From NCBI RefSeq assembly GCF_004135205.1, contig NZ_CP035490.1, positions 4,941,644-5,005,643 of the forward strand: a DNA stretch of 64,000 bases, in the 5' to 3' direction. This stretch comes from Hahella sp. KA22 (lineage in GTDB: Bacteria; Pseudomonadota; Gammaproteobacteria; Pseudomonadales; Oleiphilaceae). Shown here in pieces: positions 1 through 64,000 of this stretch. Each line of letters starts with the position of its first letter. Position 1 is the first letter of the stretch. Position numbers and translations under genes: made by a program. The notes under the pieces were generated by a model. It was not told where the DNA came from, made no database searches, and saw nothing but the letters and a program-made list of their open reading frames with translations.

Positions 1-1
1 C

Positions 2-916
2 GCTCAGCATTGTGATGCAGGACTACGCATCGTGGAGCATCTTGAACCCCATTGCGCCATCCCTCTCAACGCATTGAAAGCCAGCATTGCGTTGCAGCAG
101 GGCGAAGCTGGCGCAGCGGAAACTTATCTGCGCAAAAATACACTGCTAATGCGCGAACATCGTTGCCACTCGGACTGGCGCGCCCTGTCCGCATCCATTC
201 AACTTCGCTACTGGCGACAACAGCGCAGTCTATCCGCCATTAACGAGTGGTTAAGCGCTGAGCCTGCTCCCAGTCCAGCGCCCAGTCATTTTCAACAACG
301 CCGGGCGCGCAACCTCGCCTTTGCGTTGCTCAGCCTGGACAGATCCCACGAAGCGCTGCAGATACTGCAACCACTGACCTCTCAGGCTCGCCAGTTTGGC
401 CTGCGCCTCTGTGAGATGGAAAACCAGATTCTCGCAACCTGGGCCTGTCTGCGCCTGGGAAAAGAGGACGAGGCCAGCAACGCCTTGCTGCGCGCATTGC
501 AGCTGGCGGACCCCATGCGCGCAATCGCCAGCTTGTTACAGGCGCCGGAGTGGCTACTGGAATTCTATGGCGCAATGATGGAGGACTCACGCTTGTCCAG
601 CGCCGAACGCCGACACCTGCAACGGGTATTAGAACTATCCAAGCGCCAGCATAGACCGCAGAAGAAAACGCGCAATATGCCAGAGCAAGCCAGAGCGTTG
701 GCGCTTACTCCAAAAGAGTGGGAGGTGCTGCGTCTGATTGGCGAAGGCAGCAGCAATGAGCGTATCGCCGAGCGCCTGTACGTGGCGCCAAGCACCGTTC
801 GCAGCCACATCAAGCACGTGTACCAGAAACTGGGCATTTCTAGTCGGGTAGAAGCCCGGCGGGTTTCCCTCGACTTATCGCAGGGCCGGGTCGCCGGCCT
901 TGGCGAACAGGGGTAG
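2..916 (+). CDS. MalT-like LuxR-family transcriptional activator, 3' part
   Basis: This is the C-terminal part of a large LuxR-family activator. The frame is open to the left edge of the window, so the true start lies upstream and the GTG at 32 is only an internal codon. The visible 305 residues are helical, TPR-like repeat sequence followed by a LuxR helix-turn-helix at about nt 690-880, with the pattern LTPKEWEVL, SNERIAERL, VAPSTVRSHIK and YQKLGISSR. This C-terminus closely matches E. coli MalT, the ATP- and maltotriose-dependent activator of maltodextrin genes. The next gene downstream is a maltotetraose-forming amylase, which supports a role in starch or maltodextrin control. The N-terminal ATPase part cannot be seen. 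The LuxR call is certain; the MalT-like role is inferred. Confidence 0.85.
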   Translation, partial: AQHCDAGLRIVEHLEPHCAIPLNALKASIALQQGEAGAAETYLRKNTLLMREHRCHSDWRALSASIQLRYWRQQRSLSAINEWLSAEPAPSPAPSHFQQRRARNLAFALLSLDRSHEALQILQPLTSQARQFGLRLCEMENQILATWACLRLGKEDEASNALLRALQLADPMRAIASLLQAPEWLLEFYGAMMEDSRLSSAERRHLQRVLELSKRQHRPQKKTRNMPEQARALALTPKEWEVLRLIGEGSSNERIAERLYVAPSTVRSHIKHVYQKLGISSRVEARRVSLDLSQGRVAGLGEQG

Positions 917-938
917 GCCGGCGGACCTAAACGCTGAA

Positions 939-960
939 AATCCCCCCGTAAATCCCCCGT
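939..960. promoter_or_regulatory. Direct repeat upstream of the amylase, possible activator site
   Basis: Two near-identical blocks, AATCCCCCCGT (939-949) and AATCCCCCGT (951-960), lie head to tail in the gap between the MalT-like regulator and the amylase. On the minus strand each reads ACGGGGG(G)ATT, which shares GGGGAT with the MalT box (GGGGAKGAGG) but lacks the GAGG end. A GGATGA core is also present at 1062-1067. This is a candidate operator only; the match is partial. Confidence 0.3.
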
Positions 961-1113
961 TTGCATGGAAGCGTCCCAAGCTCGCCTTGGTTATGATCAA
1001 AGGGTAACGTACATCCGAAGCGGCCATGACGGCCGCCGCCAATTTCACGAGCTTGGCGTACGGATGAACCAATATGGACTTCAGAAAAAATACAATACCG
1101 GAGCTCATTCATT

Positions 1114-2457
1114 ATGTTGAAAGTTCATCGTCCAACCCGAATTTCTCTCGTCATCCGACACGCAGCCGCCTGTGCGGCCGCCGCCGTACTAGGCGTTTCC
1201 GCAAGCGCAGCAAGCGCCGACACCTCAGGCAAAAGCGGCTCCGGCGTCCGCTTTCATGGCGGCGACGAAATCATCCTGCAGGGTTTCCACTGGAACGTCG
1301 TACGCACTGCGGAAAACAACTGGTACAACATCCTGCAAAGTAAGGCCCAGCAAATCAGCGACGACGGCTTCACCGCCATCTGGATGCCGGCGCCCTGGAG
1401 AGACAACTCTTCATGGCAAGCGTCCAGCGATACGCGCTTCGGCGGCGAAGGCTACTTTTGGGCCGATATGAATAAAAACAGCCGCTACGGCGACGACGGA
1501 CAATTGAAACAGGCCGCCTCCGCCCTGAAAAACAAAGGCGTAAAAGTCATTTACGACATCGTGCCCAACCATCATGATCGCGGTCACACCAATGACTCTC
1601 TCAATTACCCATCCGGGCAAGGTTACTATCGCTCCGACTGCAGTTCCTGCGACGATGGCGACCCCTTCATGGACGGCGGCTCGGACTTCAGCACTGCTCA
1701 TCCAGATGTATACAACCTGTTTAAGAATGAGCTGGTCAACTTGAAGACCAACTACAGCGCGGGCGGATTCCGTTTTGACTTCGTCCGAGGCTACGCGCCA
1801 GAGCGTATCAACGCCTGGATGAGCGCCTCTCTGGACAGCGGCTATTGCGTTGGCGAGTTATGGAAAGGTCCCAGCGAATTCCCTTCCTGGGATTGGCGAC
1901 ACAACGCCAGCTGGCAGGAAATACTGAAAGATTTCACTGACAACTCCGATTGCTCCGTCTTCGACTTTGCGCTGAAAGAACGTATGCAAAACGGCTCCAT
2001 TTCAGACTGGAGATACGGACTCAATGGCAACCCCAGCGCTCAATGGCGTGAAGTTGCGGTCACATTTGTCGACAATCACGACACAGGCTATTCACCCGGC
2101 CCTCTCGGCGGCCAGCATCATTGGGCGCTGCCGGATTGGAAACGCAAGATGGCTTACGCCTACATTCTCTCCAGCCCCGGCACGCCGGTTGTGTATTGGC
2201 CACATATGTATGACTGGGGAATGCGCGGCTTCATCCGCAACCTGATCCAACTACGCAAGTCCGCTGGCGTGAAAGCCTACTCCGGTGTACAATTCCATGA
2301 TGGATTCAGCGGATTGGTGGGAACTACAAGCGGCAGCAATGGAAAGTTGCTGTTCGCCATCGACTCTAACTTCAACTCGCCAAATCAAGTGGCGGGCGGC
2401 TCCTGGAGCCTGGCGGTCAACGAGGACAATGGCCGCATCCGCATCTGGCGTCAGTAA
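1114..2457 (+). CDS. Secreted glucan 1,4-alpha-maltotetraohydrolase (GH13 amylase)
   Basis: The protein is a GH13 alpha-amylase that should cut maltotetraose units from starch outside the cell. Its 447 residues begin with a signal peptide (about 1-35, ending in SAASA). The mature part matches the Pseudomonas stutzeri maltotetraose-forming amylase almost motif for motif: HGGDEIILQGFHWN, AIWMPAPWRD, GGFRFDFVRGYAPER, GELWKGPSE and FVDNHDTGYSPG. The expected catalytic residues are Asp222 (nucleophile), Glu248 (acid/base) and Asp323. The protein ends right after the C-terminal beta domain, so it lacks the starch-binding domain carried by the P. stutzeri enzyme. The ATG is preceded by GGAG at 1100-1103. 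It follows a MalT-like activator gene on the same strand. Confidence 0.93.
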   Translation: MLKVHRPTRISLVIRHAAACAAAAVLGVSASAASADTSGKSGSGVRFHGGDEIILQGFHWNVVRTAENNWYNILQSKAQQISDDGFTAIWMPAPWRDNSSWQASSDTRFGGEGYFWADMNKNSRYGDDGQLKQAASALKNKGVKVIYDIVPNHHDRGHTNDSLNYPSGQGYYRSDCSSCDDGDPFMDGGSDFSTAHPDVYNLFKNELVNLKTNYSAGGFRFDFVRGYAPERINAWMSASLDSGYCVGELWKGPSEFPSWDWRHNASWQEILKDFTDNSDCSVFDFALKERMQNGSISDWRYGLNGNPSAQWREVAVTFVDNHDTGYSPGPLGGQHHWALPDWKRKMAYAYILSSPGTPVVYWPHMYDWGMRGFIRNLIQLRKSAGVKAYSGVQFHDGFSGLVGTTSGSNGKLLFAIDSNFNSPNQVAGGSWSLAVNEDNGRIRIWRQ

Positions 2458-2469
2458 CGCAGACCCTCT

Positions 2470-2498
2470 CCCGGGCGGCTGACGCCCGGGATTCTTGT
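2470..2498 (+). terminator. Terminator after the amylase gene
   Basis: A perfect 8-bp stem, CCCGGGCG / CGCCCGGG (2470-2477 and 2483-2490) with a 5-nt loop, is followed by a short T-containing stretch. It sits 12 nt after the amylase stop codon. Confidence 0.75.
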
Positions 2499-2586
2499 GC
2501 TCCATAGACACAATTTCGACGCATACCAATAACAAAAATCAATCAAAACGTTATTAACTATCAATTTTCCTCCTCTCATCCCCACG

Positions 2587-2592
2587 TATAAT
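2587..2592 (+). promoter_or_regulatory. Candidate -10 box of grxA
   Basis: A perfect TATAAT lies 43 nt before the grxA start codon. No convincing -35 is seen at the usual distance, so an activator-dependent promoter is possible. Confidence 0.35.
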
Positions 2593-2634
2593 CTAAGTCG
2601 CATTGTTTTAAACGCTCCTACGGAGGTATCAGTC

Positions 2635-2892
2635 ATGTATACAGTGATTTTCGGTCGATCAGGGTGCCCTTATTGCGTTAGAGCCAAGCAAATTGCAGAG
2701 CAATTGAAAGATCAGCGACAATATTTCGATTTCCGCTACATCGACATTCATGAGGAAGGCATCAGCAAGGCTGACCTGGAGAAAACGGTCGGCAAGCCGG
2801 TCCAGACCGTACCGCAAATATTTATCGATAAAGAACACATCGGCGGCTGTAATGAGTTCGAGAGCTACGTACGTCAGAACCTGACGCACTGA
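2635..2892 (+). CDS. grxA: Glutaredoxin 1
   Basis: A monothiol/dithiol disulfide reductase of the cytoplasm that uses glutathione to reduce partners such as ribonucleotide reductase. At 85 residues it has the exact length of E. coli GrxA and shares its opening almost unchanged. The dithiol active site CPYC is at residues 11-14, the cis-proline TVP at 58-60 and the glutathione-binding GG at 70-71. A strong ribosome site, GGAGG, lies about 10 nt before the ATG. It has its own terminator and stands alone between the amylase and a convergent gene. E. coli grxA is controlled by OxyR; no OxyR site was identified here. Confidence 0.95.
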   Translation: MYTVIFGRSGCPYCVRAKQIAEQLKDQRQYFDFRYIDIHEEGISKADLEKTVGKPVQTVPQIFIDKEHIGGCNEFESYVRQNLTH

Positions 2893-2945
2893 CCAAACAG
2901 CAGCGGCTTCAGCATTAACGTCCTGACGCGCTGGACAACACAAAA

Positions 2946-2971
2946 AAAAGAGGCCATCAGGGCCTCTTTTT
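2946..2971. terminator. Bidirectional terminator between grxA and the OmpA-family gene
   Basis: A 10-bp stem AAAAGAGGCC / GGCCTCTTTT with a 5-nt loop ends in T-runs read from either strand (an eight-A run on the left side gives the minus-strand T-run). It can serve both convergent genes. Confidence 0.9.
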
Positions 2972-3006
2972 ATCTTCTATTGATGACGCAACGCTATACA
3001 AGCCAA

Positions 3007-4488
3007 CTACTGGAGTCGCCGGATCAACTCAACCCGGCGATTAAGTTTTTTTCCTGCATCAGAATAGTTACCCGCTTCCGGCGCTACTGGGCCCACACCG
3101 TAAGGAATCAGGCGCGCCTGTGCGATGCCATAGTCTTTTATCAAGCGCTCAACAACTGCTTTCGCCCGCGCTGAGGACAGCTCAATATTGTGCTGAAATG
3201 CCCCTGTGTCATCGGTATGGCCTGTCACATAGAGCAACAGGTCTGGGCGCTTTTTCAACAAGCCGGCGATTGCGTCTAAAGTAGGTTTGGATTCGTCTTT
3301 GACGACTGCTTTGTCCGTATCAAATAACACGCCGTATAAAAGCGCTTTTCCAGTCTCGTCAATATCACGACTCAGACTGTCCACATCCACCGTAATCAGA
3401 TCATCCTCCAGCGCCTCTGACTCCAGAATGATCTGCTGCACTGCCGTTTCATCTTCATAACCGCCGATAAACAAGGCGACGTAAACCTTGCCTTTTGCTG
3501 CGTCTTTTGAGGCTACAATGAAATACGGCTTACGGTAGTAGTTGTAAACGGATTCTGTAAGTGAAATCAGTCCACCGAGATGAGAGGACTTGTACTCGTC
3601 GCCGCACTGCTGCAGCTCACAGGAATACACAGTAGCGAAGCCGCCTTTAGACAACGCCGCTTTATAATTTTCGTACAACTTCAGAGTGGACACATTTTCC
3701 AGTTCGTAATAGTGTCTGGAAAGATCGCCAACCAAGTCCAAAGTCTCAAACTGATATGGCTTGTCATCGCCGCTTAGTGCGGAAACAGGGATGCTGATGC
3801 GCTCATAATCCACCACTTTGCGTTGGCGCAAATCCGCACCGGGATAGCGTGGCAGCAAGGGATGATCTTCCTTCGTCGCATCCGGGTCATTCGCTTTCGT
3901 TACCGTCGCGGGCGGCTGCGCCCCGAGATAATCGACATTCATAGCGATAAGGTCGTTCTGCAGAGGTTCTTCTTCGACGATAACTTGCTGTACGGCGACC
4001 TCGTCTTCATAGCCGCCAATGAACAGCGCCACTGTGACTTTGCCTTTTTCCGCGCCCTTCTCGTAAACCATGTAGTAAGGTTTGCGGTAGTAGTTGTAGA
4101 CGCTGTCATTCGAAGACACCAAAGCGCCCAACTCAGCAACTTGATATTCCGAGCCGCACTGCTCTAACTCACACTGGTAAACAGATTTGAAACCGCCTTT
4201 TTCCAGCGCGGCCTGATAGTTCTTATAAACTTTTAGTGTGGAGACGTTTTCGAGGTTATAGAAATGTTGGGTCAAGTCGCCGGTCAGGCTTAACTTCTCA
4301 TATTCGTAAGGCTTGTCTTCGCCGCTGAGTTTGCTGGCGGGAATGGTGAACGGCGCATAATCGATCTGCAGATAGGTTCTAACTGTGGCGCCAGGATAAC
4401 GACTTAACAACGGATGGTCCGGATTGTCGGCATAAACACTGGCGGCGCTCAAAACACCAATCAAAGCAGCGGTAAACCTTCTAAGCAT
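3007..4488 (-). CDS. OmpA-family lipid/peptidoglycan-linked envelope protein with a duplicated N-terminal domain
   Basis: A 493-residue envelope protein. A signal peptide (about 1-20, ASVYA) is followed by two copies of the same domain of about 165 residues (roughly 24-190 and 208-372). Both copies share HPLL.RYPGA, GDDKPY/GEDKPY, LENVSTLK, YQCELEQCG/YSCELQQCG, SVYNYYRKPY and VALFIGGYEDE. The fold resembles DUF4892, a domain often found before OmpA domains; that name is from memory. The C-terminus (about 385-493) is an OmpA domain with TGHTDDTG and the NIELSSARA...NRRVEL signature that binds peptidoglycan. Each N-terminal copy has a paired Cys (CELxQCG). GGGGAG precedes the ATG. A structural or stress role in the cell envelope is likely. 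Confidence 0.85.
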   Translation of the reverse strand: MLRRFTAALIGVLSAASVYADNPDHPLLSRYPGATVRTYLQIDYAPFTIPASKLSGEDKPYEYEKLSLTGDLTQHFYNLENVSTLKVYKNYQAALEKGGFKSVYQCELEQCGSEYQVAELGALVSSNDSVYNYYRKPYYMVYEKGAEKGKVTVALFIGGYEDEVAVQQVIVEEEPLQNDLIAMNVDYLGAQPPATVTKANDPDATKEDHPLLPRYPGADLRQRKVVDYERISIPVSALSGDDKPYQFETLDLVGDLSRHYYELENVSTLKLYENYKAALSKGGFATVYSCELQQCGDEYKSSHLGGLISLTESVYNYYRKPYFIVASKDAAKGKVYVALFIGGYEDETAVQQIILESEALEDDLITVDVDSLSRDIDETGKALLYGVLFDTDKAVVKDESKPTLDAIAGLLKKRPDLLLYVTGHTDDTGAFQHNIELSSARAKAVVERLIKDYGIAQARLIPYGVGPVAPEAGNYSDAGKKLNRRVELIRRLQ

Positions 4489-4632
4489 GGAACTCCCCTA
4501 TGAGTGGACGTAATTGCAGGAAATATAAGCGCTTTCTGGATTGATTTTCCGTCACGATAATAGGGAGAAACGCGCCCGCCCGCTTAGGCTGACGCGTTAG
4601 AAAAGTCTGATTGGCGGACGTTTAGATAGTGG

Positions 4633-5910
4633 TTAAGAGGGAACCTTCAGCCTTTCGATACCGAATGCCTTTAATATGTAGCGCTCAAATAGCGGCTCTG
4701 TAGAACCTTTACGCAGCTTAAGAAGAAAGTACTTCTCGAACGCCACCTTGGCGACATGCACCCACTTGCCCTCACGCATCCAGTTCACGTTGCGTGGCGG
4801 CAGCTGCGGAATCGCCACAAAGGCGATTCCGGTGTCCCCCATATCCGCCAGACACACCGCGTTCCAGGTCGCCTCCGCTTTAGGTTCAGCGCCGGCAAGC
4901 GTCGCCTGGATATTTTTCGCCACCGCCGTCGCCATACTTTCAATCATATAACCAGTTTTAGGAACGCCAGTCGGAACAGGCGTTTTTTCCTTTGGCGCAA
5001 TCGCAACCGCCACGCCAATCCCCCATACATTGGGATAAGTCGGGTTACGCTGATGTTTATCGATCACGACAAAGCCACGGGGATTCACCAGGCCTTCGAC
5101 TTCTCTCAACGCATCAATGCCAGTAAAGGCGGGCAGCATCATGGAATATTTGAAGGGCAATTCACGGCGATGTTTGTCTTCTCCCATCTCATCCACTTCC
5201 ATGACGGTCATGAGTTTATCGTCGACAGACTCAACCTTGGCGTTGCAAACCCAGTCGATATGTCTTTGTCGTAATTGCGACTCCAACATGCCTTTGCTAT
5301 CACCGACTCCACCTAAACCAAGATGACCGATATAAGGCTCAGAAGTGACGAAGGTCATGGGCACTTTGTCGCGAATACGCCGTTTACGCAGGTCACGATC
5401 CATTATGAAGGCAAATTCATAGGCCGGTCCAAAGCAGGAAGCGCCCTGCACCGCGCCAACGACTATAGGACCAGGATCTTCGACAAACTCTCGCCACTTC
5501 TGGTTAGCTTTTATCGCGTGATCTATATGGCAAATAGATTGGGTGTAGCCTCCAGGACCCAGTCCTGGAATTTCGTCGAACGCCAGACGAGGACCTGTCG
5601 CAATGATCAGATGATCGTAGGAGATGCTGTCTCCATTTTTAAGTTCTATGAGGCTGGCGGCGGGGTCGACTTTTTGCGCTGCGCCGACCACCAATTCTAC
5701 GCCTTTGCCGGATAAGGGGGACTGCAGCGGAATTTTAATCGCTTCCGGCTCCCGCCATCCGATAGCCACCCATGGATTGGACGGCACGAAATGAAAATAG
5801 TCTTTGTCACTCACCACCACAATACGGTGGTCTTTACTCAATGTTTCCCTTAACTCAAACGCCATGGGCATTCCACCCAGGCCCGCGCCTAAAATAACAA
5901 TAGTCGCCAT
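4633..5910 (-). CDS. Sulfide:quinone oxidoreductase-like FAD flavoprotein
   Basis: A 425-residue FAD-dependent oxidoreductase of the sulfide:quinone reductase / FccB group. An N-terminal dinucleotide-binding motif GAGLGGMPMA is visible at 8-17 and the second half of the FAD site (NVWGIGVAVA) near 294-303. Three cysteines, Cys127 (SICHID), Cys159 (GASCFGP) and Cys353 (AVCLADMGDTG), occupy the places of the three redox cysteines known in Acidithiobacillus SQR (128, 160, 356). The C-terminal helices could dip into the inner membrane, as in SQR. No other sulfur genes are near. The likely role is electron transfer from sulfide or a related thiol to the quinone pool, but some SQR-like enzymes have other substrates. 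The start is set by AGAGGGAAG upstream. Confidence 0.8.
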   Translation of the reverse strand: MATIVILGAGLGGMPMAFELRETLSKDHRIVVVSDKDYFHFVPSNPWVAIGWREPEAIKIPLQSPLSGKGVELVVGAAQKVDPAASLIELKNGDSISYDHLIIATGPRLAFDEIPGLGPGGYTQSICHIDHAIKANQKWREFVEDPGPIVVGAVQGASCFGPAYEFAFIMDRDLRKRRIRDKVPMTFVTSEPYIGHLGLGGVGDSKGMLESQLRQRHIDWVCNAKVESVDDKLMTVMEVDEMGEDKHRRELPFKYSMMLPAFTGIDALREVEGLVNPRGFVVIDKHQRNPTYPNVWGIGVAVAIAPKEKTPVPTGVPKTGYMIESMATAVAKNIQATLAGAEPKAEATWNAVCLADMGDTGIAFVAIPQLPPRNVNWMREGKWVHVAKVAFEKYFLLKLRKGSTEPLFERYILKAFGIERLKVPS

Positions 5911-6069
5911 GCGCTTCCCTCTTTGTCGTCAATTCCACTCTGACGCGGCTCAATCCTGCCGCCGCCTTGTCTCCAGCATTTCCTGAGACTCAGCAGAATA
6001 ATTCAAAGCCGCACCACTTCGCTACAGCTGCAAACCACGCATATGCGACTTAGACGACAAAAAGGCCCG

Positions 6070-6510
6070 TCAGGATGCGACGGGGCTTTCCTGAATCCTT
6101 ACAGCAGCGCCGTTATGTCCTCTTTTGACGCTTGGCCCGGAGGGCTTGCGGAAAGCGTGACGGATACGATCCAACTCCGACACCAACAACGTGCGCTCAA
6201 ACTCGGTTGTGCGATCGTAGAGATCCAACCAGGCCTGCTTCTCAGGCGGCAATTGATAGACAGGTCCATCTTCTTCCATACGTACGCGATACATGGGGCC
6301 ATCGCCTGTACGCAGCCATTCGAAGTTGCCGTCCCATTTGTCAGCAATGGTAATCAGGTAATCCGCTCCCACCTGATAAATATCCCCGTTAAACCATTGG
6401 CGCACGGTTTCGTAACGCACGTTACAGGCGACGGAGATTTCCCGTTTAATTTTCCGGGGATGCACTCCCCGATCCAGTAGTAGTCTTTCGATTCTTTTTG
6501 TAACACTCAT
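6070..6510 (-). CDS. Short CI-like phage-type repressor, copy 1
   Basis: A 146-residue DNA-binding protein. The N-terminal 75 residues form a CI-type helix-turn-helix (VRYETVRQWFNG as the recognition region) ending in the ADKWDGNFEWLRTGDGPM block seen in lambdoid repressors. The rest is a short helical tail; there is no S24/LexA-like self-cleaving domain, so RecA-driven cleavage is not expected. It is about two thirds identical over the N-terminal domain to the neighbour at 6858-7280. The ATG at 6510 is preferred over an in-frame TTG at 6516. No ribosome site precedes it, which fits a leaderless mRNA like that of lambda cI from PRM. It faces its own operator-like region to the right. Confidence 0.75.
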   Translation of the reverse strand: MSVTKRIERLLLDRGVHPRKIKREISVACNVRYETVRQWFNGDIYQVGADYLITIADKWDGNFEWLRTGDGPMYRVRMEEDGPVYQLPPEKQAWLDLYDRTTEFERTLLVSELDRIRHAFRKPSGPSVKRGHNGAAVRIQESPVAS

Positions 6511-6570
6511 ATGCAAGCCAGCTTTGTTAAGATTTGTAAATTGTATCTCGCATTAATACAAGCTTGCATG
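6510..6570 (-). promoter_or_regulatory. Promoter/operator region of CI-like copy 1
   Basis: From the start codon outwards this stretch holds ATGCAAGC (6511-6518) and the inverted partner GCTTGCAT (6562-6569). A -10-like TACAAT read on the minus strand lies at 6545-6540. The 17-18 nt next to the start (ATATGCAAGCCAGCTTTGT) are repeated exactly before copy 2, so the element was duplicated with the gene or is kept for regulation. Confidence 0.5.
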
Positions 6571-6857
6571 CCTAATTCCAAGATTTTTTATTACATTGAC
6601 AATGATTAATAAAAGTACAACTGGATTTCGCCGTTACCCCACCCCTTTTCATTCCCTCAGATAGGCCTTGGACACTGGGCCCGATGCACTTTCGCTAAAA
6701 ACGCAAACGCAATCGCTCAGCAAACGAAAAAGAAGACAAAATATTAAGAACAGGTAAGAAGAAGGATCGATTCGTGGCGGGAAACTGACTCTCCGATGTG
6801 AAAGTCAGTTAGAGACTTGGACGGAAGTACAACTTTCAGTTAAAAGCCAACAAGTTA
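6517..6857. other. Gap between the two CI-like genes
   Basis: An AT-rich 341-nt stretch without a convincing gene. The left end is the operator of copy 1. The right half holds two hairpins: AACTGACT / AGTCAGTT (6783-6790 and 6803-6810), and GTTAAAAGC / GCTTTTAAC (6839-6847 and 6861-6869). The latter straddles the stop of copy 2 and is a plausible terminator, with its T-rich flank on the plus-strand side. Confidence 0.55.
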
Positions 6858-7280
6858 TCAGCTTTTAACTTTTTCTTCCTTTTTTGAGAAAGAGGCCGGC
6901 TCCAACCCTTCATATGGATTTTGAATAGACTTACGGAACCTTTTCAACTCATTGAGCATATAGGCGCGCTCAACGTCAGACGTGTTATCGAACAATTCCA
7001 ACCATGCCCTTTTTTCCTCGGGCAGATAAGAAGCGGCCTCTTCACTGATCTTGGGCTTTTCCATTGAGCCCTTGCCGGTGTAGAGCCAATCGAAGTTGGC
7101 GTCCCATTTGTCAGCAATAATCAAAAGGTAATTCGCGCCTACTTCAGCAATCGTGCCGTTAAACCACTGACGTACAGTTTCATAACGGACTCCGCAAGCG
7201 TTAGAGATCTTCCGCTTTACCTGACGGCGATGAACGCCCCTTTCGAGTAGTAGTTGTTCGATTCTTTCGGTTACAGACAT
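6858..7280 (-). CDS. Short CI-like phage-type repressor, copy 2
   Basis: A 140-residue paralogue of the gene at 6070-6510 with the same N-terminal helix-turn-helix (VRYETVRQWFNG) and the same ADKWDANFDWLYTGKG ending. It also lacks an autocleavage domain, and it ends in a lysine-rich tail. The ATG at 7280 is chosen over an in-frame TTG at 7286; again no ribosome site is visible, so a leaderless transcript is possible. It is divergent from the Cro-like gene at 7389, the classic arrangement of a lambdoid immunity switch. The two proteins could form mixed dimers. Confidence 0.78.
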   Translation of the reverse strand: MSVTERIEQLLLERGVHRRQVKRKISNACGVRYETVRQWFNGTIAEVGANYLLIIADKWDANFDWLYTGKGSMEKPKISEEAASYLPEEKRAWLELFDNTSDVERAYMLNELKRFRKSIQNPYEGLEPASFSKKEEKVKS

Positions 7281-7388
7281 ATGCAAGCCAGCTTTGTAGT
7301 TTGCCGCATTGTAACCCGCCTTGCTACAAATATGCTTGCTTTATTTAAGCAATTATGCTTGTATAACGCGCGATGTAAGGAGGCAGCT
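7281..7388. promoter_or_regulatory. Divergent CI/Cro-type operator region
   Basis: This 108-nt region separates the CI-like and Cro-like genes. Two 12-bp direct repeats, CAAATATGCTTG (7327-7338) and CAATTATGCTTG (7350-7361), differ at one base and lie 23 bp apart centre to centre, about the spacing of lambda operators. A further ATGCAAGC abuts the CI-like start. An extended -10 (TGTATAAC, 7360-7367) points towards the cro-like gene, and a TACAAT on the other strand (7313-7308) points towards the repressor. Confidence 0.55.
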
Positions 7389-7667
7389 ATGACGAAAGCG
7401 GAAGTACTTGCTTACTTCGGTTCGGTGGCGAACGTCGCCAAAACGTTAGGAATCACCACCCAAGCTGTTTATGAGTGGGGAGACTCGGTGCCTGAGCTGC
7501 GACAATGGCAATTGCAGGTTCTGACCGACGGCGTTCTAAAGGTTTCATCGAAGCGAAGCAGACAAGGTAAATCATCCACTCAAACTCTGAAGAAAAATGT
7601 AAAGATTGGACAAAAAGCCAAAAGCGACAAAACCGGCGATGCGGACAAAGTTACCAAGGGAATATAG
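7389..7667 (+). CDS. P22-Cro-like DNA-binding protein
   Basis: A 92-residue protein whose first 55 residues follow the P22/lambdoid Cro pattern: MTKAEVLAYFGSVANVAKTLG, then ITTQAVYEWGDSVPE and a closing QLQVLTDGVLKV. The remaining 40 residues are a lysine-rich, probably disordered tail longer than in phage Cro. The start at 7389 is set by a strong AAGGAGG about 7 nt upstream; a longer reading frame from 7254 would overlap the repressor and is not needed. It should bind the shared operators and oppose the CI-like repressors. Confidence 0.8.
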   Translation: MTKAEVLAYFGSVANVAKTLGITTQAVYEWGDSVPELRQWQLQVLTDGVLKVSSKRSRQGKSSTQTLKKNVKIGQKAKSDKTGDADKVTKGI

Positions 7668-7688
7668 AGGAATAGCAAAGGGAGGCCC

Positions 7689-7916
7689 ATGCTGTTACTA
7701 AGCCTGACCGGAGCCATATTGATTATGACTGCATTGTGTTTGCTGTTCTTCATCAGAAATGCGAAAGCCTCGGAATTGCGGCTACGCCTGATGAAAGAAA
7801 ACTACGAAGCATTCAAGAAGCTCCCCAGCTATGAAGACATGCTTTACCGGTTTTGGATTCCCCTCACTCGATTTGAGGAAAAAGCGACAGGCGAACAAAG
7901 GAAGGAGGAAAGTTGA
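7689..7916 (+). CDS. Small single-span membrane protein downstream of the Cro-like gene
   Basis: I do not recognise this 75-residue protein. It has one hydrophobic segment (about residues 2-22, rich in Leu and Ile) followed by a charged tail, so it is probably a bitopic inner-membrane protein with the tail in the cytoplasm. It lies 21 nt after the Cro-like gene on the same strand, and GGGAGG precedes the ATG, so the two are likely co-transcribed. It could be the output of the switch or a remnant of an early phage operon. Confidence 0.6.
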   Translation: MLLLSLTGAILIMTALCLLFFIRNAKASELRLRLMKENYEAFKKLPSYEDMLYRFWIPLTRFEEKATGEQRKEES

Positions 7917-7956
7917 ACCCAGATTTATCGACCTGAGTCATCGACAGATATTTTAA

Positions 7957-7985
7957 AAGAAGGTGAGCGTTGCGCTCACCTTCTT
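7957..7985. terminator. Bidirectional terminator
   Basis: A perfect 13-bp stem AAGAAGGTGAGCG / CGCTCACCTTCTT with a TTG loop lies between the small membrane protein gene and the convergent protease gene. Short T and A runs flank it on either side. Confidence 0.85.
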
Positions 7986-8000
7986 AACTTACGGCTGGCG

Positions 8001-10559
8001 TTATTTACGAGGAAATTTAAACCGCAGCCAACCCAGCGCCGCCAACATCAGCCAAACTGCGCCGCCACCGCCGGAATCGCCACTACCACCTGAGTCACTA
8101 CCACCTGAGTCACTACCACCTGAGTCACTACCACCTGAGTCGCTACCTCCTGAGTCGCTACCACCAGTCGGCTCTTCATCATCGTTCGCGATGACACCTG
8201 AGACCGTAGCCTGACTAATAGTTCCAGAAGAGGGATTGCTTATTGTCAGCGTGAAAGACTCATCCGTCTCAAATGTCGTATCGCCAGAGACGTTAATCAT
8301 AAACGTCTTACTGAATTGACCCGCAGCCAAACTCACTGATCCGGAAGGCATTGCGCCACCGAAGTCTGTCGCGTTGGCGGGATTAGCGCCCGCCCCTGCT
8401 ACGCTGTAATCCACTGTCATGTCAACAATCGCGTACTGACGGGAAACCTGGAAGGTAAAAGCAGTCTGCCCGCTATTTCCTTCAACTTGGTTCGCACTGA
8501 CCGCGCTGACGGAAATATTCCCCGAAGTATTCACAGAAACCAGAGAGAAGTTAGCAGGGGAAACGTCAAAGAATACGTTGTCGCTGCACTTCACCCGAAT
8601 CCGCCCATTTGCGGTGTCCGTATTGGGGGCAACCACTCTCTCGAATCCATCATTGGACGCGCCGGCTTTAATCATCGTTGTGAACGTGGAGCCGCCGTCT
8701 TTCGATAATTCGATATCCACCTGACTGCAGCTGACTGGGGCCAGATTTGTGTTCGCTACGTTCCAAGTCACATCCACCTGCTGTCCGCCGGTATATGTCC
8801 CAGCGCCTGGAGCCGTTACTTTAAATGGGCCTGAGTCGCCATCAACCGTCAACCTGACGTCATCCTGGTTCACGCCGAAGTCGCCAGAGCGAACGGTAAC
8901 CCTGAAATTAAGATCACGGTCGGTCGTAGGCAGAGTTTCCCCTAGAGAGCTGCTTAGATCACCAGAAAGAATTGCATCCAATTTGGGGAAATAACGCGTA
9001 GATGAAGTCGTTCCTTGAAAAGAACGGAACAAAGGACGCTTTCCATCATCAGTGGCCATTTCAACCGCATCAGAGGTTCCACCGCTATCACTTCTGTCCT
9101 GCTGCTCCCACGTATAGGTTAGTCCAGATAAATCGCCGGGATCAGTATCATTAGCCGTCGCCGTGAGCATGAAAGGCGTCCGGGCGGGAATCGTGTAACT
9201 CGGACCTGCATTCACAGTAGGAACTGCATTCCCGGTATTTACCGGCGTTCCGCAGCTAGCCCCACTACCCGTAAGATGATTGTGGATTTGCTCCAGACTG
9301 CCCCCGTTAAAGTAGTCGTCGGCACTATTCTGTATATTTTGAGGAGAACACAATCCCGAGTATGACATTATCGTCGAACCAGACCCAACTTCCCATGCGC
9401 TGCTGGACGACCGGTTATCTTTACAACCGCCGCTTACCGCATTGAATGTATGCCCAGCCCCTAACTGATGACCTAATTCATGGGCTAATAAGTCGGTGAC
9501 AAAATACTCAAATCTACCATCAGGATTGCCTAGCCCAGTCCGCCCTTTAGCTTTGTAGCCACTGCTGTTGCAAAAGACGCCAACAAACGCCAGACCACCT
9601 CCAACCTGATTGAGCAAATGGCCAACATCGTAATTTTCGGAACCAATGACACTGTCTAGCGTCGCTTGATTCTCATTAAGCAGGATATCTGATCCATTAG
9701 TCGCCCTACCGCCTGTGTAAGGGTCAGTTGTTGAATTGGTATAAATTATTTTGTCGTTGTTCCCAACCAGTTGTAAGCGAACCGCGACTTCCTTTTCGTA
9801 AATCTGGTTCAGACGGTTAACGACAGAAACAATAAATGCCTGAGTTTCCGCTACAGAAGGATTGCTTGAGTCACTGCTAACAGAGGCTGAAAATTCACCG
9901 GTAGCGGCCATAGCCAGACGATATACCTTATAACTATCGCCAAAGCTTGCTCGTTCGGCCAGTACAGGCACCTCAAGAGATTTTAGATAACTGTATTCGT
10001 CACTCTCCGCAGCATGATCATGCTCCGCCGTTTCACACTGCAAAGGCTCTTTACTTGGCATGTCCGCTTTGAAAAAGCCGCGATATTGGCTGACGCTCTC
10101 TGTGTCGCTGAAGCTGGATTCCGGTTCAATGACCAGAGTGGCTTCCGGAGTATTAACATAACCGTGGAATCCACGAGGCGTTGTGTCGATACGTCCGCTG
10201 ACGCCTTTATCCTCAACGCCAAATACCTTGTAGGTGCGCAGCTCCGGATACTTGGCCTCTAACTCTGGAGCCATGACAGGCGAGTAAAACGCCTCCAGCA
10301 AAATAAAGCCGCCATCAGGTTTAGGGTAGTAAAACGGCAATCCTTCTAACGCGCCTTCAAGGGGGGCGTCTTGCAGATAGACTTTAAGGCGCTCAATGTC
10401 CGCCGCGATTCCGCGATAGTGAAACGCCGACTCAGTCTGCGCCTGCGCCTTGCCCGCCATGTCCAACCACAATCCATCGGGGGATTGGGCATGAGAGACA
10501 CTGGCGATAGCCAGCGCTAACTGCGACGCCACAAAAAATGCTGCTTTATTCATGCTCAT
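8001..10559 (-). CDS. Secreted reprolysin-like zinc metalloprotease with Calx-beta and GlyGly-CTERM tail
   Basis: A protease of about 852 residues, probably exported by Sec and then type II secretion. In order it has a signal peptide (1-25), a propeptide (about 30-190), and a metzincin catalytic domain with HELGHQLGAGH (about 360-371) and the Met-turn IMSY (about 397-400). After these come Ig/PKD-like beta domains (about 445-680), a Calx-beta domain (about 685-795), a Gly-Gly-Ser-Asp-Ser repeat linker (about 800-825), and a C-terminal GGGG plus hydrophobic stretch plus basic end. That tail is the GlyGly-CTERM signal cut by rhombosortase. The ATG at 10559 is preferred over TTG at 10562. The gene just upstream encodes a stand-alone copy of the propeptide. 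Confidence 0.88.
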   Translation of the reverse strand: MSMNKAAFFVASQLALAIASVSHAQSPDGLWLDMAGKAQAQTESAFHYRGIAADIERLKVYLQDAPLEGALEGLPFYYPKPDGGFILLEAFYSPVMAPELEAKYPELRTYKVFGVEDKGVSGRIDTTPRGFHGYVNTPEATLVIEPESSFSDTESVSQYRGFFKADMPSKEPLQCETAEHDHAAESDEYSYLKSLEVPVLAERASFGDSYKVYRLAMAATGEFSASVSSDSSNPSVAETQAFIVSVVNRLNQIYEKEVAVRLQLVGNNDKIIYTNSTTDPYTGGRATNGSDILLNENQATLDSVIGSENYDVGHLLNQVGGGLAFVGVFCNSSGYKAKGRTGLGNPDGRFEYFVTDLLAHELGHQLGAGHTFNAVSGGCKDNRSSSSAWEVGSGSTIMSYSGLCSPQNIQNSADDYFNGGSLEQIHNHLTGSGASCGTPVNTGNAVPTVNAGPSYTIPARTPFMLTATANDTDPGDLSGLTYTWEQQDRSDSGGTSDAVEMATDDGKRPLFRSFQGTTSSTRYFPKLDAILSGDLSSSLGETLPTTDRDLNFRVTVRSGDFGVNQDDVRLTVDGDSGPFKVTAPGAGTYTGGQQVDVTWNVANTNLAPVSCSQVDIELSKDGGSTFTTMIKAGASNDGFERVVAPNTDTANGRIRVKCSDNVFFDVSPANFSLVSVNTSGNISVSAVSANQVEGNSGQTAFTFQVSRQYAIVDMTVDYSVAGAGANPANATDFGGAMPSGSVSLAAGQFSKTFMINVSGDTTFETDESFTLTISNPSSGTISQATVSGVIANDDEEPTGGSDSGGSDSGGSDSGGSDSGGSDSGGSGDSGGGGAVWLMLAALGWLRFKFPRK
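8086..8160. repeat. Five 15-bp tandem repeats inside the protease gene
   Basis: Five back-to-back copies of CCACCTGAGTCACTA. The first three are identical and the last two vary at one or two bases. They encode Gly-Gly-Ser-Asp-Ser units in the linker before the GlyGly-CTERM tail. The unit length keeps the frame, so copy-number changes would only alter linker length. Confidence 0.95.
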
Positions 10560-10573
10560 CAACTCAAATACCT

Positions 10574-10617
10574 GATAAAAATCTCTGACGCCAATCCCTG
10601 AAAGCAGGGGCTTTGGC
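10574..10617 (-). terminator. Weak attenuator-like hairpin between propeptide gene and protease gene
   Basis: Read on the minus strand, an interrupted stem (GCCAA...TTGGC outside, CCCTG/CAGGG inside, loop CTTT) at 10617-10590 is followed about 6 nt later by a five-T run. It lies within the 72-nt gap between two co-directional genes. It may partly stop transcription, giving more propeptide than protease, but the stem is imperfect. Confidence 0.4.
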
Positions 10618-10631
10618 TAGTTCACCGGCGG

Positions 10632-11267
10632 TTAAAACCAATTTTTTATGGATCGCCACATCCGTGAGAAGAACCCGGGGTTCGCCACTTCTTCATAGGG
10701 CTCGACGCTATTCCCGGCTTGATCCGGTACAAGCGCGCCTTGAGGCTCAACGGGTTTGGGGATATATGGCAGATCCTGTTTGAAGAAAACCCGGTAGCGA
10801 TCCTCCGACTTCCTATCGGAAAACCGGCTTTCGGGCTCTATCAATACACTACGGCCATCCATGGTGAGAAAAGCCTTGAAGCCTGCATCGGTATAATCGA
10901 TGCGGCCTGACAAGGTGGGGATATCCACGCCATGAACTTTGTAAGTTCGGATATTGGGGAACTTTTCAGCAAGCTCAGGGGCCATAACCGGCGAGTCATA
11001 CGCTTCAACCAAAACAAAGCGCTGATCCGGCATAGGCAAAGTCAAAGACAGCCCTTCCGCGGAGCCCTCTTGAGGGGCGGCTCTCAGGTATGCGCGCAGC
11101 TCCTCGCCTTTCAAGGCGACAGCAAAATACGGAAATTCTTGCGTTTTCTGCGGCTCCGCAACGGGTGACCAGAATGACATCTCAGCACTTGCGGCCTGGG
11201 ACATCAAAACGATTCCTCCAATCAAAGCAAACTGCTGCGCTGACTTTATGGACTTGCGTAACTGCAC
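10632..11267 (-). CDS. Stand-alone protease propeptide homologue, secreted
   Basis: A 211-residue protein with a signal peptide (1-28, SQAASA). The body is about half identical by eye over roughly 108 residues to the propeptide of the protease encoded directly downstream. Shared blocks include SPVMAPEL, RTYKV.GV, SGRID, IEPES.FSD and YR.FFK.D. It has no catalytic domain and ends with a short aromatic-basic tail. The likely start is GTG at 11267. With the same orientation and a 72-nt gap it is probably in one operon with the protease. A role as a trans-acting foldase or inhibitor of the protease is inferred, by analogy with other propeptides. Confidence 0.75.
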   Translation of the reverse strand: MQLRKSIKSAQQFALIGGIVLMSQAASAEMSFWSPVAEPQKTQEFPYFAVALKGEELRAYLRAAPQEGSAEGLSLTLPMPDQRFVLVEAYDSPVMAPELAEKFPNIRTYKVHGVDIPTLSGRIDYTDAGFKAFLTMDGRSVLIEPESRFSDRKSEDRYRVFFKQDLPYIPKPVEPQGALVPDQAGNSVEPYEEVANPGFFSRMWRSIKNWF

Positions 11268-11534
11268 TATACCCCCGAGAGAAACTGCGATCAGTTGCGA
11301 TCAAAAAACGAACACAACCAAGTTAATCCTCAATATATAAACGGATTCGAGGCGGACTACTATATAGTTTTTGTAAGAATGAGAAGGAAGACCGCCTCTT
11401 ACTACAACAGGTCGCCGCACCTCTGGCATGTCATGCACAGCCTAAAATCGACTCATGCTTAATAAGGTGCGACAACCTATTGAATTTATAGGCAGTTTAA
11501 TGGAAAAGAACGATTGACGCGCCGGCCATTTGGC

Positions 11535-12935
11535 TTAGTTGTGAGTTAATTGGGACTCAGTTGGCGCCGTTACAAAAGTACTGTTTTCTTTCCGTAATTC
11601 TCCTTTTAGCGCTCGGTTCACACGCCAGTTGAACAGTGTGGTAAGACATATTGCTGTAAATCCAAGCCCAACGCCCAATCCCATCCAGACGCCGACTATT
11701 CCCCACTGGCCTTTTAACAGCCACGCCACCGGAAAGCCGACCAGCCAATATCCAACCACCGTAATCAAGGTGGGCGCCGCTCCCATACGCAAGGCCCTCA
11801 GGGCGGTCATCATGATGACCTGAGCGCCGTCCACTACCTGGAAAATCGCAGCAACTGCAAGCAGACTGACGCCAAGCGTCATTACATCCTGATCCAGCGC
11901 CCCTTCACCGCCCAGGGTAAAAAGGCCCACGATCTGTTCAGGAAGTAATAAAAATACCAATGCGGACACCAGGCAGAATAACCCTCCCAATGAAAGACCG
12001 GTCCAGGCGTAGCTCTTCAACTCTCCCATGCGGCCTTCGCCATAACATTGGCCTACCCGGATGGAAGCGCCCTGAGCAAATCCAATATAAATATTGAATG
12101 ACATGGAGGCCGCCTGTAGGGCAATCTGATGCGCCGCCAGCGCCACCGCGCCCATAGCGCCCGCCAATAAGGTCGCGGCGGTGAACAGTCCCGCCTCCAT
12201 CGTCCAGGCCAGCATGATTGGCAGCCCCAGAGTATAGAAGGGTTTGAAATCCACCAAACGGGTTTTGACTTTAGTCAGGCTACCCAGCACTTCGCGGACT
12301 TCCGCATAACGGTTCAAGTCCAATACAAGCATGACGCACATGAACACGCACACCAAAGCCGTACCAATCGCAACGCCGGCGATACCCAGTTCAGGGAAAA
12401 AGCGCCAGCCGGTCATCAGCGCATAACTCAACGGTACGTTAAGAACAACCGCCGCCAGGCTGATGCGCATAATGGAGGTAGTGCGCGACATGCCAGCGGC
12501 CAGTCCCCGCAACACCATGAAGGTAAACGCGGGCAAACTGATCCAGGCGGCCTGTCCCAGATATTGTGAGGCAAACTCAACCGCCTGTGGCTCCTGCCCC
12601 ATGTTTAATAAAAGCGCAGGCGTCACTTTCATCGCCAGCGCCACCATGGCGGCGATTACTACAACGAGAATCAGGCCCGCTTTGACAATACGGATGATAT
12701 CCTGCCGCGCGCCACGGCCAGTATGAAAAGCGACCTCGTTGGCGACCGCTGCAAGCAAACCGCTGATCACCACCAATATGAAGTTGAAGATAGCTGCGCC
12801 CAATCCGGCGCCCGCCAACTCTTCCACCCCCAAAATCCCAAACATAACGGAGTCGCAGAAAATCATGGCTGACTGCGCAACCTGGGCCGCTGATAACGGA
12901 AGGGATAATTTCAGAACTTCTCTTAACCTGCTCAT
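11535..12935 (-). CDS. MATE-family multidrug efflux transporter (NorM-like)
   Basis: An inner-membrane sodium- or proton-coupled exporter of cationic drugs. The 466-residue form starting at 12935 has the family's usual length and about twelve hydrophobic segments. Its opening (LKLSLPLSAAQVAQSAM) and the internal repeat typical of MATE proteins are clear, including IALQAASMSFNIYIGFAQGASIRVGQ in the second half. The start at 12935 has AAGGA 5 nt upstream; earlier in-frame starts at 12980 and 13004 would add a polar leader unlike the family. It is divergent from a LysR regulator at 13323, which may control it. Confidence 0.9.
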   Translation of the reverse strand: MSRLREVLKLSLPLSAAQVAQSAMIFCDSVMFGILGVEELAGAGLGAAIFNFILVVISGLLAAVANEVAFHTGRGARQDIIRIVKAGLILVVVIAAMVALAMKVTPALLLNMGQEPQAVEFASQYLGQAAWISLPAFTFMVLRGLAAGMSRTTSIMRISLAAVVLNVPLSYALMTGWRFFPELGIAGVAIGTALVCVFMCVMLVLDLNRYAEVREVLGSLTKVKTRLVDFKPFYTLGLPIMLAWTMEAGLFTAATLLAGAMGAVALAAHQIALQAASMSFNIYIGFAQGASIRVGQCYGEGRMGELKSYAWTGLSLGGLFCLVSALVFLLLPEQIVGLFTLGGEGALDQDVMTLGVSLLAVAAIFQVVDGAQVIMMTALRALRMGAAPTLITVVGYWLVGFPVAWLLKGQWGIVGVWMGLGVGLGFTAICLTTLFNWRVNRALKGELRKENSTFVTAPTESQLTHN

Positions 12936-13322
12936 TTTTCCTTGCTCACTCTTCGGCAACGTCTCACGACGAGCCTTCATCACACACCTGTTAATTAGTT
13001 TCACTTAATTATTAACATGGCAATGATATTGGCATGTTAATACCAGGCGCATGGACGCGCCTGCGCGGCGACAAGCCGCGGGAGACAGGGCCTGACCTGT
13101 GCAGGCCCTGTCGTTGCAGACAAATAGAAGGAAGCTATTTGTCTGCCGGATTAATAATTGGAACTGTCGCTCGGAATTCGTCTGCTTTAGATAGGTATTC
13201 ATTCCAAGCATAGCCAGTTAGAGGAGACCGATAGCGGCGCCGCAACAAAGCTGTTGCCTAAATTAGGTTGGAGCGGCAATATTCACAAGCGAAACATTTG
13301 CCTTTATACATGAGTTTTTTTC
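12936..13322. other. Intergenic region between the MATE and LysR genes with three hairpins
   Basis: No gene is seen. The region carries a hairpin CGCGGC / GCCGCG (13064-13080) and an 11-bp stem GACAGGGCCTG / CAGGCCCTGTC (13084-13112). It also carries the palindromic dispersed element at 13115-13152. Neither hairpin has a T-run. The LysR promoter and operator must lie in the right part; a T-N11-A type site was not pinned down. Confidence 0.5.
13115..13152 (-). repeat. Dispersed palindromic element, copy A
   Basis: A 38-nt sequence containing a perfect 11-bp inverted repeat CAGACAAATAG / CTATTTGTCTG (13117-13127 and 13135-13145, 7-nt loop). Its reverse complement matches 61379-61416 at 35 of 38 positions. 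Both copies are intergenic, so this looks like a REP-type short interspersed element. Confidence 0.75.
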
Positions 13323-14279
13323 ATGCCAATCCGTCCCAGAAAATTACCGCCGCTAAACGCGTTAAAAGCCTTTGAGGCCAGCGCCAGACTACTCAGCTTC
13401 TCCGTCGCCGCGCACGAACTGAATGTGACGCAAGGCGCGGTCAGCAAGCAGGTTAAATTACTTGAGGAATATTTTGAGCAGCCTCTTTTTCTGCGACGGG
13501 CGCGGCATATCAAATTGACGGAAGCAGGGGAAAAGCTTTTTCACAGCCTGGGGGATATTTTTGATCAATTGGTCAAAGCCTGCGACGCGGCGTCTTCCCA
13601 CCAGAAAGATATTTTGCGTTTGCAAGTAACGCCCTCCCTCGCCGTCCGTTGGTTGTTTCCACGACTGCCGCAGCTGCAGCGGGAGTTAAAGGACGTGCAG
13701 CTGAAAATCACGACCATGTGGCTGTCAGCGGAGAAAGAAGCAGACCTGGACCTGGATCACTACGATATCGTGCTACATTGCGGTCGCCGCAGGGATAACG
13801 GCGCAGCTAATTTGTTGCGGGAAGAACAACTGGTGCCGGTTTGCCATCCATCACTCCTGAAACAGCACGGAAATGACTGGAGTCGCCTAATTCGCAACCT
13901 GCCGCTACTGCACCCATCCGTTACTCACGAAGACTGGCGCAACTGGTTGGCGAAAAACCCAGTATCCGGCGTAGACCCGTCTTCGGGGCTGATATTCGAT
14001 ACCTTGGACATGCCAGTGACCGTCGCCATTCAGGGGCACGGCGTCGCGTTGGCGGACCCACTGTTCATAATGGATGAGCTGAAAAACGGAATTCTTACCA
14101 CACCTCGCAATCATAGCCACGACAGCGGCTGGGGCTATTATTTTGTGCATCAGAAACTACGCGCCTCCGACCCCAGCATTCTTACCTTCAAGCGTTGGCT
14201 GATAGCGGGTCTGCAGGAGGATATGGAGCGGCTGGAAACGATCAGGCTGCTGCCTTCACTAACGCCTCTGGGCAAGTAG
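13323..14279 (+). CDS. LysR-family transcriptional regulator (GcvA-like)
   Basis: A 318-residue regulator. The N-terminal winged helix-turn-helix covers about residues 5-65 (LPPLNALKAFEASARLLSF, then NVTQGAVSKQVKLLEE). The effector-binding domain fills the rest. The PLNALKAFE opening and GCRR...VPVCHP style place it near GcvA/AmpR-like members. No ribosome site is obvious before the ATG. It is divergent from the MATE exporter and may regulate it or itself; the inducer is unknown. Confidence 0.92.
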   Translation: MPIRPRKLPPLNALKAFEASARLLSFSVAAHELNVTQGAVSKQVKLLEEYFEQPLFLRRARHIKLTEAGEKLFHSLGDIFDQLVKACDAASSHQKDILRLQVTPSLAVRWLFPRLPQLQRELKDVQLKITTMWLSAEKEADLDLDHYDIVLHCGRRRDNGAANLLREEQLVPVCHPSLLKQHGNDWSRLIRNLPLLHPSVTHEDWRNWLAKNPVSGVDPSSGLIFDTLDMPVTVAIQGHGVALADPLFIMDELKNGILTTPRNHSHDSGWGYYFVHQKLRASDPSILTFKRWLIAGLQEDMERLETIRLLPSLTPLGK

Positions 14280-14384
14280 GCTAAATCCTCGGTCATGGCG
14301 CGCATGGGCTGGCTCGCACAATCCTGAGACGTTATCCTTGGGCCATACGTTAATCGCCGTTGAGGCCGCCTGCAGACAGGCTTT

Positions 14385-15455
14385 ATGCGAAAAATCATCC
14401 ACATTGACGCCGACTCATTCTACGCCTCCGTAGAAATTCGCGATAATCCGTCACTGCAGCATCTGCCGGTAGCGGTGGGCGGAAGCCCTGACAAACGCGG
14501 CGTCATCGCCACCTGCAACTACAACGCCCGCGCATTTGGCGTGCGTTCGGCCATGTCCTCGGCGAAAGCCGTTCTGCTATGCCCGGATTTAGTGTTCATT
14601 CGTCCCCGCTTCGAGGTCTATCGCAGCGTATCCAAGGATATTCACAAGATTTTTCGCGACTACACTGATCTCATCGAGCCGCTGTCCCTGGACGAAGCCT
14701 ATCTGGATGTATCCGACTGCAAAGCCTGTAAAGGCAGCGCCACGCTTATAGCCGAGGAAATTCGCGCCCGCGTGAAGCAAGACTTACGATTGACGGTATC
14801 GGCGGGAGTCGCCCCGAACAAGTTTCTGGCCAAAATAGCCAGTGACTGGAATAAGCCCGATGGCATCTTCGTCATCCGGCCGCAAGAGGTAAAAGACTTC
14901 ATCCCCACCCTCCCCGTTCGCAAAATCAACGGCGTGGGTAAAGTGACAGCGGCCAAAATGGAGGGTTTGGGCATCACCACCTGCGGCGATTTGCAGCGTC
15001 TGTCCAAAGACGATCTGGAGCGCTATTTCGGCAGCTACGGCGAACGCCTCTACAACCTGTCGCGTGGCGTAGACAATCGTCCCGTACAGACAGAGTGGGT
15101 GCGCAAGTCCCTGTCCGTCGAACATACCTACGATCACGATCTGCAAAATCTCGACGCCATTCTCGACAGCTGCGAACCTCTTTTCGAAGAACTGCTGGAA
15201 CGCTTTAACCGCATCAGTGACGCCTACCTGGTCAACAAGCGCTTCGTCAAAGTCAAGTTCGCCGACTTCACCCAGACCACCCTTGAAGAACTCCTACCGG
15301 GTTACAGCTGCCAGTGGCGAAGCCTCCCCGACTACCTGCGTCTAATGAGCGCCGCCTGGGCGCGCCAGAAAAAACCCGTACGCCTGCTGGGGATGGGGGT
15401 CAGACTAAAAGACCCTAAAAATAACAATATTGGGGAACAGCTCTCGCTGTTTTGA
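14385..15455 (+). CDS. dinB: DNA polymerase IV (Y-family translesion polymerase)
   Basis: A 356-residue error-prone polymerase that copies past damaged bases. The catalytic acids are visible: Asp8 in IHIDADSFYASVE and Asp103-Glu104 in SLDEAYLDVS. Tyr13 sits at the steric-gate position that excludes ribonucleotides. The helix-hairpin-helix GVGKVTAAKM follows near 185. The C-terminus ends in GEQLSLF, a QLSLF-type beta-clamp binding peptide as in E. coli Pol IV. No clear LexA box (CTG-N10-CAG) was found upstream. Confidence 0.96.
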   Translation: MRKIIHIDADSFYASVEIRDNPSLQHLPVAVGGSPDKRGVIATCNYNARAFGVRSAMSSAKAVLLCPDLVFIRPRFEVYRSVSKDIHKIFRDYTDLIEPLSLDEAYLDVSDCKACKGSATLIAEEIRARVKQDLRLTVSAGVAPNKFLAKIASDWNKPDGIFVIRPQEVKDFIPTLPVRKINGVGKVTAAKMEGLGITTCGDLQRLSKDDLERYFGSYGERLYNLSRGVDNRPVQTEWVRKSLSVEHTYDHDLQNLDAILDSCEPLFEELLERFNRISDAYLVNKRFVKVKFADFTQTTLEELLPGYSCQWRSLPDYLRLMSAAWARQKKPVRLLGMGVRLKDPKNNNIGEQLSLF

Positions 15456-15460
15456 GGCCT

Positions 15461-16000
15461 CTATGGCGTATAAGAAAGTTTCTCTCCATCGTGTTCAAGC
15501 GCGGCGAGAATTTCCTCTTTTGATAGCCGTATAGTGTTGGACACCAAGGATTTGGGCAGTCCGACACTCGGTGCAGCAATAGACAATGTCATATAGGAAA
15601 AAGGCTGTTTGCGAATGTCTACAGATTGTTCCTCATGACTACCAGACAAACGCCCTCTTACCCTGTAATTTTTTACCAGAACCGTAGCATACTTGTACTC
15701 ACTGCCCGGTTGGGTGTTTACGATGGCCTTTACGTGACCTAAGTAATAGCTCACCAAGCTCGTACCACTGAGAACTTTCTCGTTTTGAGCGCTATACAGG
15801 GTAAAATCCGACCTTAAAACAGGGGCGCTTTCAAGAACCTGCTTCTGGTCAGACTCAAACATCACCACCAAGCTATGAGGAAGATCCATTCCATCACTGG
15901 TAGAAATGTTTACATGCCGAATTTCCTGCTGACTGATATTGACTGACCCAGCACAACCAAATAATGAAAAGCATACAACAAGAAACACTATTTTCTTCAC
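15461..16000 (-). CDS. Lipoprotein partner of the adjacent lipase
   Basis: A 179-residue protein with a lipoprotein signal (LFGCAG, Cys16), so it should be anchored in a membrane facing the periplasm. The rest is beta-rich without a known motif. Its GTG start shares one base with the TAG stop of the lipase gene upstream, so the two are translationally coupled. Its base composition, like the lipase's, is clearly more AT-rich than neighbouring housekeeping genes. Lipase genes followed by a lipoprotein gene are the usual form of type VI Tle effector plus Tli immunity pairs. An immunity role is an inference; I do not recognise the family itself. Confidence 0.6.
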   Translation of the reverse strand: MKKIVFLVVCFSLFGCAGSVNISQQEIRHVNISTSDGMDLPHSLVVMFESDQKQVLESAPVLRSDFTLYSAQNEKVLSGTSLVSYYLGHVKAIVNTQPGSEYKYATVLVKNYRVRGRLSGSHEEQSVDIRKQPFSYMTLSIAAPSVGLPKSLVSNTIRLSKEEILAALEHDGEKLSYTP

Positions 16001-16698
16001 TATCGAACCCCCATAGCTTTGGGACTTGTTGGTGCTTTCTCCAACAAAGATAATGCTTTTTTATACATTTCTCCTGCATTTGCATGTGAGACATCCATTT
16101 CATAATTATACGCGCCATTTTCATGCCCCAACTGACTACCTATGTTGGCTATATAGCCACCTGCTCGCCCATTTACTGTTAATAAAGTGGGAAGCGAAGC
16201 AACGCTGCTGACAACTTGATTTACCAAAGGAAGCTTCCCTATAGTATTATCCAAAATAGATTGACGAATGTAGACATTAACCCATTTCTCAGCCTGTGGC
16301 CTTGCTAATGGGAGCATTGAAACAGGGTCAAGTGTAATTAGCTCCTTTACAGGTACTCCTTTGACAAACAATTTTTGGGTAATATTCATTACAGCCTGCC
16401 CACCCCAGCTATGTCCCGTTAGGCGAAGATTATTAAACTTATATGACTTCCAGTCCCTAACTATTTCCTCCAACAACTCCTTTTCTTCTTCATGCCCTCG
16501 ATAATATACTTCCCTATCACTAGAATTATACAAGTTAAACCTGTCTATAATATCAACTTTAACCAAGTTTGTAGAACCTACAACATGGCTAAGTGCATCA
16601 TTTTTATCTGCCCCGCCCCCCACAATATATTCACGATCAATCAAGCTTCGCCTAATATAAGATTGTATATGTTCAGGTAAAGTGGTAGAAGCAGGCAT
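16000..16698 (-). CDS. Lipase-like alpha/beta hydrolase, possible secreted effector
   Basis: A 232-residue protein without a signal peptide. It has the lipase elbow LTGHSWGGQA with nucleophile Ser97, then TLDPVS (Asp124) as in class 3 lipases, and a late histidine in DVSHANAGE. The short length and the missing leader suggest a phospholipase delivered by a dedicated secretion system or acting inside the cell. AAGGAAG precedes the ATG. The gene is AT-rich and overlaps the lipoprotein gene. No VgrG, PAAR or other type VI gene is in the window, so the effector idea rests on the pair alone. Confidence 0.65.
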   Translation of the reverse strand: MPASTTLPEHIQSYIRRSLIDREYIVGGGADKNDALSHVVGSTNLVKVDIIDRFNLYNSSDREVYYRGHEEEKELLEEIVRDWKSYKFNNLRLTGHSWGGQAVMNITQKLFVKGVPVKELITLDPVSMLPLARPQAEKWVNVYIRQSILDNTIGKLPLVNQVVSSVASLPTLLTVNGRAGGYIANIGSQLGHENGAYNYEMDVSHANAGEMYKKALSLLEKAPTSPKAMGVR

Positions 16699-16791
16699 AA
16701 TTCTTCCTTAAAACAGAGGTGAGTTAGATATACAGGCACCAACTATATGCCATACCCTCCCCCCTATGAATATATCAAAGAGACTACTCCC

Positions 16792-17430
16792 TCAACCCCT
16801 TTGACTATTCCCACCCTCCTTGACCAACCAACCGCCAGCGCATATCAGCACGATATAAGTCCAGGGGGTGAACAGGATAGCGTTGCCGAGCAGGCGTCTC
16901 AGCAGAGGAGGCCAGTTTTGGATTGCGTCATTTTCCATGACTTCAAACAGCAGCATGACGCAGGCGACGCCCAGTAGGGTGATGGACGTCAGTTTGACCA
17001 GCGCATCGTGCAAGGGAGGGGAATTTTTCAGATATGGATGAAACGCCCAATATGCGCATCCGCCGCCAATCAGGACGCCAACGGCGATGCCGACCCACTT
17101 TAACGTTATAGAGACTTCCATGGACGTCTCGCCCATGAACAACGCTGTGGCCCATCCAAGAAATATTTTACCGCTGATTTCCAGCGCGCCTTTTCCGCTC
17201 ACTGTATGGAAACGCGCAATCCAGACAATGATCGCCAGACTCAGCATCAGGCTGGGTCCCAGGCGAAACAGGTGATAGTAAGTGAAGTCCCGCCCGATCG
17301 CATCGTCGATCAAAGAACAGAACAGGCCGTTTCCCAGTCCGACACCTAAGGCTAACGCCATTGGCGACAATATTAACGACGAATGAGAGACGCCAGCCGC
17401 ATATTTAAAACTGTGCAAGTGTAAGCCCAT
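16792..17430 (-). CDS. Polytopic membrane protein of unknown function
   Basis: I do not recognise this 212-residue protein. It has about five or six hydrophobic segments (for example near 23-40, 55-70, 90-105, 112-128, 148-163 and 185-203) and few polar motifs, so it is an integral inner-membrane protein. GGAGGG before the ATG supports the start. It stands between the AT-rich lipase pair and the chemoreceptor and need not be functionally tied to either. Confidence 0.65.
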   Translation of the reverse strand: MGLHLHSFKYAAGVSHSSLILSPMALALGVGLGNGLFCSLIDDAIGRDFTYYHLFRLGPSLMLSLAIIVWIARFHTVSGKGALEISGKIFLGWATALFMGETSMEVSITLKWVGIAVGVLIGGGCAYWAFHPYLKNSPPLHDALVKLTSITLLGVACVMLLFEVMENDAIQNWPPLLRRLLGNAILFTPWTYIVLICAGGWLVKEGGNSQRG

Positions 17431-17604
17431 GCACTGCCCTCCATGTGAGCTTAACCCAACTTTTCTTTATTCTAATTGTTAGTCCGACAAACTATGACGG
17501 CCTCTTATAAGCCGGTACTCCCCGCATGCTTGGTTGGACCTTTACAGGATTGTATATCACGAATAGCGTCAATAAGTTATGCGCCGATTGTTTAAAAATG
17601 TTTC

Positions 17605-19254
17605 TCAAGCCACCTTGAAATTGGAGACCATTTCTTTCAACTGCGCCGCCCGGTTGCTGAGATTTTTGGAAGAATCAAACAATTTGCTCACCACTTGCTC
17701 GGTATCTCTGACCGCGTCCCGCACATGGGCGAGGTTAGCGGTCATCTCACCGGCGACACTGCCCTGCTGTTCCGCAGCGGTGGCGATTTGCAGGCTACGG
17801 TTGGTGATTTCCCCCATTTCCGTGACGATACCGTCAAACATTTCTCCTGATTCGCCCACTTTGGAGGAACCGGTTTCCGCTACTTCGACGCTGGCGCTCA
17901 TGAGTTCAACGGCATCCCGCACCTGTTTCTTCAACGCCTCAATGGTGCCATTAATTTCACCCGTGGCGTCCCGGGAACGCATCGCCAGTTGCCGCACTTC
18001 ATCCGCCACAACCGCAAAGCCACGCCCGCTTTCTCCCGCTCTCGCCGCCTCAATCGCAGCGTTAAGCGCCAGCAGATTGGTTTGTTCCGCAATGCTCTCA
18101 ATGCTATCGGTGACGGAAGAAATCGTATCCACCTGATTGGCGATGTCCGTCACCGCCTTGGAGCAGTTATCGAGGTTGCGCGACAGGTTATTGATGACGT
18201 TAACCGCATCGCCTACCAGCTCATTGCCCGTAGACGCGCGCTCATTCGTCGCCTGCGTCGCGGCGGAGGTAGTGCTGGCGTGTTCCGCTACTTCCCTCAC
18301 CGTCGCCGCCATCTCTTCCATGGCGGACGACAATTGCTCAAGCTGAGAAGACTCGTCGTCTATCGCCCGTTTAGCCGTCGCCATACGGGAGGAAAGCTCT
18401 TTCGACTCATCCGACAGAGAGCGGCTGATCTCCATCTGCTTTCCGATCAAATCCGCCAGTGAGCGACGGGTGGATTCAATGGCGCGACTGATGTGGGATA
18501 CTTCATCACGCCCGATACAGTCCAGATGAAAGGTCAGGTTACCCCGCGCCAGATTCTCCATCGCCGCCACCACTCTTGAGAAACTGCGCTGCATCGCATT
18601 AACGACGAAATGAGACGCGGCGAACATGACGACAAGTACGCCAATGCTCACCCAAACCAGACGGGTCAATGTCTCTTGATACAGCTCATCCGCATCATCA
18701 AGATATATTCCCGAAGCAATAATCCAGCCCTGCTCCGGCCAGGGTTCGATGTATGTAGTCTTATCGACCAGCGCGTCTTTTCCCGGTTTACGCCATTGGT
18801 AGGTTACAAAACCGGACTTGCCGGCGCGAAACCATTGCGTCGCCACATCCCCAAAGCGCCCGCCTTCATTAAGGTCAATGTTAGGAACCGGCTCCCCCAC
18901 CCATTCCGGTTTAGGGGGAAACGCGACAAACTTCTGGTCGACGGAGAAGGCGTACACATAGCCGTCCAGGGACTCTCCCCAACGCAGACCGCCAAGCATC
19001 TCGCCAATGTACTGATTCAATTCATCCGGGTGCTGGGCTTTGTACTGTTTCAGGTTATGAAGGGCCGCCTCCACCATATTCATTGCGCTCTCACGCAGGG
19101 CGTCACGCTGGGATTCACGGGTCAAACTGGCGTTATACCAACTGGACGCGATAAACATGATCATGATGACCACACTGAGCCCCAGAAATTTTTGTCTCAG
19201 GGTCAACTGGGCGAAGAAACGGTCAATAGCGGTGGCAGGATGCGCTTCCCTCAT
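17605..19254 (-). CDS. Methyl-accepting chemotaxis protein with single Cache sensor
   Basis: A 549-residue chemoreceptor in the inner membrane. The first transmembrane segment is about residues 23-40. A periplasmic Cache-type sensor follows ([11 protein letters not shown] and [18 protein letters not shown], ending [17 protein letters not shown]). The second transmembrane segment is near 200-222, then a HAMP linker and a long helical signalling domain. The conserved hairpin tip ([15 protein letters not shown] and [12 protein letters not shown]) binds CheA and CheW. GGGAG precedes the ATG. The sensor resembles sCache_2 receptors for small organic acids; the ligand is unknown. Confidence 0.93.
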
Positions 19255-19371
19255 GAAATACTCCCTTTTCGCGGATGCTTGCGTCGCAAATCAATTCAAC
19301 GGGGCTTAGACTTTAAAAGTGTAGTCAATATTTAGCCTTCCGCAGGCAGTCCGGCTCAGGAAAATTTTCAT

Positions 19372-19671
19372 TCAGCCAAAATCCCCTTCACGCCATCCAT
19401 GGAATCCCATGCAAAGACCTTCACCGTCGGGGGCCAGTTCACTTTCTTCCAGCAACACGCCCTCATCGTTTCGAATACGCTGAATCAGTGCATATTCAGC
19501 CCGGTGCTTCTCATCAATATCGTTAAGGAATATCCCATCGAGCAACTGCATCACGGCATAAAGTGTTGAGTCCACCGCCCTTTCCGCCAGCTCACGATCT
19601 GTATTGCTCTCAAGCGACGTCAAAGCCCTAAACGCCTCGGCTCTGACTTGTTTGAACAGATGCTCTCCCAA
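19372..19671 (-). CDS. Small hypothetical protein
   Basis: I do not recognise this 99-residue frame. It encodes an acidic, helical protein (ALTSLESNTDRELAERAVD, MQLLDGIFLNDID). No ATG exists upstream of codon 41; the frame opens after a stop 16 codons further up and the only near start is TTG at 19671, without a ribosome site. It may start at TTG, be shorter, or be the remnant of a larger gene. Coding-like amino acid composition is the main support. Confidence 0.45.
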   Translation of the reverse strand: MGEHLFKQVRAEAFRALTSLESNTDRELAERAVDSTLYAVMQLLDGIFLNDIDEKHRAEYALIQRIRNDEGVLLEESELAPDGEGLCMGFHGWREGDFG

Positions 19672-19784
19672 GGCGTGTGACGCCGAGATTTTGCGACTGT
19701 ACTGCTCTTTCGGCTAGTTTTCATAGGGCTCCATAGATCTTTTCCTTGTGCTGATAGATAACCGTTACGGTTCAAGCCATTTTA

Positions 19785-20726
19785 TTAGTGAACAATTGAA
19801 CCATACCGTTGCGACAAACTGATGTTCACCACTGCGCCGCTATTGAACTCAATGGCGTCGCCGATCATGCCGTCACTGAAAATAACGCCGTTTTCCGGTA
19901 CGCGTGATTTGATAGTCAGCGCTTCCCCATCTGTAATTTCTCCATACACCAGTTCGGTTTGTGTCGTATTGCTGGGAAAAGGTTCACGGACGGAGAACAG
20001 CAGCTTTTGCGCATCCCATGAAAGCGGCTGATAGGCGTCTGCGACCTCGTCTTGCGCGCCACGGGCTCGCGCTACGCCCAAGGAGCCGGCGATGACGCTG
20101 CGCATCCACCCGGTGGAGCCCAGTCCAGTGGAGACAATAACGCCGCTTGAACTGTGCATTTCCGAGGCCTCGCGAAAATCGATTTCGTAGCGTAACGAGG
20201 TATGGTTTTTCGGCCCGATGAAGAAATCGTTCACCGCCACCATCGTCTGGCCATCGTTGAGGCTGGCTTCCGCCATGGACACCCGTTTGATCGGCCGTTT
20301 GGCTTTCAGCAGCTCCTTCAACACTGCATCCAGGTCCGCGACCTGGAACGGTAGTAATACACCATCGATGCGCGCAGGGTCAGGGTTGACCGCCACCACC
20401 GGTTGGCCGTGCAAATACTTCAATGTGTTCGCCACCAGCCCGTCTTGTCCAAGCACGACAACCACATCCTGCGCGCCGAAGATGAAGTTACTTAGAAAGT
20501 CTCGATCAAGCGTCTGCACACGTCCCAGGCGTGACAACGTCGTTTCTACAGCGGCCAATGATGCGCGATAGCTTTGATCCTCATGAATGTAGACATCAAA
20601 GTCTTCGCCGCGGCTCTCTATATAAAAGCGCGCCTGTTCTTCAGTGTTATGCCGCCAGGCCAGCTCCTCCAGCCGCGTTCTGCGTTTCACCAGAATCAGC
20701 TTGGTTTCCGTAGCGCGTTCAGTCAT
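19785..20726 (-). CDS. Divergent NAD kinase-family protein
   Basis: A 313-residue protein of the ATP-NAD kinase fold. The motif that is GGDGT in true NAD kinases reads GQDGLV here (93-98), keeping Asp95. The second half keeps NDFFIGPKNHTSLRYEI (166-182) and SGVIVSTGLGSTGW (194-207), the counterparts of the NE and STPTGSTAY motifs. The first glycine change and the altered second motif make the kinase activity or substrate uncertain. Its ATG overlaps the stop of the SPFH gene by four bases (ATGA), so the two proteins are made together and may work together at a membrane. Confidence 0.7.
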   Translation of the reverse strand: MTERATETKLILVKRRTRLEELAWRHNTEEQARFYIESRGEDFDVYIHEDQSYRASLAAVETTLSRLGRVQTLDRDFLSNFIFGAQDVVVVLGQDGLVANTLKYLHGQPVVAVNPDPARIDGVLLPFQVADLDAVLKELLKAKRPIKRVSMAEASLNDGQTMVAVNDFFIGPKNHTSLRYEIDFREASEMHSSSGVIVSTGLGSTGWMRSVIAGSLGVARARGAQDEVADAYQPLSWDAQKLLFSVREPFPSNTTQTELVYGEITDGEALTIKSRVPENGVIFSDGMIGDAIEFNSGAVVNISLSQRYGSIVH

Positions 20727-21733
20727 CGCTTTTTACCCAGCAGCTCGCGCATTAGATCCGGGCTGATGTTCAACTGGCCAATTTTATCAGCGCCATTCGC
20801 CAACTGGCGGAAGGCCTGAGCAATTAGCTGTTCAGGATTCATCGAGCTGTTGGTGATCGCCTCCAGAATGCGGTTATCCACTTCCGCCATGGCTTTCATG
20901 CTGGCGGAGATTGCATAGGCTTTCACATCCGCTTCCTTACGGCTGTTCTCGGCGCTGACCGCCACCAGTTCCTGACGTTTGTTTTCCTGCTCTATCTCGT
21001 TCTCCAGCACTTCCCGCTGCAGTTCCTGATTTTTGCGTTGCACCGCCATACGGGCGTCCATTTCCGCTTCTTTGACCTGCTGCTTCTTCTGTTCGACAGA
21101 TATTTCCGTATCCAGCTCGTTTTCCTTGATCTTACGCTCCTGCTCAATGGCTGCATTACGGCGCGTATAAGCCGCCTCGTCCGCATCCTTCATCATTTGC
21201 TCACGCACCGTAGCCTCCAGCGCACGGGCGGTTTCAGGATTGGGCTTAATCGCCAGAATGGAGACATCCAGGATTTCCACCCCCAGTTTCTCAAGTACAG
21301 GGGCGGAATCAAGCGCGCCGGCGAGCGTCCCGGCCAGTGTTTCCGAAGCCAGCAGACTGTCTTTCAAGGACAGATTCTGGATGCTGTTGCGAGTAATGGA
21401 CTGCAGCAGATTGAGAATACGCGCCGGCAGCTTCTTCGGTGCGTCCGAAACATAGGATTTGCCGTCATCGGCCAAGGTGAAGTTCATGGTCGCCGCCAGA
21501 ATTTTGGGACTCTTTACACGGTACACCACCTGCCCCTGCACGGTGACTTCCTGAAAGTCGCTGGTACTCTCTTTGAATATGAAAGGCAAGTCCGCCGAGC
21601 CAATGGGAATCGAAACCAATGACGTCGTCGGCGCAAAGTAAAAGAAGCCCAATCCCGCGCCTTCCCGCTTAAGCTTCCCTTTGTTGAATTGCATGATGTA
21701 GGTGGTAGGTTCGGTTTTTATATATCTGAACAT
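20723..21733 (-). CDS. SPFH/band-7 domain protein with coiled coil
   Basis: A 336-residue protein. The N-terminal part is an SPFH (stomatin/flotillin) domain, with VTVQGQVVYRVKSP near residue 65 and LGVEILDVSILAIKPNPETARALEA at its end. A long, charged coiled coil follows (about 175-290, Glu/Lys-rich repeats). It then closes with a short globular tail (NPEQLIAQAFRQLA). There is no strong N-terminal membrane segment, unlike typical stomatins. The start at 21733 is set by AGGAAGAGG; a longer frame from 21811 has no support. SPFH proteins assemble into rings on membranes. It is coupled to the NAD-kinase-like gene. Confidence 0.82.
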   Translation of the reverse strand: MFRYIKTEPTTYIMQFNKGKLKREGAGLGFFYFAPTTSLVSIPIGSADLPFIFKESTSDFQEVTVQGQVVYRVKSPKILAATMNFTLADDGKSYVSDAPKKLPARILNLLQSITRNSIQNLSLKDSLLASETLAGTLAGALDSAPVLEKLGVEILDVSILAIKPNPETARALEATVREQMMKDADEAAYTRRNAAIEQERKIKENELDTEISVEQKKQQVKEAEMDARMAVQRKNQELQREVLENEIEQENKRQELVAVSAENSRKEADVKAYAISASMKAMAEVDNRILEAITNSSMNPEQLIAQAFRQLANGADKIGQLNISPDLMRELLGKKR

Positions 21734-21923
21734 CTGTGACCTCTTCCTTAATTTCAAATAGTGGCTCAAAGCCACCAAAACAATTAAAGGCTCTGAGCCA
21801 CTATTTGTCAATCAATAATTCACCCTGACGTCGCAACGCCTGTCATCCCGCCACTTTGTAGACTGTTTCTCCATGCACTATCTTTAATACAGTTAATCTC
21901 ACCGATAGAGACTACAACTATAC

Positions 21924-22739
21924 ATGCGGCGCCGATTTACCCGGTTTGTACTTGCGCTGTTATGGCTGCTTATCGTTCAGGGCGTCTATGCGGCGGAGAT
22001 GGAGCTGTCCTTCGTGAGGATTTGCGACGACGCAGGAGAGTGGCCGCCCTATACGTTTTATCGAGTAGAGAACGGTAAAAAGGAGATTGCTGGTTACGCT
22101 GTGGATGTGGCGCGGGAGATTTTGGAAAGCAACCATATCAAGTATTCCATTGAACTTCCTTCCTGGAAGCGCTGTTTGCTGGAAGTCAGAAAAGCGCGGC
22201 AATTCGACATGTTGCTCAATGCGTCCTATACCGAGGAGCGCAGCAAACAGTACCTGTACTCCCTTCCCTATTATTGGACGCACCTTTACTTCTTTTACCT
22301 GCAACAGCGGTTTCCCGAAGGCCTGGGCGAGATGGAAAAAAACCTTCTGGACACTTACGTCATCGGCGGGCTCTCGGGCTACAATTACACCTATCTGGAG
22401 CACCCCGGCGAATCGATGGACACCGACTCCGTGACCTATGACCACCTGTTCCTGAAGTTGCGTAGCGGGAAAGTAGACTTGATTACCGCCGATTACGAAA
22501 TCATGCAGGGCTTCGCCCATAAAGGGCTGGATTTAATTGCGACGCCGGGGATGCAGTACACCCCCATCCCCAACTCGCCTCCGCAGGGCTACCACATGAT
22601 GTTTCCCCGCACTCCGGAGGGAGAATATCTCAAGGCGCTAATGGACGCAGGCATCACCAAAATGCAGAAAGATGGACGCTTACAGGAAATTCTGGACAGC
22701 TATATCAACCCGACCGAGCAGGTCAGGGGCGAACCCTGA
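21924..22739 (+). CDS. Periplasmic solute-binding protein, family 3, solitary (first of a tandem pair)
   Basis: A 271-residue exported protein with a signal peptide (1-23, IVQGVYA) and the two-lobed fold of amino-acid type binding proteins (SBP_bac_3). Markers are GEWPPYTF, IAGYAVDVAREIL and LPSWKRCLLEVRKARQFDMLLNASYTEER. No ABC permease or ATPase gene is near, so it is an orphan of the kind often found in marine bacteria, perhaps a sensor partner rather than a transporter subunit. No clear ribosome site precedes the ATG. Confidence 0.8.
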   Translation: MRRRFTRFVLALLWLLIVQGVYAAEMELSFVRICDDAGEWPPYTFYRVENGKKEIAGYAVDVAREILESNHIKYSIELPSWKRCLLEVRKARQFDMLLNASYTEERSKQYLYSLPYYWTHLYFFYLQQRFPEGLGEMEKNLLDTYVIGGLSGYNYTYLEHPGESMDTDSVTYDHLFLKLRSGKVDLITADYEIMQGFAHKGLDLIATPGMQYTPIPNSPPQGYHMMFPRTPEGEYLKALMDAGITKMQKDGRLQEILDSYINPTEQVRGEP

Positions 22740-22740
22740 C

Positions 22741-23607
22741 ATGGCGATACGCCTCCTCGTCGGATGCTGGAATGAAAAAAGGAAAAAAGCGGGTCGATGT
22801 TGTCGCCACTGGGCCGCCGGTAGCGTCGTCGCGCTCACGTTCTCGTCGTCCGCCGCCCTCACCTTCGCCGCCGGCGTCACCGTGCGCCTGGCCAATGGGG
22901 AGTGGCCGCCCTATCAATCGAAAACGCTCAAGCATTATGGCGTAGCCAGTCACATCATTACGGAAGCATTCGCCATCGTAGGCGTGAACGTGCAGTACGT
23001 CTTCTTTGACTCCTGGAAACGCGCCTATGCTGAAGCGTTGTCGGGAAGTCTGGACGGCAGTCTGCTATGGAGCCCCTCCGTCGACCGAGAAGCTCAGTTT
23101 TACTTCAGCCAGCCGGTTGTTATGGGCGAGTCCGTGTTTTTTCACCGTGTGGATTCGGATTTCACCTGGACCAGCTTCGCCGACCTGAAGCACTACCGGG
23201 TGGGCGGCACTCTGGGTTACTCCTACCAGTTCGAAGACACGGAAGGGGTGCAGATTGAACGGGTGTCCAGTGATGAGATTAATTTCACCAAACTGCTGCG
23301 TAGACGAATTGACGTCTTTCCGTCTGATAAAGACGCTGGCTATGCCTTACTGTATGAGCTGTTCCCACCGGAAGACATAACGCAACTGACCATTTCTCCC
23401 CATGTCTACAACAGCACCACCTACCACCTGATATTGACCCGCGCCCTTCCAGCTAACAAGGAACGCGTCAAACAATTCAACGAAGGACTGCGACAACTGA
23501 AAGAAAGCGGCCTGCTCGACCGCTATCTGGAAGACTCTCGGCGCGGCGCCTATCGACTGCCGCAAGCCGTCAGTGAAGAAGCAAGCGAGAAAACCGCCTC
23601 GCCTTAA
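22741..23607 (+). CDS. Periplasmic solute-binding protein, family 3, solitary (second of a tandem pair)
   Basis: A 288-residue relative of the preceding gene starting one base after its stop. A basic N-terminus and hydrophobic stretch (about 25-45, ending LTFAAG) form the signal peptide. The mature part opens with the same GEWPPY and keeps FDSWKRAYAEALSGSLDGSLLWSPSVDRE, where the first has the matching SWKRCLLEVRK. The pair arose by duplication. The 3' end overlaps the end of the convergent gene at 23604 by four bases. The ligand is unknown. Confidence 0.78.
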   Translation: MAIRLLVGCWNEKRKKAGRCCRHWAAGSVVALTFSSSAALTFAAGVTVRLANGEWPPYQSKTLKHYGVASHIITEAFAIVGVNVQYVFFDSWKRAYAEALSGSLDGSLLWSPSVDREAQFYFSQPVVMGESVFFHRVDSDFTWTSFADLKHYRVGGTLGYSYQFEDTEGVQIERVSSDEINFTKLLRRRIDVFPSDKDAGYALLYELFPPEDITQLTISPHVYNSTTYHLILTRALPANKERVKQFNEGLRQLKESGLLDRYLEDSRRGAYRLPQAVSEEASEKTASP

Positions 23608-24833
23608 CTGAAATCGTGGTGAATGACTTCCGAATCCACCGGCTGGCCATTTTCATCGAATTTGAAGATCTCTTCATACATCAGCGTCTTCTCGCCGGGT
23701 CTGCCAAAACTCATTTTTTTGATAGGCCGCCCTTCAGCGTCAAACACCATGCATTCGGACACCACCTGCACGCCTTTCAACGTATAGATGGAGCTATGCA
23801 GTTTGGACTGCCCCGATTCGAGAGGAACCGCAGCGGTTGATTCCTGTGACAGCGGCTCATACAGCACGACGTAGTGCGTCGCTCTCAGGCCATCCAGCGA
23901 AATGGCTTCCTTACTGGCGTGAATCCGGCGCAGATAAGCATGTAACGTTTGCTGATGCAGTTCCTGCGGCACATTGATGATTTCCGTGTGCGCAATGCCC
24001 CGCGCCGCAATCAGTTCACTCATCGCCAAAGTCTGATCGTTATGGAACCAATGACGTCGATAATCGGAATGCTCCATGATTTGATCATGCTCAATGGGTA
24101 CGCCTTCGAGATCTACGAAGGCGACCAGCTCCGGGGTGACGAAACGCAGGACTTCCTCCAATTGCGCCTGACAGTCCACAGGGAAAATAACCTGTCCTTC
24201 CTCATCCCAATCATCGCCTTCATCCTCAATGGAACGCATGGCCTGAATACCCTGCTCGGAAAGTTCCACAAAGGAAAACGGGCCGCTAAAGCCATATTTC
24301 TCATCAAACCCCAGCAAGGGATACTCTATGCCCAGCACGTCCTTATCTTGATTGAAGAAAACATGTTTCACCGGAATAGGATGAGGGCCGCGATCAGTGA
24401 CCTCCATACGGAAAGCATTATCAGGGTTCGGTTTGAGCGCCGCTTCGCCACTTTCCGGGTTCACGTCGACCCGGTATTCCGCGTGAACCTTATACGCTTC
24501 CAATTCACCGATGGAGATATTATGAGGGAAGGTTTCATCGGGAACTTCTACAGTGACCACCACGTCTGGGCTGATTTCCGGCCCGTTCTCCAGCGTAGAC
24601 GCATGCTCCCATATCGCCACCGCTCTGGCGGCGTAATCACCGTCTTCAGCAGGTCCGAGAAGACGAAATACTGTGTTGTGCTCACAAAACATCATGTACT
24701 CAGTAACTTCTTCCTCATTGAGCAGAAAGCAGGTGTATTCGGCCCCGGCCGGGATAGCGTCGGCATCGACAGGCGCGCCTTGATAGAAATAAACAATGGA
24801 ATGGACGTCTATTGAACTGCTCGAATGGCTCAT
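23604..24833 (-). CDS. Acidic hypothetical protein
   Basis: I do not recognise this 409-residue protein. It has no signal peptide or membrane segment, is strongly acidic with many Glu and Asp, and looks like a soluble beta-rich cytoplasmic protein. The C-terminus (MVFDAEGRPIKKMSFG and LMYEEIFKFDENGQPVDSE) resembles short repeated beta units with a GxP turn. It overlaps the convergent binding-protein gene by four bases at the 3' end. Confidence 0.7.
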   Translation of the reverse strand: MSHSSSSIDVHSIVYFYQGAPVDADAIPAGAEYTCFLLNEEEVTEYMMFCEHNTVFRLLGPAEDGDYAARAVAIWEHASTLENGPEISPDVVVTVEVPDETFPHNISIGELEAYKVHAEYRVDVNPESGEAALKPNPDNAFRMEVTDRGPHPIPVKHVFFNQDKDVLGIEYPLLGFDEKYGFSGPFSFVELSEQGIQAMRSIEDEGDDWDEEGQVIFPVDCQAQLEEVLRFVTPELVAFVDLEGVPIEHDQIMEHSDYRRHWFHNDQTLAMSELIAARGIAHTEIINVPQELHQQTLHAYLRRIHASKEAISLDGLRATHYVVLYEPLSQESTAAVPLESGQSKLHSSIYTLKGVQVVSECMVFDAEGRPIKKMSFGRPGEKTLMYEEIFKFDENGQPVDSEVIHHDFS

Positions 24834-24959
24834 TGGATACCTGACTGAATTGCAAAGCGGACTTAGGCGCTTCGTTCATTGCAAACAGGAAGCGCCGACC
24901 AAGTCCGATACCCTACCCCATATCCGCGTTCGGGTCAGCCTCGGGTTAACCCTTTGGCG

Positions 24960-26102
24960 TCAATTTGGCGTTTCAGGACCTTTCTGCGAAATGCGGGATG
25001 TCTTCCTGCTAGGCATTTCAGAGTGCTTGTGAACAGCAATCGACTTTGTTGCCACCCAGTCGCCCAATGAGTCAAGAAAGCCTTCTGCAAAGGCGTCCGG
25101 CCCCAGTATCAGAAACATCGCTTCAGCAGATAGCGTCCACTGCGCAGGCGTTTGGAAATCAAAGTACTTCGCCTTCAGCAGACTATGCGTCGCGCCGGGA
25201 AGCAGCTTCAGTTGGTAATCCCGCCAGTTTGAGGACTGAAAAACGCCGTCAATTACCTGGATGCTCTCCTGCACATCCACATTACGGTCTTTCTCTCCGA
25301 ACAGCCCCAGAAAAGGAACCCTGAGCTGGGCCAGCCCCGCACTCATATCGGCTTGCATGTTACGCATGACGAAACGATAGCGCTCGGGGGACATGGGTTC
25401 AGTTAATACGCCAGCTGGCGGAGCGCTATTGCGCAGCCACGCCAGATACTGATCATAGGTGAGATTATTTTGCGCGAGATAGCGGTCCGATTTTTCACTG
25501 AACGCCAGCGCCGTCGCGATTTGTTCTTCGCTGTAACCCTCGCCGAGCATGCGTTGGCGCTGCAAATAAAGCGACTGCCTGCGCCAATTGACAGCAACGC
25601 CAACCGCCACCATAAAATCGACGTCAGACGCGCCTTCTGCGCCTTCCGTTAATTCCGACAACACCCAGCCCCCTTGCGAGAAGGCAATGACGCCGACCGC
25701 GCCTACATCAACACCTGCCTGCCCTCGCAGCGCGGCTATGCCCGCCTTCGCCTCATTCGCACGCGCCCGCATGCTTTGCGCCAGCCAATCGCCGCTGGAC
25801 TCGCCAACGCCCTGTTTGTCCCAGCTAAGGCAGGCCACGCCACGCTCCAGCAACTGGTTCATAATGGCCACATAGCCGCCATTGGCGAAGCGGTCCACCG
25901 GGCCATCGCCATGCAGAAATACAAGTACAGGAAAGGGGCCTTTTCCTTCCGGCGTCAACAGAGTCGCCCCCAACTGCTCGCCGTCGTATTCAAAGGTAAA
26001 ATCGGTTCTTTGCGCATAGTTCAGGCTGTGTTGGTCCAACACACCCAATGTCGCCACAGCCGCCAAAGCGCACACAAATAGCAGACCCGCCACAACTTTC
26101 AT
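24960..26102 (-). CDS. Exported alpha/beta hydrolase
   Basis: A 380-residue hydrolase with an N-terminal hydrophobic leader (1-22) that acts as signal peptide or membrane anchor. The oxyanion region FLHGDGPVD (near 81-89), SWDKQGVGESSG, and the nucleophile elbow AFSQGG are all visible, and a late GATHSLL gives the His. The overall plan is that of dienelactone-hydrolase or acyl-transferase-like esterases with a large inserted cap (about 190-270). GGGAGAGAAG precedes the ATG. The substrate is unknown. The C-terminal 25 residues are polar and probably disordered. Confidence 0.8.
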   Translation of the reverse strand: MKVVAGLLFVCALAAVATLGVLDQHSLNYAQRTDFTFEYDGEQLGATLLTPEGKGPFPVLVFLHGDGPVDRFANGGYVAIMNQLLERGVACLSWDKQGVGESSGDWLAQSMRARANEAKAGIAALRGQAGVDVGAVGVIAFSQGGWVLSELTEGAEGASDVDFMVAVGVAVNWRRQSLYLQRQRMLGEGYSEEQIATALAFSEKSDRYLAQNNLTYDQYLAWLRNSAPPAGVLTEPMSPERYRFVMRNMQADMSAGLAQLRVPFLGLFGEKDRNVDVQESIQVIDGVFQSSNWRDYQLKLLPGATHSLLKAKYFDFQTPAQWTLSAEAMFLILGPDAFAEGFLDSLGDWVATKSIAVHKHSEMPSRKTSRISQKGPETPN

Positions 26103-26164
26103 CTTCTCTCCCTAACCCATTGTGAAGTCCGCTACATTAAATCCGGCGCGACCTTAAGATCGTC

Positions 26165-27457
26165 TTAAGAATGTGATGTCGGAGACCAGATCACGTTTAC
26201 TTGCGCCCCATCCGCTGTCAGGTCGACAGAAAAACGCCATTGCAGCTTGTCGCAGATACGCCTCACCAAATCCAGCCCCAATCCAAACCCTTCTACATTG
26301 ACGTCGGCGTCTTCGGAATTGATCGGGTTCGTCAAACACAGCCCTGCAGAGTTCGTGACCATGACAATCTCACCCTCGGAGGAGTGTTGGAAGGCGTTGC
26401 GAACAAGGTTCGCCGAGACGATGTGCAACAGGCTTTTTTCAATTTTGACGACGTCGTAGCCCAGCTCCAGCCGCACCTCCACTTCCCTGCCTGTCAGCAA
26501 ATATCGGTGATCCTCAATGATCGTCTGGAAAAACCTGTCCAGGGTCACCCGTTCTTTCTTTAACGCTTGCGGCGACTCCCGCGCCAGCCAAAGCAGCGCA
26601 CTGGACAGCAGCGCCATATTCGCACCCGCCAATTGCGCCCGCCGCAGCGAAGCCTTACCCGCCTCGCCGGTTTGCAACTCCAGGGTGTCCAGGCTGGCCT
26701 GGATAATCGCCAGAGGTGTTCTCATCTCGTGACTGGCGTGCTTCAGAAACTGCTTTTCGCGTTCATTGAAGGCCTCAATACGGGCGACGCCCTCTTGCAT
26801 TCGCTGCGCCAGTTGATTGAGTTCTTCGATTTCAAAATGCGGCGCGTCCGCCCGCGCTCGGGTTCCCAGGGTTTGCGCCCAGGCGCTGAGCGCGGCGATG
26901 GGCTGGGTGGCCCGCCGGATCAGCCAGAAAAACAGCGCGAACAGTAACCCGAACACGGCCAGAGTAGTAAGCAGCGAATGCATCAGGGCGGCGCTGAAAA
27001 ACTCCTCTCCCAGCGTTTCGATATCCGCGCGGTTATGGCGACTTAATAAATACCGGCGCTCTCCCGTCTCGGTCTGGAATGGCAGTAAATATAAAAACGC
27101 CTCTTCACCTGCGTTTTTAACCACCGCTTCCAGCACTTCGCCATCATGAGCCGGTTCCGCTCCAAATTGCGATCGTACTGGCTCAGGCAGCGCCGCCCAG
27201 CTTTGATACAGACTCAAATAACCATCACTCGTCTGCTGCGCTCCCCCTGCTCGCTGCGACTGACGCAACAGAGCCTGCGCCTCCAGTTTCATCAGCGTAT
27301 CGCCAGCCCAGTCCATATTGTTCCAGGAAGAGATAAAGGCAAGAGTAAGACACCCCAATAGCAAACCCGCCCCCATCCACCGTAACTGGTCTCTGAGACT
27401 TCGAGCCAGCGTCTTGGCGCGAGTACGAGGTCTTTCCCTGTTTGAGTTAAACATCAT
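26165..27457 (-). CDS. Two-component sensor histidine kinase
   Basis: A 430-residue inner-membrane kinase. Transmembrane segments at about 28-45 and 160-181 enclose a small periplasmic sensor. A HAMP-like linker follows, then the phosphoacceptor His243 in KHASHEMRTPLA, an Asn box (ANLVRNAFQHS) and a glycine box (GFGLGLDLVRRI). The partner is probably the OmpR-type regulator at 29929-30600 on the same strand, now separated from it by AT-rich genes. A good Fur-box match sits 38 bp upstream, suggesting iron control. Confidence 0.9.
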   Translation of the reverse strand: MMFNSNRERPRTRAKTLARSLRDQLRWMGAGLLLGCLTLAFISSWNNMDWAGDTLMKLEAQALLRQSQRAGGAQQTSDGYLSLYQSWAALPEPVRSQFGAEPAHDGEVLEAVVKNAGEEAFLYLLPFQTETGERRYLLSRHNRADIETLGEEFFSAALMHSLLTTLAVFGLLFALFFWLIRRATQPIAALSAWAQTLGTRARADAPHFEIEELNQLAQRMQEGVARIEAFNEREKQFLKHASHEMRTPLAIIQASLDTLELQTGEAGKASLRRAQLAGANMALLSSALLWLARESPQALKKERVTLDRFFQTIIEDHRYLLTGREVEVRLELGYDVVKIEKSLLHIVSANLVRNAFQHSSEGEIVMVTNSAGLCLTNPINSEDADVNVEGFGLGLDLVRRICDKLQWRFSVDLTADGAQVNVIWSPTSHS

Positions 27458-27494
27458 GTCATTCTCTGGAGACTATTTGCTTCAAACAATACCT

Positions 27495-27513
27495 GCTAAT
27501 CATTCTCATTATT
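27495..27513 (-). promoter_or_regulatory. Candidate Fur box upstream of the histidine kinase
   Basis: Read on the minus strand, AATAATGAGAATGATTAGC matches the 19-bp Fur consensus GATAATGATAATCATTATC at 15 positions by hand alignment. It lies 38 bp before the kinase start and 187 bp before the oppositely directed hydrolase gene, so the kinase is the more likely target. Confidence 0.5.
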
Positions 27514-27699
27514 AATAAGCCAAAGAGCTCAGGTATTTATACCTATTTTTTGAGGTGTTATCCAATTATTTGACGCCTTTGCAAATAAGTCGACGTCAAA
27601 CTCAAATGAACACTGACAACTTTAATAATTATTTAAATTAAACATCATCCCGTTACGACCAATCAGAATCATAATCCACCAAGGAACAAGGATACTATA

Positions 27700-28296
27700 A
27701 TGACCATTATCAACACCGTTTCTTTACATGAAGCCATGAACAATGAAGTTAAAAAAGGCAGGAAGAAACTTGCGTTATTTGTCATAGATGAACAGGGAGG
27801 ACAGGCCCCCAGAAATCATGCTTCGCTATTGGCGACTATAACTAAAGCGCAAACTTTGCGCATGCCCATTTACTTAATAGAAATCGATCACGCCGCACTC
27901 GGACAAGGAGCGCAACCTGTCGTCATTGGTGGAGCTGCTCCGGTGGGAGTAAGAACATGGAGAGACTATTGCGTGCGCGGCGCCACAGTGGTTAAGAAGC
28001 CACACATTAGCATGTTCAACCCCGAAACAAATCTGGATATCGCCGCTGAAATCAAAAGACAGAATATTACTGGGGCCGTTATTATCGGAACGCAAACCAA
28101 TCAATGTGTAAAAGTAAATGCCGTAGGCGGCTATGTGGACAGGCTTAATACAAAGAAGTTTGATGGACTAAATAAACTTTGTAAGGTTTATACATGCGGC
28201 GCAGCATTGAGAGGTACGGAGGAAGCCACTTGGAAAAATGAACCCAATGTTTTCTATTACAATCATTTGGAAGTAGCCCCCCGCCCTCATCGATAG
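27700..28296 (+). CDS. Isochorismatase-like cysteine hydrolase
   Basis: A 198-residue cytoplasmic hydrolase of the isochorismatase superfamily. The catalytic triad can be placed: Asp30 in LFVIDEQGG, Lys100 (or 99) in VVKKPHISMF and Cys136 in IIGTQTNQCVKVN. The presence of the cysteine points to an amidase or nicotinamidase-like enzyme rather than a true isochorismatase. The gene is more AT-rich than its surroundings and stands in the block that separates the histidine kinase from its likely regulator. The substrate is unknown. Confidence 0.8.
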   Translation: MTIINTVSLHEAMNNEVKKGRKKLALFVIDEQGGQAPRNHASLLATITKAQTLRMPIYLIEIDHAALGQGAQPVVIGGAAPVGVRTWRDYCVRGATVVKKPHISMFNPETNLDIAAEIKRQNITGAVIIGTQTNQCVKVNAVGGYVDRLNTKKFDGLNKLCKVYTCGAALRGTEEATWKNEPNVFYYNHLEVAPRPHR

Positions 28297-28364
28297 GCTT
28301 CGCTCCTATCAACGCATCAGCCCCAACGCGTCAGCCCCGAAACTTGCAGAAAGACGGCTGACGC
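28292..28364. repeat. Hairpins and a 14-bp tandem repeat between convergent genes
   Basis: GATAGG / CCTATC (28292-28297, 28305-28310) overlaps the hydrolase stop. It is followed by two tandem 14-bp copies AACGCATCAGCCCC and AACGCGTCAGCCCC (28311-28338). A 9-bp stem GCGTCAGCC / GGCTGACGC (28328-28336, 28356-28364) then closes the region. It probably serves as a shared terminator although T-runs are missing. Confidence 0.5.
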
Positions 28365-28371
28365 CTATCTA

Positions 28372-29025
28372 CTATGGGCCTGGCCAATCCGGGCCCGACG
28401 CATGTATATCAACCTCCAGACCGGCTCCAATTTCCCCCAGCAAAGCCATCTGCTCCGCTGACAGCGATATCCCACCCATCCAGTCTTTGTAGCAGTCATA
28501 CCACACCATGACTTTTATACTCGCCGACTCACTGAGAGTGCGTAGACTTTCTCTGTTTTCACCGATGACGGATATTAATTTATCCAGCTTTTTCTCCAGG
28601 GAATCCGGAACATCTTTATCCAGCTCAAACCCCCATCCATGATGACGATAGACGGAATTTACAGATTTATTTCGTTTCTCCCCTTGTAAATAACTATGCG
28701 TCGGTTTTAACCCAATAAAAGAGGACATTCTATCAGGTGTCAATGAGGAGGACTGAATGACTAATCTTACCCTGACATGAGGCTCAATATATGCCCAATT
28801 AATTCGCCATTGCTCAGCATCCTGCTTCAAGGAAAGCACAAAATAATAGGATTCACCCACTAAAGAATAATAGACATTACAGCAATCCATCTGCGTATTC
28901 ATATCTATTTTTATTGGCTTCCGCGCAATTTTATGACTGGCTAAAACCTGTTCAGTAACGCCTAGAGAAGGCGTATCAATCTCCCCGGCCGCGACGCTGA
29001 TAATAAGTTCACTCAAGTCCTGCAC
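28372..29025 (-). CDS. DUF4279 domain protein
   Basis: A 217-residue cytoplasmic protein. The first 85 residues are unassigned. From about 86 on it follows DUF4279: VRLVIQSSSLTPDRMSSFIGLKPTHSYLQGE, then HHGWGFELDK and a closing MGGISLSAEQMALLGEIGAGLEVDIHASG. The function of DUF4279 is unknown to me; such genes are often found among accessory, sometimes toxin-immunity, loci. The start is GTG at 29025 with a strong GGAGG upstream. The gene is AT-rich. Confidence 0.75.
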   Translation of the reverse strand: MQDLSELIISVAAGEIDTPSLGVTEQVLASHKIARKPIKIDMNTQMDCCNVYYSLVGESYYFVLSLKQDAEQWRINWAYIEPHVRVRLVIQSSSLTPDRMSSFIGLKPTHSYLQGEKRNKSVNSVYRHHGWGFELDKDVPDSLEKKLDKLISVIGENRESLRTLSESASIKVMVWYDCYKDWMGGISLSAEQMALLGEIGAGLEVDIHASGPDWPGP

Positions 29026-29246
29026 GGAACCTCCAGTATGAGCATGGTCGTCGCCGGCTTTTTTTGTTTAAAGCGTCGTTCAAAGGAAATCCCCTTTATG
29101 GAACTTTTTTAGGGTCTGATTATCAAACCCATTAAGCATACTAATTATGCAAAGGACACTGCAGATTTTATTGTTACATGCCAACAACAGACGGTTTTTA
29201 ACATTCATCTTTATAATGCTTTCTTAACGACACTTTAGGACTATAT

Positions 29247-29891
29247 ATGGCGAAGAAAACTCCATTAGGCGACAAACTGTATTTATTCACTGACGCCACC
29301 GGCATGATAGCGGAAAACCTGCTTATAACCTCCCATGGCGGCTATATTTCACGCCCGGATTTCGGCAAGCAGACAGGCTGGGCGCGCAATATCCCTGGTC
29401 TGGGAGGCTGGATCGGCGTGCCGGAATGGACTCAGCTTTATTTCTACGGCCCTCACACTCAATCATTGCTGGACCCCGGCCTGGGTTCCGTTATCAGCGG
29501 TAAAACCAAGTTTTTGCAACGTCTGGCGCCCAATACAAAAGTCAGAAATTATAGTCTGAGCAAATATCAGGGAGAAGAAACGGGAGAGACCTACGAGAGC
29601 ATCGGTCGGGATATAGACAGCAACCGGACATTTATCACCTTGCGTCAGGACGCCTTGAACAGCGGCGACGAAAGAATGATGGCTGAAGCGCAACGTTTAT
29701 GCCCCAACCCATTCCCCAAATTCGATGTATTGACCGTCCGCAACCGCAAGCTGATGGGCGGAGTAGACCTCAAACACGCACTGGACATGCTCGCCAGCAA
29801 TGGTTATCGCTACAACAACATTCACTGCGTATTCTGTCGTTCAAGAATGATCGGCCCAAGCGGCAGCTGGGACGCCCGCAACAACCCTTGA
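29247..29891 (+). CDS. Uncharacterised accessory protein, SHGG-motif
   Basis: A 214-residue protein without signal peptide or membrane segment. Visible features are ENLLITSHGGYIS near residue 23, LYFYGPHTQSLLDPG near 63 and a late VDLKHALDML and FCRSRM. The SHGG plus FYGPH combination reminds me of the 'putative adhesin Stv' domain, but this is memory of a motif and not firm. AGGA precedes the ATG. It is the third gene of the AT-rich block and is convergent with the response regulator. Confidence 0.55.
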   Translation: MAKKTPLGDKLYLFTDATGMIAENLLITSHGGYISRPDFGKQTGWARNIPGLGGWIGVPEWTQLYFYGPHTQSLLDPGLGSVISGKTKFLQRLAPNTKVRNYSLSKYQGEETGETYESIGRDIDSNRTFITLRQDALNSGDERMMAEAQRLCPNPFPKFDVLTVRNRKLMGGVDLKHALDMLASNGYRYNNIHCVFCRSRMIGPSGSWDARNNP

Positions 29892-29928
29892 TCAGACATC
29901 CCGGTTATAGCACGCCGAGCAGGGACGC

Positions 29929-30600
29929 TCAGGCGCCGTCTTCCCGAATACATACGCCGACGCCGACAACGGTATGTATCAAAGCCTGCGCAAAGGGCTT
30001 ATCCACTGCTTTGCGCAGTTGATGAAGCTGGACGTTGAAGTTGCCCGGATCAACGTCTTCGCCAGGCCAGGCGGCGGTTTCCAGCTCCACCCGGGAAACA
30101 ACGTCAGGGCTGCGTCGCATCAATGTCACTAACAGCCTCCAGCCGGTTGGCGTCAGTTTTAGTTCACGCCCCTCTCGTATCGCGCGATGCTCTCCCAAGC
30201 GTATCTCCAACGGACCCACCTGCAATCTCTCCCCCTGCTTCGACGCGCGTCTCGCCAGCGCCTGTAAACGCGCCCATAGCAACGGCATCGCACAGGGCTT
30301 GGCGACATAGTCGTCGACGCCGCTGCGAAATCCCTGCAATTGTTCTTCATCCGTATCGCAGGCGGTCAGCATCAGCACTGGCGTATATATCCCTTGGCGT
30401 CGCAACTCCAGGCACAGATCAAAGCCGTTCATTTTCGGCAACATCAAATCCAGAATGATGACGTCGAACCTGTCCTGCGCCGCACGCTGCAGCCCGACAG
30501 CGCCGTTGAAGGCGAAGTCGCACTCCGCCTTATGCAACTCAAGATAGTCGGCGATGGCGGCGGCCAGGTGGCGATCGTCTTCAATGATCAGTATGCGCAT
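29929..30600 (-). CDS. OmpR-family response regulator
   Basis: A 223-residue transcription regulator. The receiver domain carries the acidic pocket EDD (7-9), phosphoacceptor Asp51 (ILDLMLPKMNGF) and the conserved Lys in VAKPC. The C-terminal winged helix runs from about 125 (LKLTPTGWRLLVTLMRRSPDVVSR). Its start lies inside the end of the fatty-acid hydroxylase gene (20-nt overlap), so they are co-transcribed. The closest kinase on the strand is at 26165-27457, beyond the AT-rich insert, and is the likely partner. Confidence 0.92.
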   Translation of the reverse strand: MRILIIEDDRHLAAAIADYLELHKAECDFAFNGAVGLQRAAQDRFDVIILDLMLPKMNGFDLCLELRRQGIYTPVLMLTACDTDEEQLQGFRSGVDDYVAKPCAMPLLWARLQALARRASKQGERLQVGPLEIRLGEHRAIREGRELKLTPTGWRLLVTLMRRSPDVVSRVELETAAWPGEDVDPGNFNVQLHQLRKAVDKPFAQALIHTVVGVGVCIREDGA

Positions 30601-31453
30601 GGGTGTCCGGTTTCCAGCCAGGGGGCTTGATCAAAAACAGTAGCCGATCACGCCATGACAGCGACCTTCGGCAATCCGAATATAACGCCGCCGCCTCATG
30701 AAACACCACTACAAAGGGATTGCGTGACGCCAATGGCGCAGTCAGGCCGTACTGCACCTGCGCGACCTCTGCCTGATAAGTCCCGAACAGGCGGTCCCAA
30801 ATCATCAGCACGCCACCGAAGTTTTTGTCCAGGTAGGGATGATGAGAGCCATGATGGACCCGATGCGCGGAGGGCGTATTGAACACAGAGTCCAACCAGC
30901 CAAGCGACCTTACTTTTTCCGTATGAATCCAGGATTGGTAAGCCACCACCGCCAAAAAGGCCACTATCGTCTGCACCAGGTCAAACCCGAGCAAAATCAT
31001 GGGAACCAGAAAGATCCACTCTACAGGGCCTTCCAACCAGGAAAGACGCAAGGACGTACTGAAGTCAAAGCGCTCCGAAGAGTGATGCACGCTATGGATC
31101 GTCCAGAAAAACCTTACTTTGTGCTCGATTCGGTGCATCCAATAGTAACTCAAGTCCGCCGCCAGAAGCGCCAACACCCAAGTCCAGCCATTTATCGGCA
31201 TACGCCACAAAGCCAGAGGCTCGACCAGCCACAGCGCGATTAAAAAAACTGCGCCATATAGCGTCCGCTCCAAGAGAACATTGCCGATAGCGACAGCGAT
31301 ATTGGCAAGCTTCTCGCGCAACGGCTCCCAACGCTTTCGCACCATATCCCAGCACACCCCTGCGACGACGACACAAAGCGCAGCGAGCACGCTAAGATCA
31401 ATCACCTCCAGCCAGACACCCACCGCATCAAAACGCGCCTGCAAATTATCCAT
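30581..31453 (-). CDS. Membrane fatty-acid hydroxylase / sterol desaturase family protein
   Basis: A 290-residue integral membrane di-iron enzyme. The histidine clusters that bind iron are clear: HRIEH (126-130 region), HSVHHSS and HRVHHGSHH. About four hydrophobic segments surround them. The family hydroxylates or desaturates lipids; the exact substrate cannot be read. GGGAGGAATGA precedes the ATG. The response regulator gene overlaps its 3' end, so the lipid change may be part of a regulated membrane response. Confidence 0.88.
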   Translation of the reverse strand: MDNLQARFDAVGVWLEVIDLSVLAALCVVVAGVCWDMVRKRWEPLREKLANIAVAIGNVLLERTLYGAVFLIALWLVEPLALWRMPINGWTWVLALLAADLSYYWMHRIEHKVRFFWTIHSVHHSSERFDFSTSLRLSWLEGPVEWIFLVPMILLGFDLVQTIVAFLAVVAYQSWIHTEKVRSLGWLDSVFNTPSAHRVHHGSHHPYLDKNFGGVLMIWDRLFGTYQAEVAQVQYGLTAPLASRNPFVVVFHEAAALYSDCRRSLSWRDRLLFLIKPPGWKPDTHAHTDH

Positions 31454-31545
31454 TCATTCCTCCCGCATCTGCGCCACTCGCCACAACACATGCTGCGGCT
31501 TCTCTGATTGCAGGAGAGCTTAAAAAAGGCCGGATTAAGAGCGTA

Positions 31546-32103
31546 TTAAGACAGCAGATAGTGGCGTATCAGCGCCGCGTGAGACAGAGGCTTGCGCGGA
31601 TCGTCGACATCCGTATTAGTCTCGTAATCCAATAGAACCAGCCCCATTTGCTGAGCAAGCAGATCTGAAAGTTGGTTCAACTCTGCCTGCAACCTGTGCG
31701 TCAGCGTCCATTGATACGCTGGCAGATAGATCCGCTTTCTCGCCTCAATATAAGGAATCAATTCTCCAGTGGGTCCTTTACGGTGACCCAACACACGCCC
31801 GTAACGCCTGACGGTGCGCTTGATTCCTTTCATGTCTGTGATGTCAAAGCGAGAAGGATCAACATCCTGTCCTTCGAACACCTTCAAGCCCTGCCAGATT
31901 CCCTCTACGGATTGGGCGGTCGAAGATGAGAACGGAATCGGAATACCGCCATGGGGATAGAAAGGGGAAAACTTCACCCAAGGCTCAGAGGCTTTTGAGG
32001 TAACGTCGACAATCGCGTAACCCGGATATTCCTTTTCCAGGGTTTGTCGCTTTTTTCTTCTGCTGGCGATCACTATCGCGCCGGTAGTTGTCTCTGCTTG
32101 CAT
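31546..32103 (-). CDS. Uncharacterised conserved protein, last gene of the RNA-ligase operon
   Basis: A 185-residue soluble protein with the striking block VKFSPFYPHGGIPIPFS followed by SVEGIWQGLKVFE (about 42-75), then RKGPTGELIPYIEARKRIYLPAYQWTL. I believe this matches an uncharacterised family (DUF6939), from memory only. The regular, charged and aromatic composition suggests an enzyme or nucleotide-binding protein. AGAGGCG lies before the ATG. It is 43 nt downstream of the DUF4166 gene on the same strand and closes the five-gene set. Confidence 0.65.
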   Translation of the reverse strand: MQAETTTGAIVIASRRKKRQTLEKEYPGYAIVDVTSKASEPWVKFSPFYPHGGIPIPFSSSTAQSVEGIWQGLKVFEGQDVDPSRFDITDMKGIKRTVRRYGRVLGHRKGPTGELIPYIEARKRIYLPAYQWTLTHRLQAELNQLSDLLAQQMGLVLLDYETNTDVDDPRKPLSHAALIRHYLLS

Positions 32104-32146
32104 AACGCCTCTTGGGGTTGCGTCGTATTTCTCTGGTTTGTGTGCG

Positions 32147-32689
32147 TCAGCCCGGCCGCAGGTTTCCAGAATAGCTCATTAGTTTTCCCAACACGGGAAG
32201 GCTGAGGGTGACGGCAAAGCGATACTGGTCGCCCACGACGGATTTATAGGCGTCCGTTCGTGGAACCAGCCATAAAGGCAAAGAGACTCCACGCAATTTG
32301 CATCGTTGCGGAACCCAGCGCCAGCCGCCATCGCGGATATCCACGCCCAAATGCAGCTCCACGCCGCCGGTGGTTTCACTCCAGTAACCATCAGGAAACG
32401 CGCCGTGGGGGCGAAACAGGGAGCGCATCTGAGCGCCGGTCTCAAAGGTGCGGTTCCATTGCAACGCGTCGCCAGAGTGGCGGATTTCAACACAAAAACC
32501 GACCATTCCTGTCGTCTGCGGCGCACCGGTCTTCGCGGCGATACGACGTCCGAGCCAACCCGCCAGTCCCGGCCCGTATTCAATCTGCACGCGTCCGGTC
32601 AGCGTTCCGCCCTCGCGATGCAGTTGCTGCAGCATCGGGTGCAGACGCGAGAAAGCATCACCGAACCATTGCGTCACGGCATTTTCCAT
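32147..32689 (-). CDS. DUF4166 domain protein
   Basis: A 180-residue cytoplasmic protein of the DUF4166 type. Markers are FSRLHPMLQQLHREGGTLTGRVQIEYGPG near the start, QWNRTF in the middle, and the closing LPLWLVPRTDAYKSVVGDQYRFAVTLSLP. In other bacteria DUF4166 often follows saccharopine-dehydrogenase-like or NAD-binding proteins and has no known function. Here it begins 5 nt after the DUF99 gene without its own ribosome site, so its translation is coupled to the upstream gene. Confidence 0.75.
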   Translation of the reverse strand: MENAVTQWFGDAFSRLHPMLQQLHREGGTLTGRVQIEYGPGLAGWLGRRIAAKTGAPQTTGMVGFCVEIRHSGDALQWNRTFETGAQMRSLFRPHGAFPDGYWSETTGGVELHLGVDIRDGGWRWVPQRCKLRGVSLPLWLVPRTDAYKSVVGDQYRFAVTLSLPVLGKLMSYSGNLRPG

Positions 32690-32694
32690 TAAAG

Positions 32695-33282
32695 TCAGGC
32701 CCTCCGACCGCTTTCGCCGGTCATCACCGCCGAGCCAATAATATGCGCCAGCCTCAAAGCCTCTGGCACTCTGCCTTTCGTGGTCAGTCTCGCCAACGCT
32801 TTACTGGCGGTTTCCGGGTCGCAGCCCGCCACCTGATAGTGACAGAAATCATTATTGAAAATGGTTCCCGCTGCGCGAATCAGATCACGCCGCCGTTCAT
32901 AGTCGTCAAAGTTACGCAGCGCCTTATCAATCGCCGCCAGATCCGGGTGCTTGCGCATGACCGCGATGCAGGGACGCTGCACGCTTTCGCATAACCTGGG
33001 CAGGTCAATAACATTGAATCCGCCGATGGCCACGCCATCCGTCAGCACGACGCCGACCTGATCATAAAACTTGCTGCTCGTCAGCATGGCGATCAGGCAG
33101 TCCGTGGCGTCATCGCCATCTTTGGTCGCAGCGCCCCAGAGCATGCCTTCAAATTCGCCATCTGCGCAGATGATTCCCGCCACGTTGACTGGCGATCCCC
33201 GCCGCCGTGCAAAAGGCGCATCATCAAACCCCGCAACGCGAATACGACGATTGCCTTTCACCAATTGATCCAATGATTTCAT
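32695..33282 (-). CDS. DUF99 (endonuclease V-like) protein
   Basis: A 195-residue protein of DUF99, a family mostly archaeal and related in fold to endonuclease V and RNase H. The conserved acidic positions are visible: GFDDAPF (Asp20, Asp21), DGDDATD (55-61) and LTDGVAIGGFNVIDL (Asp82, the counterpart of the DGxG aspartate in endonuclease V), followed by RKHPDLAAI. It could therefore cut nucleic acid, perhaps at modified bases such as inosine in RNA. It lies 21 nt after the RNA-ligase fusion gene. Function in DUF99 is not established. Confidence 0.8.
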   Translation of the reverse strand: MKSLDQLVKGNRRIRVAGFDDAPFARRRGSPVNVAGIICADGEFEGMLWGAATKDGDDATDCLIAMLTSSKFYDQVGVVLTDGVAIGGFNVIDLPRLCESVQRPCIAVMRKHPDLAAIDKALRNFDDYERRRDLIRAAGTIFNNDFCHYQVAGCDPETASKALARLTTKGRVPEALRLAHIIGSAVMTGESGRRA

Positions 33283-33303
33283 TACGCCATTTCCAAACCG
33301 CAG

Positions 33304-34980
33304 TTAATCCGTCTCATCATTTTCAGTTTTACTTGCCGTATCCAGAACGCCGTCTTCAAAAAACACAGGCAAATATGGATGCCAATTCCATAGCGCGGGA
33401 CGTCCGCTGTTTTCTGGAAGATAGACCCCATCGGTTTTACCATGACGTACAAATTTACCCAAAAACAGCGCCTGCTCTTCCCGCTCCAGACGCCACACAG
33501 CGCCTTCCGGCGCATCCACGCTTCCGTGCGCGCCGTTCCCTAATAATCGCAGCGCCTCTTCAACGGAGCAGGGTTCGCCGACATGGAGTGTCTTGGCGGG
33601 AGTAAACCCAGCCTGCGTCACGCGTCGATAAAAGGCCGCATAGGGTATGCGTCGATTGTCCGCGGTAAAAATATCAAAGGGTACAAAAGGTTCATGCGCC
33701 AGCCGGTAACGGGTTCCATGCACGAGGGCCAACCACTCGCCGACCAATCTCTCTCCGGGCTCCAGCACATCAAGAAAACGGGCTTGATGCTCCTCCACCC
33801 ATTCCGCCCACAGTCTTCGCGCAGGATTGGGAGACTCATCCGCCAGATCGCCATCACGTCCCAACGCCAGAACCCGGTCATCCGTTCGCAACGCGGCCAC
33901 GCAGGAACCATCCAGCTTTTCCTGCACGATCACCACATCGTCAGGATAACGTTGTCGAGTGGTCAGCATATCCGCTTTGTTGGCGTCGATATGTTTATCC
34001 GCCAGCCCCGTGCGCGAACCGGGCAGATGAGGAATGGACGTATAGGCCTTGTACGGCAGCAGCTTGCGTTTCTGCTGCAGGGTGCGCAGCTTTTTGCGGG
34101 CGGCTTCCGAACCGTCTTCCTTCAGCAGCCTCACGCGATAGGTGATCACCTCAGACTGGGTCAGCAAGGTTCCATCATTCTGCAACGGCAATCTCGGGTT
34201 GAGATATGTTCGCAGCCAGTCCAACACCGACTCCATCGGTTCAATTTGCTGATGCGGATATTCCGCCATCAGATTGCGCCAGTTTCTGCGGGATTTTTTA
34301 CTACGGCCGAAATCACCGAACATCAGACGTCGGCAAATTTCCAACGGGTCCATCCTGCTGGCGAAGGCCTCCAGAATAGCGCGCCGCAACAGGTCCGCAT
34401 CTAATTCGTTGTAGCGGCAAAACAGATACAGGTCCCATAAGGTTTTCGACATCCAACCGCCGTTCATATGCTCAAACAGCCCATGCAGCTTCCAGGCGGC
34501 GGCGATTTCCACGGCGACAGTCGGAACAGCGTTCGTAACGCCTTCTTGCAGAACGGAAGGAATCGCTATAATCCGCGGAGGAACCACTAGCGGATCACCC
34601 ACAGCGATATCCACCTGCAAAATACCTTCAGAACCTGCAATCACATAATTAACGCTATATCGCACGCCCGGAGAGATGCTGTCCTGCCAAATGGGATGAA
34701 TCTGCAGTGTCTCTGGTTCAAAGCGGCAAGGCGAAGCGTCTGTCTGCGTCACGAGCTGACGCATCAACGTTGTGAAATAGTCAGGGGCGTAATCCCCCAA
34801 ATACAATAAATCCAGGTCTTTACAGGCTCGCGGCTGCGGCCCGCTCCAACAGCCTGAAACATAACTGCCTCGCACGACGAAGCGATCAGCCTGCGCCAGA
34901 CTGCGTAAACGCGACAACACCGTCTCAATAGCGATAAGAGTCCGCGCTTCGTCCGTAAGGGCCTTCGGCGTCTGCATCAT
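33304..34980 (-). CDS. AbiEii-type nucleotidyltransferase fused to an RNA ligase domain
   Basis: A 558-residue two-domain protein. The N-terminal half has a nucleotidyltransferase fold: RGSYVSGCW (37-45), metal-binding Asp55 and Asp57 in CKDLDLLYL, third Asp124 in LQVDIAVGD, then AAWKLHGLF...KTLWDLYLF as in AbiEii toxins. The C-terminal half has the ATP-dependent RNA ligase signature: motif I EKLDGS with the adenylated Lys355, motif III GEW (414-416), motif IV EGAVWR (492-497) and motif V LGKFVRHGK (Lys509). The start is ATG 34980, whose ATGA overlaps the stop of the preceding gene; an earlier frame start at 35010 is not needed. It may transfer nucleotides to, and seal, RNA ends. No substrate can be read. 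Confidence 0.85.
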   Translation of the reverse strand: MMQTPKALTDEARTLIAIETVLSRLRSLAQADRFVVRGSYVSGCWSGPQPRACKDLDLLYLGDYAPDYFTTLMRQLVTQTDASPCRFEPETLQIHPIWQDSISPGVRYSVNYVIAGSEGILQVDIAVGDPLVVPPRIIAIPSVLQEGVTNAVPTVAVEIAAAWKLHGLFEHMNGGWMSKTLWDLYLFCRYNELDADLLRRAILEAFASRMDPLEICRRLMFGDFGRSKKSRRNWRNLMAEYPHQQIEPMESVLDWLRTYLNPRLPLQNDGTLLTQSEVITYRVRLLKEDGSEAARKKLRTLQQKRKLLPYKAYTSIPHLPGSRTGLADKHIDANKADMLTTRQRYPDDVVIVQEKLDGSCVAALRTDDRVLALGRDGDLADESPNPARRLWAEWVEEHQARFLDVLEPGERLVGEWLALVHGTRYRLAHEPFVPFDIFTADNRRIPYAAFYRRVTQAGFTPAKTLHVGEPCSVEEALRLLGNGAHGSVDAPEGAVWRLEREEQALFLGKFVRHGKTDGVYLPENSGRPALWNWHPYLPVFFEDGVLDTASKTENDETD

Positions 34981-35651
34981 GAGCGTGTTCCTGCGCCGGC
35001 TCCATCCCACCCCGCATCAAGCCCGATATTGCTGTCATAGATATTGAACTCGCGGATGTCTTTCACAATCTCTACGCCATTGTCCGTTAAAAAAGTACGC
35101 AGAGCGCCCAGCACCTCCGCCGCCTTGCCCAGCCCTCCCCGTATACGCTGAGTGACGAACTGCTCCCTGTGCGCCTCATCGCGCCAAAACGCATTGGAGG
35201 AAAGACGTCCACGATACTCCCGCACCGTCTCACGCAAGGCGCTCAGGTCATAATCCGCCGGTAATCTAAGCTTTAGATGATGTTCGAAGTAACAATAATC
35301 GGGCAACTGCGTCGCCGCTTCGTCATGCTGGGGAATATTGGCGTTGCTTATCGCCGCCTCAATTTTCAGGCGTTCGACAGTAAATCCCTCGCTCAGCATC
35401 CCGTCGCATATTTCCTGAATTTGCTCCCACACCCGCTCCGGCGCGCCGTTCAAACGCTTGCACAGCATGGGTTGGGTGCAATGCTCACCAGAGGACAGCT
35501 GAATAACAATAGCTTTCGCCTCTTTCGCCGCGCAAAAGTCGACAAAACGCTGCAGCGCGACTTGATCGCGAGCGACGACGGTAATGTGAATTTCATACTT
35601 TCCAGGAAACGCCTTGAGCGCATCCAACGGCGTGTGGAACCGATACTTCAT
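34977..35651 (-). CDS. Uncharacterised protein, first gene of the RNA-ligase operon
   Basis: A 224-residue soluble protein I cannot assign. An early KYEIHITVV (18-26) and a later YFEHHLKLRL (121-130) recall the paired His motifs of 2H phosphoesterases (2'-5' RNA ligase-like enzymes), but the second lacks the usual Ser/Thr, so this is weak. Other features are QLSSGEHCTQPM and a long C-terminal helix-rich part ending in EFNIYDSNIGLDAGWD. The ATG at 35651 is chosen because the longer frame to 35855 runs into unlike sequence. The stop codon overlaps the start of the ligase fusion gene. Confidence 0.6.
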   Translation of the reverse strand: MKYRFHTPLDALKAFPGKYEIHITVVARDQVALQRFVDFCAAKEAKAIVIQLSSGEHCTQPMLCKRLNGAPERVWEQIQEICDGMLSEGFTVERLKIEAAISNANIPQHDEAATQLPDYCYFEHHLKLRLPADYDLSALRETVREYRGRLSSNAFWRDEAHREQFVTQRIRGGLGKAAEVLGALRTFLTDNGVEIVKDIREFNIYDSNIGLDAGWDGAGAGTRS

Positions 35652-35763
35652 GAGATAAAAACTGCCTAAAGAAAACCCGATGGTGCAGATAGCGAATGGA
35701 TTGATTTTAAATGCGCATCCATCGCGCGACCTTAAAGTGATGAAAATATGTTTGGAGCCGGCC

Positions 35764-36249
35764 TCAAAACAGGACGTCAAAGGATACCACAGATATCCCC
35801 TCCTCCGTGCGGCGACGCCCCACCTTCTGAAACCCGAAGCGTTCATACAGAGCAATGGCGGGCGCGTTCACTTCGGCGGTGGATACTCGCGCTCCTTTGG
35901 GACGTCCAAACTGATCACGATGAGCAAAAACATGCTCCAGCAAACCACTGGCGTATCCCCGCCGAAACATATCTGGAGCGACCACCAGACTGTCGATGCT
36001 CAGCCACTCGCCCTGGCGGTTCCACTCCATCGCCGCAACCAGCCTGGCCTCCCGTCGATAGCCCAGGAACTGGGTAGAACTCGCCATGAAATCAGCGAGG
36101 GTTCTATGCAAAGGCGGAAACAGCTCCACACCAATCAAATCCGCCTCCACCCGGTAAGCGGATTGAAACAGATCGAGCAACTCCCTGGCGATATCCGCAT
36201 CCGTATGCTTCAGACATAAAAATTTCATCTGTTCTGCTTCGCCGCTCAT
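35764..36249 (-). CDS. GNAT-family N-acetyltransferase
   Basis: A 161-residue acetyltransferase. The acetyl-CoA binding segment RRGYASGLLEHV (about 96-107) follows the beta strand SIDSLVVAPDMF, and the C-terminal NAPAIALYERFGFQKVGRR is typical GNAT motif B. The substrate is unknown. It lies 112 nt upstream of the RNA-ligase operon on the same strand and might be part of it, but the gap and common nature of GNAT genes leave that open. Confidence 0.85.
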   Translation of the reverse strand: MSGEAEQMKFLCLKHTDADIARELLDLFQSAYRVEADLIGVELFPPLHRTLADFMASSTQFLGYRREARLVAAMEWNRQGEWLSIDSLVVAPDMFRRGYASGLLEHVFAHRDQFGRPKGARVSTAEVNAPAIALYERFGFQKVGRRRTEEGISVVSFDVLF

Positions 36250-36608
36250 ATTTCTCTATCCGACTTTTTTGTTCGACTTTACGCCGCTTAACGCAATAAT
36301 GCGCCCCGTATTTTTTGTTCAGGTATTTCAACCGGATTGCCGGATTTTTTTATAAATCCTAGTCTTTATTCCAGTGCAAAAAAGGACGCGCCCACCTAAC
36401 GACAAAATGAACGGCGGTGAGTTTGAAACCATTCCCAACCCGTGTCCGGGACTTGCAACTGATCATTTTTTAGTCTTCATTTATAACTGTCTGAGAGTTA
36501 TTCTCATTTGAGAAACAGACCGCTCGGCTGCGCTTCCTACCGCGCAGCAGTTAAACCGGCCAGCCTTTCCGAGCCGCGTTCAACTCATTAACTTTAAAGG
36601 GAATTTAT
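36250..36608. other. Gap before the M23 protease gene
   Basis: No gene is seen in these 359 nt. A TGAGA-GTTAT-TCTCA palindrome (36492-36506) sits in a region that, read on the minus strand from 36508, matches the core of the Fur consensus at 12 of 16 positions, a weak match about 100 bp before the protease start. The last 12 nt carry the AGGGAA ribosome site of that gene. Confidence 0.4.
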
Positions 36609-38444
36609 ATGAAAAAAAGTATCGGATCTATCTTCGTCTGCGCGCTTACAGCACTCCCCCTCCTGGCGCATTCTGACGATAGCAGAGATATCATTTCGGA
36701 CGAGCAGTTTATCTATTCTTATCAAGAGATGCTGACCTTCGATGTCGCCGCCTACCTGAAACGGAATGCTCCTCATTTGCTGGATCAGACCGAAGTCATC
36801 ACTCACTGGGCCGGTTATAGCACCGTGAGCCCTAAAGTGTTGTTAACCCTGATAGAAATGCAGACTGGCCTGGTAAGCGGCGCACGCACTGCATCCCTGC
36901 AACGTCCCCTCGGAGATTTGTCCGAACGGAATGGTTTCAGCGCTCAGGTTGAAGATATCGCCATGCGTCTGGCCAAGTCTTATTACCGCACAGTGAACCA
37001 GGAGCAAAACAGCCTCTCCATCAGCGGCGAGGACATCGCCACCCGAGCGCTCTCTCGCGCCCTGATGAACAATGCCGCAGGCGATGCAGATGAATTTGCA
37101 ACGGTCTACCAGCGCTTGTTCCCGCAAGAGCAGGAAAGCGCGGAACCTCCCGGCGTCAGTCGCTTTTCCGCTTACTCCAAAAAGCTGGTCCCACCGGAAA
37201 ACATGCTGCAGCTCCCCTTCCCGATTGATCAGAGCTGGTGGTTCGGCGGCGCGCACACCAACACAGGCAGCGGCAATTATCCGTTGTCTTCCCTGGATAT
37301 GAACAACGGCGGCTCCTGGGGCTCGGATACATCCACCAAATGGGCCGTGGCGTCCGCCGCGGGAACTGCGGTGCGGCATTCGTCCTGCTTCGTGGAGGTA
37401 CTGCACGATGGCGGCTGGTCAACCACTTACTACCATCTGGATAACGTACAGTTCCAGAATCGCACCAGCGTGACGCAAAACCAGAAACTGGCGAACTACG
37501 CCAACAACCGCTCTCAGGCGCTCTGTAATGGCGGCAGCTCAACCGGGCCCCACCAGCATTTCAGCCTGAAATATGACGGCAGCTTCTACCACCTGGATGG
37601 CGTTTATCTGTCCGGCTACAAAGTGAAAACAGGTCGCTATAGCTACGACGGTAACTGCAATTATTTCTGGATGAGCAAGAACGGTTCGAAATACTGCACC
37701 AGCAATAAACTCTATAACCCTGGCACATCCGGACCCACCGATCCCGACACGCCGGATACGGAACTGGAAAACGGCCAAGTTCTGAGTAACCTAAGTGCGG
37801 ACAAGGAGGACAAAGACTACTACGTGCTGAAAGTCGATCCTGGCGCGCGCGACCTGACGTTCCGCATCTCTGGCGGCAGCGGCGACATGGATATGTTCGT
37901 CAAATACGGCAGCCGACCGACCTTTGATTCCTATGACTGCCGGCCCTACAAAACCACTCAGGAAGAAGTTTGCAGCTTCGACTCGCCCCAGGCCGGCAAT
38001 TACTATGTCATGCTGCATGCATTCTCCAGCTATTCCGGCATCACCTTCGAAGCAGGCTATAAAGCTAACTCCGACAGCAGCCAGGAGCTGATGAATGGCG
38101 AGGCGGTGACGAAGCTTTCCGGCAGCAAGGATGAAATGGACTATTACTATGTCGACATCCCGGAAAACGCCCGTAACTTGCGTATAGAAATGTCTGGCGG
38201 ACAAGGGGATGCGGACATGCATGTCAGGTTCAGAACCCCACCCACGTTGAACGAGTATGACTGCCGCCCCTTCAAAACCACACAGCAGGAGACCTGCTCA
38301 TACGACACGCCGCAGACCGGGGTTTACCATGTGATGTTGCACGCCTTCGATCCTTACTCGGACGTACAGCTGGTGGCCCGCTACGATGACCGGGTTAAGG
38401 GCCAGGAAGTGGCTGTTATGCTCACGCAGGCCAGGCAGGAATAG
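36609..38444 (+). CDS. Secreted LasA-like M23 metallopeptidase with two PPC domains
   Basis: A 611-residue exported peptidase that should cut glycine-rich peptides, such as staphylococcal cross-bridges or elastin. Signal peptide 1-22 (LLAHS). A propeptide-like region follows to about 195. The M23 domain has His216 and Asp230 (GGAHTNTG...SSLDM), His276 (TTYYHLDN) and His315/His317 (GPHQHF), the same spacing as Pseudomonas LasA. Two PPC (pre-peptidase C-terminal) domains fill about 385-480 and 490-590, each with LENGQVL/MNGEAVTKLS, DMDMF-like and PQ.G.Y.VMLHAF motifs. These usually help secretion and are trimmed off. AGGGAA precedes the ATG. Confidence 0.9.
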   Translation: MKKSIGSIFVCALTALPLLAHSDDSRDIISDEQFIYSYQEMLTFDVAAYLKRNAPHLLDQTEVITHWAGYSTVSPKVLLTLIEMQTGLVSGARTASLQRPLGDLSERNGFSAQVEDIAMRLAKSYYRTVNQEQNSLSISGEDIATRALSRALMNNAAGDADEFATVYQRLFPQEQESAEPPGVSRFSAYSKKLVPPENMLQLPFPIDQSWWFGGAHTNTGSGNYPLSSLDMNNGGSWGSDTSTKWAVASAAGTAVRHSSCFVEVLHDGGWSTTYYHLDNVQFQNRTSVTQNQKLANYANNRSQALCNGGSSTGPHQHFSLKYDGSFYHLDGVYLSGYKVKTGRYSYDGNCNYFWMSKNGSKYCTSNKLYNPGTSGPTDPDTPDTELENGQVLSNLSADKEDKDYYVLKVDPGARDLTFRISGGSGDMDMFVKYGSRPTFDSYDCRPYKTTQEEVCSFDSPQAGNYYVMLHAFSSYSGITFEAGYKANSDSSQELMNGEAVTKLSGSKDEMDYYYVDIPENARNLRIEMSGGQGDADMHVRFRTPPTLNEYDCRPFKTTQQETCSYDTPQTGVYHVMLHAFDPYSDVQLVARYDDRVKGQEVAVMLTQARQE

Positions 38445-38480
38445 CTCCGGACCGCACACTCAGTTGTTTTGACAGACGCG

Positions 38481-38516
38481 AGACTCGATCCGCCGGTGAG
38501 GCGGCGGATCGAGTCT
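38481..38516. terminator. Strong hairpin between the M23 protease and methyltransferase genes
   Basis: A perfect 15-bp stem AGACTCGATCCGCCG / CGGCGGATCGAGTCT with a 6-nt loop lies between two convergent genes and can serve both. The T-run is short. Confidence 0.75.
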
Positions 38517-38540
38517 CCCTTGATCGTCTCAGTGCGAGAT

Positions 38541-39203
38541 TTATTTTTTCCGCGCCAGACTGACGCCGTCCGCGATGGGCACCATGGAGTAATCAATACG
38601 CTTGTCGCGCATCAGCTTCTCATTCAGAGCGCGAATTGCACAGGTGTCGTCATCCCGTTCAGTGGGATCGGCGACTTTGCCGTCCCACAGCACGTTGTCG
38701 ACGGCGATCAGACCGCCCGGGCGCAATAAGCGCAGGCAGGCTTCGTAATAGTTGTCGTAGTTGGTTTTATCCGCATCGATAAAAGCGAAATCGAAAGTGC
38801 GCGCATGGCCCTCGTCCAACAGCTTGTTAAGGGTTTCCATCGCGGGCGCCAGCCGCAGGTCAATGCGGTCAGTCAGCCCCGCCAGGCACCAATAGCGTCT
38901 GGCGATACTGGTCCATTCTTCACTGACGTCGCAGCAGATAAGTTTGCCGTCTTTGGGTAAGCCTTCGGCGATGCAGATGGAGCTATAACCGGTAAAAGTG
39001 CCCACTTCGATGGCTTTGCGGGCGCCCGTCAGCTTCGTCAGCAAGGTCAGGAACTGCCCCTGCTCCGGCGCAATCTGCATACGCGCCATCTCATGTCGGT
39101 TGGTTTCGTCCCGCAATGCATGCAGCACTTTGCTTTCCCTGACGCCGGTGACTTGCAGGTACTGATAGAGGCTGTCGTTCATATTTAGAGTTTGTTTTGA
39201 CAT
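38541..39203 (-). CDS. SAM-dependent O-methyltransferase
   Basis: A 220-residue class I methyltransferase of the catechol/caffeoyl-CoA O-methyltransferase family (Methyltransf_3). The SAM site AIEVGTFTGYSSICIAEGLP is near 60-80, metal and SAM contacts follow in FAFIDADKTNYDNYYE (about 137-152), and GGLIAVDNVLWDGKV near 163. It should methylate a small catechol-type or related substrate with a divalent metal; the substrate is unknown. It is convergent with the M23 protease gene. Confidence 0.92.
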   Translation of the reverse strand: MSKQTLNMNDSLYQYLQVTGVRESKVLHALRDETNRHEMARMQIAPEQGQFLTLLTKLTGARKAIEVGTFTGYSSICIAEGLPKDGKLICCDVSEEWTSIARRYWCLAGLTDRIDLRLAPAMETLNKLLDEGHARTFDFAFIDADKTNYDNYYEACLRLLRPGGLIAVDNVLWDGKVADPTERDDDTCAIRALNEKLMRDKRIDYSMVPIADGVSLARKK

Positions 39204-39389
39204 ATAGTGTGATCTCTTTCAAATCGCCGCCACGCCGATCACCCCAAAGGGGCTGCCAATTAGCGGGAGACTTACCTATCCTTGAATTTACCAAGGTCTG
39301 TTGACAGCCTCGTCATTCATAGTGAAAGCGAAGCCTCAACGGAGCCCGGCGCAAACAAAATAACAAAGATATTTCGCAGGGGGTAGCTC

Positions 39390-40850
39390 ATGAGCGAAGC
39401 GGCGCGTCACCAAGTCATCATCATCGGATCTGGCTTTGCGGGACTCTGCATGGGAATACGGCTGAGGCAGGCCGGCATTGATGACTTTGTGATTCTGGAA
39501 CAAGCCGACGACATTGGCGGGACCTGGCGCGATAATACATATCCCGGCGCCGGCTGCGACGTTCCCTCCCATCTGTACTCCTTTTCCTTCGCGCCCAATC
39601 CAGACTGGAGCCGCATGTTCGCTTCGCAGCCGGAAATCTGGGCCTACATGCAACAGTGCGCAGACAGATCTGGCCTGCGGCCCTTTATTCGCCTCAAGCA
39701 ACAGGTTACACGCGCAGAGTTCGATGAAACTGAGGATCAATGGCTAGTGCAGGTAAACGGCGAAGACTGGTTGCAAGCACGCTTTCTGGTGTCGGGCGTC
39801 GGCGCGCTCAGCCGCCCGGCGCAACCGGATATTCCAGGGCTATCGTCCTTTACGGGCAAGCTTTTTCATTCCGCCCGCTGGGACCACAGCTACGACCTGA
39901 CCGCCAAAAAGGTCGGCGTCATTGGTACTGGCGCCAGCACCATCCAATTATTGCCGAATATCGCTCCGCAGGCCGCCCATATCACCGTCTTTCAACGCAC
40001 TCCGCCCTGGATACTACCCAAGCCGGACCGCATGATCAGTCAGATGGAACGGTCGTTATACCGCCGCTACCCCTTCTTGCTGTGGCTCAGCCGGCAAGCG
40101 ATCTACTGGATATTAGAGTGGCGCGTGATGGGCTTTGTGCTGCATCCCGGCATCATGAAGCTGGTGGAGAAAAAAGCGCTGGCGCATCTGGCGCGCCAGA
40201 CCCCGGACCCTGCGCTGCGGGCGAAGTTGACGCCGCAATACACGCTAGGTTGTAAGCGGGTTCTTATCTCCAACGACTATTATCAGGCGCTGGGACGAAA
40301 AGACGTCACCCTGGAGACCACGCCCATCGACGCCATCACAGCTACTGGCGTCAGAACCAAAGACGGGGGTGTCCATAACTTCGACGCCATCATCCTCGCC
40401 ACCGGTTTCCAGGCGGCGGAAGCCGTCATTCCTTTTGACCTCATCGGGCTCGGGGGCGTCAGTCTCAATCAAGCCTGGGAAGACGGTGCGGAGGCGATGC
40501 TGGGCGTCACTATCAGCGGATTTCCCAACTTCTTTATGGTGGTCGGGCCTAATTCCGGCCTCGGTCACAGCTCCATGATCTTTATGATCGAGTCGCAGGT
40601 TAACTACATTCTCGACGCCATGAAAAAAGCCCGCGAGCTGGGAGTCAACCAGATTCACCTGCGCTCCCGCGCGCAAAGACTGTTCAACGAATCGTTGCAA
40701 CAACGCCTGCAGCGCTCCGTATGGAAGTCCGGCTGCCAGAGCTGGTATCAAACCAAAAGCGGCAAAATCACCACGCTCTGGCCAGGCTTTACGGTGGAAT
40801 ATCGTCGCCGCACCCGCAAGGTGAACGAAGCGGACTACGAGTGGCTGTAG
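39390..40850 (+). CDS. Flavin monooxygenase, Baeyer-Villiger type
   Basis: A 486-residue FAD- and NADPH-dependent monooxygenase. The FAD motif GSGFAGL is at 12-18, the NADPH motif GVIGTGAST near 175, and between them stands the Baeyer-Villiger fingerprint FTGKLFHSARWDH (FxGxxxHxxxW). The following FQRTPPWILPKPDR block is also typical. Such enzymes convert ketones to esters or lactones, with no substrate evident here. GGGGG precedes the ATG at the right distance. It is convergent with a quinone reductase gene. Confidence 0.9.
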   Translation: MSEAARHQVIIIGSGFAGLCMGIRLRQAGIDDFVILEQADDIGGTWRDNTYPGAGCDVPSHLYSFSFAPNPDWSRMFASQPEIWAYMQQCADRSGLRPFIRLKQQVTRAEFDETEDQWLVQVNGEDWLQARFLVSGVGALSRPAQPDIPGLSSFTGKLFHSARWDHSYDLTAKKVGVIGTGASTIQLLPNIAPQAAHITVFQRTPPWILPKPDRMISQMERSLYRRYPFLLWLSRQAIYWILEWRVMGFVLHPGIMKLVEKKALAHLARQTPDPALRAKLTPQYTLGCKRVLISNDYYQALGRKDVTLETTPIDAITATGVRTKDGGVHNFDAIILATGFQAAEAVIPFDLIGLGGVSLNQAWEDGAEAMLGVTISGFPNFFMVVGPNSGLGHSSMIFMIESQVNYILDAMKKARELGVNQIHLRSRAQRLFNESLQQRLQRSVWKSGCQSWYQTKSGKITTLWPGFTVEYRRRTRKVNEADYEWL

Positions 40851-40856
40851 CGTCGC

Positions 40857-41837
40857 CTATTCCGCGATTCGCACTACCGCTTTTCCCACCAACCTGCGCT
40901 CCGCCATATCAGAGATGGCCTGCGCCGCCTGCTCGAACGGATACACTTTGCTGACCCGGGGCTGCAGGCGGCCCTCTTGCATCCACTGGAACATGCGTTG
41001 GAAATTCTGCAGATTGTCCTGCGGCTGGCGTTGCGTAAAAGCGCCCCAGAATACACCCACTACCTCACACCCTTTCAGCAGGGTCAGATTGGCAGGCAGC
41101 TTGGGAATCTCGCCACTGGCGAAGCCGACGACCAGATGTCGACCACCCCAGGCCATAGAGCGCAGCGCCTTATCCGTCAAAGCGCCGCCGACCGGGTCAT
41201 AGACCACATCCACGCCACGCCCTTCCGTCATCGCTTTCATGGCTTCCTTCAAATCCGTTTCGGCGTAATTAATAGTCTCGTCCGCCCCCGCTTCCAGGGC
41301 CGCCGCCAGCTTTTCCGTTGAGCTGGCCGCAGCAATCACCTTAGCGCCCATGGCCTTGCCGATTTCCACCGCCGCCAGTCCAACGCCGCCGCCCGCGCCC
41401 AGCACCAACAGCGTTTCCCCGGCCTGTAGTCGGCCGCGTTGAGATAAAGCATGCATGGAGGTGCCGTAAGTCATGACGAATCCGGCTGCGACAATATCGT
41501 CTACGCCAGCAGGAACAGGGATCAGGTTGGATTCGGGAACCGCTACTTTTTCCGCAAAGCCGCCCCAGCCAGTCAGCCCCATGACGCGGTCGCCGGGCTT
41601 CAGTCGCTTCACTTTATCTCCCACCGCACTCACTACGCCGACGACTTCTCCGCCGGGACTGAAAGGCATGGGAGGCTGAAACTGGTATTTGCCCTGAATG
41701 ATCAGGGTATCGGGAAAATTAAGGCCGGCGGCGCTAACGTCCACCAGAACGTCAACCCCACTTACTTTGGGCTCGACAGTGTCTTCAATGACCAGCGTAT
41801 CCGCCGGCCCATGCTCTTTGCACAGCAGCGCGCGCAT
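40857..41837 (-). CDS. NADPH:quinone oxidoreductase-like zinc-independent medium-chain dehydrogenase
   Basis: A 326-residue cytoplasmic oxidoreductase of the Qor branch of the MDR superfamily. The N-terminal GroES-like domain (DTLIIQGKYQFQPPMPFSPGGEVVG) lacks the zinc ligands of alcohol dehydrogenases. The NADPH fold shows LVLGAGGGVGLAAVEIGKAMGAKVIA near 145 and the pyrophosphate loop. AGGGGAT precedes the ATG. It may reduce quinones or enoyl substrates. Confidence 0.9.
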   Translation of the reverse strand: MRALLCKEHGPADTLVIEDTVEPKVSGVDVLVDVSAAGLNFPDTLIIQGKYQFQPPMPFSPGGEVVGVVSAVGDKVKRLKPGDRVMGLTGWGGFAEKVAVPESNLIPVPAGVDDIVAAGFVMTYGTSMHALSQRGRLQAGETLLVLGAGGGVGLAAVEIGKAMGAKVIAAASSTEKLAAALEAGADETINYAETDLKEAMKAMTEGRGVDVVYDPVGGALTDKALRSMAWGGRHLVVGFASGEIPKLPANLTLLKGCEVVGVFWGAFTQRQPQDNLQNFQRMFQWMQEGRLQPRVSKVYPFEQAAQAISDMAERRLVGKAVVRIAE

Positions 41838-41964
41838 GATGATCCCCTTTATCTGATGAATAGATTCAACAACCGGGGTTTGATTTGCTCATTCTATGAT
41901 TTTGTCGCCGAGTGAATCGGCGCGGCTCTTACGGCCTTGGGGAGTATGAATCAGGGAAGGTGGT

Positions 41965-41998
41965 AACTCAACCGCATTGACCTGGGCGCGGTTGAGTT
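41965..41998. terminator. Hairpin downstream of the 45-residue peptide gene
   Basis: An 11-bp stem AACTCAACCGC / GCGGTTGAGTT with a 12-nt loop lies 37 nt beyond the peptide's stop on the minus strand. No T-run follows. Confidence 0.45.
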
Positions 41999-42034
41999 CC
42001 AGGAAAGCGTTCGTGCATCTTGTCGCAGTGATAA

Positions 42035-42172
42035 TCAGATTATTTGGTTGTCGATCATGAAACACAGGTTTTGTGCGCAGACAATCGCGGCGAAGGTTAG
42101 CAACGCCAAGCCATAACGCATGGTTTTCGATTGTGACGGCGCGTTAGAGGCGTTTTGAAGTTTCTCGCTCAT
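42035..42172 (-). CDS. 45-residue single-span membrane peptide
   Basis: A short open frame with a polar N-terminus (MSEKLQNASNAPSQSK), one hydrophobic helix (about 20-33, LALLTFAAIV) and a short cysteine-containing end. Its ATG is preceded by an excellent ribosome site, GAGGAG, 7-8 nt upstream. It lies alone in a 590-nt gap, divergent from the PdsR-like regulator gene. It is probably a small inner-membrane protein; I do not know its family. Confidence 0.6.
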   Translation of the reverse strand: MSEKLQNASNAPSQSKTMRYGLALLTFAAIVCAQNLCFMIDNQII

Positions 42173-42427
42173 AGCGTATCTCCTCTTGGGTACAGCAGTG
42201 ATGTTCCGGTTAAGCGACTGCAGGACACTCAGACTGTTTCTGTCAGTTTAGTAACCGTTTTGTTGCAGTCGTTTTACATTTCACTCAAGAATTAAGCGGT
42301 TTATCTGCTAAAAAACCGTCAAAGCGTCGATCAAAAAATGACGAATTGTGGCAATGCGCCCCGCTTCTCTTGAGCAGAGAAATTCAGGCGTGCTCTAATA
42401 GCGCCATTCTTTGTCGATAGGTGTGAA
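42173..42427. other. Promoter region between the small peptide and the PdsR-like regulator
   Basis: No gene is seen in these 255 nt. The right third is AT-rich (around 42280-42360) and should contain the promoter of the two-component operon; no operator could be read with confidence. Confidence 0.35.
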
Positions 42428-43129
42428 ATGACCCGCAGAATTGCCTTAGTTGAAGACGAGCCTCTGATCCGCGCCAATTACAGTGAAGCGTTGAAGAAAC
42501 ACGGCTATCAGGTGGAAACCTATGATTCCCGCCCCTCCGCCATGGAACGCTTTCGCGTGCAACTGCCGGACCTGGTGATCATTGATGTGGGTCTGGGTTC
42601 CGATGTGGAAGGTGGTTTTGAGCTGTGCCGCGAAGTGCGCGGACTGTCTTCCCAGGTCCCCATTATCTTTCTGACCGCCCGGGACAGTGAGTTCGATCAG
42701 ATATCCGGACTGCGCCTGGGCGCTGATGATTATCTGACCAAAGACATCAGCATTCCCTATCTGCTCACCCGCATCGTCGCCCTGTTCCGCCGTCTCGACG
42801 CCTTGCAGGCGGCCAATCAGAAGCAGGACGAACTGATCACCCGTGGGCAGCTTAAACTCAACATCGACCGTATGCAGGCTTTCTGGAACGATGAGCCCAT
42901 CATGCTGACGGTCACCGAGTTCTGGATCGTGCATGCGCTGTCGCGTCACCCCGGGCATGTTAAGAACCGCACCCAATTGATGGACGCCGCCAACGCCGTT
43001 CTCGACGACAGCACCATCACCTCGCATATCAAACGCATCCGCAAAAAATTCCAGGCGGTGGACCCGGATTTCCGGGCGATTAACACCGCCTACGGCATGG
43101 GATACCGCTGGGATTCGACACAACCTTAG
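42428..43129 (+). CDS. Response regulator of the proteobacterial dedicated-sortase type (PdsR-like)
   Basis: A 233-residue OmpR-type regulator. The receiver carries EDE (8-10), phosphoacceptor Asp53 (LVIIDVGLG) and TKD as the lysine motif. The winged helix closes with the turn SHIKRIRKKF and AINTAYGMGYRW. The unusual IDVGLG and GGFELCREVRGLS...IIFLTARDSEFDQISGLRLGADDYLTKDIS sequence matches, from memory, the marine 'dedicated sortase system' regulator group. The kinase follows 8 nt later. No sortase gene or LPXTG-like target is in the window. Confidence 0.85.
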   Translation: MTRRIALVEDEPLIRANYSEALKKHGYQVETYDSRPSAMERFRVQLPDLVIIDVGLGSDVEGGFELCREVRGLSSQVPIIFLTARDSEFDQISGLRLGADDYLTKDISIPYLLTRIVALFRRLDALQAANQKQDELITRGQLKLNIDRMQAFWNDEPIMLTVTEFWIVHALSRHPGHVKNRTQLMDAANAVLDDSTITSHIKRIRKKFQAVDPDFRAINTAYGMGYRWDSTQP

Positions 43130-43137
43130 GCTGACGC

Positions 43138-45099
43138 ATGAAACTACGTCGCCAGCTTATCCTGATCGCCTGCGTCATGCTGTTGCTGCCGTGGGCGGTC
43201 ATTCAGTTCGCCAAGCAGATAGAACAGAGCCTGCGGGAATCCCAACAGCAGAATCATATCCAGTTAGCGGGCTTTATCGCCTCTCTGCTGCGTCCGGAAT
43301 GGCCGACGCCGGCTTCGATGGGCGGCCGCATTCTCAACGTGCGCCAGTATGATACGCCTATCTATCTCGACGGTTATCAGGACGACTGGGCGGAAATTCC
43401 CGCCTTGTCGGGTCCGAAACCGGATTCCATCCGCGCGGTCAAGGCCGCCACCGACGGGCAGGATCTGTATCTGTTGGTCGCCGCCAATGACGCATCCATT
43501 CAATACCGACAGCCCAGCGCCCGCAGCCAACCAGCGGACCATTTCGAACTGATTACCGGCTATCTCGCCGGCGGCAAGGCGGTGACAATGCTGGAAACGG
43601 AAGGGCCTGGACAAATCAAAGCCCGTCTGGCGGGGTCATGGACCAGCGTGAATGGGATGTGGCAGGAAGACGGTCCTGGCTTCATCCTGGAATTGCGCAT
43701 TCCCCTCGCCTCCTTGCAGGACGGCTTCAGCCTGCGCTGGATCGACATAGACAAATCCGCCGCCTGGGTGTTCAACCGTAATACGCTGGATGTTCTGGGC
43801 AGCGACGCTGAGCCCATGTTGTTGAACTTCGCGCCGCCGGCTCTGATTCACAGGGCTCAGGAATTAACCCCTGAATACACCCGTTTACGCTTGACCGACG
43901 CTCAGGGCGCAACCCTGTTGGAATACGACAACGACCTGATGCGCTACATTGGCATGCAGGACGATGTCTGGCGTATGGCTATGCGCCGCCTGCTGCGCTG
44001 GGCGGTGGATGGCGTTTCACAGACGTCGGAGTCGCAGCCCCTCGCCGCCGACGCGCCACGCTCCACCTGGGACGCCAGCGCCACTTCGGAACTCGCCAAT
44101 TTGATTACCCGCTATCCCGTTAAAAACGAAGCCGGGAAATTATTGGGCTGGGTGCAGTTGGAGCAACGCACGCCGCAAATCGCCGCCGTAGCCAATGACG
44201 CCTTGTTCGCCGCAGTCGGCGGCTCTGTGGCGCTGTTGATCATCATCATGCTCATCTTGTTTGGCTACGCCTCCTGGCTGTCATGGCGCATCACGCATTT
44301 GAGCAAGGGGATCGTTTCCGCGCTGGATACTGAGACCAAGTTCAGCGGCCGCTTCCAGGCCTCACGGCTGCCGGATGAGCTGGGCGACCTGTCGCGCAGC
44401 TTCAGCGAAATGCTGACCCAATTGCGCAGTTATTCAGAATACATGGAGTCCTTCGCCAGTAAGCTGACCCATGAATGCCGCACGCCGCTGGCTATCGTCA
44501 GCTCTTCCCTGCAATTACTGGAAAGCGCCGACAACGAGCAGGAAAAGCAGGAGTATCTGGGCCGCGCCCGCGCGGGCGCCGAACGCATCAGCGCCCTGCT
44601 TACCGCCATGCGGCAGGCGTCACGCCTGGAAGCTACGATTCAGTCGCAAAGCCTTGAAACATTTGACCTGAGCGAGCTGATCAGTGAGTTGCAGCAGTCT
44701 TACCGCCCTCTTGTGGAGCCGCGCCGTCTGGAGCTTGAATTGCCGGAAGCGCCCATTGTGGCGGACATTTCCGCCGAGCTAATCGCCCAGGCGGTGGACA
44801 AATTGCTGGAGAACGCCAGGGACTTTACCGCGCCGGACGGGGCCATTTACATCGGTGTCGAAGAAACTAAACAGGAGCACTGGATCTACGTTGAAAACGA
44901 AGGCGATCCCATTCCGGAAGACATCAAGGAGAAGCTGTTTACGCCGTTTATGAGCGTGCGCCAGGACGGCGGACAGGAACTACACCTGGGCTTGGGGCTG
45001 GTCATCGTCAAACTGATCGCCGAGTTCCATCAGGCGCGGATCAAAGTGGAGAACACCGCTCGCGGCGTGCGCTTCGCTATTGGGCTGCCCCGTTCGTGA
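43138..45099 (+). CDS. Sensor histidine kinase, partner of the PdsR-like regulator (PdsS-like)
   Basis: A 653-residue inner-membrane kinase. A membrane segment at about 7-25 and a second at about 359-380 frame a large periplasmic sensor of some 330 residues; the part IYLDGYQDDWAEIPAL...DLYLLVAANDAS resembles CBM9/DOMON-like carbohydrate-binding folds. A HAMP linker, phosphoacceptor His445 (KLTHECRTPLA), an N box (DKLLENARDF) and GLGLVIVKL follow. The length and plan fit the dedicated-sortase-system kinase. It is co-transcribed with the regulator and ends 9 nt before a convergent gene. Confidence 0.85.
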   Translation: MKLRRQLILIACVMLLLPWAVIQFAKQIEQSLRESQQQNHIQLAGFIASLLRPEWPTPASMGGRILNVRQYDTPIYLDGYQDDWAEIPALSGPKPDSIRAVKAATDGQDLYLLVAANDASIQYRQPSARSQPADHFELITGYLAGGKAVTMLETEGPGQIKARLAGSWTSVNGMWQEDGPGFILELRIPLASLQDGFSLRWIDIDKSAAWVFNRNTLDVLGSDAEPMLLNFAPPALIHRAQELTPEYTRLRLTDAQGATLLEYDNDLMRYIGMQDDVWRMAMRRLLRWAVDGVSQTSESQPLAADAPRSTWDASATSELANLITRYPVKNEAGKLLGWVQLEQRTPQIAAVANDALFAAVGGSVALLIIIMLILFGYASWLSWRITHLSKGIVSALDTETKFSGRFQASRLPDELGDLSRSFSEMLTQLRSYSEYMESFASKLTHECRTPLAIVSSSLQLLESADNEQEKQEYLGRARAGAERISALLTAMRQASRLEATIQSQSLETFDLSELISELQQSYRPLVEPRRLELELPEAPIVADISAELIAQAVDKLLENARDFTAPDGAIYIGVEETKQEHWIYVENEGDPIPEDIKEKLFTPFMSVRQDGGQELHLGLGLVIVKLIAEFHQARIKVENTARGVRFAIGLPRS

Positions 45100-45108
45100 G
45101 CTCTAAGC

Positions 45109-46695
45109 TTAAGCGCGGATTTCCCGGCAACGGGCGGGTAAACGCAGTGTAAAGCAGCTGCCTTTGTGCAGCTGCGACTTGACGCTGACCCCGCCGCCCA
45201 TCTGCTCGATCAACGCCCGCACAATACTGAGCCCCAGCCCGGTGCCCGCTACGGCCTGACGGCCGGAAGGCGGGGCCTGGAAAAACTTATCGAAGATGCG
45301 CGCCTGATCTATCTCACTGATCCCCACGCCTTCATCCACGACATCAATAAACACCTCGCCGCCGCCAGACAGTCGACTGCGAATCGTCACCCTCCCCTGC
45401 GTGGGAGAGAACTTGACCGCATTGGAAATCAGATTGCTCATCACCTGTTGGAAACGGCGCTTGTCCACCCCGACGATAACGTCCCCGGCGCCGTGCTCAA
45501 GCTGCATTGATACATTATGGGCTTTGGCGTAGGGCCCATTCATGCTCAGCGCCTGCTCCAGCTCGGCCAGCAGCTGGGTTTCCTCCAACGCCATGTCCAC
45601 ATGGCCCGCTTCCAGCTTCTCGATATCGAGAATATCGTTCACCAGCGCCAGTAGACGCTCACTGTTGTTAGAGGCGATCGACAACAGCTTCGCCGACTGT
45701 TCGTTCAGCTCTGGCCCCAAGGTCGCGGAGAGCAGTCCCAAAGCGCCTTTTATGGAGGTCAGCGGCGTGCGCAACTCATGGCTGACCACCGACACGAACT
45801 CTTTCTTCATGACCTCTGCGCGCTTGCGATCAGAAATATCCGCCACACTGCCAACCCACCTCATTGCGTCGCCCATTTCCATCTGACGGAAGCTGAGTTG
45901 CGCAGGAAATGACTCGCCGTTGCTCCTGACCAGCTCCACCTCCAGACGATGAATGCCGTCCCTAATCTCGGCGTCGCCTTCCTGTCCACGCTGCAATAAC
46001 TCCAGCAGAGGCGCATCATTTTTCAGCCATTGAGAAAAGTGAGCGCCAGTCAGCTGCTCGCTGGAGACCTGCAACATTTCTTTCATCGCCTGATTGGCGG
46101 CTTCAATCACGCCTTCCGCATTTACCGTCACAATCCCTTCGACAACCGCTTGCAGAATAGAAGTGAGATAGGCCTCCTGATGGGCGTTCATATGCGAAAG
46201 CTCCGCCAGGCGCAGCATATGCAGCTCTCTTTCCACCCAACCGGCCAAATCCTGCAAGCGCTGTAGTTGTTCCTGATTAAAACGTCGGGGGCGGACATCA
46301 ATCAGACAGAGCGTGCCGATACGGTTGGTTTCATCCAGACTCAGCGGAGCGCCGGCGTAAAAGCGAATATGGGGTGGTCCAGTGACCAGGGGGTTATCGG
46401 AAAACCTGGGGTCTTTCAGGGCATTGGGCACATAGAGCACGTCGCGCTGTAAAATGGCGTGCCCGCAAAATGATATATTGCGACCCGTTTCCGACGCGCT
46501 AAGCCCCACTTTCGATTTGAACCACTGACGGTCGGCGTCGACCAGCGACACCAGCGCAACGGGCACATTAAACAGAGAAGCCGCCAGCTTGGTGATGCGG
46601 TCAAAGCGCTGCTCCGGCTCTGTGTCCAGAATGCACAGCGAGCGCAGACAGACAAGCCGTTGCGATTCATTCTCCGGGATGATGGGGTCCTGCAT
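45109..46695 (-). CDS. GAF-PAS histidine kinase, orphan
   Basis: A 528-residue soluble kinase. A GAF domain (about 25-155, ending in the GTLCLIDVRPRRF signature of the short GAF type), a PAS domain (about 172-290), His306 in VVSHELRTPLTSIKGALGLLS, an N box (SNLISNAVKFS) and GTGLGLSIVRALIEQMGG follow in order. There is no receiver domain and no regulator gene beside it, and it has no membrane segment, so it senses a cytoplasmic signal. No ribosome site is evident before the ATG. Confidence 0.9.
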   Translation of the reverse strand: MQDPIIPENESQRLVCLRSLCILDTEPEQRFDRITKLAASLFNVPVALVSLVDADRQWFKSKVGLSASETGRNISFCGHAILQRDVLYVPNALKDPRFSDNPLVTGPPHIRFYAGAPLSLDETNRIGTLCLIDVRPRRFNQEQLQRLQDLAGWVERELHMLRLAELSHMNAHQEAYLTSILQAVVEGIVTVNAEGVIEAANQAMKEMLQVSSEQLTGAHFSQWLKNDAPLLELLQRGQEGDAEIRDGIHRLEVELVRSNGESFPAQLSFRQMEMGDAMRWVGSVADISDRKRAEVMKKEFVSVVSHELRTPLTSIKGALGLLSATLGPELNEQSAKLLSIASNNSERLLALVNDILDIEKLEAGHVDMALEETQLLAELEQALSMNGPYAKAHNVSMQLEHGAGDVIVGVDKRRFQQVMSNLISNAVKFSPTQGRVTIRSRLSGGGEVFIDVVDEGVGISEIDQARIFDKFFQAPPSGRQAVAGTGLGLSIVRALIEQMGGGVSVKSQLHKGSCFTLRLPARCREIRA

Positions 46696-46849
46696 AAACC
46701 ATACGCGCCATTGGCGAAGATAAAGTCAGCTTTCGCGGTTCCGCGTGCTGCTGAAAACCGCCCTCCCTTGATAAAGATAGCAGCCCGGGAAGGAATATCA
46801 TCCTCCCCGTACTCGCCAGCGCCTGGAAAACTGAGGAACGCGAGGGCGT

Positions 46850-47875
46850 TTATTGCAGTTTGCGCATCTTCTCCGCATTCGGACGTAATACCACGCCACG
46901 TTCGGTGACAATGGCGTCGATCAGCTCCGCCGGGGTTACATCGAAGACAGGGTTGAAGGCGTTGGCTTTTTCCGGGGCCAACGGGATTCCCTGCACGAAC
47001 TTCAGCTCATCGGAAGTGCGCTCTTCAATGGGAATGTCAGCGCCGCTGAACAGTTCGAAGTCAATGGTGCTGGACGGCGCCGCCACCATGAATTTGACGC
47101 CATGATGACGCGCCAGCACCGCCAGTCCATATGTGCCGATCTTATTGGCGACGTCGCCGTGAGCGGTAATGCGGTCGGCGCCGACAATCACCCATTTCAC
47201 CGCGCAGGTTTTCATGACATGCGCCGCAGCGGAATCGGCGATCAGTTTGACGGGGATATCGTCCTGACATAACTCCCAGGCGGTCAGTCTGGCGCCTTGC
47301 AGCCAGGGGCGGGTTTCATCCGCAAACACTTCCGTCACCAGATCGCGACGGTAGGCTGAGCGAATCACACCCAGTGCTGTGCCATAGCCGCCAGTGGCCA
47401 GACTGCCGGTGTTGCAATGCGTCAACAACGCGCCGCGACCGCTTTCTGCGATCAAATCAGCGCCCAACTCACCCATGGTCAGGTTGGCCTGCAGGTCTTC
47501 TTCATGGATACGCGTCGCCTCTTCCACCAGCAGCGGGAACAGATCCGTAGCGGCAGATCCGTCAATCAGATCCCGCATGCGACGCAGCGCCCAGAATAAA
47601 TTCACCGCCGTCGGTCTCGAATCCGCCAGCGTTTCCAGAGCGCGATGCATGCGATCCCGGTCGGAACTGAACTCCGCCGCCGCCAACGCCACGCCATAGG
47701 CCGCCGCGATTCCGATCGCCGGCGCGCCGCGCACCACCATCTGGCGGATGGCGTCAGCCACTTCAACGTGAGTGACGCAGTGAACATACGCTTCCTGCAG
47801 CGGCAGTTTGCGTTGATCTAGCAGAATAAGTTGATTGTTCGCCCAGCGAATGGCGGAAACGGAAGATTGCGACAT
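46850..47875 (-). CDS. mtnA: S-methyl-5-thioribose-1-phosphate isomerase
   Basis: A 341-residue enzyme of the methionine salvage pathway that turns methylthioribose-1-phosphate into methylthioribulose-1-phosphate. Diagnostic blocks are [14 protein letters not shown] near 50, the catalytic-cysteine segment [20 protein letters not shown] and the acid in [20 protein letters not shown]. It is divergent from mtaD, the same arrangement known in Pseudomonas, where the two pathways for methylthioadenosine meet. Confidence 0.96.
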
Positions 47876-48041
47876 GTGGCGCGCCCCAATAAGTTGATCA
47901 AATGGTCAGAAAACGGAACCGGGCGAAAATCTGCTGGTCCGGGCCGGCATTATACGTCATTTAAGCCCTGCGCCCTACTTATCCCCTTGTATTATAGGTA
48001 TACTTGGGCGCTGATTTTGAATAGATATAGGAAGTGTAGCT

Positions 48042-49376
48042 GTGGCTCAAGAAAGCGTTGATTTATTGATAAATGCGCGTTGGGTTATCCCCGTCAGACC
48101 AGCGGGAGTCGTTCTTGAAAACGCCTCCGTCGCCGTATCCGAAGGCAAAATTGTAGGCGTTTGCGACGCCGCCGAGGCGACAGCGCGTTTCGCCGCCAAA
48201 GAAACGGTCGACCTGCCCAACCACGTCGTGGCGCCCGGCCTGATCAACACCCACGGCCACTTGGCCATGTCCCTGTTCCGCGGCATGGCGGACGACCTGC
48301 CTTTGATGGAGTGGCTGAGCCACCATATCTGGCCCGCGGAAGGCAAATGGGTCAGCGACGAATTCGTTCGCGACGGCTCCAAACTGGCCATGGCGGAAAT
48401 GCTGTTGGGCGGCACCACCACTTTCAGCGACATGTATTTCTATCCGGATGCCGTGGCCGAAGAAGCAACCCGTCTCGGCATGCGCTGCCAGATCGTGTTT
48501 CCGGTCATCGACTTCCCGGTTCCCGGCGCAGCGACGGCGGAAGAGTCCATCCACAAAGGCCTGGCCCTGCACGACGAATACAAGCACAGCGACTTGGTGC
48601 GCATCGGCTTCGGCCCTCATGCGCCTTACACTGTGTCCGACGACAAGTTCGAGCAGGTAGTGACGCTGGCTAACCAGCTGGATATGCCTGTACAGGTGCA
48701 CCTCCACGAAACCGCTGGCGAAGTGCAGGAAGGCCTGGAAAAAACCGGCAAGCGCCCCACCGAACGTTTATACGAGCTGGGCCTGCTGACGCCGAACACG
48801 CAATGCGTGCATATGACCCAAATAAACGATCGTGATCTGGAAATTCTGCAGGAAACCGGAGCGCATGTGGTTCACTGCCCGGAATCCAACCTGAAGCTGG
48901 CCAGCGGTTTCTGTCCTCTGGACCGTCTGCTGAAAGCTGGAGTGAACGTAGCTCTCGGCACCGACGGCGCCGCCAGCAACAACGACCTGGACATGCTGGG
49001 CGAACTGCAAACCGCAGCCATGCTGGCGAAAGCCGTGGCCCAGGACGCCGCCGCCGTCAGCGCATTCCAGGCGCTGGAAATCGCCACTATCAACGGCGCC
49101 AAGGCGCTGGGCATGGAATCCGTCACCGGCTCTCTGGAAGCTGGCAAGTGGGCGGACATCATGGCGGTAGACCTGAGCGGCATCGAAGTACAGCCGGTGT
49201 ATCACGTCGCCTCTCATCTGGCTTATTCCACCAAATCCAGCCAGGTCAGCCATGTCTGGACCTCCGGCGTGGCCCAGGTGAAAGAGCAGAAGCTGATCAA
49301 TATGGACGTCCGCGAACTACGGACCAAGGTAGACGCCTGGCGCGAGAGAATCGCCAATACCGCCGAAGCCAATTAA
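48042..49376 (+). CDS. mtaD: 5'-methylthioadenosine/S-adenosylhomocysteine deaminase
   Basis: A 444-residue amidohydrolase that deaminates methylthioadenosine (and related nucleosides) to inosine derivatives. Metal ligands show as THGHLAMSLFRG near 66-77, VQVHLHET (about 218-225), a His in HVVHCPESNLKL and the Asp in LGTDGAASNNDLDM. The start is GTG at 48042 with AGGAAG upstream. It is followed by ubiG, the order seen in Pseudomonas. Confidence 0.93.
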   Translation: MAQESVDLLINARWVIPVRPAGVVLENASVAVSEGKIVGVCDAAEATARFAAKETVDLPNHVVAPGLINTHGHLAMSLFRGMADDLPLMEWLSHHIWPAEGKWVSDEFVRDGSKLAMAEMLLGGTTTFSDMYFYPDAVAEEATRLGMRCQIVFPVIDFPVPGAATAEESIHKGLALHDEYKHSDLVRIGFGPHAPYTVSDDKFEQVVTLANQLDMPVQVHLHETAGEVQEGLEKTGKRPTERLYELGLLTPNTQCVHMTQINDRDLEILQETGAHVVHCPESNLKLASGFCPLDRLLKAGVNVALGTDGAASNNDLDMLGELQTAAMLAKAVAQDAAAVSAFQALEIATINGAKALGMESVTGSLEAGKWADIMAVDLSGIEVQPVYHVASHLAYSTKSSQVSHVWTSGVAQVKEQKLINMDVRELRTKVDAWRERIANTAEAN

Positions 49377-49400
49377 AATAGCCCGCCGAAGCGAACGCAT

Positions 49401-49419
49401 GGGGCCGCATCCCGGCCCC
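49401..49419. terminator. GC-rich hairpin between mtaD and ubiG
   Basis: GGGGCC / GGCCCC with a 7-nt loop 25 nt after the mtaD stop. It may be a weak terminator; no T-run. Confidence 0.4.
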
Positions 49420-49447
49420 TTCCGACCAATTCAGAGGAAACGGATAC

Positions 49448-50164
49448 ATGACTCCCGTTGAGAACGTCGATCTGAGTGAAGTGAAAAAGTTTGAGGATCT
49501 CGCCCACCGCTGGTGGGATGCGGAAAGCGAATTCAAACCCCTGCATGAGATCAACCCGCTGCGGCTCGACTTTATTGACGAGCGCGCCGCCCTGCCCGGC
49601 AAGAGAGTGTTGGACGTAGGCTGCGGCGGCGGCATTCTCAGCGAGAGCATGGCGCGACGCGGCGCACATGTGGTCGGCATCGACATGGGTGAAGCGCCGT
49701 TATCTGTAGCGCGCCTGCACGGACTGGAGTCTGGCGTCAGCGTGGATTATCGCCGCACCACTATCGAGGAGCTGGCGGAAGCCGAAGCGGAGTCATTTGA
49801 CGTGGTGACCTGCATGGAAATGCTGGAGCATGTTCCCGATCCGGCCTCAGTCATCGCCGCCTGCGCTCGCGTCGCCAAGCCCGGCGCCGACCTGTTCTTC
49901 TCCACCATCAACCGCAACCCCAAGTCCTTCTTGTTTGCAATCGTTGGTGCGGAATACGTACTGAAAATGCTGCCGCGAGGCACCCATGAGTGGAAGAAGT
50001 TCATCAAGCCCAGTGAGCTGGCGGCCTGGTTGCGTCGCACCGATCTCGATCTGTGCGAAATGCGGGGCATGACCTACAACCCGTTGCTGAAAGAATACAA
50101 GCTGGGCGACGACGTGGACGTCAACTATCTCATGCACGCGGTCAAACCGCTCAAGGACGCCTGA
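49448..50164 (+). CDS. ubiG: Ubiquinone biosynthesis O-methyltransferase
   Basis: A 238-residue SAM-dependent enzyme that performs both O-methylations of ubiquinone synthesis. The opening [21 protein letters not shown], the SAM site [17 protein letters not shown] (about 51-67), [11 protein letters not shown] and [14 protein letters not shown] are all classical UbiG. The stop shares one base with the start of the next gene (TGATG). Confidence 0.97.
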
Positions 50165-50844
50165 TGACGGATTCGCGACTTTACCGCCCGGAGGCCGTGT
50201 TTTTCGATCTCGACGGCACCCTGATCGACACCGCCCCCGACTTCTTTCGGGTGATGAACATGCAACGCAGTCAGCGCGGCATGCCCGACATGGCGTACGA
50301 AGCAGTGCGTAAAACGGTGTCCGACGGCGCCCGCGCCATGGTGAAACTGTCTTTCGCCATGGAAGAGACGGACGCAGATTTTGAGCCGCTGCGTCAGGAG
50401 CTGCTGGACCTGTATTTGCGCCACATCGCCGTCGACAGCCGCCTGTTCGCAGGCTTTGAAGCGCTACTGACGTTGATGGAAGGCCAAGGAATTCACTGGG
50501 GGGTCATCACCAACAAACCCAGGTTGTACAGCGAAGCGCTGCTGAAAGCGTTAGGCCTGAGCTCCCGCATGGCCGCGCTGGTGTGTCCCGACGACGTCTC
50601 CCGCACCAAGCCGGACCCCGAGCCCATGTTGCTGGCTTCTCGCCTGGCTGATTGCGACCCGCAGAAATGCTGGTATGTCGGCGATCATATACGCGACATT
50701 CAGGCGGGCGCTAATGCCGGCATGCTCACCATCGCCGCCGCTTACGGCTATCTGGATGAGCCCGAGGCCGCCCTGGCCTGGAATGCGGACCACGTGGCGC
50801 ACTCCGTGGAGGATGTCGCCGCCCTGCTGAAACAAGTGCTTTGA
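50164..50844 (+). CDS. mupP: HAD phosphatase, probable N-acetylmuramic acid 6-phosphate phosphatase MupP
   Basis: A 226-residue HAD hydrolase with FFDLDGTLIDTAPD (motif I, nucleophile Asp), ITNKPRL (motif II Thr) and WYVGDHIRDIQAGANAGM (motif IV). It was long named phosphoglycolate phosphatase (Gph). The position between ubiG and a yciK-like gene is that of Pseudomonas mupP, which removes phosphate from MurNAc-6-phosphate in cell-wall recycling. The start at 50164 overlaps the ubiG stop, supporting it over an upstream frame start at 50053. The mupP name rests on synteny. Confidence 0.85.
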   Translation: MTDSRLYRPEAVFFDLDGTLIDTAPDFFRVMNMQRSQRGMPDMAYEAVRKTVSDGARAMVKLSFAMEETDADFEPLRQELLDLYLRHIAVDSRLFAGFEALLTLMEGQGIHWGVITNKPRLYSEALLKALGLSSRMAALVCPDDVSRTKPDPEPMLLASRLADCDPQKCWYVGDHIRDIQAGANAGMLTIAAAYGYLDEPEAALAWNADHVAHSVEDVAALLKQVL

Positions 50845-50916
50845 TTTCCCCTCGGGCGTTATAATCGAAAGTCACTGCACACTAAAGACAGATCACGACG
50901 AGAGAAAACACGCATT

Positions 50917-51666
50917 ATGTATTCCTACCAAGCCCCCGCCGACCTTCTACACGACCGCGTCATCCTGATCACAGGCGCGGGTGCGGGAATTGGCCGCGCG
51001 GCGGCGAAGACCTTCGCCCGACACGGCGCCACCATCATTCTCAGCGGCCGCACCACCAAGAAGCTGGAAGACGTCTACGATGAAATCGAAGCGGAAGGCG
51101 GTCCGAAACCAGCGATTTTTCCCGTCAATCTGGAAGGCGCGGTGGCGAAGGATTATGACGATCTGGCCAACGCCATCCGTGAAGAATTCGGCCGACTGGA
51201 CGGGCTGCTGCATAACGCCGCCATCCTGGGTCATCGCACCCCGCTGGAGCATTATGATCCGGACAGCTGGACCCGTGTGATGCAAGTAAACGCTATGGCG
51301 CCCTTCCTGTTGACCCGCTCCCTGATGCCTGTGATCCGCGAGTCCGAAGACGCCTCGATCATTTTTACTTCCTCCAGTGTCGGCCGCAAAGGCAAAGCCT
51401 ACTGGGGCGCTTACGCCGTCTCCAAATTCGCTGTTGAAGGCATGATGCAGGTGCTGGCGGACGAACTGGATGACGCAGACAAACGCATTCGCGTCAACAG
51501 CGTCAATCCCGGCGCCACCCGCACCGCCATGCGCGCACTGGCCTATCCGGCGGAAGACGCCACGAAAAACCCAACGCCTGAAGAGATCATGAACGTCTAT
51601 CTTTATCTGATGGGTAAAGACAGTATTGGCGTTACCGGTCAGGCATTCAACGCACAAGGCGACTGA
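50917..51666 (+). CDS. Short-chain dehydrogenase/reductase, YciK-like
   Basis: A 249-residue NAD(P)-dependent oxidoreductase. The cofactor site ITGAGAGIGRAAAKTFA (about 18-34), LHNAAILG, the catalytic Ser in FTSSSVGRKG and YxxxK in YAVSKFAVEG are present. The sequence from DLLHDRVILITGAG onwards matches the YciK group of unknown substrate. It continues the ubiG-mupP run. Confidence 0.9.
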   Translation: MYSYQAPADLLHDRVILITGAGAGIGRAAAKTFARHGATIILSGRTTKKLEDVYDEIEAEGGPKPAIFPVNLEGAVAKDYDDLANAIREEFGRLDGLLHNAAILGHRTPLEHYDPDSWTRVMQVNAMAPFLLTRSLMPVIRESEDASIIFTSSSVGRKGKAYWGAYAVSKFAVEGMMQVLADELDDADKRIRVNSVNPGATRTAMRALAYPAEDATKNPTPEEIMNVYLYLMGKDSIGVTGQAFNAQGD

Positions 51667-51728
51667 TCTTACAGCTGTATTTCACGCCTTAATCAAAGTC
51701 TGCGCCAATGCGCAGCGGAGAAGGAGCG

Positions 51729-52175
51729 ATGAGCAACACAGCAAAATGGACAATCTTTGTTATCGCCGCAGGCCTCAGCGCCTGCGGCAGCACGCCTCCA
51801 GCGGAACTTGGGGCCCATGACGGACGTCTGATGTCCTGCCCCGAGAGTCCCAACTGCGTCAGCAGTTTCAGCGATCCTAACGACGCTGAGCATTTCATTA
51901 CACCCCTTTACAACGACAAGGCGACGCTGATGTGGGAGCGACTGCCCACTGTTCTGGAAAACGCTGGCAATATCCGCATCACCCAACGCAAACCGAATTA
52001 CATCCGCGCGGAAGCCACGTCATTCGTCTTCCGTTTTGTGGACGATGTGGAGTTTCTATTGGATCGGCAGGCAGGAGTGATACATCTGCGCTCGGCGTCC
52101 CGGCTGGGCTATAGGGACTTCGGCGTCAATCGGGAGCGGATGGAGGAAATCAAGGCGGCGTTACTTAGCGAGTAA
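51729..52175 (+). CDS. DUF1499 lipoprotein
   Basis: A 148-residue protein with a lipobox LSACGS (Cys19), so it should be lipid-anchored. The mature part follows DUF1499: LMSCPESPNCVSSF, then RADYIRAEATS-like IRAEATSFVFRFVDDVEFLLD and a closing SASRLGYRDFGVNRERMEEI. Its function is unknown. AAGGAG before the ATG at 51729 fixes the start; the earlier frame start at 51708 is not used. Confidence 0.9.
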   Translation: MSNTAKWTIFVIAAGLSACGSTPPAELGAHDGRLMSCPESPNCVSSFSDPNDAEHFITPLYNDKATLMWERLPTVLENAGNIRITQRKPNYIRAEATSFVFRFVDDVEFLLDRQAGVIHLRSASRLGYRDFGVNRERMEEIKAALLSE

Positions 52176-52182
52176 CGCCGCC
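52154..52182. terminator. Hairpin between the DUF1499 gene and ccmI
   Basis: An 11-bp perfect stem GGCGGCGTTAC / GTAACGCCGCC with a 7-nt loop spans the stop of the DUF1499 gene and lies just beyond the convergent ccmI stop. It is likely a shared terminator without a clear T-run. Confidence 0.6.
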
Positions 52183-52192
52183 GACGGGTGGG

Positions 52193-53446
52193 CTATTGCA
52201 CCAGCTGGTCAATCACCAGATTGAGCGGCTCGCTTTGCGCGCGCAATTGAATCGGGCCTACGACGCCCTGCAGGTCGCCGGGCTGAGGTTGCGGCGAACC
52301 GGATTTGGATACGCGCGCCACGACTTCCACCGTCTCAGCGGAGGACAGCTTCGCCATTGGCCCCATGGCCATGGAGTCATCCAAAGTGACGCTGACAGGC
52401 AGTTCGCCCACGGTTTTACGCACCACCGCTAACGGCATACGCGTACCGTCCGCTGGGCGCGCAAGGATAAATACGGTATCGCCGGGCTCAGCCTTGCCTT
52501 TCAGACCTTCGCCCAGACTGACTTGCAGTTGCAAACTGGCCCCGCCCGCCGCCTGCGCGGGTTGCTGGTTCCCCTGCTCCGCCGCCAGTTGCTCCGCTCT
52601 CGCTACGCCATTGCGAATCGCAGCGGCGTTAGGGTCATTTGGATTCAGCTCAATAATGCGACGCCAGAACTTAGCGGCTTCGGCGTAACGTTGCTCCTGG
52701 AACGCCGCCACGCCAAGAATACTCAGTGAACTACCTTCGTTGGGGTCGGTTTTCAGGGCCTGCTCCAGAGCCGCCCTGACCGGAGCGCTCAAACGTCCTT
52801 CCTTGAAGAACAGCGCCTGCGCGCGCAATCCGTGAGCGCCAGCGGGGTTTTCACCTTCCGCCGCAAGCAACTCCGCCAGGTGGCGAAACGCTTCTTCCGC
52901 TTCCGCATAGCGCTGCATGGTCATCAAAGAGCGCCCCAATAGCGCCCAGCCTTCGACATGGTCCGGCTGCTCCAAAAGACGATCACGCAAACGACGCAGA
53001 ATTTCTTCCGGATCATTACCGGCCAAAGCCAGCTGCAGGCGAGTCTCTTTCATCCACTCCACCTGACGCAGGCCTTTATAATCGCCAACCTGCTGATACA
53101 TCAAAAGCGCCGTCACCGGCACCCCCACAACCACCAGAACCAGCACCAGAATCTGGCGCATGCGGCTGCTGCGATACGTGGTGTTCTGCGCGCCCGGCTC
53201 CGCGTCGTTCAACAGTGACTTTTCCAACTCGATATGCAGATGATGAAACTCCGCATCGCTGATTTGTCCGGCTTTCAGCTCCGCACGCAACTCCGTCAAC
53301 CGGTCTTCGAACAACGCCACGTTAGCGGTGTCGCGACGGGCGCCAGCGCCTTGCGAGCCGGATTTCAGGATGGACAACAAAGGAACGGCGATGATCGCTA
53401 TCGCCATAACCGCCAGAAGGACGATAGCCAGCCAGAATACTGTCAT
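52193..53446 (-). CDS. ccmI: Cytochrome c maturation protein CcmI (CycH)
   Basis: A 417-residue inner-membrane apocytochrome chaperone. Two membrane segments (about 4-24 and 95-113) flank a cytoplasmic part with a leucine-zipper-like stretch (LTELRAELKAGQISDAEFHHLHIELEKSLL). The periplasmic part contains TPR repeats (about 150-300, with ALLGRSLMTMQRYAEAEEAFRHL) and a C-terminal beta domain. It is the last gene of the ccm operon and lies 12 nt after ccmH. Confidence 0.93.
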   Translation of the reverse strand: MTVFWLAIVLLAVMAIAIIAVPLLSILKSGSQGAGARRDTANVALFEDRLTELRAELKAGQISDAEFHHLHIELEKSLLNDAEPGAQNTTYRSSRMRQILVLVLVVVGVPVTALLMYQQVGDYKGLRQVEWMKETRLQLALAGNDPEEILRRLRDRLLEQPDHVEGWALLGRSLMTMQRYAEAEEAFRHLAELLAAEGENPAGAHGLRAQALFFKEGRLSAPVRAALEQALKTDPNEGSSLSILGVAAFQEQRYAEAAKFWRRIIELNPNDPNAAAIRNGVARAEQLAAEQGNQQPAQAAGGASLQLQVSLGEGLKGKAEPGDTVFILARPADGTRMPLAVVRKTVGELPVSVTLDDSMAMGPMAKLSSAETVEVVARVSKSGSPQPQPGDLQGVVGPIQLRAQSEPLNLVIDQLVQ

Positions 53447-53458
53447 TCGGAGTGCCTG

Positions 53459-53944
53459 TTATTTCTGCTCAGATTCTTCGGAAGAGGTTTGCTGCAACAA
53501 GGCGCGCAAGCGCGCCTGCTCTTCATCGCTCAACTCAGTGGACTCTCCCAGAGAGCGACGCCTGCGGCGAGCGACGTACAACAAAATAGATAAGCCCAGG
53601 GTCACCACCGTCACCGGTCCCAACCACAAAGCAGCGGTTTGCGCGTTCAGCCGCGGCCGATACAACACGAAATCGCCATAACGGGCCACCATGAAGTCAA
53701 CGATGTCATCATCGCTCTTCCCTTCTTCAATCATTCGATGCACTTCACGACGTAAATCTTTGGCGATGGGCGCCGTGGAGTCGGAGATATTCTGGTTTTG
53801 ACACAGAGGACAGCGCAGCTCGTACGTCAGCGTCTGATAACGCTCACGACCTTCATCACTGCTGAATTGGTAATCATCAATCGCCCAGGCGGCAGCGGAC
53901 ATCCACAGCGCAGCCAGGCAAATCAGTAATCGTTGCGCGATCAT
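53459..53944 (-). CDS. ccmH: Cytochrome c maturation thiol-disulfide protein CcmH (CycL)
   Basis: A 161-residue membrane-anchored protein that reduces or holds the CXXCH thiols of apocytochrome c. It has a signal peptide (1-22), the redox motif LRCPLCQNQ (Cys45 and Cys48) and a single C-terminal membrane helix (about 105-122). Its ATG overlaps the stop of ccmG by four bases. Confidence 0.95.
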   Translation of the reverse strand: MIAQRLLICLAALWMSAAAWAIDDYQFSSDEGRERYQTLTYELRCPLCQNQNISDSTAPIAKDLRREVHRMIEEGKSDDDIVDFMVARYGDFVLYRPRLNAQTAALWLGPVTVVTLGLSILLYVARRRRRSLGESTELSDEEQARLRALLQQTSSEESEQK

Positions 53945-54507
53945 GAACCAGGCTCCTCAACCGCGTTGGCGTTCGCCACCTTCAAATTACGCAGCATCGG
54001 CGCCAGAGTCTCCCGCCAGACTTTTTCGTTTACTACACCCACATGGCGATAACGAATCACGCCAGCGGCGTCGATCACATAGGTCTCAGGCGCGCCATAC
54101 ACGCCCAGATCCAGCCCCAGACGACCTTCCTGGTCGAAAATCACAAAGCGATAAGGGTCCTGCAGCGTCTCAAGCCACTTCTTCGCCGCATCACGATCGT
54201 CTTTGTAGTTCAAGCCAATGATCGGAACGTTGTATTCCCTGGCCAGTTTAAGCAAATAGGGGTGCTCAACCCGACAGGAAGGACACCAAGTCGCCCAGAC
54301 ATTGAGCAGCATGGGCTCGCCCTTGAGGTCCGCTGGGGTTAACTCCCGCCCAGGGTTGTACAGCTCGCCCAGCTTAAACGTCGGCACAGGTTGATCCTTG
54401 CGCGCCAGCTCCAGCTTGGAGGGATCGTTGTCCATGTTCTGATTAAACAGGATGACTACTGCAACAAACGCCAGCAGTGGGACAAATAAGAATAACCGCT
54501 TCATCAC
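53941..54507 (-). CDS. ccmG: Thiol:disulfide interchange protein CcmG (DsbE)
   Basis: A 188-residue thioredoxin-fold protein anchored by an N-terminal helix (about 4-22) and facing the periplasm. The active site WCPSC holds Cys75 and Cys78, and the acidic GYVGAP-type loop (DLGVYGAPETYVID) specific to CcmG is present. It keeps apocytochrome thiols reduced. It overlaps ccmF by four bases. Confidence 0.96.
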   Translation of the reverse strand: MMKRLFLFVPLLAFVAVVILFNQNMDNDPSKLELARKDQPVPTFKLGELYNPGRELTPADLKGEPMLLNVWATWCPSCRVEHPYLLKLAREYNVPIIGLNYKDDRDAAKKWLETLQDPYRFVIFDQEGRLGLDLGVYGAPETYVIDAAGVIRYRHVGVVNEKVWRETLAPMLRNLKVANANAVEEPGS

Positions 54508-56528
54508 GCCTGCTGTCCTCCGAGCGCATCAGCGTCGCCACGGGGCTGCGCCTGTGCGTCGCCGCTGTCCATGGCTTCCGCCGCTGACAGTTTGCGTTTC
54601 AGCTTGATGCGATAACGCCTGTCCGCCACCGCCAGGAAACCGCCCCAAGCCATAAATACGCCACCCAGCCACAGCCAGCGCACGAAAGGCTTATATTGGA
54701 CGCGCATGGTCCAGGACTCATCTCCCAGAGATTCCCCTAAAGAAACGTAGAGATCCCGGAACAGGCCAGGATCGATGCCCGCTTCCGTCATCACATTACC
54801 GGATACCTGATAGCGGCGTTTTTCCGGATGCAGAACATGCAGCACATCGCCGTCACTGTCGAGAATTGAGACGGTTGCGCGATCACCAATAAAATTGGGG
54901 CCGCGACGCTGGGTTTCTTCATCGAAACGGAAAGTAAAGCCCGACAGCTCAACCGACTGCCCTGGCGCCAGGCGTACGTCCCGCTCCACGGTGTATTGCG
55001 ACACCATCGTGGCGCCGACGATGGACACCGCCAGGCCCAGATGCCCCAGCACCATGCCTTTGTAGCTCCGCGAAGTGCGCAGCCAGCCGCGCATACGTCC
55101 CTGCGAGAAGGCGCTTTTGAGCCAGGCGTCGCGCAGAGTCGCAGCAAACAACCAAACAGCGATGAAAACACCAATAACCGCCATCAAATGGATCTCCCCG
55201 TACATCCAGGGAACCACAACGGAGGCTACGGCGCTGATCACCAGAAACATAGGGACAGGACCAAGCAACTGCGCCGCCTTGGTGTCTTTCCAGTGACTGT
55301 ACATGCCCACTCCCATCACGATGACCAACAAGGGTACCAGCAGGGAGAACATCAAATTGAAATAGGGAGCGCCAACGGAAATTTCCTTATCCATCCATTC
55401 CGCCACCAGCGGAGCCAGGGTGCCGATCAATACTGTCAGCATGGCGACCACGAGAATAATGTTATTGACCAGCAGGAATACTTCCCGAGAGGTTTCGCTG
55501 AAGCCAATGCGGCTTTTCACAACTGGCGCGCGCAAAGCGTACAGCAGCAGCGAGCCGCCAATCACCACGCCCAGCATCATCAGTACGAAGCGTCCCCGTT
55601 CAGGGTCCGCAGCGAAAGCGTGGACGGATGTCAAAATGCCGGAGCGAACCAGGAAGGTCCCCAGCAGACTGAGTGAGAAGGCGAATATCGCCAGCAAAAC
55701 CGTCCAACTCTTGAAAACACCGCGTTTTTCCGTCGCCGCCAAAGAGTGCATCAAAGCCGTGCCCGCTAACCAGGGCATAAAGGATGCGTTCTCCACCGGG
55801 TCCCAGAACCACCAGCCGCCCCAGCCCAGCTCATAGTAGGCCCACCAGCTGCCCAAGGCGATGCCCAAGGTAAGGAAGGCCCAGGCCACTGTCGTCCAGG
55901 GACGCGACCAGCGCGCCCAGGCTGCGTCCAGGCGACCGCCCATCAGCGCAGCCACCGCAAATGCGAAAGCAACGGAGAAGCCGACATAACCCATGTAAAG
56001 CATGGGCGGATGCACAATCAGACCGAAATCCTGCAGCAATGGATTCAGGTCAGCGCCGTCCTGCGGCGAATTCGGCAGGTAGCGCAAGAAGGGATTGGAA
56101 GTCATCAAGATGAACAACATAAAGCCGATGCTGATCATGCCCATGACGCCCAAAACGCGCGCCACCATTTCCAGCGGCAGTTGCTTGCTGAACTTGGCCA
56201 CGGCGGCGGTCCAGCCAGTCAATATCAACGCCCACAATAACAATGAGCCTTCATGACCGCCCCAAACGGCGCTGAATTTGTAATACCAGGGCAATAGACT
56301 ATTGGAGTGGCCCGCCACGTAGCGGACGCTGAAATCGTCCCGCAAAAAGCTGGCGGTCAATGCGGCGAACGCCACAATCGCCATCAGAAACTGGGCGCCC
56401 GCGAGAGGGCGAGACAAGCGCATCCAAAGACGGTCGCCAATCCAGGCCCCGGTGACGGGTACGAACGCCAACAGGATAGCGAAGCAAAAACTTAAAATCA
56501 GTGCGAAGTGACCCAGCTCAGCAATCAT
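54504..56528 (-). CDS. ccmF: Cytochrome c-type biogenesis protein CcmF
   Basis: A 674-residue inner-membrane protein that joins heme to apocytochrome c. About fourteen hydrophobic segments and the WWD heme-handling domain (GWGGWWFWDPVENASFMPWL, about 244-263) are present. Paired periplasmic histidines (MYMGYVG context; ATEKRGVF) are as in the family. AAGGAA precedes the ATG. Confidence 0.97.
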   Translation of the reverse strand: MIAELGHFALILSFCFAILLAFVPVTGAWIGDRLWMRLSRPLAGAQFLMAIVAFAALTASFLRDDFSVRYVAGHSNSLLPWYYKFSAVWGGHEGSLLLWALILTGWTAAVAKFSKQLPLEMVARVLGVMGMISIGFMLFILMTSNPFLRYLPNSPQDGADLNPLLQDFGLIVHPPMLYMGYVGFSVAFAFAVAALMGGRLDAAWARWSRPWTTVAWAFLTLGIALGSWWAYYELGWGGWWFWDPVENASFMPWLAGTALMHSLAATEKRGVFKSWTVLLAIFAFSLSLLGTFLVRSGILTSVHAFAADPERGRFVLMMLGVVIGGSLLLYALRAPVVKSRIGFSETSREVFLLVNNIILVVAMLTVLIGTLAPLVAEWMDKEISVGAPYFNLMFSLLVPLLVIVMGVGMYSHWKDTKAAQLLGPVPMFLVISAVASVVVPWMYGEIHLMAVIGVFIAVWLFAATLRDAWLKSAFSQGRMRGWLRTSRSYKGMVLGHLGLAVSIVGATMVSQYTVERDVRLAPGQSVELSGFTFRFDEETQRRGPNFIGDRATVSILDSDGDVLHVLHPEKRRYQVSGNVMTEAGIDPGLFRDLYVSLGESLGDESWTMRVQYKPFVRWLWLGGVFMAWGGFLAVADRRYRIKLKRKLSAAEAMDSGDAQAQPRGDADALGGQQA

Positions 56529-56539
56529 ACGTCATTCCT

Positions 56540-56989
56540 TCAGTAAGTCTGTGCGGGCGCGGCGTCCTGCGCCTTATCGAGCGCGCGCTGCACTTGCGGC
56601 GGCATGTATTTTTCGTCGTGCTTGGCCAGCACTTCTTCCGCCTGGAAAACGCCCTGAGCGTCCAGTTTGCCGGTGGCGACGATGCCCTGCCCTTCTCTGA
56701 AGAGGTCTGGCAGGATGCCGGTGTATTTGACGTCGACGTTGTTGTTGTAGTCCGTCACAGTGAAAGCGACCGCCAGGGATTTCCCATCTCTGTTCACGCT
56801 GCCGTCAACCACCATACCGCCCACGCGAATGCTTTTGTCCACGGGAGCTGCGCCTTGCGCCACTTCGGTAGGATTGTAAAAGTGATTCACGTTGTTGCTG
56901 AGCGCGGTCATGATCAAACCGACGGTCGCGCTGACGCCAATCACCAGAAATGACACGATAATTAAACGCTGCTTGCGCTTGGGATTCAT
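56540..56989 (-). CDS. ccmE: Heme chaperone CcmE
   Basis: A 149-residue periplasmic heme chaperone anchored by one helix (about 9-29). The heme attaches to His124 in LAKHDEKYMPP, with Tyr128 as heme ligand. The OB-fold sequence RVGGMVVDGSV precedes. Its start overlaps the ccmD stop by four bases. Confidence 0.97.
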   Translation of the reverse strand: MNPKRKQRLIIVSFLVIGVSATVGLIMTALSNNVNHFYNPTEVAQGAAPVDKSIRVGGMVVDGSVNRDGKSLAVAFTVTDYNNNVDVKYTGILPDLFREGQGIVATGKLDAQGVFQAEEVLAKHDEKYMPPQVQRALDKAQDAAPAQTY

Positions 56990-57165
56990 TGGGACGCCTT
57001 CTCCCTTCTATACTGCTGGGACAATCTTTTGACGAGGCTGCCGCGTTTTAGTTTCGGCGCAGCCAGGTTATACAGGAACACCAGTCCACCCGCGCCGTAA
57101 GCCAACCAGACGTACAGACCATGGCCGCCCATTGCGAAAAATTCATTGAGGCTGTCGAAGTTCAT
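56986..57165 (-). CDS. ccmD: Heme exporter protein CcmD
   Basis: A 59-residue single-helix protein that helps CcmE-heme leave CcmC. The helix covers about 14-35 ([17 protein letters not shown]) and a basic tail follows. The ATG at 57165 with GAGGGG upstream is the real start; it overlaps the ccmC stop by four bases, and a longer frame to 57201 is spurious. Confidence 0.92.
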
Positions 57166-57920
57166 ACTTTCCCCTCTTTCGCCAAGAGCTCGCGGACCCA
57201 TAGGGTACGGCGTTCGCGTTCGATTATCTCATTACGACTTCGTAAGAAAAGCGAATAGCCGAAGAAGCAGTAGACGCCTATGACCATCACCAGCAACGGC
57301 GCCCACATTTCCACAGGCATGTCAGGCTTTTCCGTCAGTTTGAAAGTGGCGGGCTGATGCAGGGTGCGCCACCATTCCACCGAGTATTTGATGATAGGAA
57401 TATTCACCACGCCTACCAGACTCAACACCGCCGCCGCTCGGCCCGCTGTGATTTTGTCTTCAATGGCGGCTTCCAGGGCGATGACGCCAAAGTACAGAAA
57501 CAGCAATATCAACATGGCGGTGAGGCGCGCATCCCATTCCCACCAGGTTCCCCAGGTCGGCTTGCCCCAGACCGCGCCGGTAAATAAAGCGAGGAAACAA
57601 AAAGACGCGCCAATCGGCGCCGCGCATTTCAACACGACATCCGCCATTTTCATGCGCCAGACCAGACTGACGAAGCCGGCGACCGCCATGATCATATAAC
57701 AAGACTGCGCCAGGATGGCCGCGGGCACGTGCAGATAGATAATGCGGAAGCTATTGCCCTGCTGATAATCCTGAGGCGCGAACGCCAGACCCCAGACGAT
57801 GCCGACAGGCAGCAGAATCAAGGCGCCCCAACCGAGCCAGAACGACCACACTAAACTGCGCTCGTAAAACCATTTGGGCGAGCCCCATCGGTGAAACCAC
57901 TGTTTAAATGCTTCCCACAT
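57162..57920 (-). CDS. ccmC: Heme exporter protein CcmC
   Basis: A 252-residue inner-membrane protein that loads heme onto CcmE. Six hydrophobic segments and the WWD domain [11 protein letters not shown] (about 130) are visible, with periplasmic His in IYLHVPAA. It is separated from ccmB by 85 nt. Confidence 0.96.
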
Positions 57921-58005
57921 AATCGCTTCTGTTATCTGTATCCAAGCTATTCAGTCCGCCGCCGCGTAGTCCATACAAGACGTCGCGCCAGCCTGTTTTA
58001 TTGTC

Positions 58006-58692
58006 TCAGTTGGAGACGCTGATTTTAAGCGCAGCCGCCGCGGCGAATGGCGCCAATGTCAGCGACAGCGCCAATATTGCGCCCAACATAGCCAGCGTGG
58101 CGGTGTAATCCATACCGGCCGCTGCGCTCTGCACCATGCCGGTTCCAAAGATCAGCACGGGAATATACAGGGGCAGCACCAACAATGAAATCAAAACCCC
58201 GCCTACGCGCAACCCCACCGTCAGGGCCGCGCCAATGGCGCCAATCAGACTGAGAACCGGCGTGCCCACCAACAGTGACAGCATCAAGACGCCAAGCAGA
58301 CCTTCATCCACATGCAGCATCAACGCCAGCACCGGGCTCAGCAATATCAGGGGCAACCCAGTCGTCAGCCAGTGTGCAAAGACTTTAGCCAAAACCAGAA
58401 TAAACAGGGGCTGAGGCGCCAGGGTTAACTGCTCCAGCGACCCATCTTCATGATCAGCCCGAAACAAGGCGTCCAGAGAAAGCAAGGTCGCCAGCAGCGA
58501 CGCCACCCAGACCACGCCCGCCGCCGCCGGCGCCAAAAAGCTCTTTTCCGGCGAGACGCCAAGCGGAAACAGGCTGACCGCCATCACAAAGAACACCAGC
58601 GGATTGGCCAGCTCCTGAGGACGCCTGAACGCCAGCATCAAATCCCGTCTCACTATGGCGCAAAAGCCCGCCCATACGCCTACTTCCGTCAA
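58006..58692 (-). CDS. ccmB: Heme exporter protein CcmB
   Basis: A 228-residue permease subunit of the CcmAB transporter, with six hydrophobic segments and the early FRRPQELANPLVFFVMAVSLFPLG typical of CcmB. Its ATG overlaps the ccmA stop by four bases. CcmAB uses ATP to release holo-CcmE from CcmC. Confidence 0.95.
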   Translation of the reverse strand: MTEVGVWAGFCAIVRRDLMLAFRRPQELANPLVFFVMAVSLFPLGVSPEKSFLAPAAAGVVWVASLLATLLSLDALFRADHEDGSLEQLTLAPQPLFILVLAKVFAHWLTTGLPLILLSPVLALMLHVDEGLLGVLMLSLLVGTPVLSLIGAIGAALTVGLRVGGVLISLLVLPLYIPVLIFGTGMVQSAAAGMDYTATLAMLGAILALSLTLAPFAAAAALKISVSN

Positions 58693-59324
58693 GACGCAGC
58701 CCCCAATTGAATGCGGCGCACTTCGCCGGATAAATGCAAACTGTGGTGCGTGGTCAAAATCACCGCGCCGCCGACGTTGGCTTTTTCACGCAGCAGCGTT
58801 TCCAGCTGGGCCACCCCTTTTTTATCGATGGCGGTGAAAGCTTCATCCAACACCCATAAAGGCGCCGAAGAAACATACAAGCGCGCCAGCGCGGCCCGCC
58901 GCTGTTGGCCGGCAGATAAGCTATTGCAGGGGGAATATTCATAGCCGGCGAGGCCGACCGTTTCCAGCGCCGTCATCATGCGCGCTTCATCCACGTCTTC
59001 ACGCTGAGCGCACCAGGCGCGGAGATTTTCCAGCGGAGTCAATAACGCTTTAACGCCGGTTTTATGGCCCAGGTACAGCAGTGAGGAAAGAAACTGTGGA
59101 CGCGCCTGCGACATGCGTTCGCCGCGCCAGAACAACTCGCCCTGACGCAGTGGGGCCAGCCCGCATAAAAGTTTGAGTAAGGTGGTTTTTCCAGCCCCGT
59201 TAGGGCCTTCAATCTGAACGACGTCTCCGGGATGGACGGAGAAGGACAGGTTTTCGAACAGGATACGGTCATCTCGCTCGCACTGGAGATTCTTGGCCTC
59301 AAGCAGAGGAGTTTGACCTGTCAT
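58689..59324 (-). CDS. ccmA: Heme exporter ATP-binding protein CcmA
   Basis: A 211-residue ABC ATPase, the first gene of the ccmABCDEFGHI operon. Walker A GPNGAGKTTLLKLLCGL (about 40-56), signature LSAGQQRRAALARL, Walker B LWVLDEAFTAID and the switch His in TTHHSL are clear. The promoter must lie in 59325-59580, shared with the divergent FliK-like gene. Confidence 0.96.
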   Translation of the reverse strand: MTGQTPLLEAKNLQCERDDRILFENLSFSVHPGDVVQIEGPNGAGKTTLLKLLCGLAPLRQGELFWRGERMSQARPQFLSSLLYLGHKTGVKALLTPLENLRAWCAQREDVDEARMMTALETVGLAGYEYSPCNSLSAGQQRRAALARLYVSSAPLWVLDEAFTAIDKKGVAQLETLLREKANVGGAVILTTHHSLHLSGEVRRIQLGAAS

Positions 59325-59580
59325 AATTACTAAAGCAGCCTCTTGTGTGCGCCTCTGGCTTGCAGAACAACGCGGAACAACCGGAAATAAAGCGGCGCAA
59401 GAATAACAAATTGGCGCTTTTTCCGAAAAGTCGTCAACAATAACGGAAAAGAGTTAGAAAAGTGGCCCGCTCGCGCTTAAGCTTTGTAAAAACGGGCGCA
59501 TTATAGCCCAGCTTTCCCCGGATGGTCAGTGCATAGCCCTGATTAAGATCATTTTATTGTGGGAGAAATGTTAAAAAGCG

Positions 59581-60966
59581 ATGAAAGTTCAGCCTGACGC
59601 CGCGGCGGCGCCCACTCGCACTAACTCGCTTCCACCAAAGATACAGGCGGAACTGTCCGCTATCGTGCAGAAAGTCGGCAACCTATTCTCCGCTCGCATC
59701 ACCGATATCTCACCTTCTCCCAGTACAGCAACGCCCAATCCCACCCCCAATGCGCAAACCTCGGCCACCCCATCCTGGCGTTTGATATTGAGCGCTGAAG
59801 GTTTGCCGCAACCACTGCAAACTGACATCCGCACGGCGCAACTTCCTCAGGATTGGCTGGTAGGCAAGGTGCTGCAACTGCAGGTCACCGCGCTGGGTCT
59901 GAAAGTCGTCGACTCTCTGGCGCCGCCGCAAACTGAGCCCACGCAGGCGCTTCTCGCCACGACATTACAGACACTGTCCAAATGGCTGCCCTTACAAGGG
60001 GATCTTCGCCATAACCTGGAGGCGTTAGTACGGCTATCCTCTGATACACGGCTGCCGAGAGACCTGGCGCAGACACTCGACAAACTAAACCAGGCGTTGC
60101 CAACGCCGCCGCGAGTCAGCGAAGCCGGCGGGCTGAAACAGGCGATTCAGCAATCCGGCGCAGGGTTGGAGCGTCATTTACTAAGAACGCTGGCGGAGAA
60201 TCGCGGACCTGCTCCCGACAAGGCCGCTTTACCCTCCAGCGCCGAACCACGCCTGCTGAGCGCCGCACCGCAGGACATCAAGGCCCTACTTACTGTAGCG
60301 CTGGGCGCCACGCTGGCGCAGCTCAATCGTCTCCCCAACAGCGCGCTTCCCGCCAACTGGGAACAACTGGTCAGCTGGCTGACCCGACAGACAGCGGAGC
60401 AGCCGGGCATGGCGACCGGCGGACATCCGCTGCAATTTCCGCCGCCAATGGGACGCGAAGGCGGGCGGCCTCCCCTGCCCGCCAACCTGGACGCCGGCGA
60501 AATGTTGCGCGCGTTGGCGCAGGCCACCGCCCGTCTGCATAGTCATCAATTAAACGCCTTGCAACAAAATCTCAGCGCTGGACCCGACCAAACCGGGGCG
60601 CAAGTATGGTTTGTGGAGGTGCCTGTCGCCGCTCCACGCATGGATAGCATTCAGATGCGCTTTGAAAAGGAACAGCGCAGCGGGGCCAAAGACAACAAGA
60701 AAAGCCGCTGGAAAATCGTACTCGCCTTCGACCTGGAGGGACTCGGCCCCATGCAGAGCCAGGTCCTGTATACAGAAGGAACGGTGTCCGCCACATTCTG
60801 GGCGATGGAGCAAAAGACTCTGGGACTGGTCACGGAAGAGTTGCCGCGCCTGCGCAAAGGTCTGCAGGATTGGGGCCTTGAGGTAGGCGATCTGGCGGTG
60901 CGTAAAGGCGCGCCGCCAACCCCTTCCGCTCCGATTTCCCGCCAACTGATCGACGAACGCGCATGA
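59581..60966 (+). CDS. FliK-like protein (flagellar hook-length control C-terminal domain)
   Basis: A 461-residue protein. A long Pro/Ala/Gln-rich N-terminal region is followed by a C-terminal Flg_hook-type domain (about 340-445, WFVEVPVA...WKIVLAFDLEGLGPMQSQVLYTEGTVSATFWA). It resembles the FliK-like protein (PA1474 type) that sits beside ccmA in Pseudomonas. It overlaps the FlhB-C-like gene by four bases. True FliK controls hook length and the switch in export specificity; this paralogue's role is unclear. Confidence 0.78.
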   Translation: MKVQPDAAAAPTRTNSLPPKIQAELSAIVQKVGNLFSARITDISPSPSTATPNPTPNAQTSATPSWRLILSAEGLPQPLQTDIRTAQLPQDWLVGKVLQLQVTALGLKVVDSLAPPQTEPTQALLATTLQTLSKWLPLQGDLRHNLEALVRLSSDTRLPRDLAQTLDKLNQALPTPPRVSEAGGLKQAIQQSGAGLERHLLRTLAENRGPAPDKAALPSSAEPRLLSAAPQDIKALLTVALGATLAQLNRLPNSALPANWEQLVSWLTRQTAEQPGMATGGHPLQFPPPMGREGGRPPLPANLDAGEMLRALAQATARLHSHQLNALQQNLSAGPDQTGAQVWFVEVPVAAPRMDSIQMRFEKEQRSGAKDNKKSRWKIVLAFDLEGLGPMQSQVLYTEGTVSATFWAMEQKTLGLVTEELPRLRKGLQDWGLEVGDLAVRKGAPPTPSAPISRQLIDERA

Positions 60967-61313
60967 CAAAAAAACACCAGGACACGCAAGACAATCACTC
61001 CCAGGAAACGTCTCAGAGCGACGTCCAGCAGGCCATTGCCCTGTTTTACGATGGCAAACAGGCGCCCAAGGTCTCCGCTAAAGGCGAAGCGGATCTGGCG
61101 GAGGAGATCATCGCCATCGCCCGGGAGCATGGCGTACCCTTATATGAGAACCCGGAGCTGGTGCGCTCTCTGGCGCAACTGGATCTCGGCGATGAAATAC
61201 CTGAGTTGCTGTATCGAGTTATCGCTGAAATTATCGCCTTCGCCTACCACATTCAGGGCAAGACGCCGGAAGGCTTTCAACCGCCGCCCAATGCCGGCGG
61301 CGACGCGTCGTAA
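60963..61313 (+). CDS. FlhB C-terminal domain-like protein
   Basis: A 116-residue soluble protein resembling only the cytoplasmic FlhB/YscU C-terminal domain: AIALFYDGKQAPKVSAKGEADLAEEIIAIAREHGVPLYENPELVRSLAQLDLGDEIPELLYRVIAEIIAFAYHIQ-like stretch over about 23-95. The NPTH self-cleavage motif is replaced by QAPKVSAKG. It is co-translated with the FliK-like gene, so the pair may imitate the FliK-FlhB interaction. Function is unknown. Confidence 0.85.
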   Translation: MTKKHQDTQDNHSQETSQSDVQQAIALFYDGKQAPKVSAKGEADLAEEIIAIAREHGVPLYENPELVRSLAQLDLGDEIPELLYRVIAEIIAFAYHIQGKTPEGFQPPPNAGGDAS

Positions 61314-61378
61314 CGCATTGGGACGGCGATCTTGCTCCATCCGCTCTCAACGCAGCGGAATCAATCGTTTACACTATC

Positions 61379-61416
61379 AATCCGGCGGACACATAGCTTT
61401 CTTCTATTTGTCTGCA
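61379..61416 (+). repeat. Dispersed palindromic element, copy B
   Basis: Matches the reverse complement of 13115-13152 at 35 of 38 positions, with the same CATAGCTTTCTTCTATTTGTCTG palindrome core spread over 61389-61413 (given here only as part of the match). It lies between the FlhB-C-like and DUF1244 genes. Confidence 0.75.
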
Positions 61417-61524
61417 CATATTTTCTGCAAATCGCGACTTATCTAATGGATATTGCTCTGCGGCTCAACTTGCCAATGCAGCGTTGGGAAGCACATTTTA
61501 TTTCACTGAGAACAAGGTTGAATT

Positions 61525-61818
61525 ATGGACTCTAAAACCCAAACCGAAATCGAAGCAGCGGTGTTTCGCCGACTGGTCAAACACCTGCAGGATAACACCG
61601 AGGTTCAAAATATCGATTTGATGAACCTCGCCGGCTTCTGTCGCAACTGCCTGAGCAAGTGGTATCGCGCCGCGGCGGAAGAACGAGGAGAACAGGTGGA
61701 AGATGCTGCAGCCAGGGAAATCGTTTACGGCATGCCTTACGATGAGTGGAAAGCCAAACATCAGAAACCTGCTAGCGAAAACCACCTCAAACAGTTTGAG
61801 CAAAACAAACCCGAATAG
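61525..61818 (+). CDS. DUF1244 family protein
   Basis: A 97-residue cytoplasmic protein that fits DUF1244 over its whole length: AAVFRRLVKHLQ, DLMNLAGFCRNCLSKWYRAAAEERG and EIVYGMPYDEWKAKHQ. The conserved FCRNCL could bind metal. The function is unknown. It stands alone. Confidence 0.92.
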   Translation: MDSKTQTEIEAAVFRRLVKHLQDNTEVQNIDLMNLAGFCRNCLSKWYRAAAEERGEQVEDAAAREIVYGMPYDEWKAKHQKPASENHLKQFEQNKPE

Positions 61819-61826
61819 CTTTCCTC

Positions 61827-61862
61827 GATTCAGGCTCGGGGTGACGCCAATGAGCCTGAATC
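61827..61862. terminator. Hairpin after the DUF1244 gene
   Basis: An 11-bp stem GATTCAGGCTC / GAGCCTGAATC with a 14-nt loop just after the stop codon. It has no T-run. Confidence 0.5.
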
Positions 61863-61876
61863 CCCCTCCTCAGAGA

Positions 61877-61903
61877 AAGTTTTGCAAAGCCATTGCAAAA
61901 CTT
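61877..61903. promoter_or_regulatory. Perfect palindrome upstream of dps
   Basis: AAGTTTTGCAA-AGCCA-TTGCAAAACTT, an 11-bp perfect inverted repeat with a 5-nt spacer, 155 bp before the dps start. It could be an operator for a dimeric regulator or a second terminator hairpin. I cannot tie it to a known regulator. Confidence 0.5.
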
Positions 61904-62057
61904 GCAGTCGCAGCGCGGTCTCTTCTGAACAAAATCGACTCTCTCCACTCCCCCACAAGAAAGTAACAACCTGATATAAAACAAGTTTTTAAATATTTTA
62001 AAACCTGGCCCGGTTTCTGCTGTATTCAGGGAAAGCAACCAAACCTAGGAGAGGTTT

Positions 62058-62561
62058 ATGAATCAGCACGCTAAAAAACTCGACCTGACTGCTACATCCC
62101 CGGATATGGGCATTAAAGAGAACAAGGCGGACTCAGTCGCCGACAAACTGGCGCGCGTGCTCGCCGACACTTACAGCCTGTATCTCTACACCCAATACGC
62201 CCACTGGAATGTCCGGGGTATGAGTTTCTTCGCGCTGCATGAGCTATTTGAGAAGCAATACAAAGAGCTCGCCGAAACCATCGACGATATCGCTGAGCGC
62301 ATGCGCGCCATTGGCTACAAAGCCCCCGGCACCCTGTCCCGTATGGCGGAATTTTCCACTATTTCCCCCAAAGAAGAGCGGACAGCGACGGCTTTAATTA
62401 AAGAATTGATTTCCGCCCATGAGGGCACAGTCGCAAGCTGTAGAAAGTGTATCGCCGCGGCGCAAAAAGCCGAGGACTTTGCGACTGAAGACCTTATGGT
62501 TACTAGACTGACTTCCCACGAACAGGCTGTCTGGATGTTGGGCAGCCTTCTCGAGGAGTAA
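62058..62561 (+). CDS. Dps-family DNA-binding ferritin-like protein
   Basis: A 167-residue protein of the Dps/starvation ferritin family that stores iron and shields DNA from peroxide. The ferroxidase-centre motif shows as YLYTQYAHWNVRG (about 42-54) and LHELFEKQYKELAETIDDIAERMRAIG (about 59-85), then a late HEQAVWML. AGGAGAGG gives a strong ribosome site. A strong terminator follows. It resembles the Dps2/Dps-like branch of marine gammaproteobacteria; control by OxyR or RpoS is possible but unseen. Confidence 0.93.
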   Translation: MNQHAKKLDLTATSPDMGIKENKADSVADKLARVLADTYSLYLYTQYAHWNVRGMSFFALHELFEKQYKELAETIDDIAERMRAIGYKAPGTLSRMAEFSTISPKEERTATALIKELISAHEGTVASCRKCIAAAQKAEDFATEDLMVTRLTSHEQAVWMLGSLLEE

Positions 62562-62617
62562 TCCTCACTATCCCACCCAAACGATACCCTCCACATTTAT
62601 CCTACCTTCCTTTTTTT

Positions 62618-62640
62618 GGCCACTTCGGTGGCCTTTTTTT
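62618..62640 (+). terminator. Intrinsic terminator after dps
   Basis: GGCCAC-TTCG-GTGGCC with a stable UUCG loop, followed by seven T. Textbook rho-independent terminator. Confidence 0.95.
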
Positions 62641-62782
62641 ATGAGTAGAGGGCTGTGGAGCGCTGGGGCGTCAGAGGGTAAAACCGGCACGATTTCTGCG
62701 TTACCAGCTTCAGGTATTCAGGCGTAGAGAGGGTTCGCCCACATCATCGCAGTTGTTGTATGAACAGATTAAGGATTAAGCA

Positions 62783-63703
62783 ATGGACATAATAGAATTT
62801 GAAAAAGCCGTCGACATTGTCTGGTCTTCCATTCAGGAATGGGCGGAAACAGCACTGGCCAACCTGCCTAGCGTCATCGTGGCCCTGGTGTTTTTCTTCC
62901 TGTTTTTGTACATAGCCAAAGCCGTATCCAACCTGACCCAACGGGTGCTGGTGCGCTCATTGGATTCAGTGGAAGTCGCCAATCTTCTTTCCACTATTGT
63001 GCATATTGTATTGGTTGCAATCGGCATCTTCGTCTCCCTGGGCTTTGTAGGACTTCAGGGCACCGTCACCTCACTCCTGGCCGGGGCCGGGATCATCGGT
63101 CTGGCGTTGGGCTTTGCGTTTCAGGACCTCACCGAGAACTTTATCGCCGGGATATTCATGGGCGTTCGCAAACCATTTCGAGTGGGAGACATTGTGGCGA
63201 CCGCAGACATCATGGGAACCGTAGAGGCGATCAACCTGCGCAATACTCATATCCTGACGTTTTCAGGGCAACGGGTCATACTTCCCAATAAAGCCGTATT
63301 CACCAACAAACTGACCAACTACTCCATCACCCGCCAACGCCGTCTCGAAATTCAGGTCGGCATTTCCTACGCCGACGACATCGACAAAGCCGCCAAAGTC
63401 ATCACCAAAGCCATCGACGCCCTGGATTTCACCCGCAACGGCACGGAAACCCAGGTTTTCGCCACCGGTTTCGGCGACAGCAGCATCAATTTAGTCGTGT
63501 GGTACTGGATCGATTATCCCACCGGAAAAGTAGACTTCATGACCGCCCAGCACAAAGGCGTCGTGGCCGTGAAGAAGGCGCTGGACGATGCGGACATCCT
63601 CATCCCCTTCCCGATTCGCACACTGGATTTTGCGGCGAAAGGCGGCTTGCAGCTTGATCAGATAATCAGCACTCGTGCTGAAGAGGTGGAGTCTGCTGCG
63701 TAA
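62783..63703 (+). CDS. MscS-family mechanosensitive channel
   Basis: A 306-residue inner-membrane channel that opens under osmotic down-shock. Three hydrophobic segments are seen (about 27-50, 68-90 and 92-115), the last being the pore helix TSLLAGAGIIGLALGFAFQDLTENFIAGIFM. The beta domain follows with FRVGDIVATADIMGTVEAINLRNTHI and the alpha/beta C-terminal part. The length is close to E. coli MscS (286). AAGGA precedes the ATG. Confidence 0.95.
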   Translation: MDIIEFEKAVDIVWSSIQEWAETALANLPSVIVALVFFFLFLYIAKAVSNLTQRVLVRSLDSVEVANLLSTIVHIVLVAIGIFVSLGFVGLQGTVTSLLAGAGIIGLALGFAFQDLTENFIAGIFMGVRKPFRVGDIVATADIMGTVEAINLRNTHILTFSGQRVILPNKAVFTNKLTNYSITRQRRLEIQVGISYADDIDKAAKVITKAIDALDFTRNGTETQVFATGFGDSSINLVVWYWIDYPTGKVDFMTAQHKGVVAVKKALDDADILIPFPIRTLDFAAKGGLQLDQIISTRAEEVESAA

Positions 63704-63766
63704 AACTGCATATTATGCTATTCGATAGCATACTTTAATAATCAGCTTTACCAGAATAACGAACAA

Positions 63767-63793
63767 GCCCTGTCTAATAAGGATAGACAGGGC
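63767..63793. terminator. Hairpin between mscS and the convergent partial gene
   Basis: A 10-bp stem GCCCTGTCTA / TAGACAGGGC with a 7-nt loop. It lies between two convergent genes and can serve both; the T-run is weak. Confidence 0.6.
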
Positions 63794-63850
63794 CATATAT
63801 AATCCGCAAGAACTCAATTCCAGGCGGTTAACTCGCTAAATTAAAAGCCC

Positions 63851-64000
63851 CTAATACCCTATATCGAATTCCATAATTACTGGATAATGGTCGCCGCCTT
63901 GCATGTGATATTTTGCGACATTCCTAACATCAATATTTTCACTAACCAAAAAGTAGTCTAATTCATGATGTGAACCTGGATGAGTATTTGAGCCGCTTGA
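63851..64000 (-). CDS. Endonuclease/exonuclease/phosphatase-family protein, C-terminal end
   Basis: An open minus-strand frame runs from the right edge to a TAG at 63853-63851, giving the last 49 residues of a protein. It carries ELDYFLVSENI followed by GGDHYPVIMEF, the closing strands and the His of EEP (DNase I-like) enzymes, where SDHxPV is usual. The 5' part lies beyond the window, so substrate and length are unknown. Confidence 0.7.
   Translation of the reverse strand, partial: SSGSNTHPGSHHELDYFLVSENIDVRNVAKYHMQGGDHYPVIMEFDIGY

What the first reader, a model, noticed from the sequence alone, without database searches (positions are those of the whole stretch)
31546..35651. Five-gene operon around the RNA ligase: possible undescribed RNA repair or defence system
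Five minus-strand genes are packed with an ATGA overlap and gaps of 21, 5 and 43 nt. In order they are: an unknown protein with an HxT motif, the nucleotidyltransferase-ligase fusion, a DUF99 (endonuclease-V-like) protein, a DUF4166 protein, and a protein perhaps of DUF6939. A cutter-like fold, an end-modifying ligase and uncharacterised partners suggest an RNA cut-and-heal module. DUF99 is mainly archaeal, which hints at transfer. A GNAT gene lies just upstream.
Basis: partly seen in the sequence, partly recalled or inferred. Interest (0 to 1): 0.85.

Follow-up and report, generated by a model that had tools for sequence, protein, structure and literature searches.

The report
NTase-RNA ligase operon with unknown partner
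Three of the five flagged genes form a real, conserved bacterial operon joining a tRNA-toxin-like enzyme, an RNA-sealing enzyme, an undescribed partner and a DNA-nicking-type protein; it looks like an RNA-end repair or defence module, but its function has not been tested.

Summary
The five packed genes are real, but the conserved unit is three genes: A-B-C. A (34977-35651) belongs to a family without a Pfam model, predicted as two ferredoxin-like halves with invariant E/H/R/K residues. B (33304-34980) fuses an AbiEii-family nucleotidyltransferase to a PF09414 RNA ligase. C (32695-33282) is DUF99/Endo_dU. A, B and C occur in the same 4 of 7 Hahella genomes. They recur in the same order, with other neighbours, in a Thiotrichaceae MAG (47/45/53% identity). 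D (DUF4166) and E (DUF6939) are absent from that locus, and E is deleted in one Hahella. A deeper core exists: the 9 bacterial A loci found here all have A directly upstream of an AbiEii-type NTase, overlapping in 8; in a Deinococcus plasmid an unfused ligase sits divergently beside the pair. Two PADLOC models that match A are labelled 'AbiEi', yet A is not a winged-helix AbiEi. In 5 of 5 fused NTases, motif IV (KDxxD) reads KTLWD; 8 of 8 unfused ones keep KDxxD. Best guess: an RNA 3'-end heal-extend-seal module derived from an AbiE-like pair. The 'RNA cutter' role given to DUF99 is not supported: characterised members cut dU-DNA, not RNA. Function is inferred throughout.

The parts
34977..35651 (-). 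Gene A, 224 aa: undescribed family; predicted tandem ferredoxin-like alpha/beta protein with near-invariant E20, H22, T24 and invariant R94, K96, E98, Y121-F122-E123, H125, S151, T167, R169, E201, D206, D212, W215
   Evidence: No Pfam/NCBIfam family; 26-row alignment; AF2 pLDDT 89.8; matches PADLOC models labelled AbiEi; A in the same 4 of 7 Hahella as B and C
33304..34980 (-). Gene B, 558 aa: AbiEii-family nucleotidyltransferase (residues about 20-250) fused to RNA ligase PF09414 (about 340-520)
   Evidence: Pfam, PADLOC AbiEii 1.3e-53; G38-S39, D55-x-D57, D124, K164 and ligase K355-L-D-G, E415, E492-G, K509 invariant in 4 aligned fusions; motif IV K179-T-L-W-D183
32695..33282 (-). Gene C, 195 aa: DUF99 / Endonuclease dU family, in a separate subclade with the Thiotrichaceae and a Fischerella plasmid copy
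   Evidence: Pfam PF01949 5e-56; tree clade 100/100 of 6 of 23 rows; H180 of the last conserved motif kept in 7 of 7 aligned
32147..32689 (-). Gene D, 180 aa: DUF4166; part of the cluster in Hahella only, not of the conserved core
   Evidence: Pfam 4e-29; present in the window and 3 of 3 other Hahella loci compared, absent at the Thiotrichaceae locus
31546..32103 (-). Gene E, 185 aa: DUF6939; part of the cluster in Hahella only and dispensable
   Evidence: Pfam 2.3e-76; last 22 residues only remain in L021; absent at the Thiotrichaceae locus

Best explanation
A-B-C is a rare, conserved operon built on a translationally coupled pair, A plus an AbiEii-type nucleotidyltransferase, to which an RNA ligase was joined (by fusion in Hahella and Thiotrichaceae, as a divergent neighbour in Deinococcus). 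Most likely it repairs or reprocesses RNA 3' ends, probably of tRNA: A cleans the broken end (for example by opening a cyclic phosphate), the NTase adds missing nucleotide(s), and the ligase seals the 3'-OH to a 5'-phosphate. Shown here: gene identities, conserved order, co-occurrence, intact catalytic signatures of the ligase and of NTase motifs I-III, and loss of the first Asp of AbiEii motif IV in the fused form. Inferred: RNA as substrate, the healing role of A, the order of steps, and a non-toxic NTase. The role of C is not explained: it may handle a DNA side-branch, or may have changed substrate.
For: A-B-C in identical order in two distant gammaproteobacterial lineages with different flanks. 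A, full-length B and C in the same 4 of 7 Hahella genomes and in none of the other 3, of which G006 shows only weak ligase-part matches. Deinococcus plasmid: A (35% identity) overlaps the NTase, and an RNA ligase with 45% identity to B's ligase part lies divergently next to them. 9 of 9 bacterial A loci found have an AbiEii-type NTase directly downstream. Ligase and NTase signature residues invariant in 4 fusions. Fused NTases read KTLWD where 8 of 8 unfused ones keep KDxxD. In viral A loci a Pfam RNA ligase or RtcB was identified within 4 kb in 4 of 24 loci, only part of the neighbours being scanned.
Against: A shows no detectable similarity to 2H phosphoesterases (hhalign probability 0.2%; none in the 50 Foldseek rows shown for each of two models), so a healing role is only an analogy. 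Three lineages (G404, G784, Embleya) keep the A-NTase pair without a ligase gene matched nearby, so the ligase is not essential to the pair. 20 of 24 viral loci had no ligase identified nearby, and large phages are rich in ligases anyway (PMC7824862, passages). Characterised DUF99 proteins cut dU-DNA, not RNA. AbiEii relatives are known as toxins.
Confidence: 0.4

Rival explanations
1. Variant AbiE-type toxin-antitoxin / abortive infection system: the NTase modifies tRNA to stop growth, A is the antitoxin (a non-winged-helix 'AbiEi'), and the ligase reverses or directs the damage.
For: B's NTase half is AbiEii by Pfam and PADLOC; A matches two PADLOC models labelled AbiEi (6e-51, 4e-42); antitoxin-first overlapping layout; AbiE is a bicistronic type IV TA giving phage resistance (PMC3985639, abstract and passages), and MenA antitoxins are of three independent families (PMC11375011, passages).
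Against: A has no Pfam AbiEi hit and its predicted secondary structure shows no winged helix. Its invariant polar residues are kept in phage proteins, and no NTase of this kind was matched in the 33 viral stretches searched, which points to an enzyme of its own. The fused NTases lost the first Asp of motif IV; mutation of an Asp of that motif abolished AbiEii toxicity (whether it is the same Asp was not established). Genomic surroundings look chromosomal and housekeeping, not a defence island (judged by eye from gene prefixes).
Confidence: 0.3
2. A DNA-level excision-repair cassette: DUF99/Endo_dU nicks at deoxyuridine, the Pol-beta-superfamily NTase fills the gap, and the ligase seals.
For: DUF99 proteins nick 3' of dU in DNA and frequently sit beside uracil-DNA glycosylase in haloarchaea (PMC11585767, abstract, part of Results and passages); C keeps the His of the last conserved motif and co-occurs with A and B.
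Against: The NTase half is AbiEii-like, a family whose MenT members act on tRNA (passages), and the ligase is of the RNA_ligase family PF09414. The Deinococcus, G404, G784 and Embleya A loci have no DUF99 matched nearby, and G404 has none genome-wide. 0 of 15 other gammaproteobacterial DUF99 loci has A or B in the stretch fetched.
Confidence: 0.15
3. C is a passenger: A-B is the functional unit and DUF99 only shares the transcript.
For: A-NTase-ligase without DUF99 in Deinococcus; a DUF99 clade-mate on a Fischerella plasmid without A or B within 6 kb.
Against: A-B-C adjacency kept between Hahella and Thiotrichaceae at 45-53% identity; C is the slowest evolving of the five genes (dN/dS 0.05) and its presence in Hahella matches A and B exactly.
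Confidence: 0.15

Closest known systems
AbiE type IV toxin-antitoxin (AbiEi/AbiEii), and MenAT
   Same: NTase half is AbiEii family with motifs I-III; small partner gene upstream and overlapping; partner matches PADLOC models labelled AbiEi.
   Different: Partner is not a winged-helix AbiEi; NTase is fused to an RNA ligase; first Asp of motif IV replaced by Thr in the fused form.
RlaP-type Pol-beta NTase + Rnl RNA repair (described in PMC7824862, passages; primary paper not held)
   Same: A Pol-beta-superfamily NTase paired with an RNA ligase, with end-healing partners proposed.
   Different: The NTase is AbiEii (PF08843), and no RlaP model was hit; NTase and ligase are one polypeptide; partner A is an unnamed family; DUF99 is present.
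Endonuclease dU / DUF99 (PF01949)
   Same: Gene C is above the family cut-off.
   Different: It sits with an NTase-ligase and not a uracil-DNA glycosylase, and forms a separate subclade from 15 other gammaproteobacterial and 2 Deinococcus DUF99 (no archaeal rows in that tree).
2H phosphoesterases (LigT-like)
   Same: Two conserved His residues at the start of two similar halves; one HxT motif.
   Different: No second HxS/T; no profile similarity; not in the fold-search rows shown.

Membership tests
AbiE (type IV TA) | NTase motifs I/II hG[G/S]x(9-15)DhD | tested here: met
   G38-S39, 15 residues, D55-L-D57 in B; kept in all five fusions compared; definition from passages of PMC3985639
AbiE (type IV TA) | NTase motif III (Lys amid hydrophobic residues) | tested here: met
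   W-K164-L in B, invariant in 4 aligned fusions
AbiE (type IV TA) | NTase motif IV +DxxD | tested here: not met
   KTLWD in 5 of 5 fused; KDxxD in 8 of 8 unfused NTases
[quoted passage not shown]
   A: no Pfam AbiEi hit at E<=1; AF2 model is two beta-alpha-beta-beta-alpha-beta units. PADLOC nevertheless labels models matching A 'AbiEi'
AbiE (type IV TA) | toxicity neutralised by partner; phage resistance | not testable with these tools
   needs experiment
RlaP-Rnl RNA repair | RlaP-family NTase (Pfam PF10127; accession and its presence in this Pfam copy recalled) | tested here: not met
   For the NTase half at E<=1 Pfam gave AbiEii 1.5e-18, Aminoglyc_resit 0.02 and Glyco_hydro_95_cat 0.17 only
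RlaP-Rnl RNA repair | RNA ligase of the covalent nucleotidyltransferase type with KxDG and later motifs (motif names recalled) | tested here: met
   PF09414 1.4e-15; K355-L-D-G, E415, E492-G, K509 invariant in 4 fusions
2H phosphoesterase | two HxS/T motifs and 2H profile similarity | tested here: not met
   First motif HIT present, second is H125-L-K; hhalign probability 0.2% against 9 2H proteins
Endonuclease dU (DUF99) | PF01949 above curated cut-off | tested here: met
   189.4 bits against 32.7
Endonuclease dU (DUF99) | cleaves DNA 3' of dU | not testable with these tools
   Conserved His (H180) kept; equivalence to the AfuEndo_dU His tested in PMC11585767 (section read) is inferred

The most novel reading that the evidence does not exclude
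A founds a new enzyme family that heals or edits RNA 3' ends, shared by bacteria, jumbo phages (often joined to a MazG-like N-terminus) and giant viruses. In bacteria it is coupled to an AbiEii-type NTase that has been turned from a tRNA toxin into a repair polymerase by fusion to an RNA ligase and loss of a motif IV Asp. That would be an undescribed heal-extend-seal pathway, with a DUF99 nuclease as its fourth activity.
Probability: 0.25. Interest if true: 0.85.

Novelty: new variant of a known kind. Interest (0 to 1): 0.6.

Why it matters
If the NTase-ligase fusion repairs RNA, it would link AbiE-type tRNA-modifying toxins to RNA repair and show how a toxin enzyme can become a repair enzyme. 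It would also give a first functional context to family A, which has no Pfam model yet occurs in bacteria, large phages and (by predicted fold) giant viruses, and a new context in which to test DUF99.

Tried and rejected
2H phosphoesterase membership of A: rejected on profile and on the fold-search rows shown (50 of 1326 and 50 of 1452 matches). CYTH/triphosphate-tunnel idea: considered from the alternating charged residues, no test made beyond the fold searches. Five-gene system: rejected because D and E do not travel. Recent transfer by composition: operon G+C 53-58% is like the rest of the window. Search for an empty site in Hahella lacking the operon: one search matches in G004 lay in conflicting orientation, and of three stretches fetched one held a 57% response-regulator match and two none of the eight query proteins, so no empty site was established. 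Promoter-like sites were at chance level and terminator-like sites little above it (3 against 3.9 expected, and 12 against 8.0 with sd 3.1). Rfam and tRNA scans of the window: none. Literature: searches returned no paper and one unrelated paper on AbiEii plus 'RNA ligase'; the library holds only open-licence papers, so this is not proof of absence.
Full report
WHAT IS THERE. Five minus-strand genes occupy 31546-35651 with an ATGA overlap and gaps of 21, 5 and 43 nt. Call them A to E in transcription order. Pfam gives B = AbiEii nucleotidyltransferase (residues 22-247) plus RNA_ligase PF09414 (349-506), C = Endo_dU/DUF99, D = DUF4166, E = DUF6939, and nothing for A. The window is one stretch of a 6.96-Mb single-contig genome.

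WHICH GENES BELONG TOGETHER. Full-length B was found in 4 of 7 same-genus genomes (own, G001, G002, G005) and in 0 of the 368 other genomes of the class sample at E<=1e-20. A is in the same 4 of 7 and C in the same 4 of 7. Of the three without, G006 has only weak matches to the ligase part. D is in all four Hahella loci. E is in three of four; in G001 only its last 22 residues remain. A Thiotrichaceae MAG (L031) carries A (47% identity), the B fusion (45%) and C (53%) in the same order, A and B overlapping by 13 nt and B-C 4 nt apart, followed by a rhodanese-like gene (name by eye) with no match to D or E. The conserved operon is therefore A-B-C. The fusion itself is known from these two lineages only.

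THE DEEPER CORE. A Deinococcus sp. QL22 plasmid (L015) has an A homologue (35% over 202 residues) overlapping by 4 nt an AbiEii NTase (32% to B's N-terminal part), and beside them, divergently, a standalone RNA ligase (45.5% to B's C-terminal part). Two further gammaproteobacteria, G404 (L034) and G784 (L066), and an Embleya plasmid (L028) have A followed by an AbiEii-type NTase (Pfam for G404 and G784; by similarity for Embleya) with no ligase matched in the stretch. G784 shows no match to the ligase part genome-wide at E<=1e-3, and G404 only a weak one on another contig. Counting four Hahella, the Thiotrichaceae MAG, Deinococcus, G404, G784 and Embleya, 9 of 9 bacterial A loci found have the NTase directly downstream. 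In 8 of 9 the frames overlap: by 4 nt in six (in G005/L020 from the start at 10899), 13 nt in the MAG and 1 nt in G404. In Embleya the A frame is broken over two frames and the junction is unclear. A is rare: 2 of 398 genomes of the phylum sample, 2 of 369 of the class sample and 2 of 150 of G404's order (the first two counts are the own genome and G404, the third G404 and G784).

WHAT A IS. Pfam and NCBIfam gave no family for A; hits among 26 family members are singletons, the best 0.0011, one of them LigT at 0.019. PHROGs matches are weak to moderate: phrog_25995, unknown, 4e-8; phrog_1247, labelled MazG-like, 4e-4. PADLOC has two models labelled AbiEi that match A over its length (6e-51 and 4e-42); I saw the labels only, not how they were assigned. 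tblastn found A in 20 phage records from the Deinococcus query and 16 from the Thiotrichaceae query, and one scan gave 27 viral contigs (two earlier single-protein scans gave one each and one scan none). In most of these A is the C-terminal part of a longer ORF of roughly 310 residues. The N-terminal part looks MazG-like by the PHROG label and by eye; Pfam did not confirm it in the two scanned. The fold library of viral proteins adds giant viruses (Fadolivirus, Klosneuvirus, Bodo saltans virus, Yasminevirus; E 2e-10 to 8e-10). Across 26 rows R94, K96, E98, Y121, F122, E123, H125, S151, T167, R169, E201, D206, D212 and W215 are invariant, and E20, H22 and T24 nearly so. AlphaFold2 gave confident models of the window protein (pLDDT 89.8) and of a phage relative (92.2): two beta-alpha-beta-beta-alpha-beta halves with E20-x-H22 and E123-x-H125 on the first strand of each. 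PDB matches shown are generic ferredoxin-like or pseudo-dimeric folds with TM about 0.25-0.38. Profile comparison with nine 2H phosphoesterases gave 0.2% probability. These nine came from 21 retrieved loci: a simple rule gave 11 ORFs, and two without the 2H motifs were dropped. So A looks like an enzyme, but its reaction is unknown.

WHAT B IS. The NTase half has the AbiEii motifs I-III. In motif IV the family pattern is +DxxD (PMC3985639, passages). All five fused proteins aligned read K-T-L-W-D; the eight unfused NTases aligned (Deinococcus QL22, G404, G784, Embleya and four plasmid genes beside annotated AbiEi genes) read K-D-x-x-D. In the enzyme studied there a motif IV Asp mutation abolished GTP binding and toxicity; I could not tell whether it is the same Asp. 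The ligase half keeps K355-L-D-G and the later acidic and lysine positions in the four fusions aligned (motif names recalled). It is most like standalone ligases of Deinococcus, Rhizobium and Flavobacterium phages. No RlaP model was hit.

WHAT C IS. C is a DUF99/Endo_dU protein. In a 23-row tree without archaeal rows it groups with the Thiotrichaceae and a Fischerella plasmid copy (100/100, long branch), apart from the 15 other gammaproteobacterial and two Deinococcus copies. None of those 15 loci has A or B in the stretch fetched, four of which were short because of contig ends; nor has the Fischerella plasmid within 6 kb or the two Deinococcus plasmids within 5 kb. DUF99 is over the cut-off in 16 of 274 gammaproteobacterial genomes, own included. 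AfuEndo_dU and HaloEndo_dU cut 3' of dU in DNA and did not cut RNA (PMC11585767: abstract, part of Results, passages).

MECHANISM. The most likely reading is RNA 3'-end healing (A), extension (NTase) and sealing (ligase), by analogy with the RlaP plus RNA ligase repair described for jumbo phages (PMC7824862, passages). The substrate is guessed to be tRNA because AbiEii-like MenT toxins act on tRNA acceptor ends (PMC11375011, passages). An AbiE-like toxin-antitoxin reading is almost as good: same layout, same NTase family, PADLOC label. A dU-repair cassette is a third possibility and is the only one that uses the known activity of DUF99. Support from phage neighbourhoods is weak: RNA ligase or RtcB genes were identified within 4 kb in 4 of 24 viral loci (L024, L026, L027, L053; two of the 24, L057 and L060, are near-duplicates). 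For this, 48 of 115 neighbour-cluster representatives were scanned in bulk and 20 of the 48 again singly. The three RNA_ligase hits of the bulk scan are L024, L026 and L053; one Thg1 hit was not assigned to a locus; the 67 other representatives were not scanned, so the count may be low.

LIMITS. The genome-collection scan for A used two degenerate patterns and found only two loci, so the census is incomplete. Presence of D and E in the three Hahella without the operon was not tested at protein level genome-wide. Coordinates of the predicted structures were not available for active-site measurements. No function was tested.

Noticed in passing
PADLOC models PDLC02277 and PDLC02279 against window 34977-35651: Two defence-database models labelled AbiEi match a family that is not the winged-helix AbiEi; AbiE calls based on them may be mislabelled.
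   Followed up: partly
L036-L062 and L023-L027 (phages and viral contigs): Family A is found in many large phages, mostly as the C-terminal part of a protein with a MazG-like N-terminus, and has fold matches in giant viruses; no function is known.
   Followed up: partly
window 6070-6516 and 6858-7286, minus strand: Two tandem paralogous proteins, 59% identical over 125 residues, with a repressor-like N-terminus (by eye).
   Followed up: no
G000:C1:471646-472062 (own genome, outside the window): A second, weakly similar RNA ligase ORF of 292 aa; similar ORFs in G001, G002 and G005.
   Followed up: no
L021 (G001), about 7930-8110: DUF6939 gene E deleted to a 22-codon remnant and the stop codon of D lost.
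   Followed up: partly
L015:2374-4421: Beside the Deinococcus A-NTase pair lie a DUF6915 gene and a large leucine-rich-repeat-variant/HEAT protein.
   Followed up: no
L124:10-5537 (Deinococcus radiodurans plasmid): A DUF99 gene sits 62 bases after a large DUF4132 gene.
   Followed up: no
L122:6001-6588 (Fischerella plasmid): Closest DUF99 relative outside the A-B-C loci lies on a cyanobacterial plasmid next to a small weakly HTH-like gene.
   Followed up: partly
window 29247-29891, plus strand: Protein with a putative Stv adhesin domain (PF21527, 1.6e-22).
   Followed up: no
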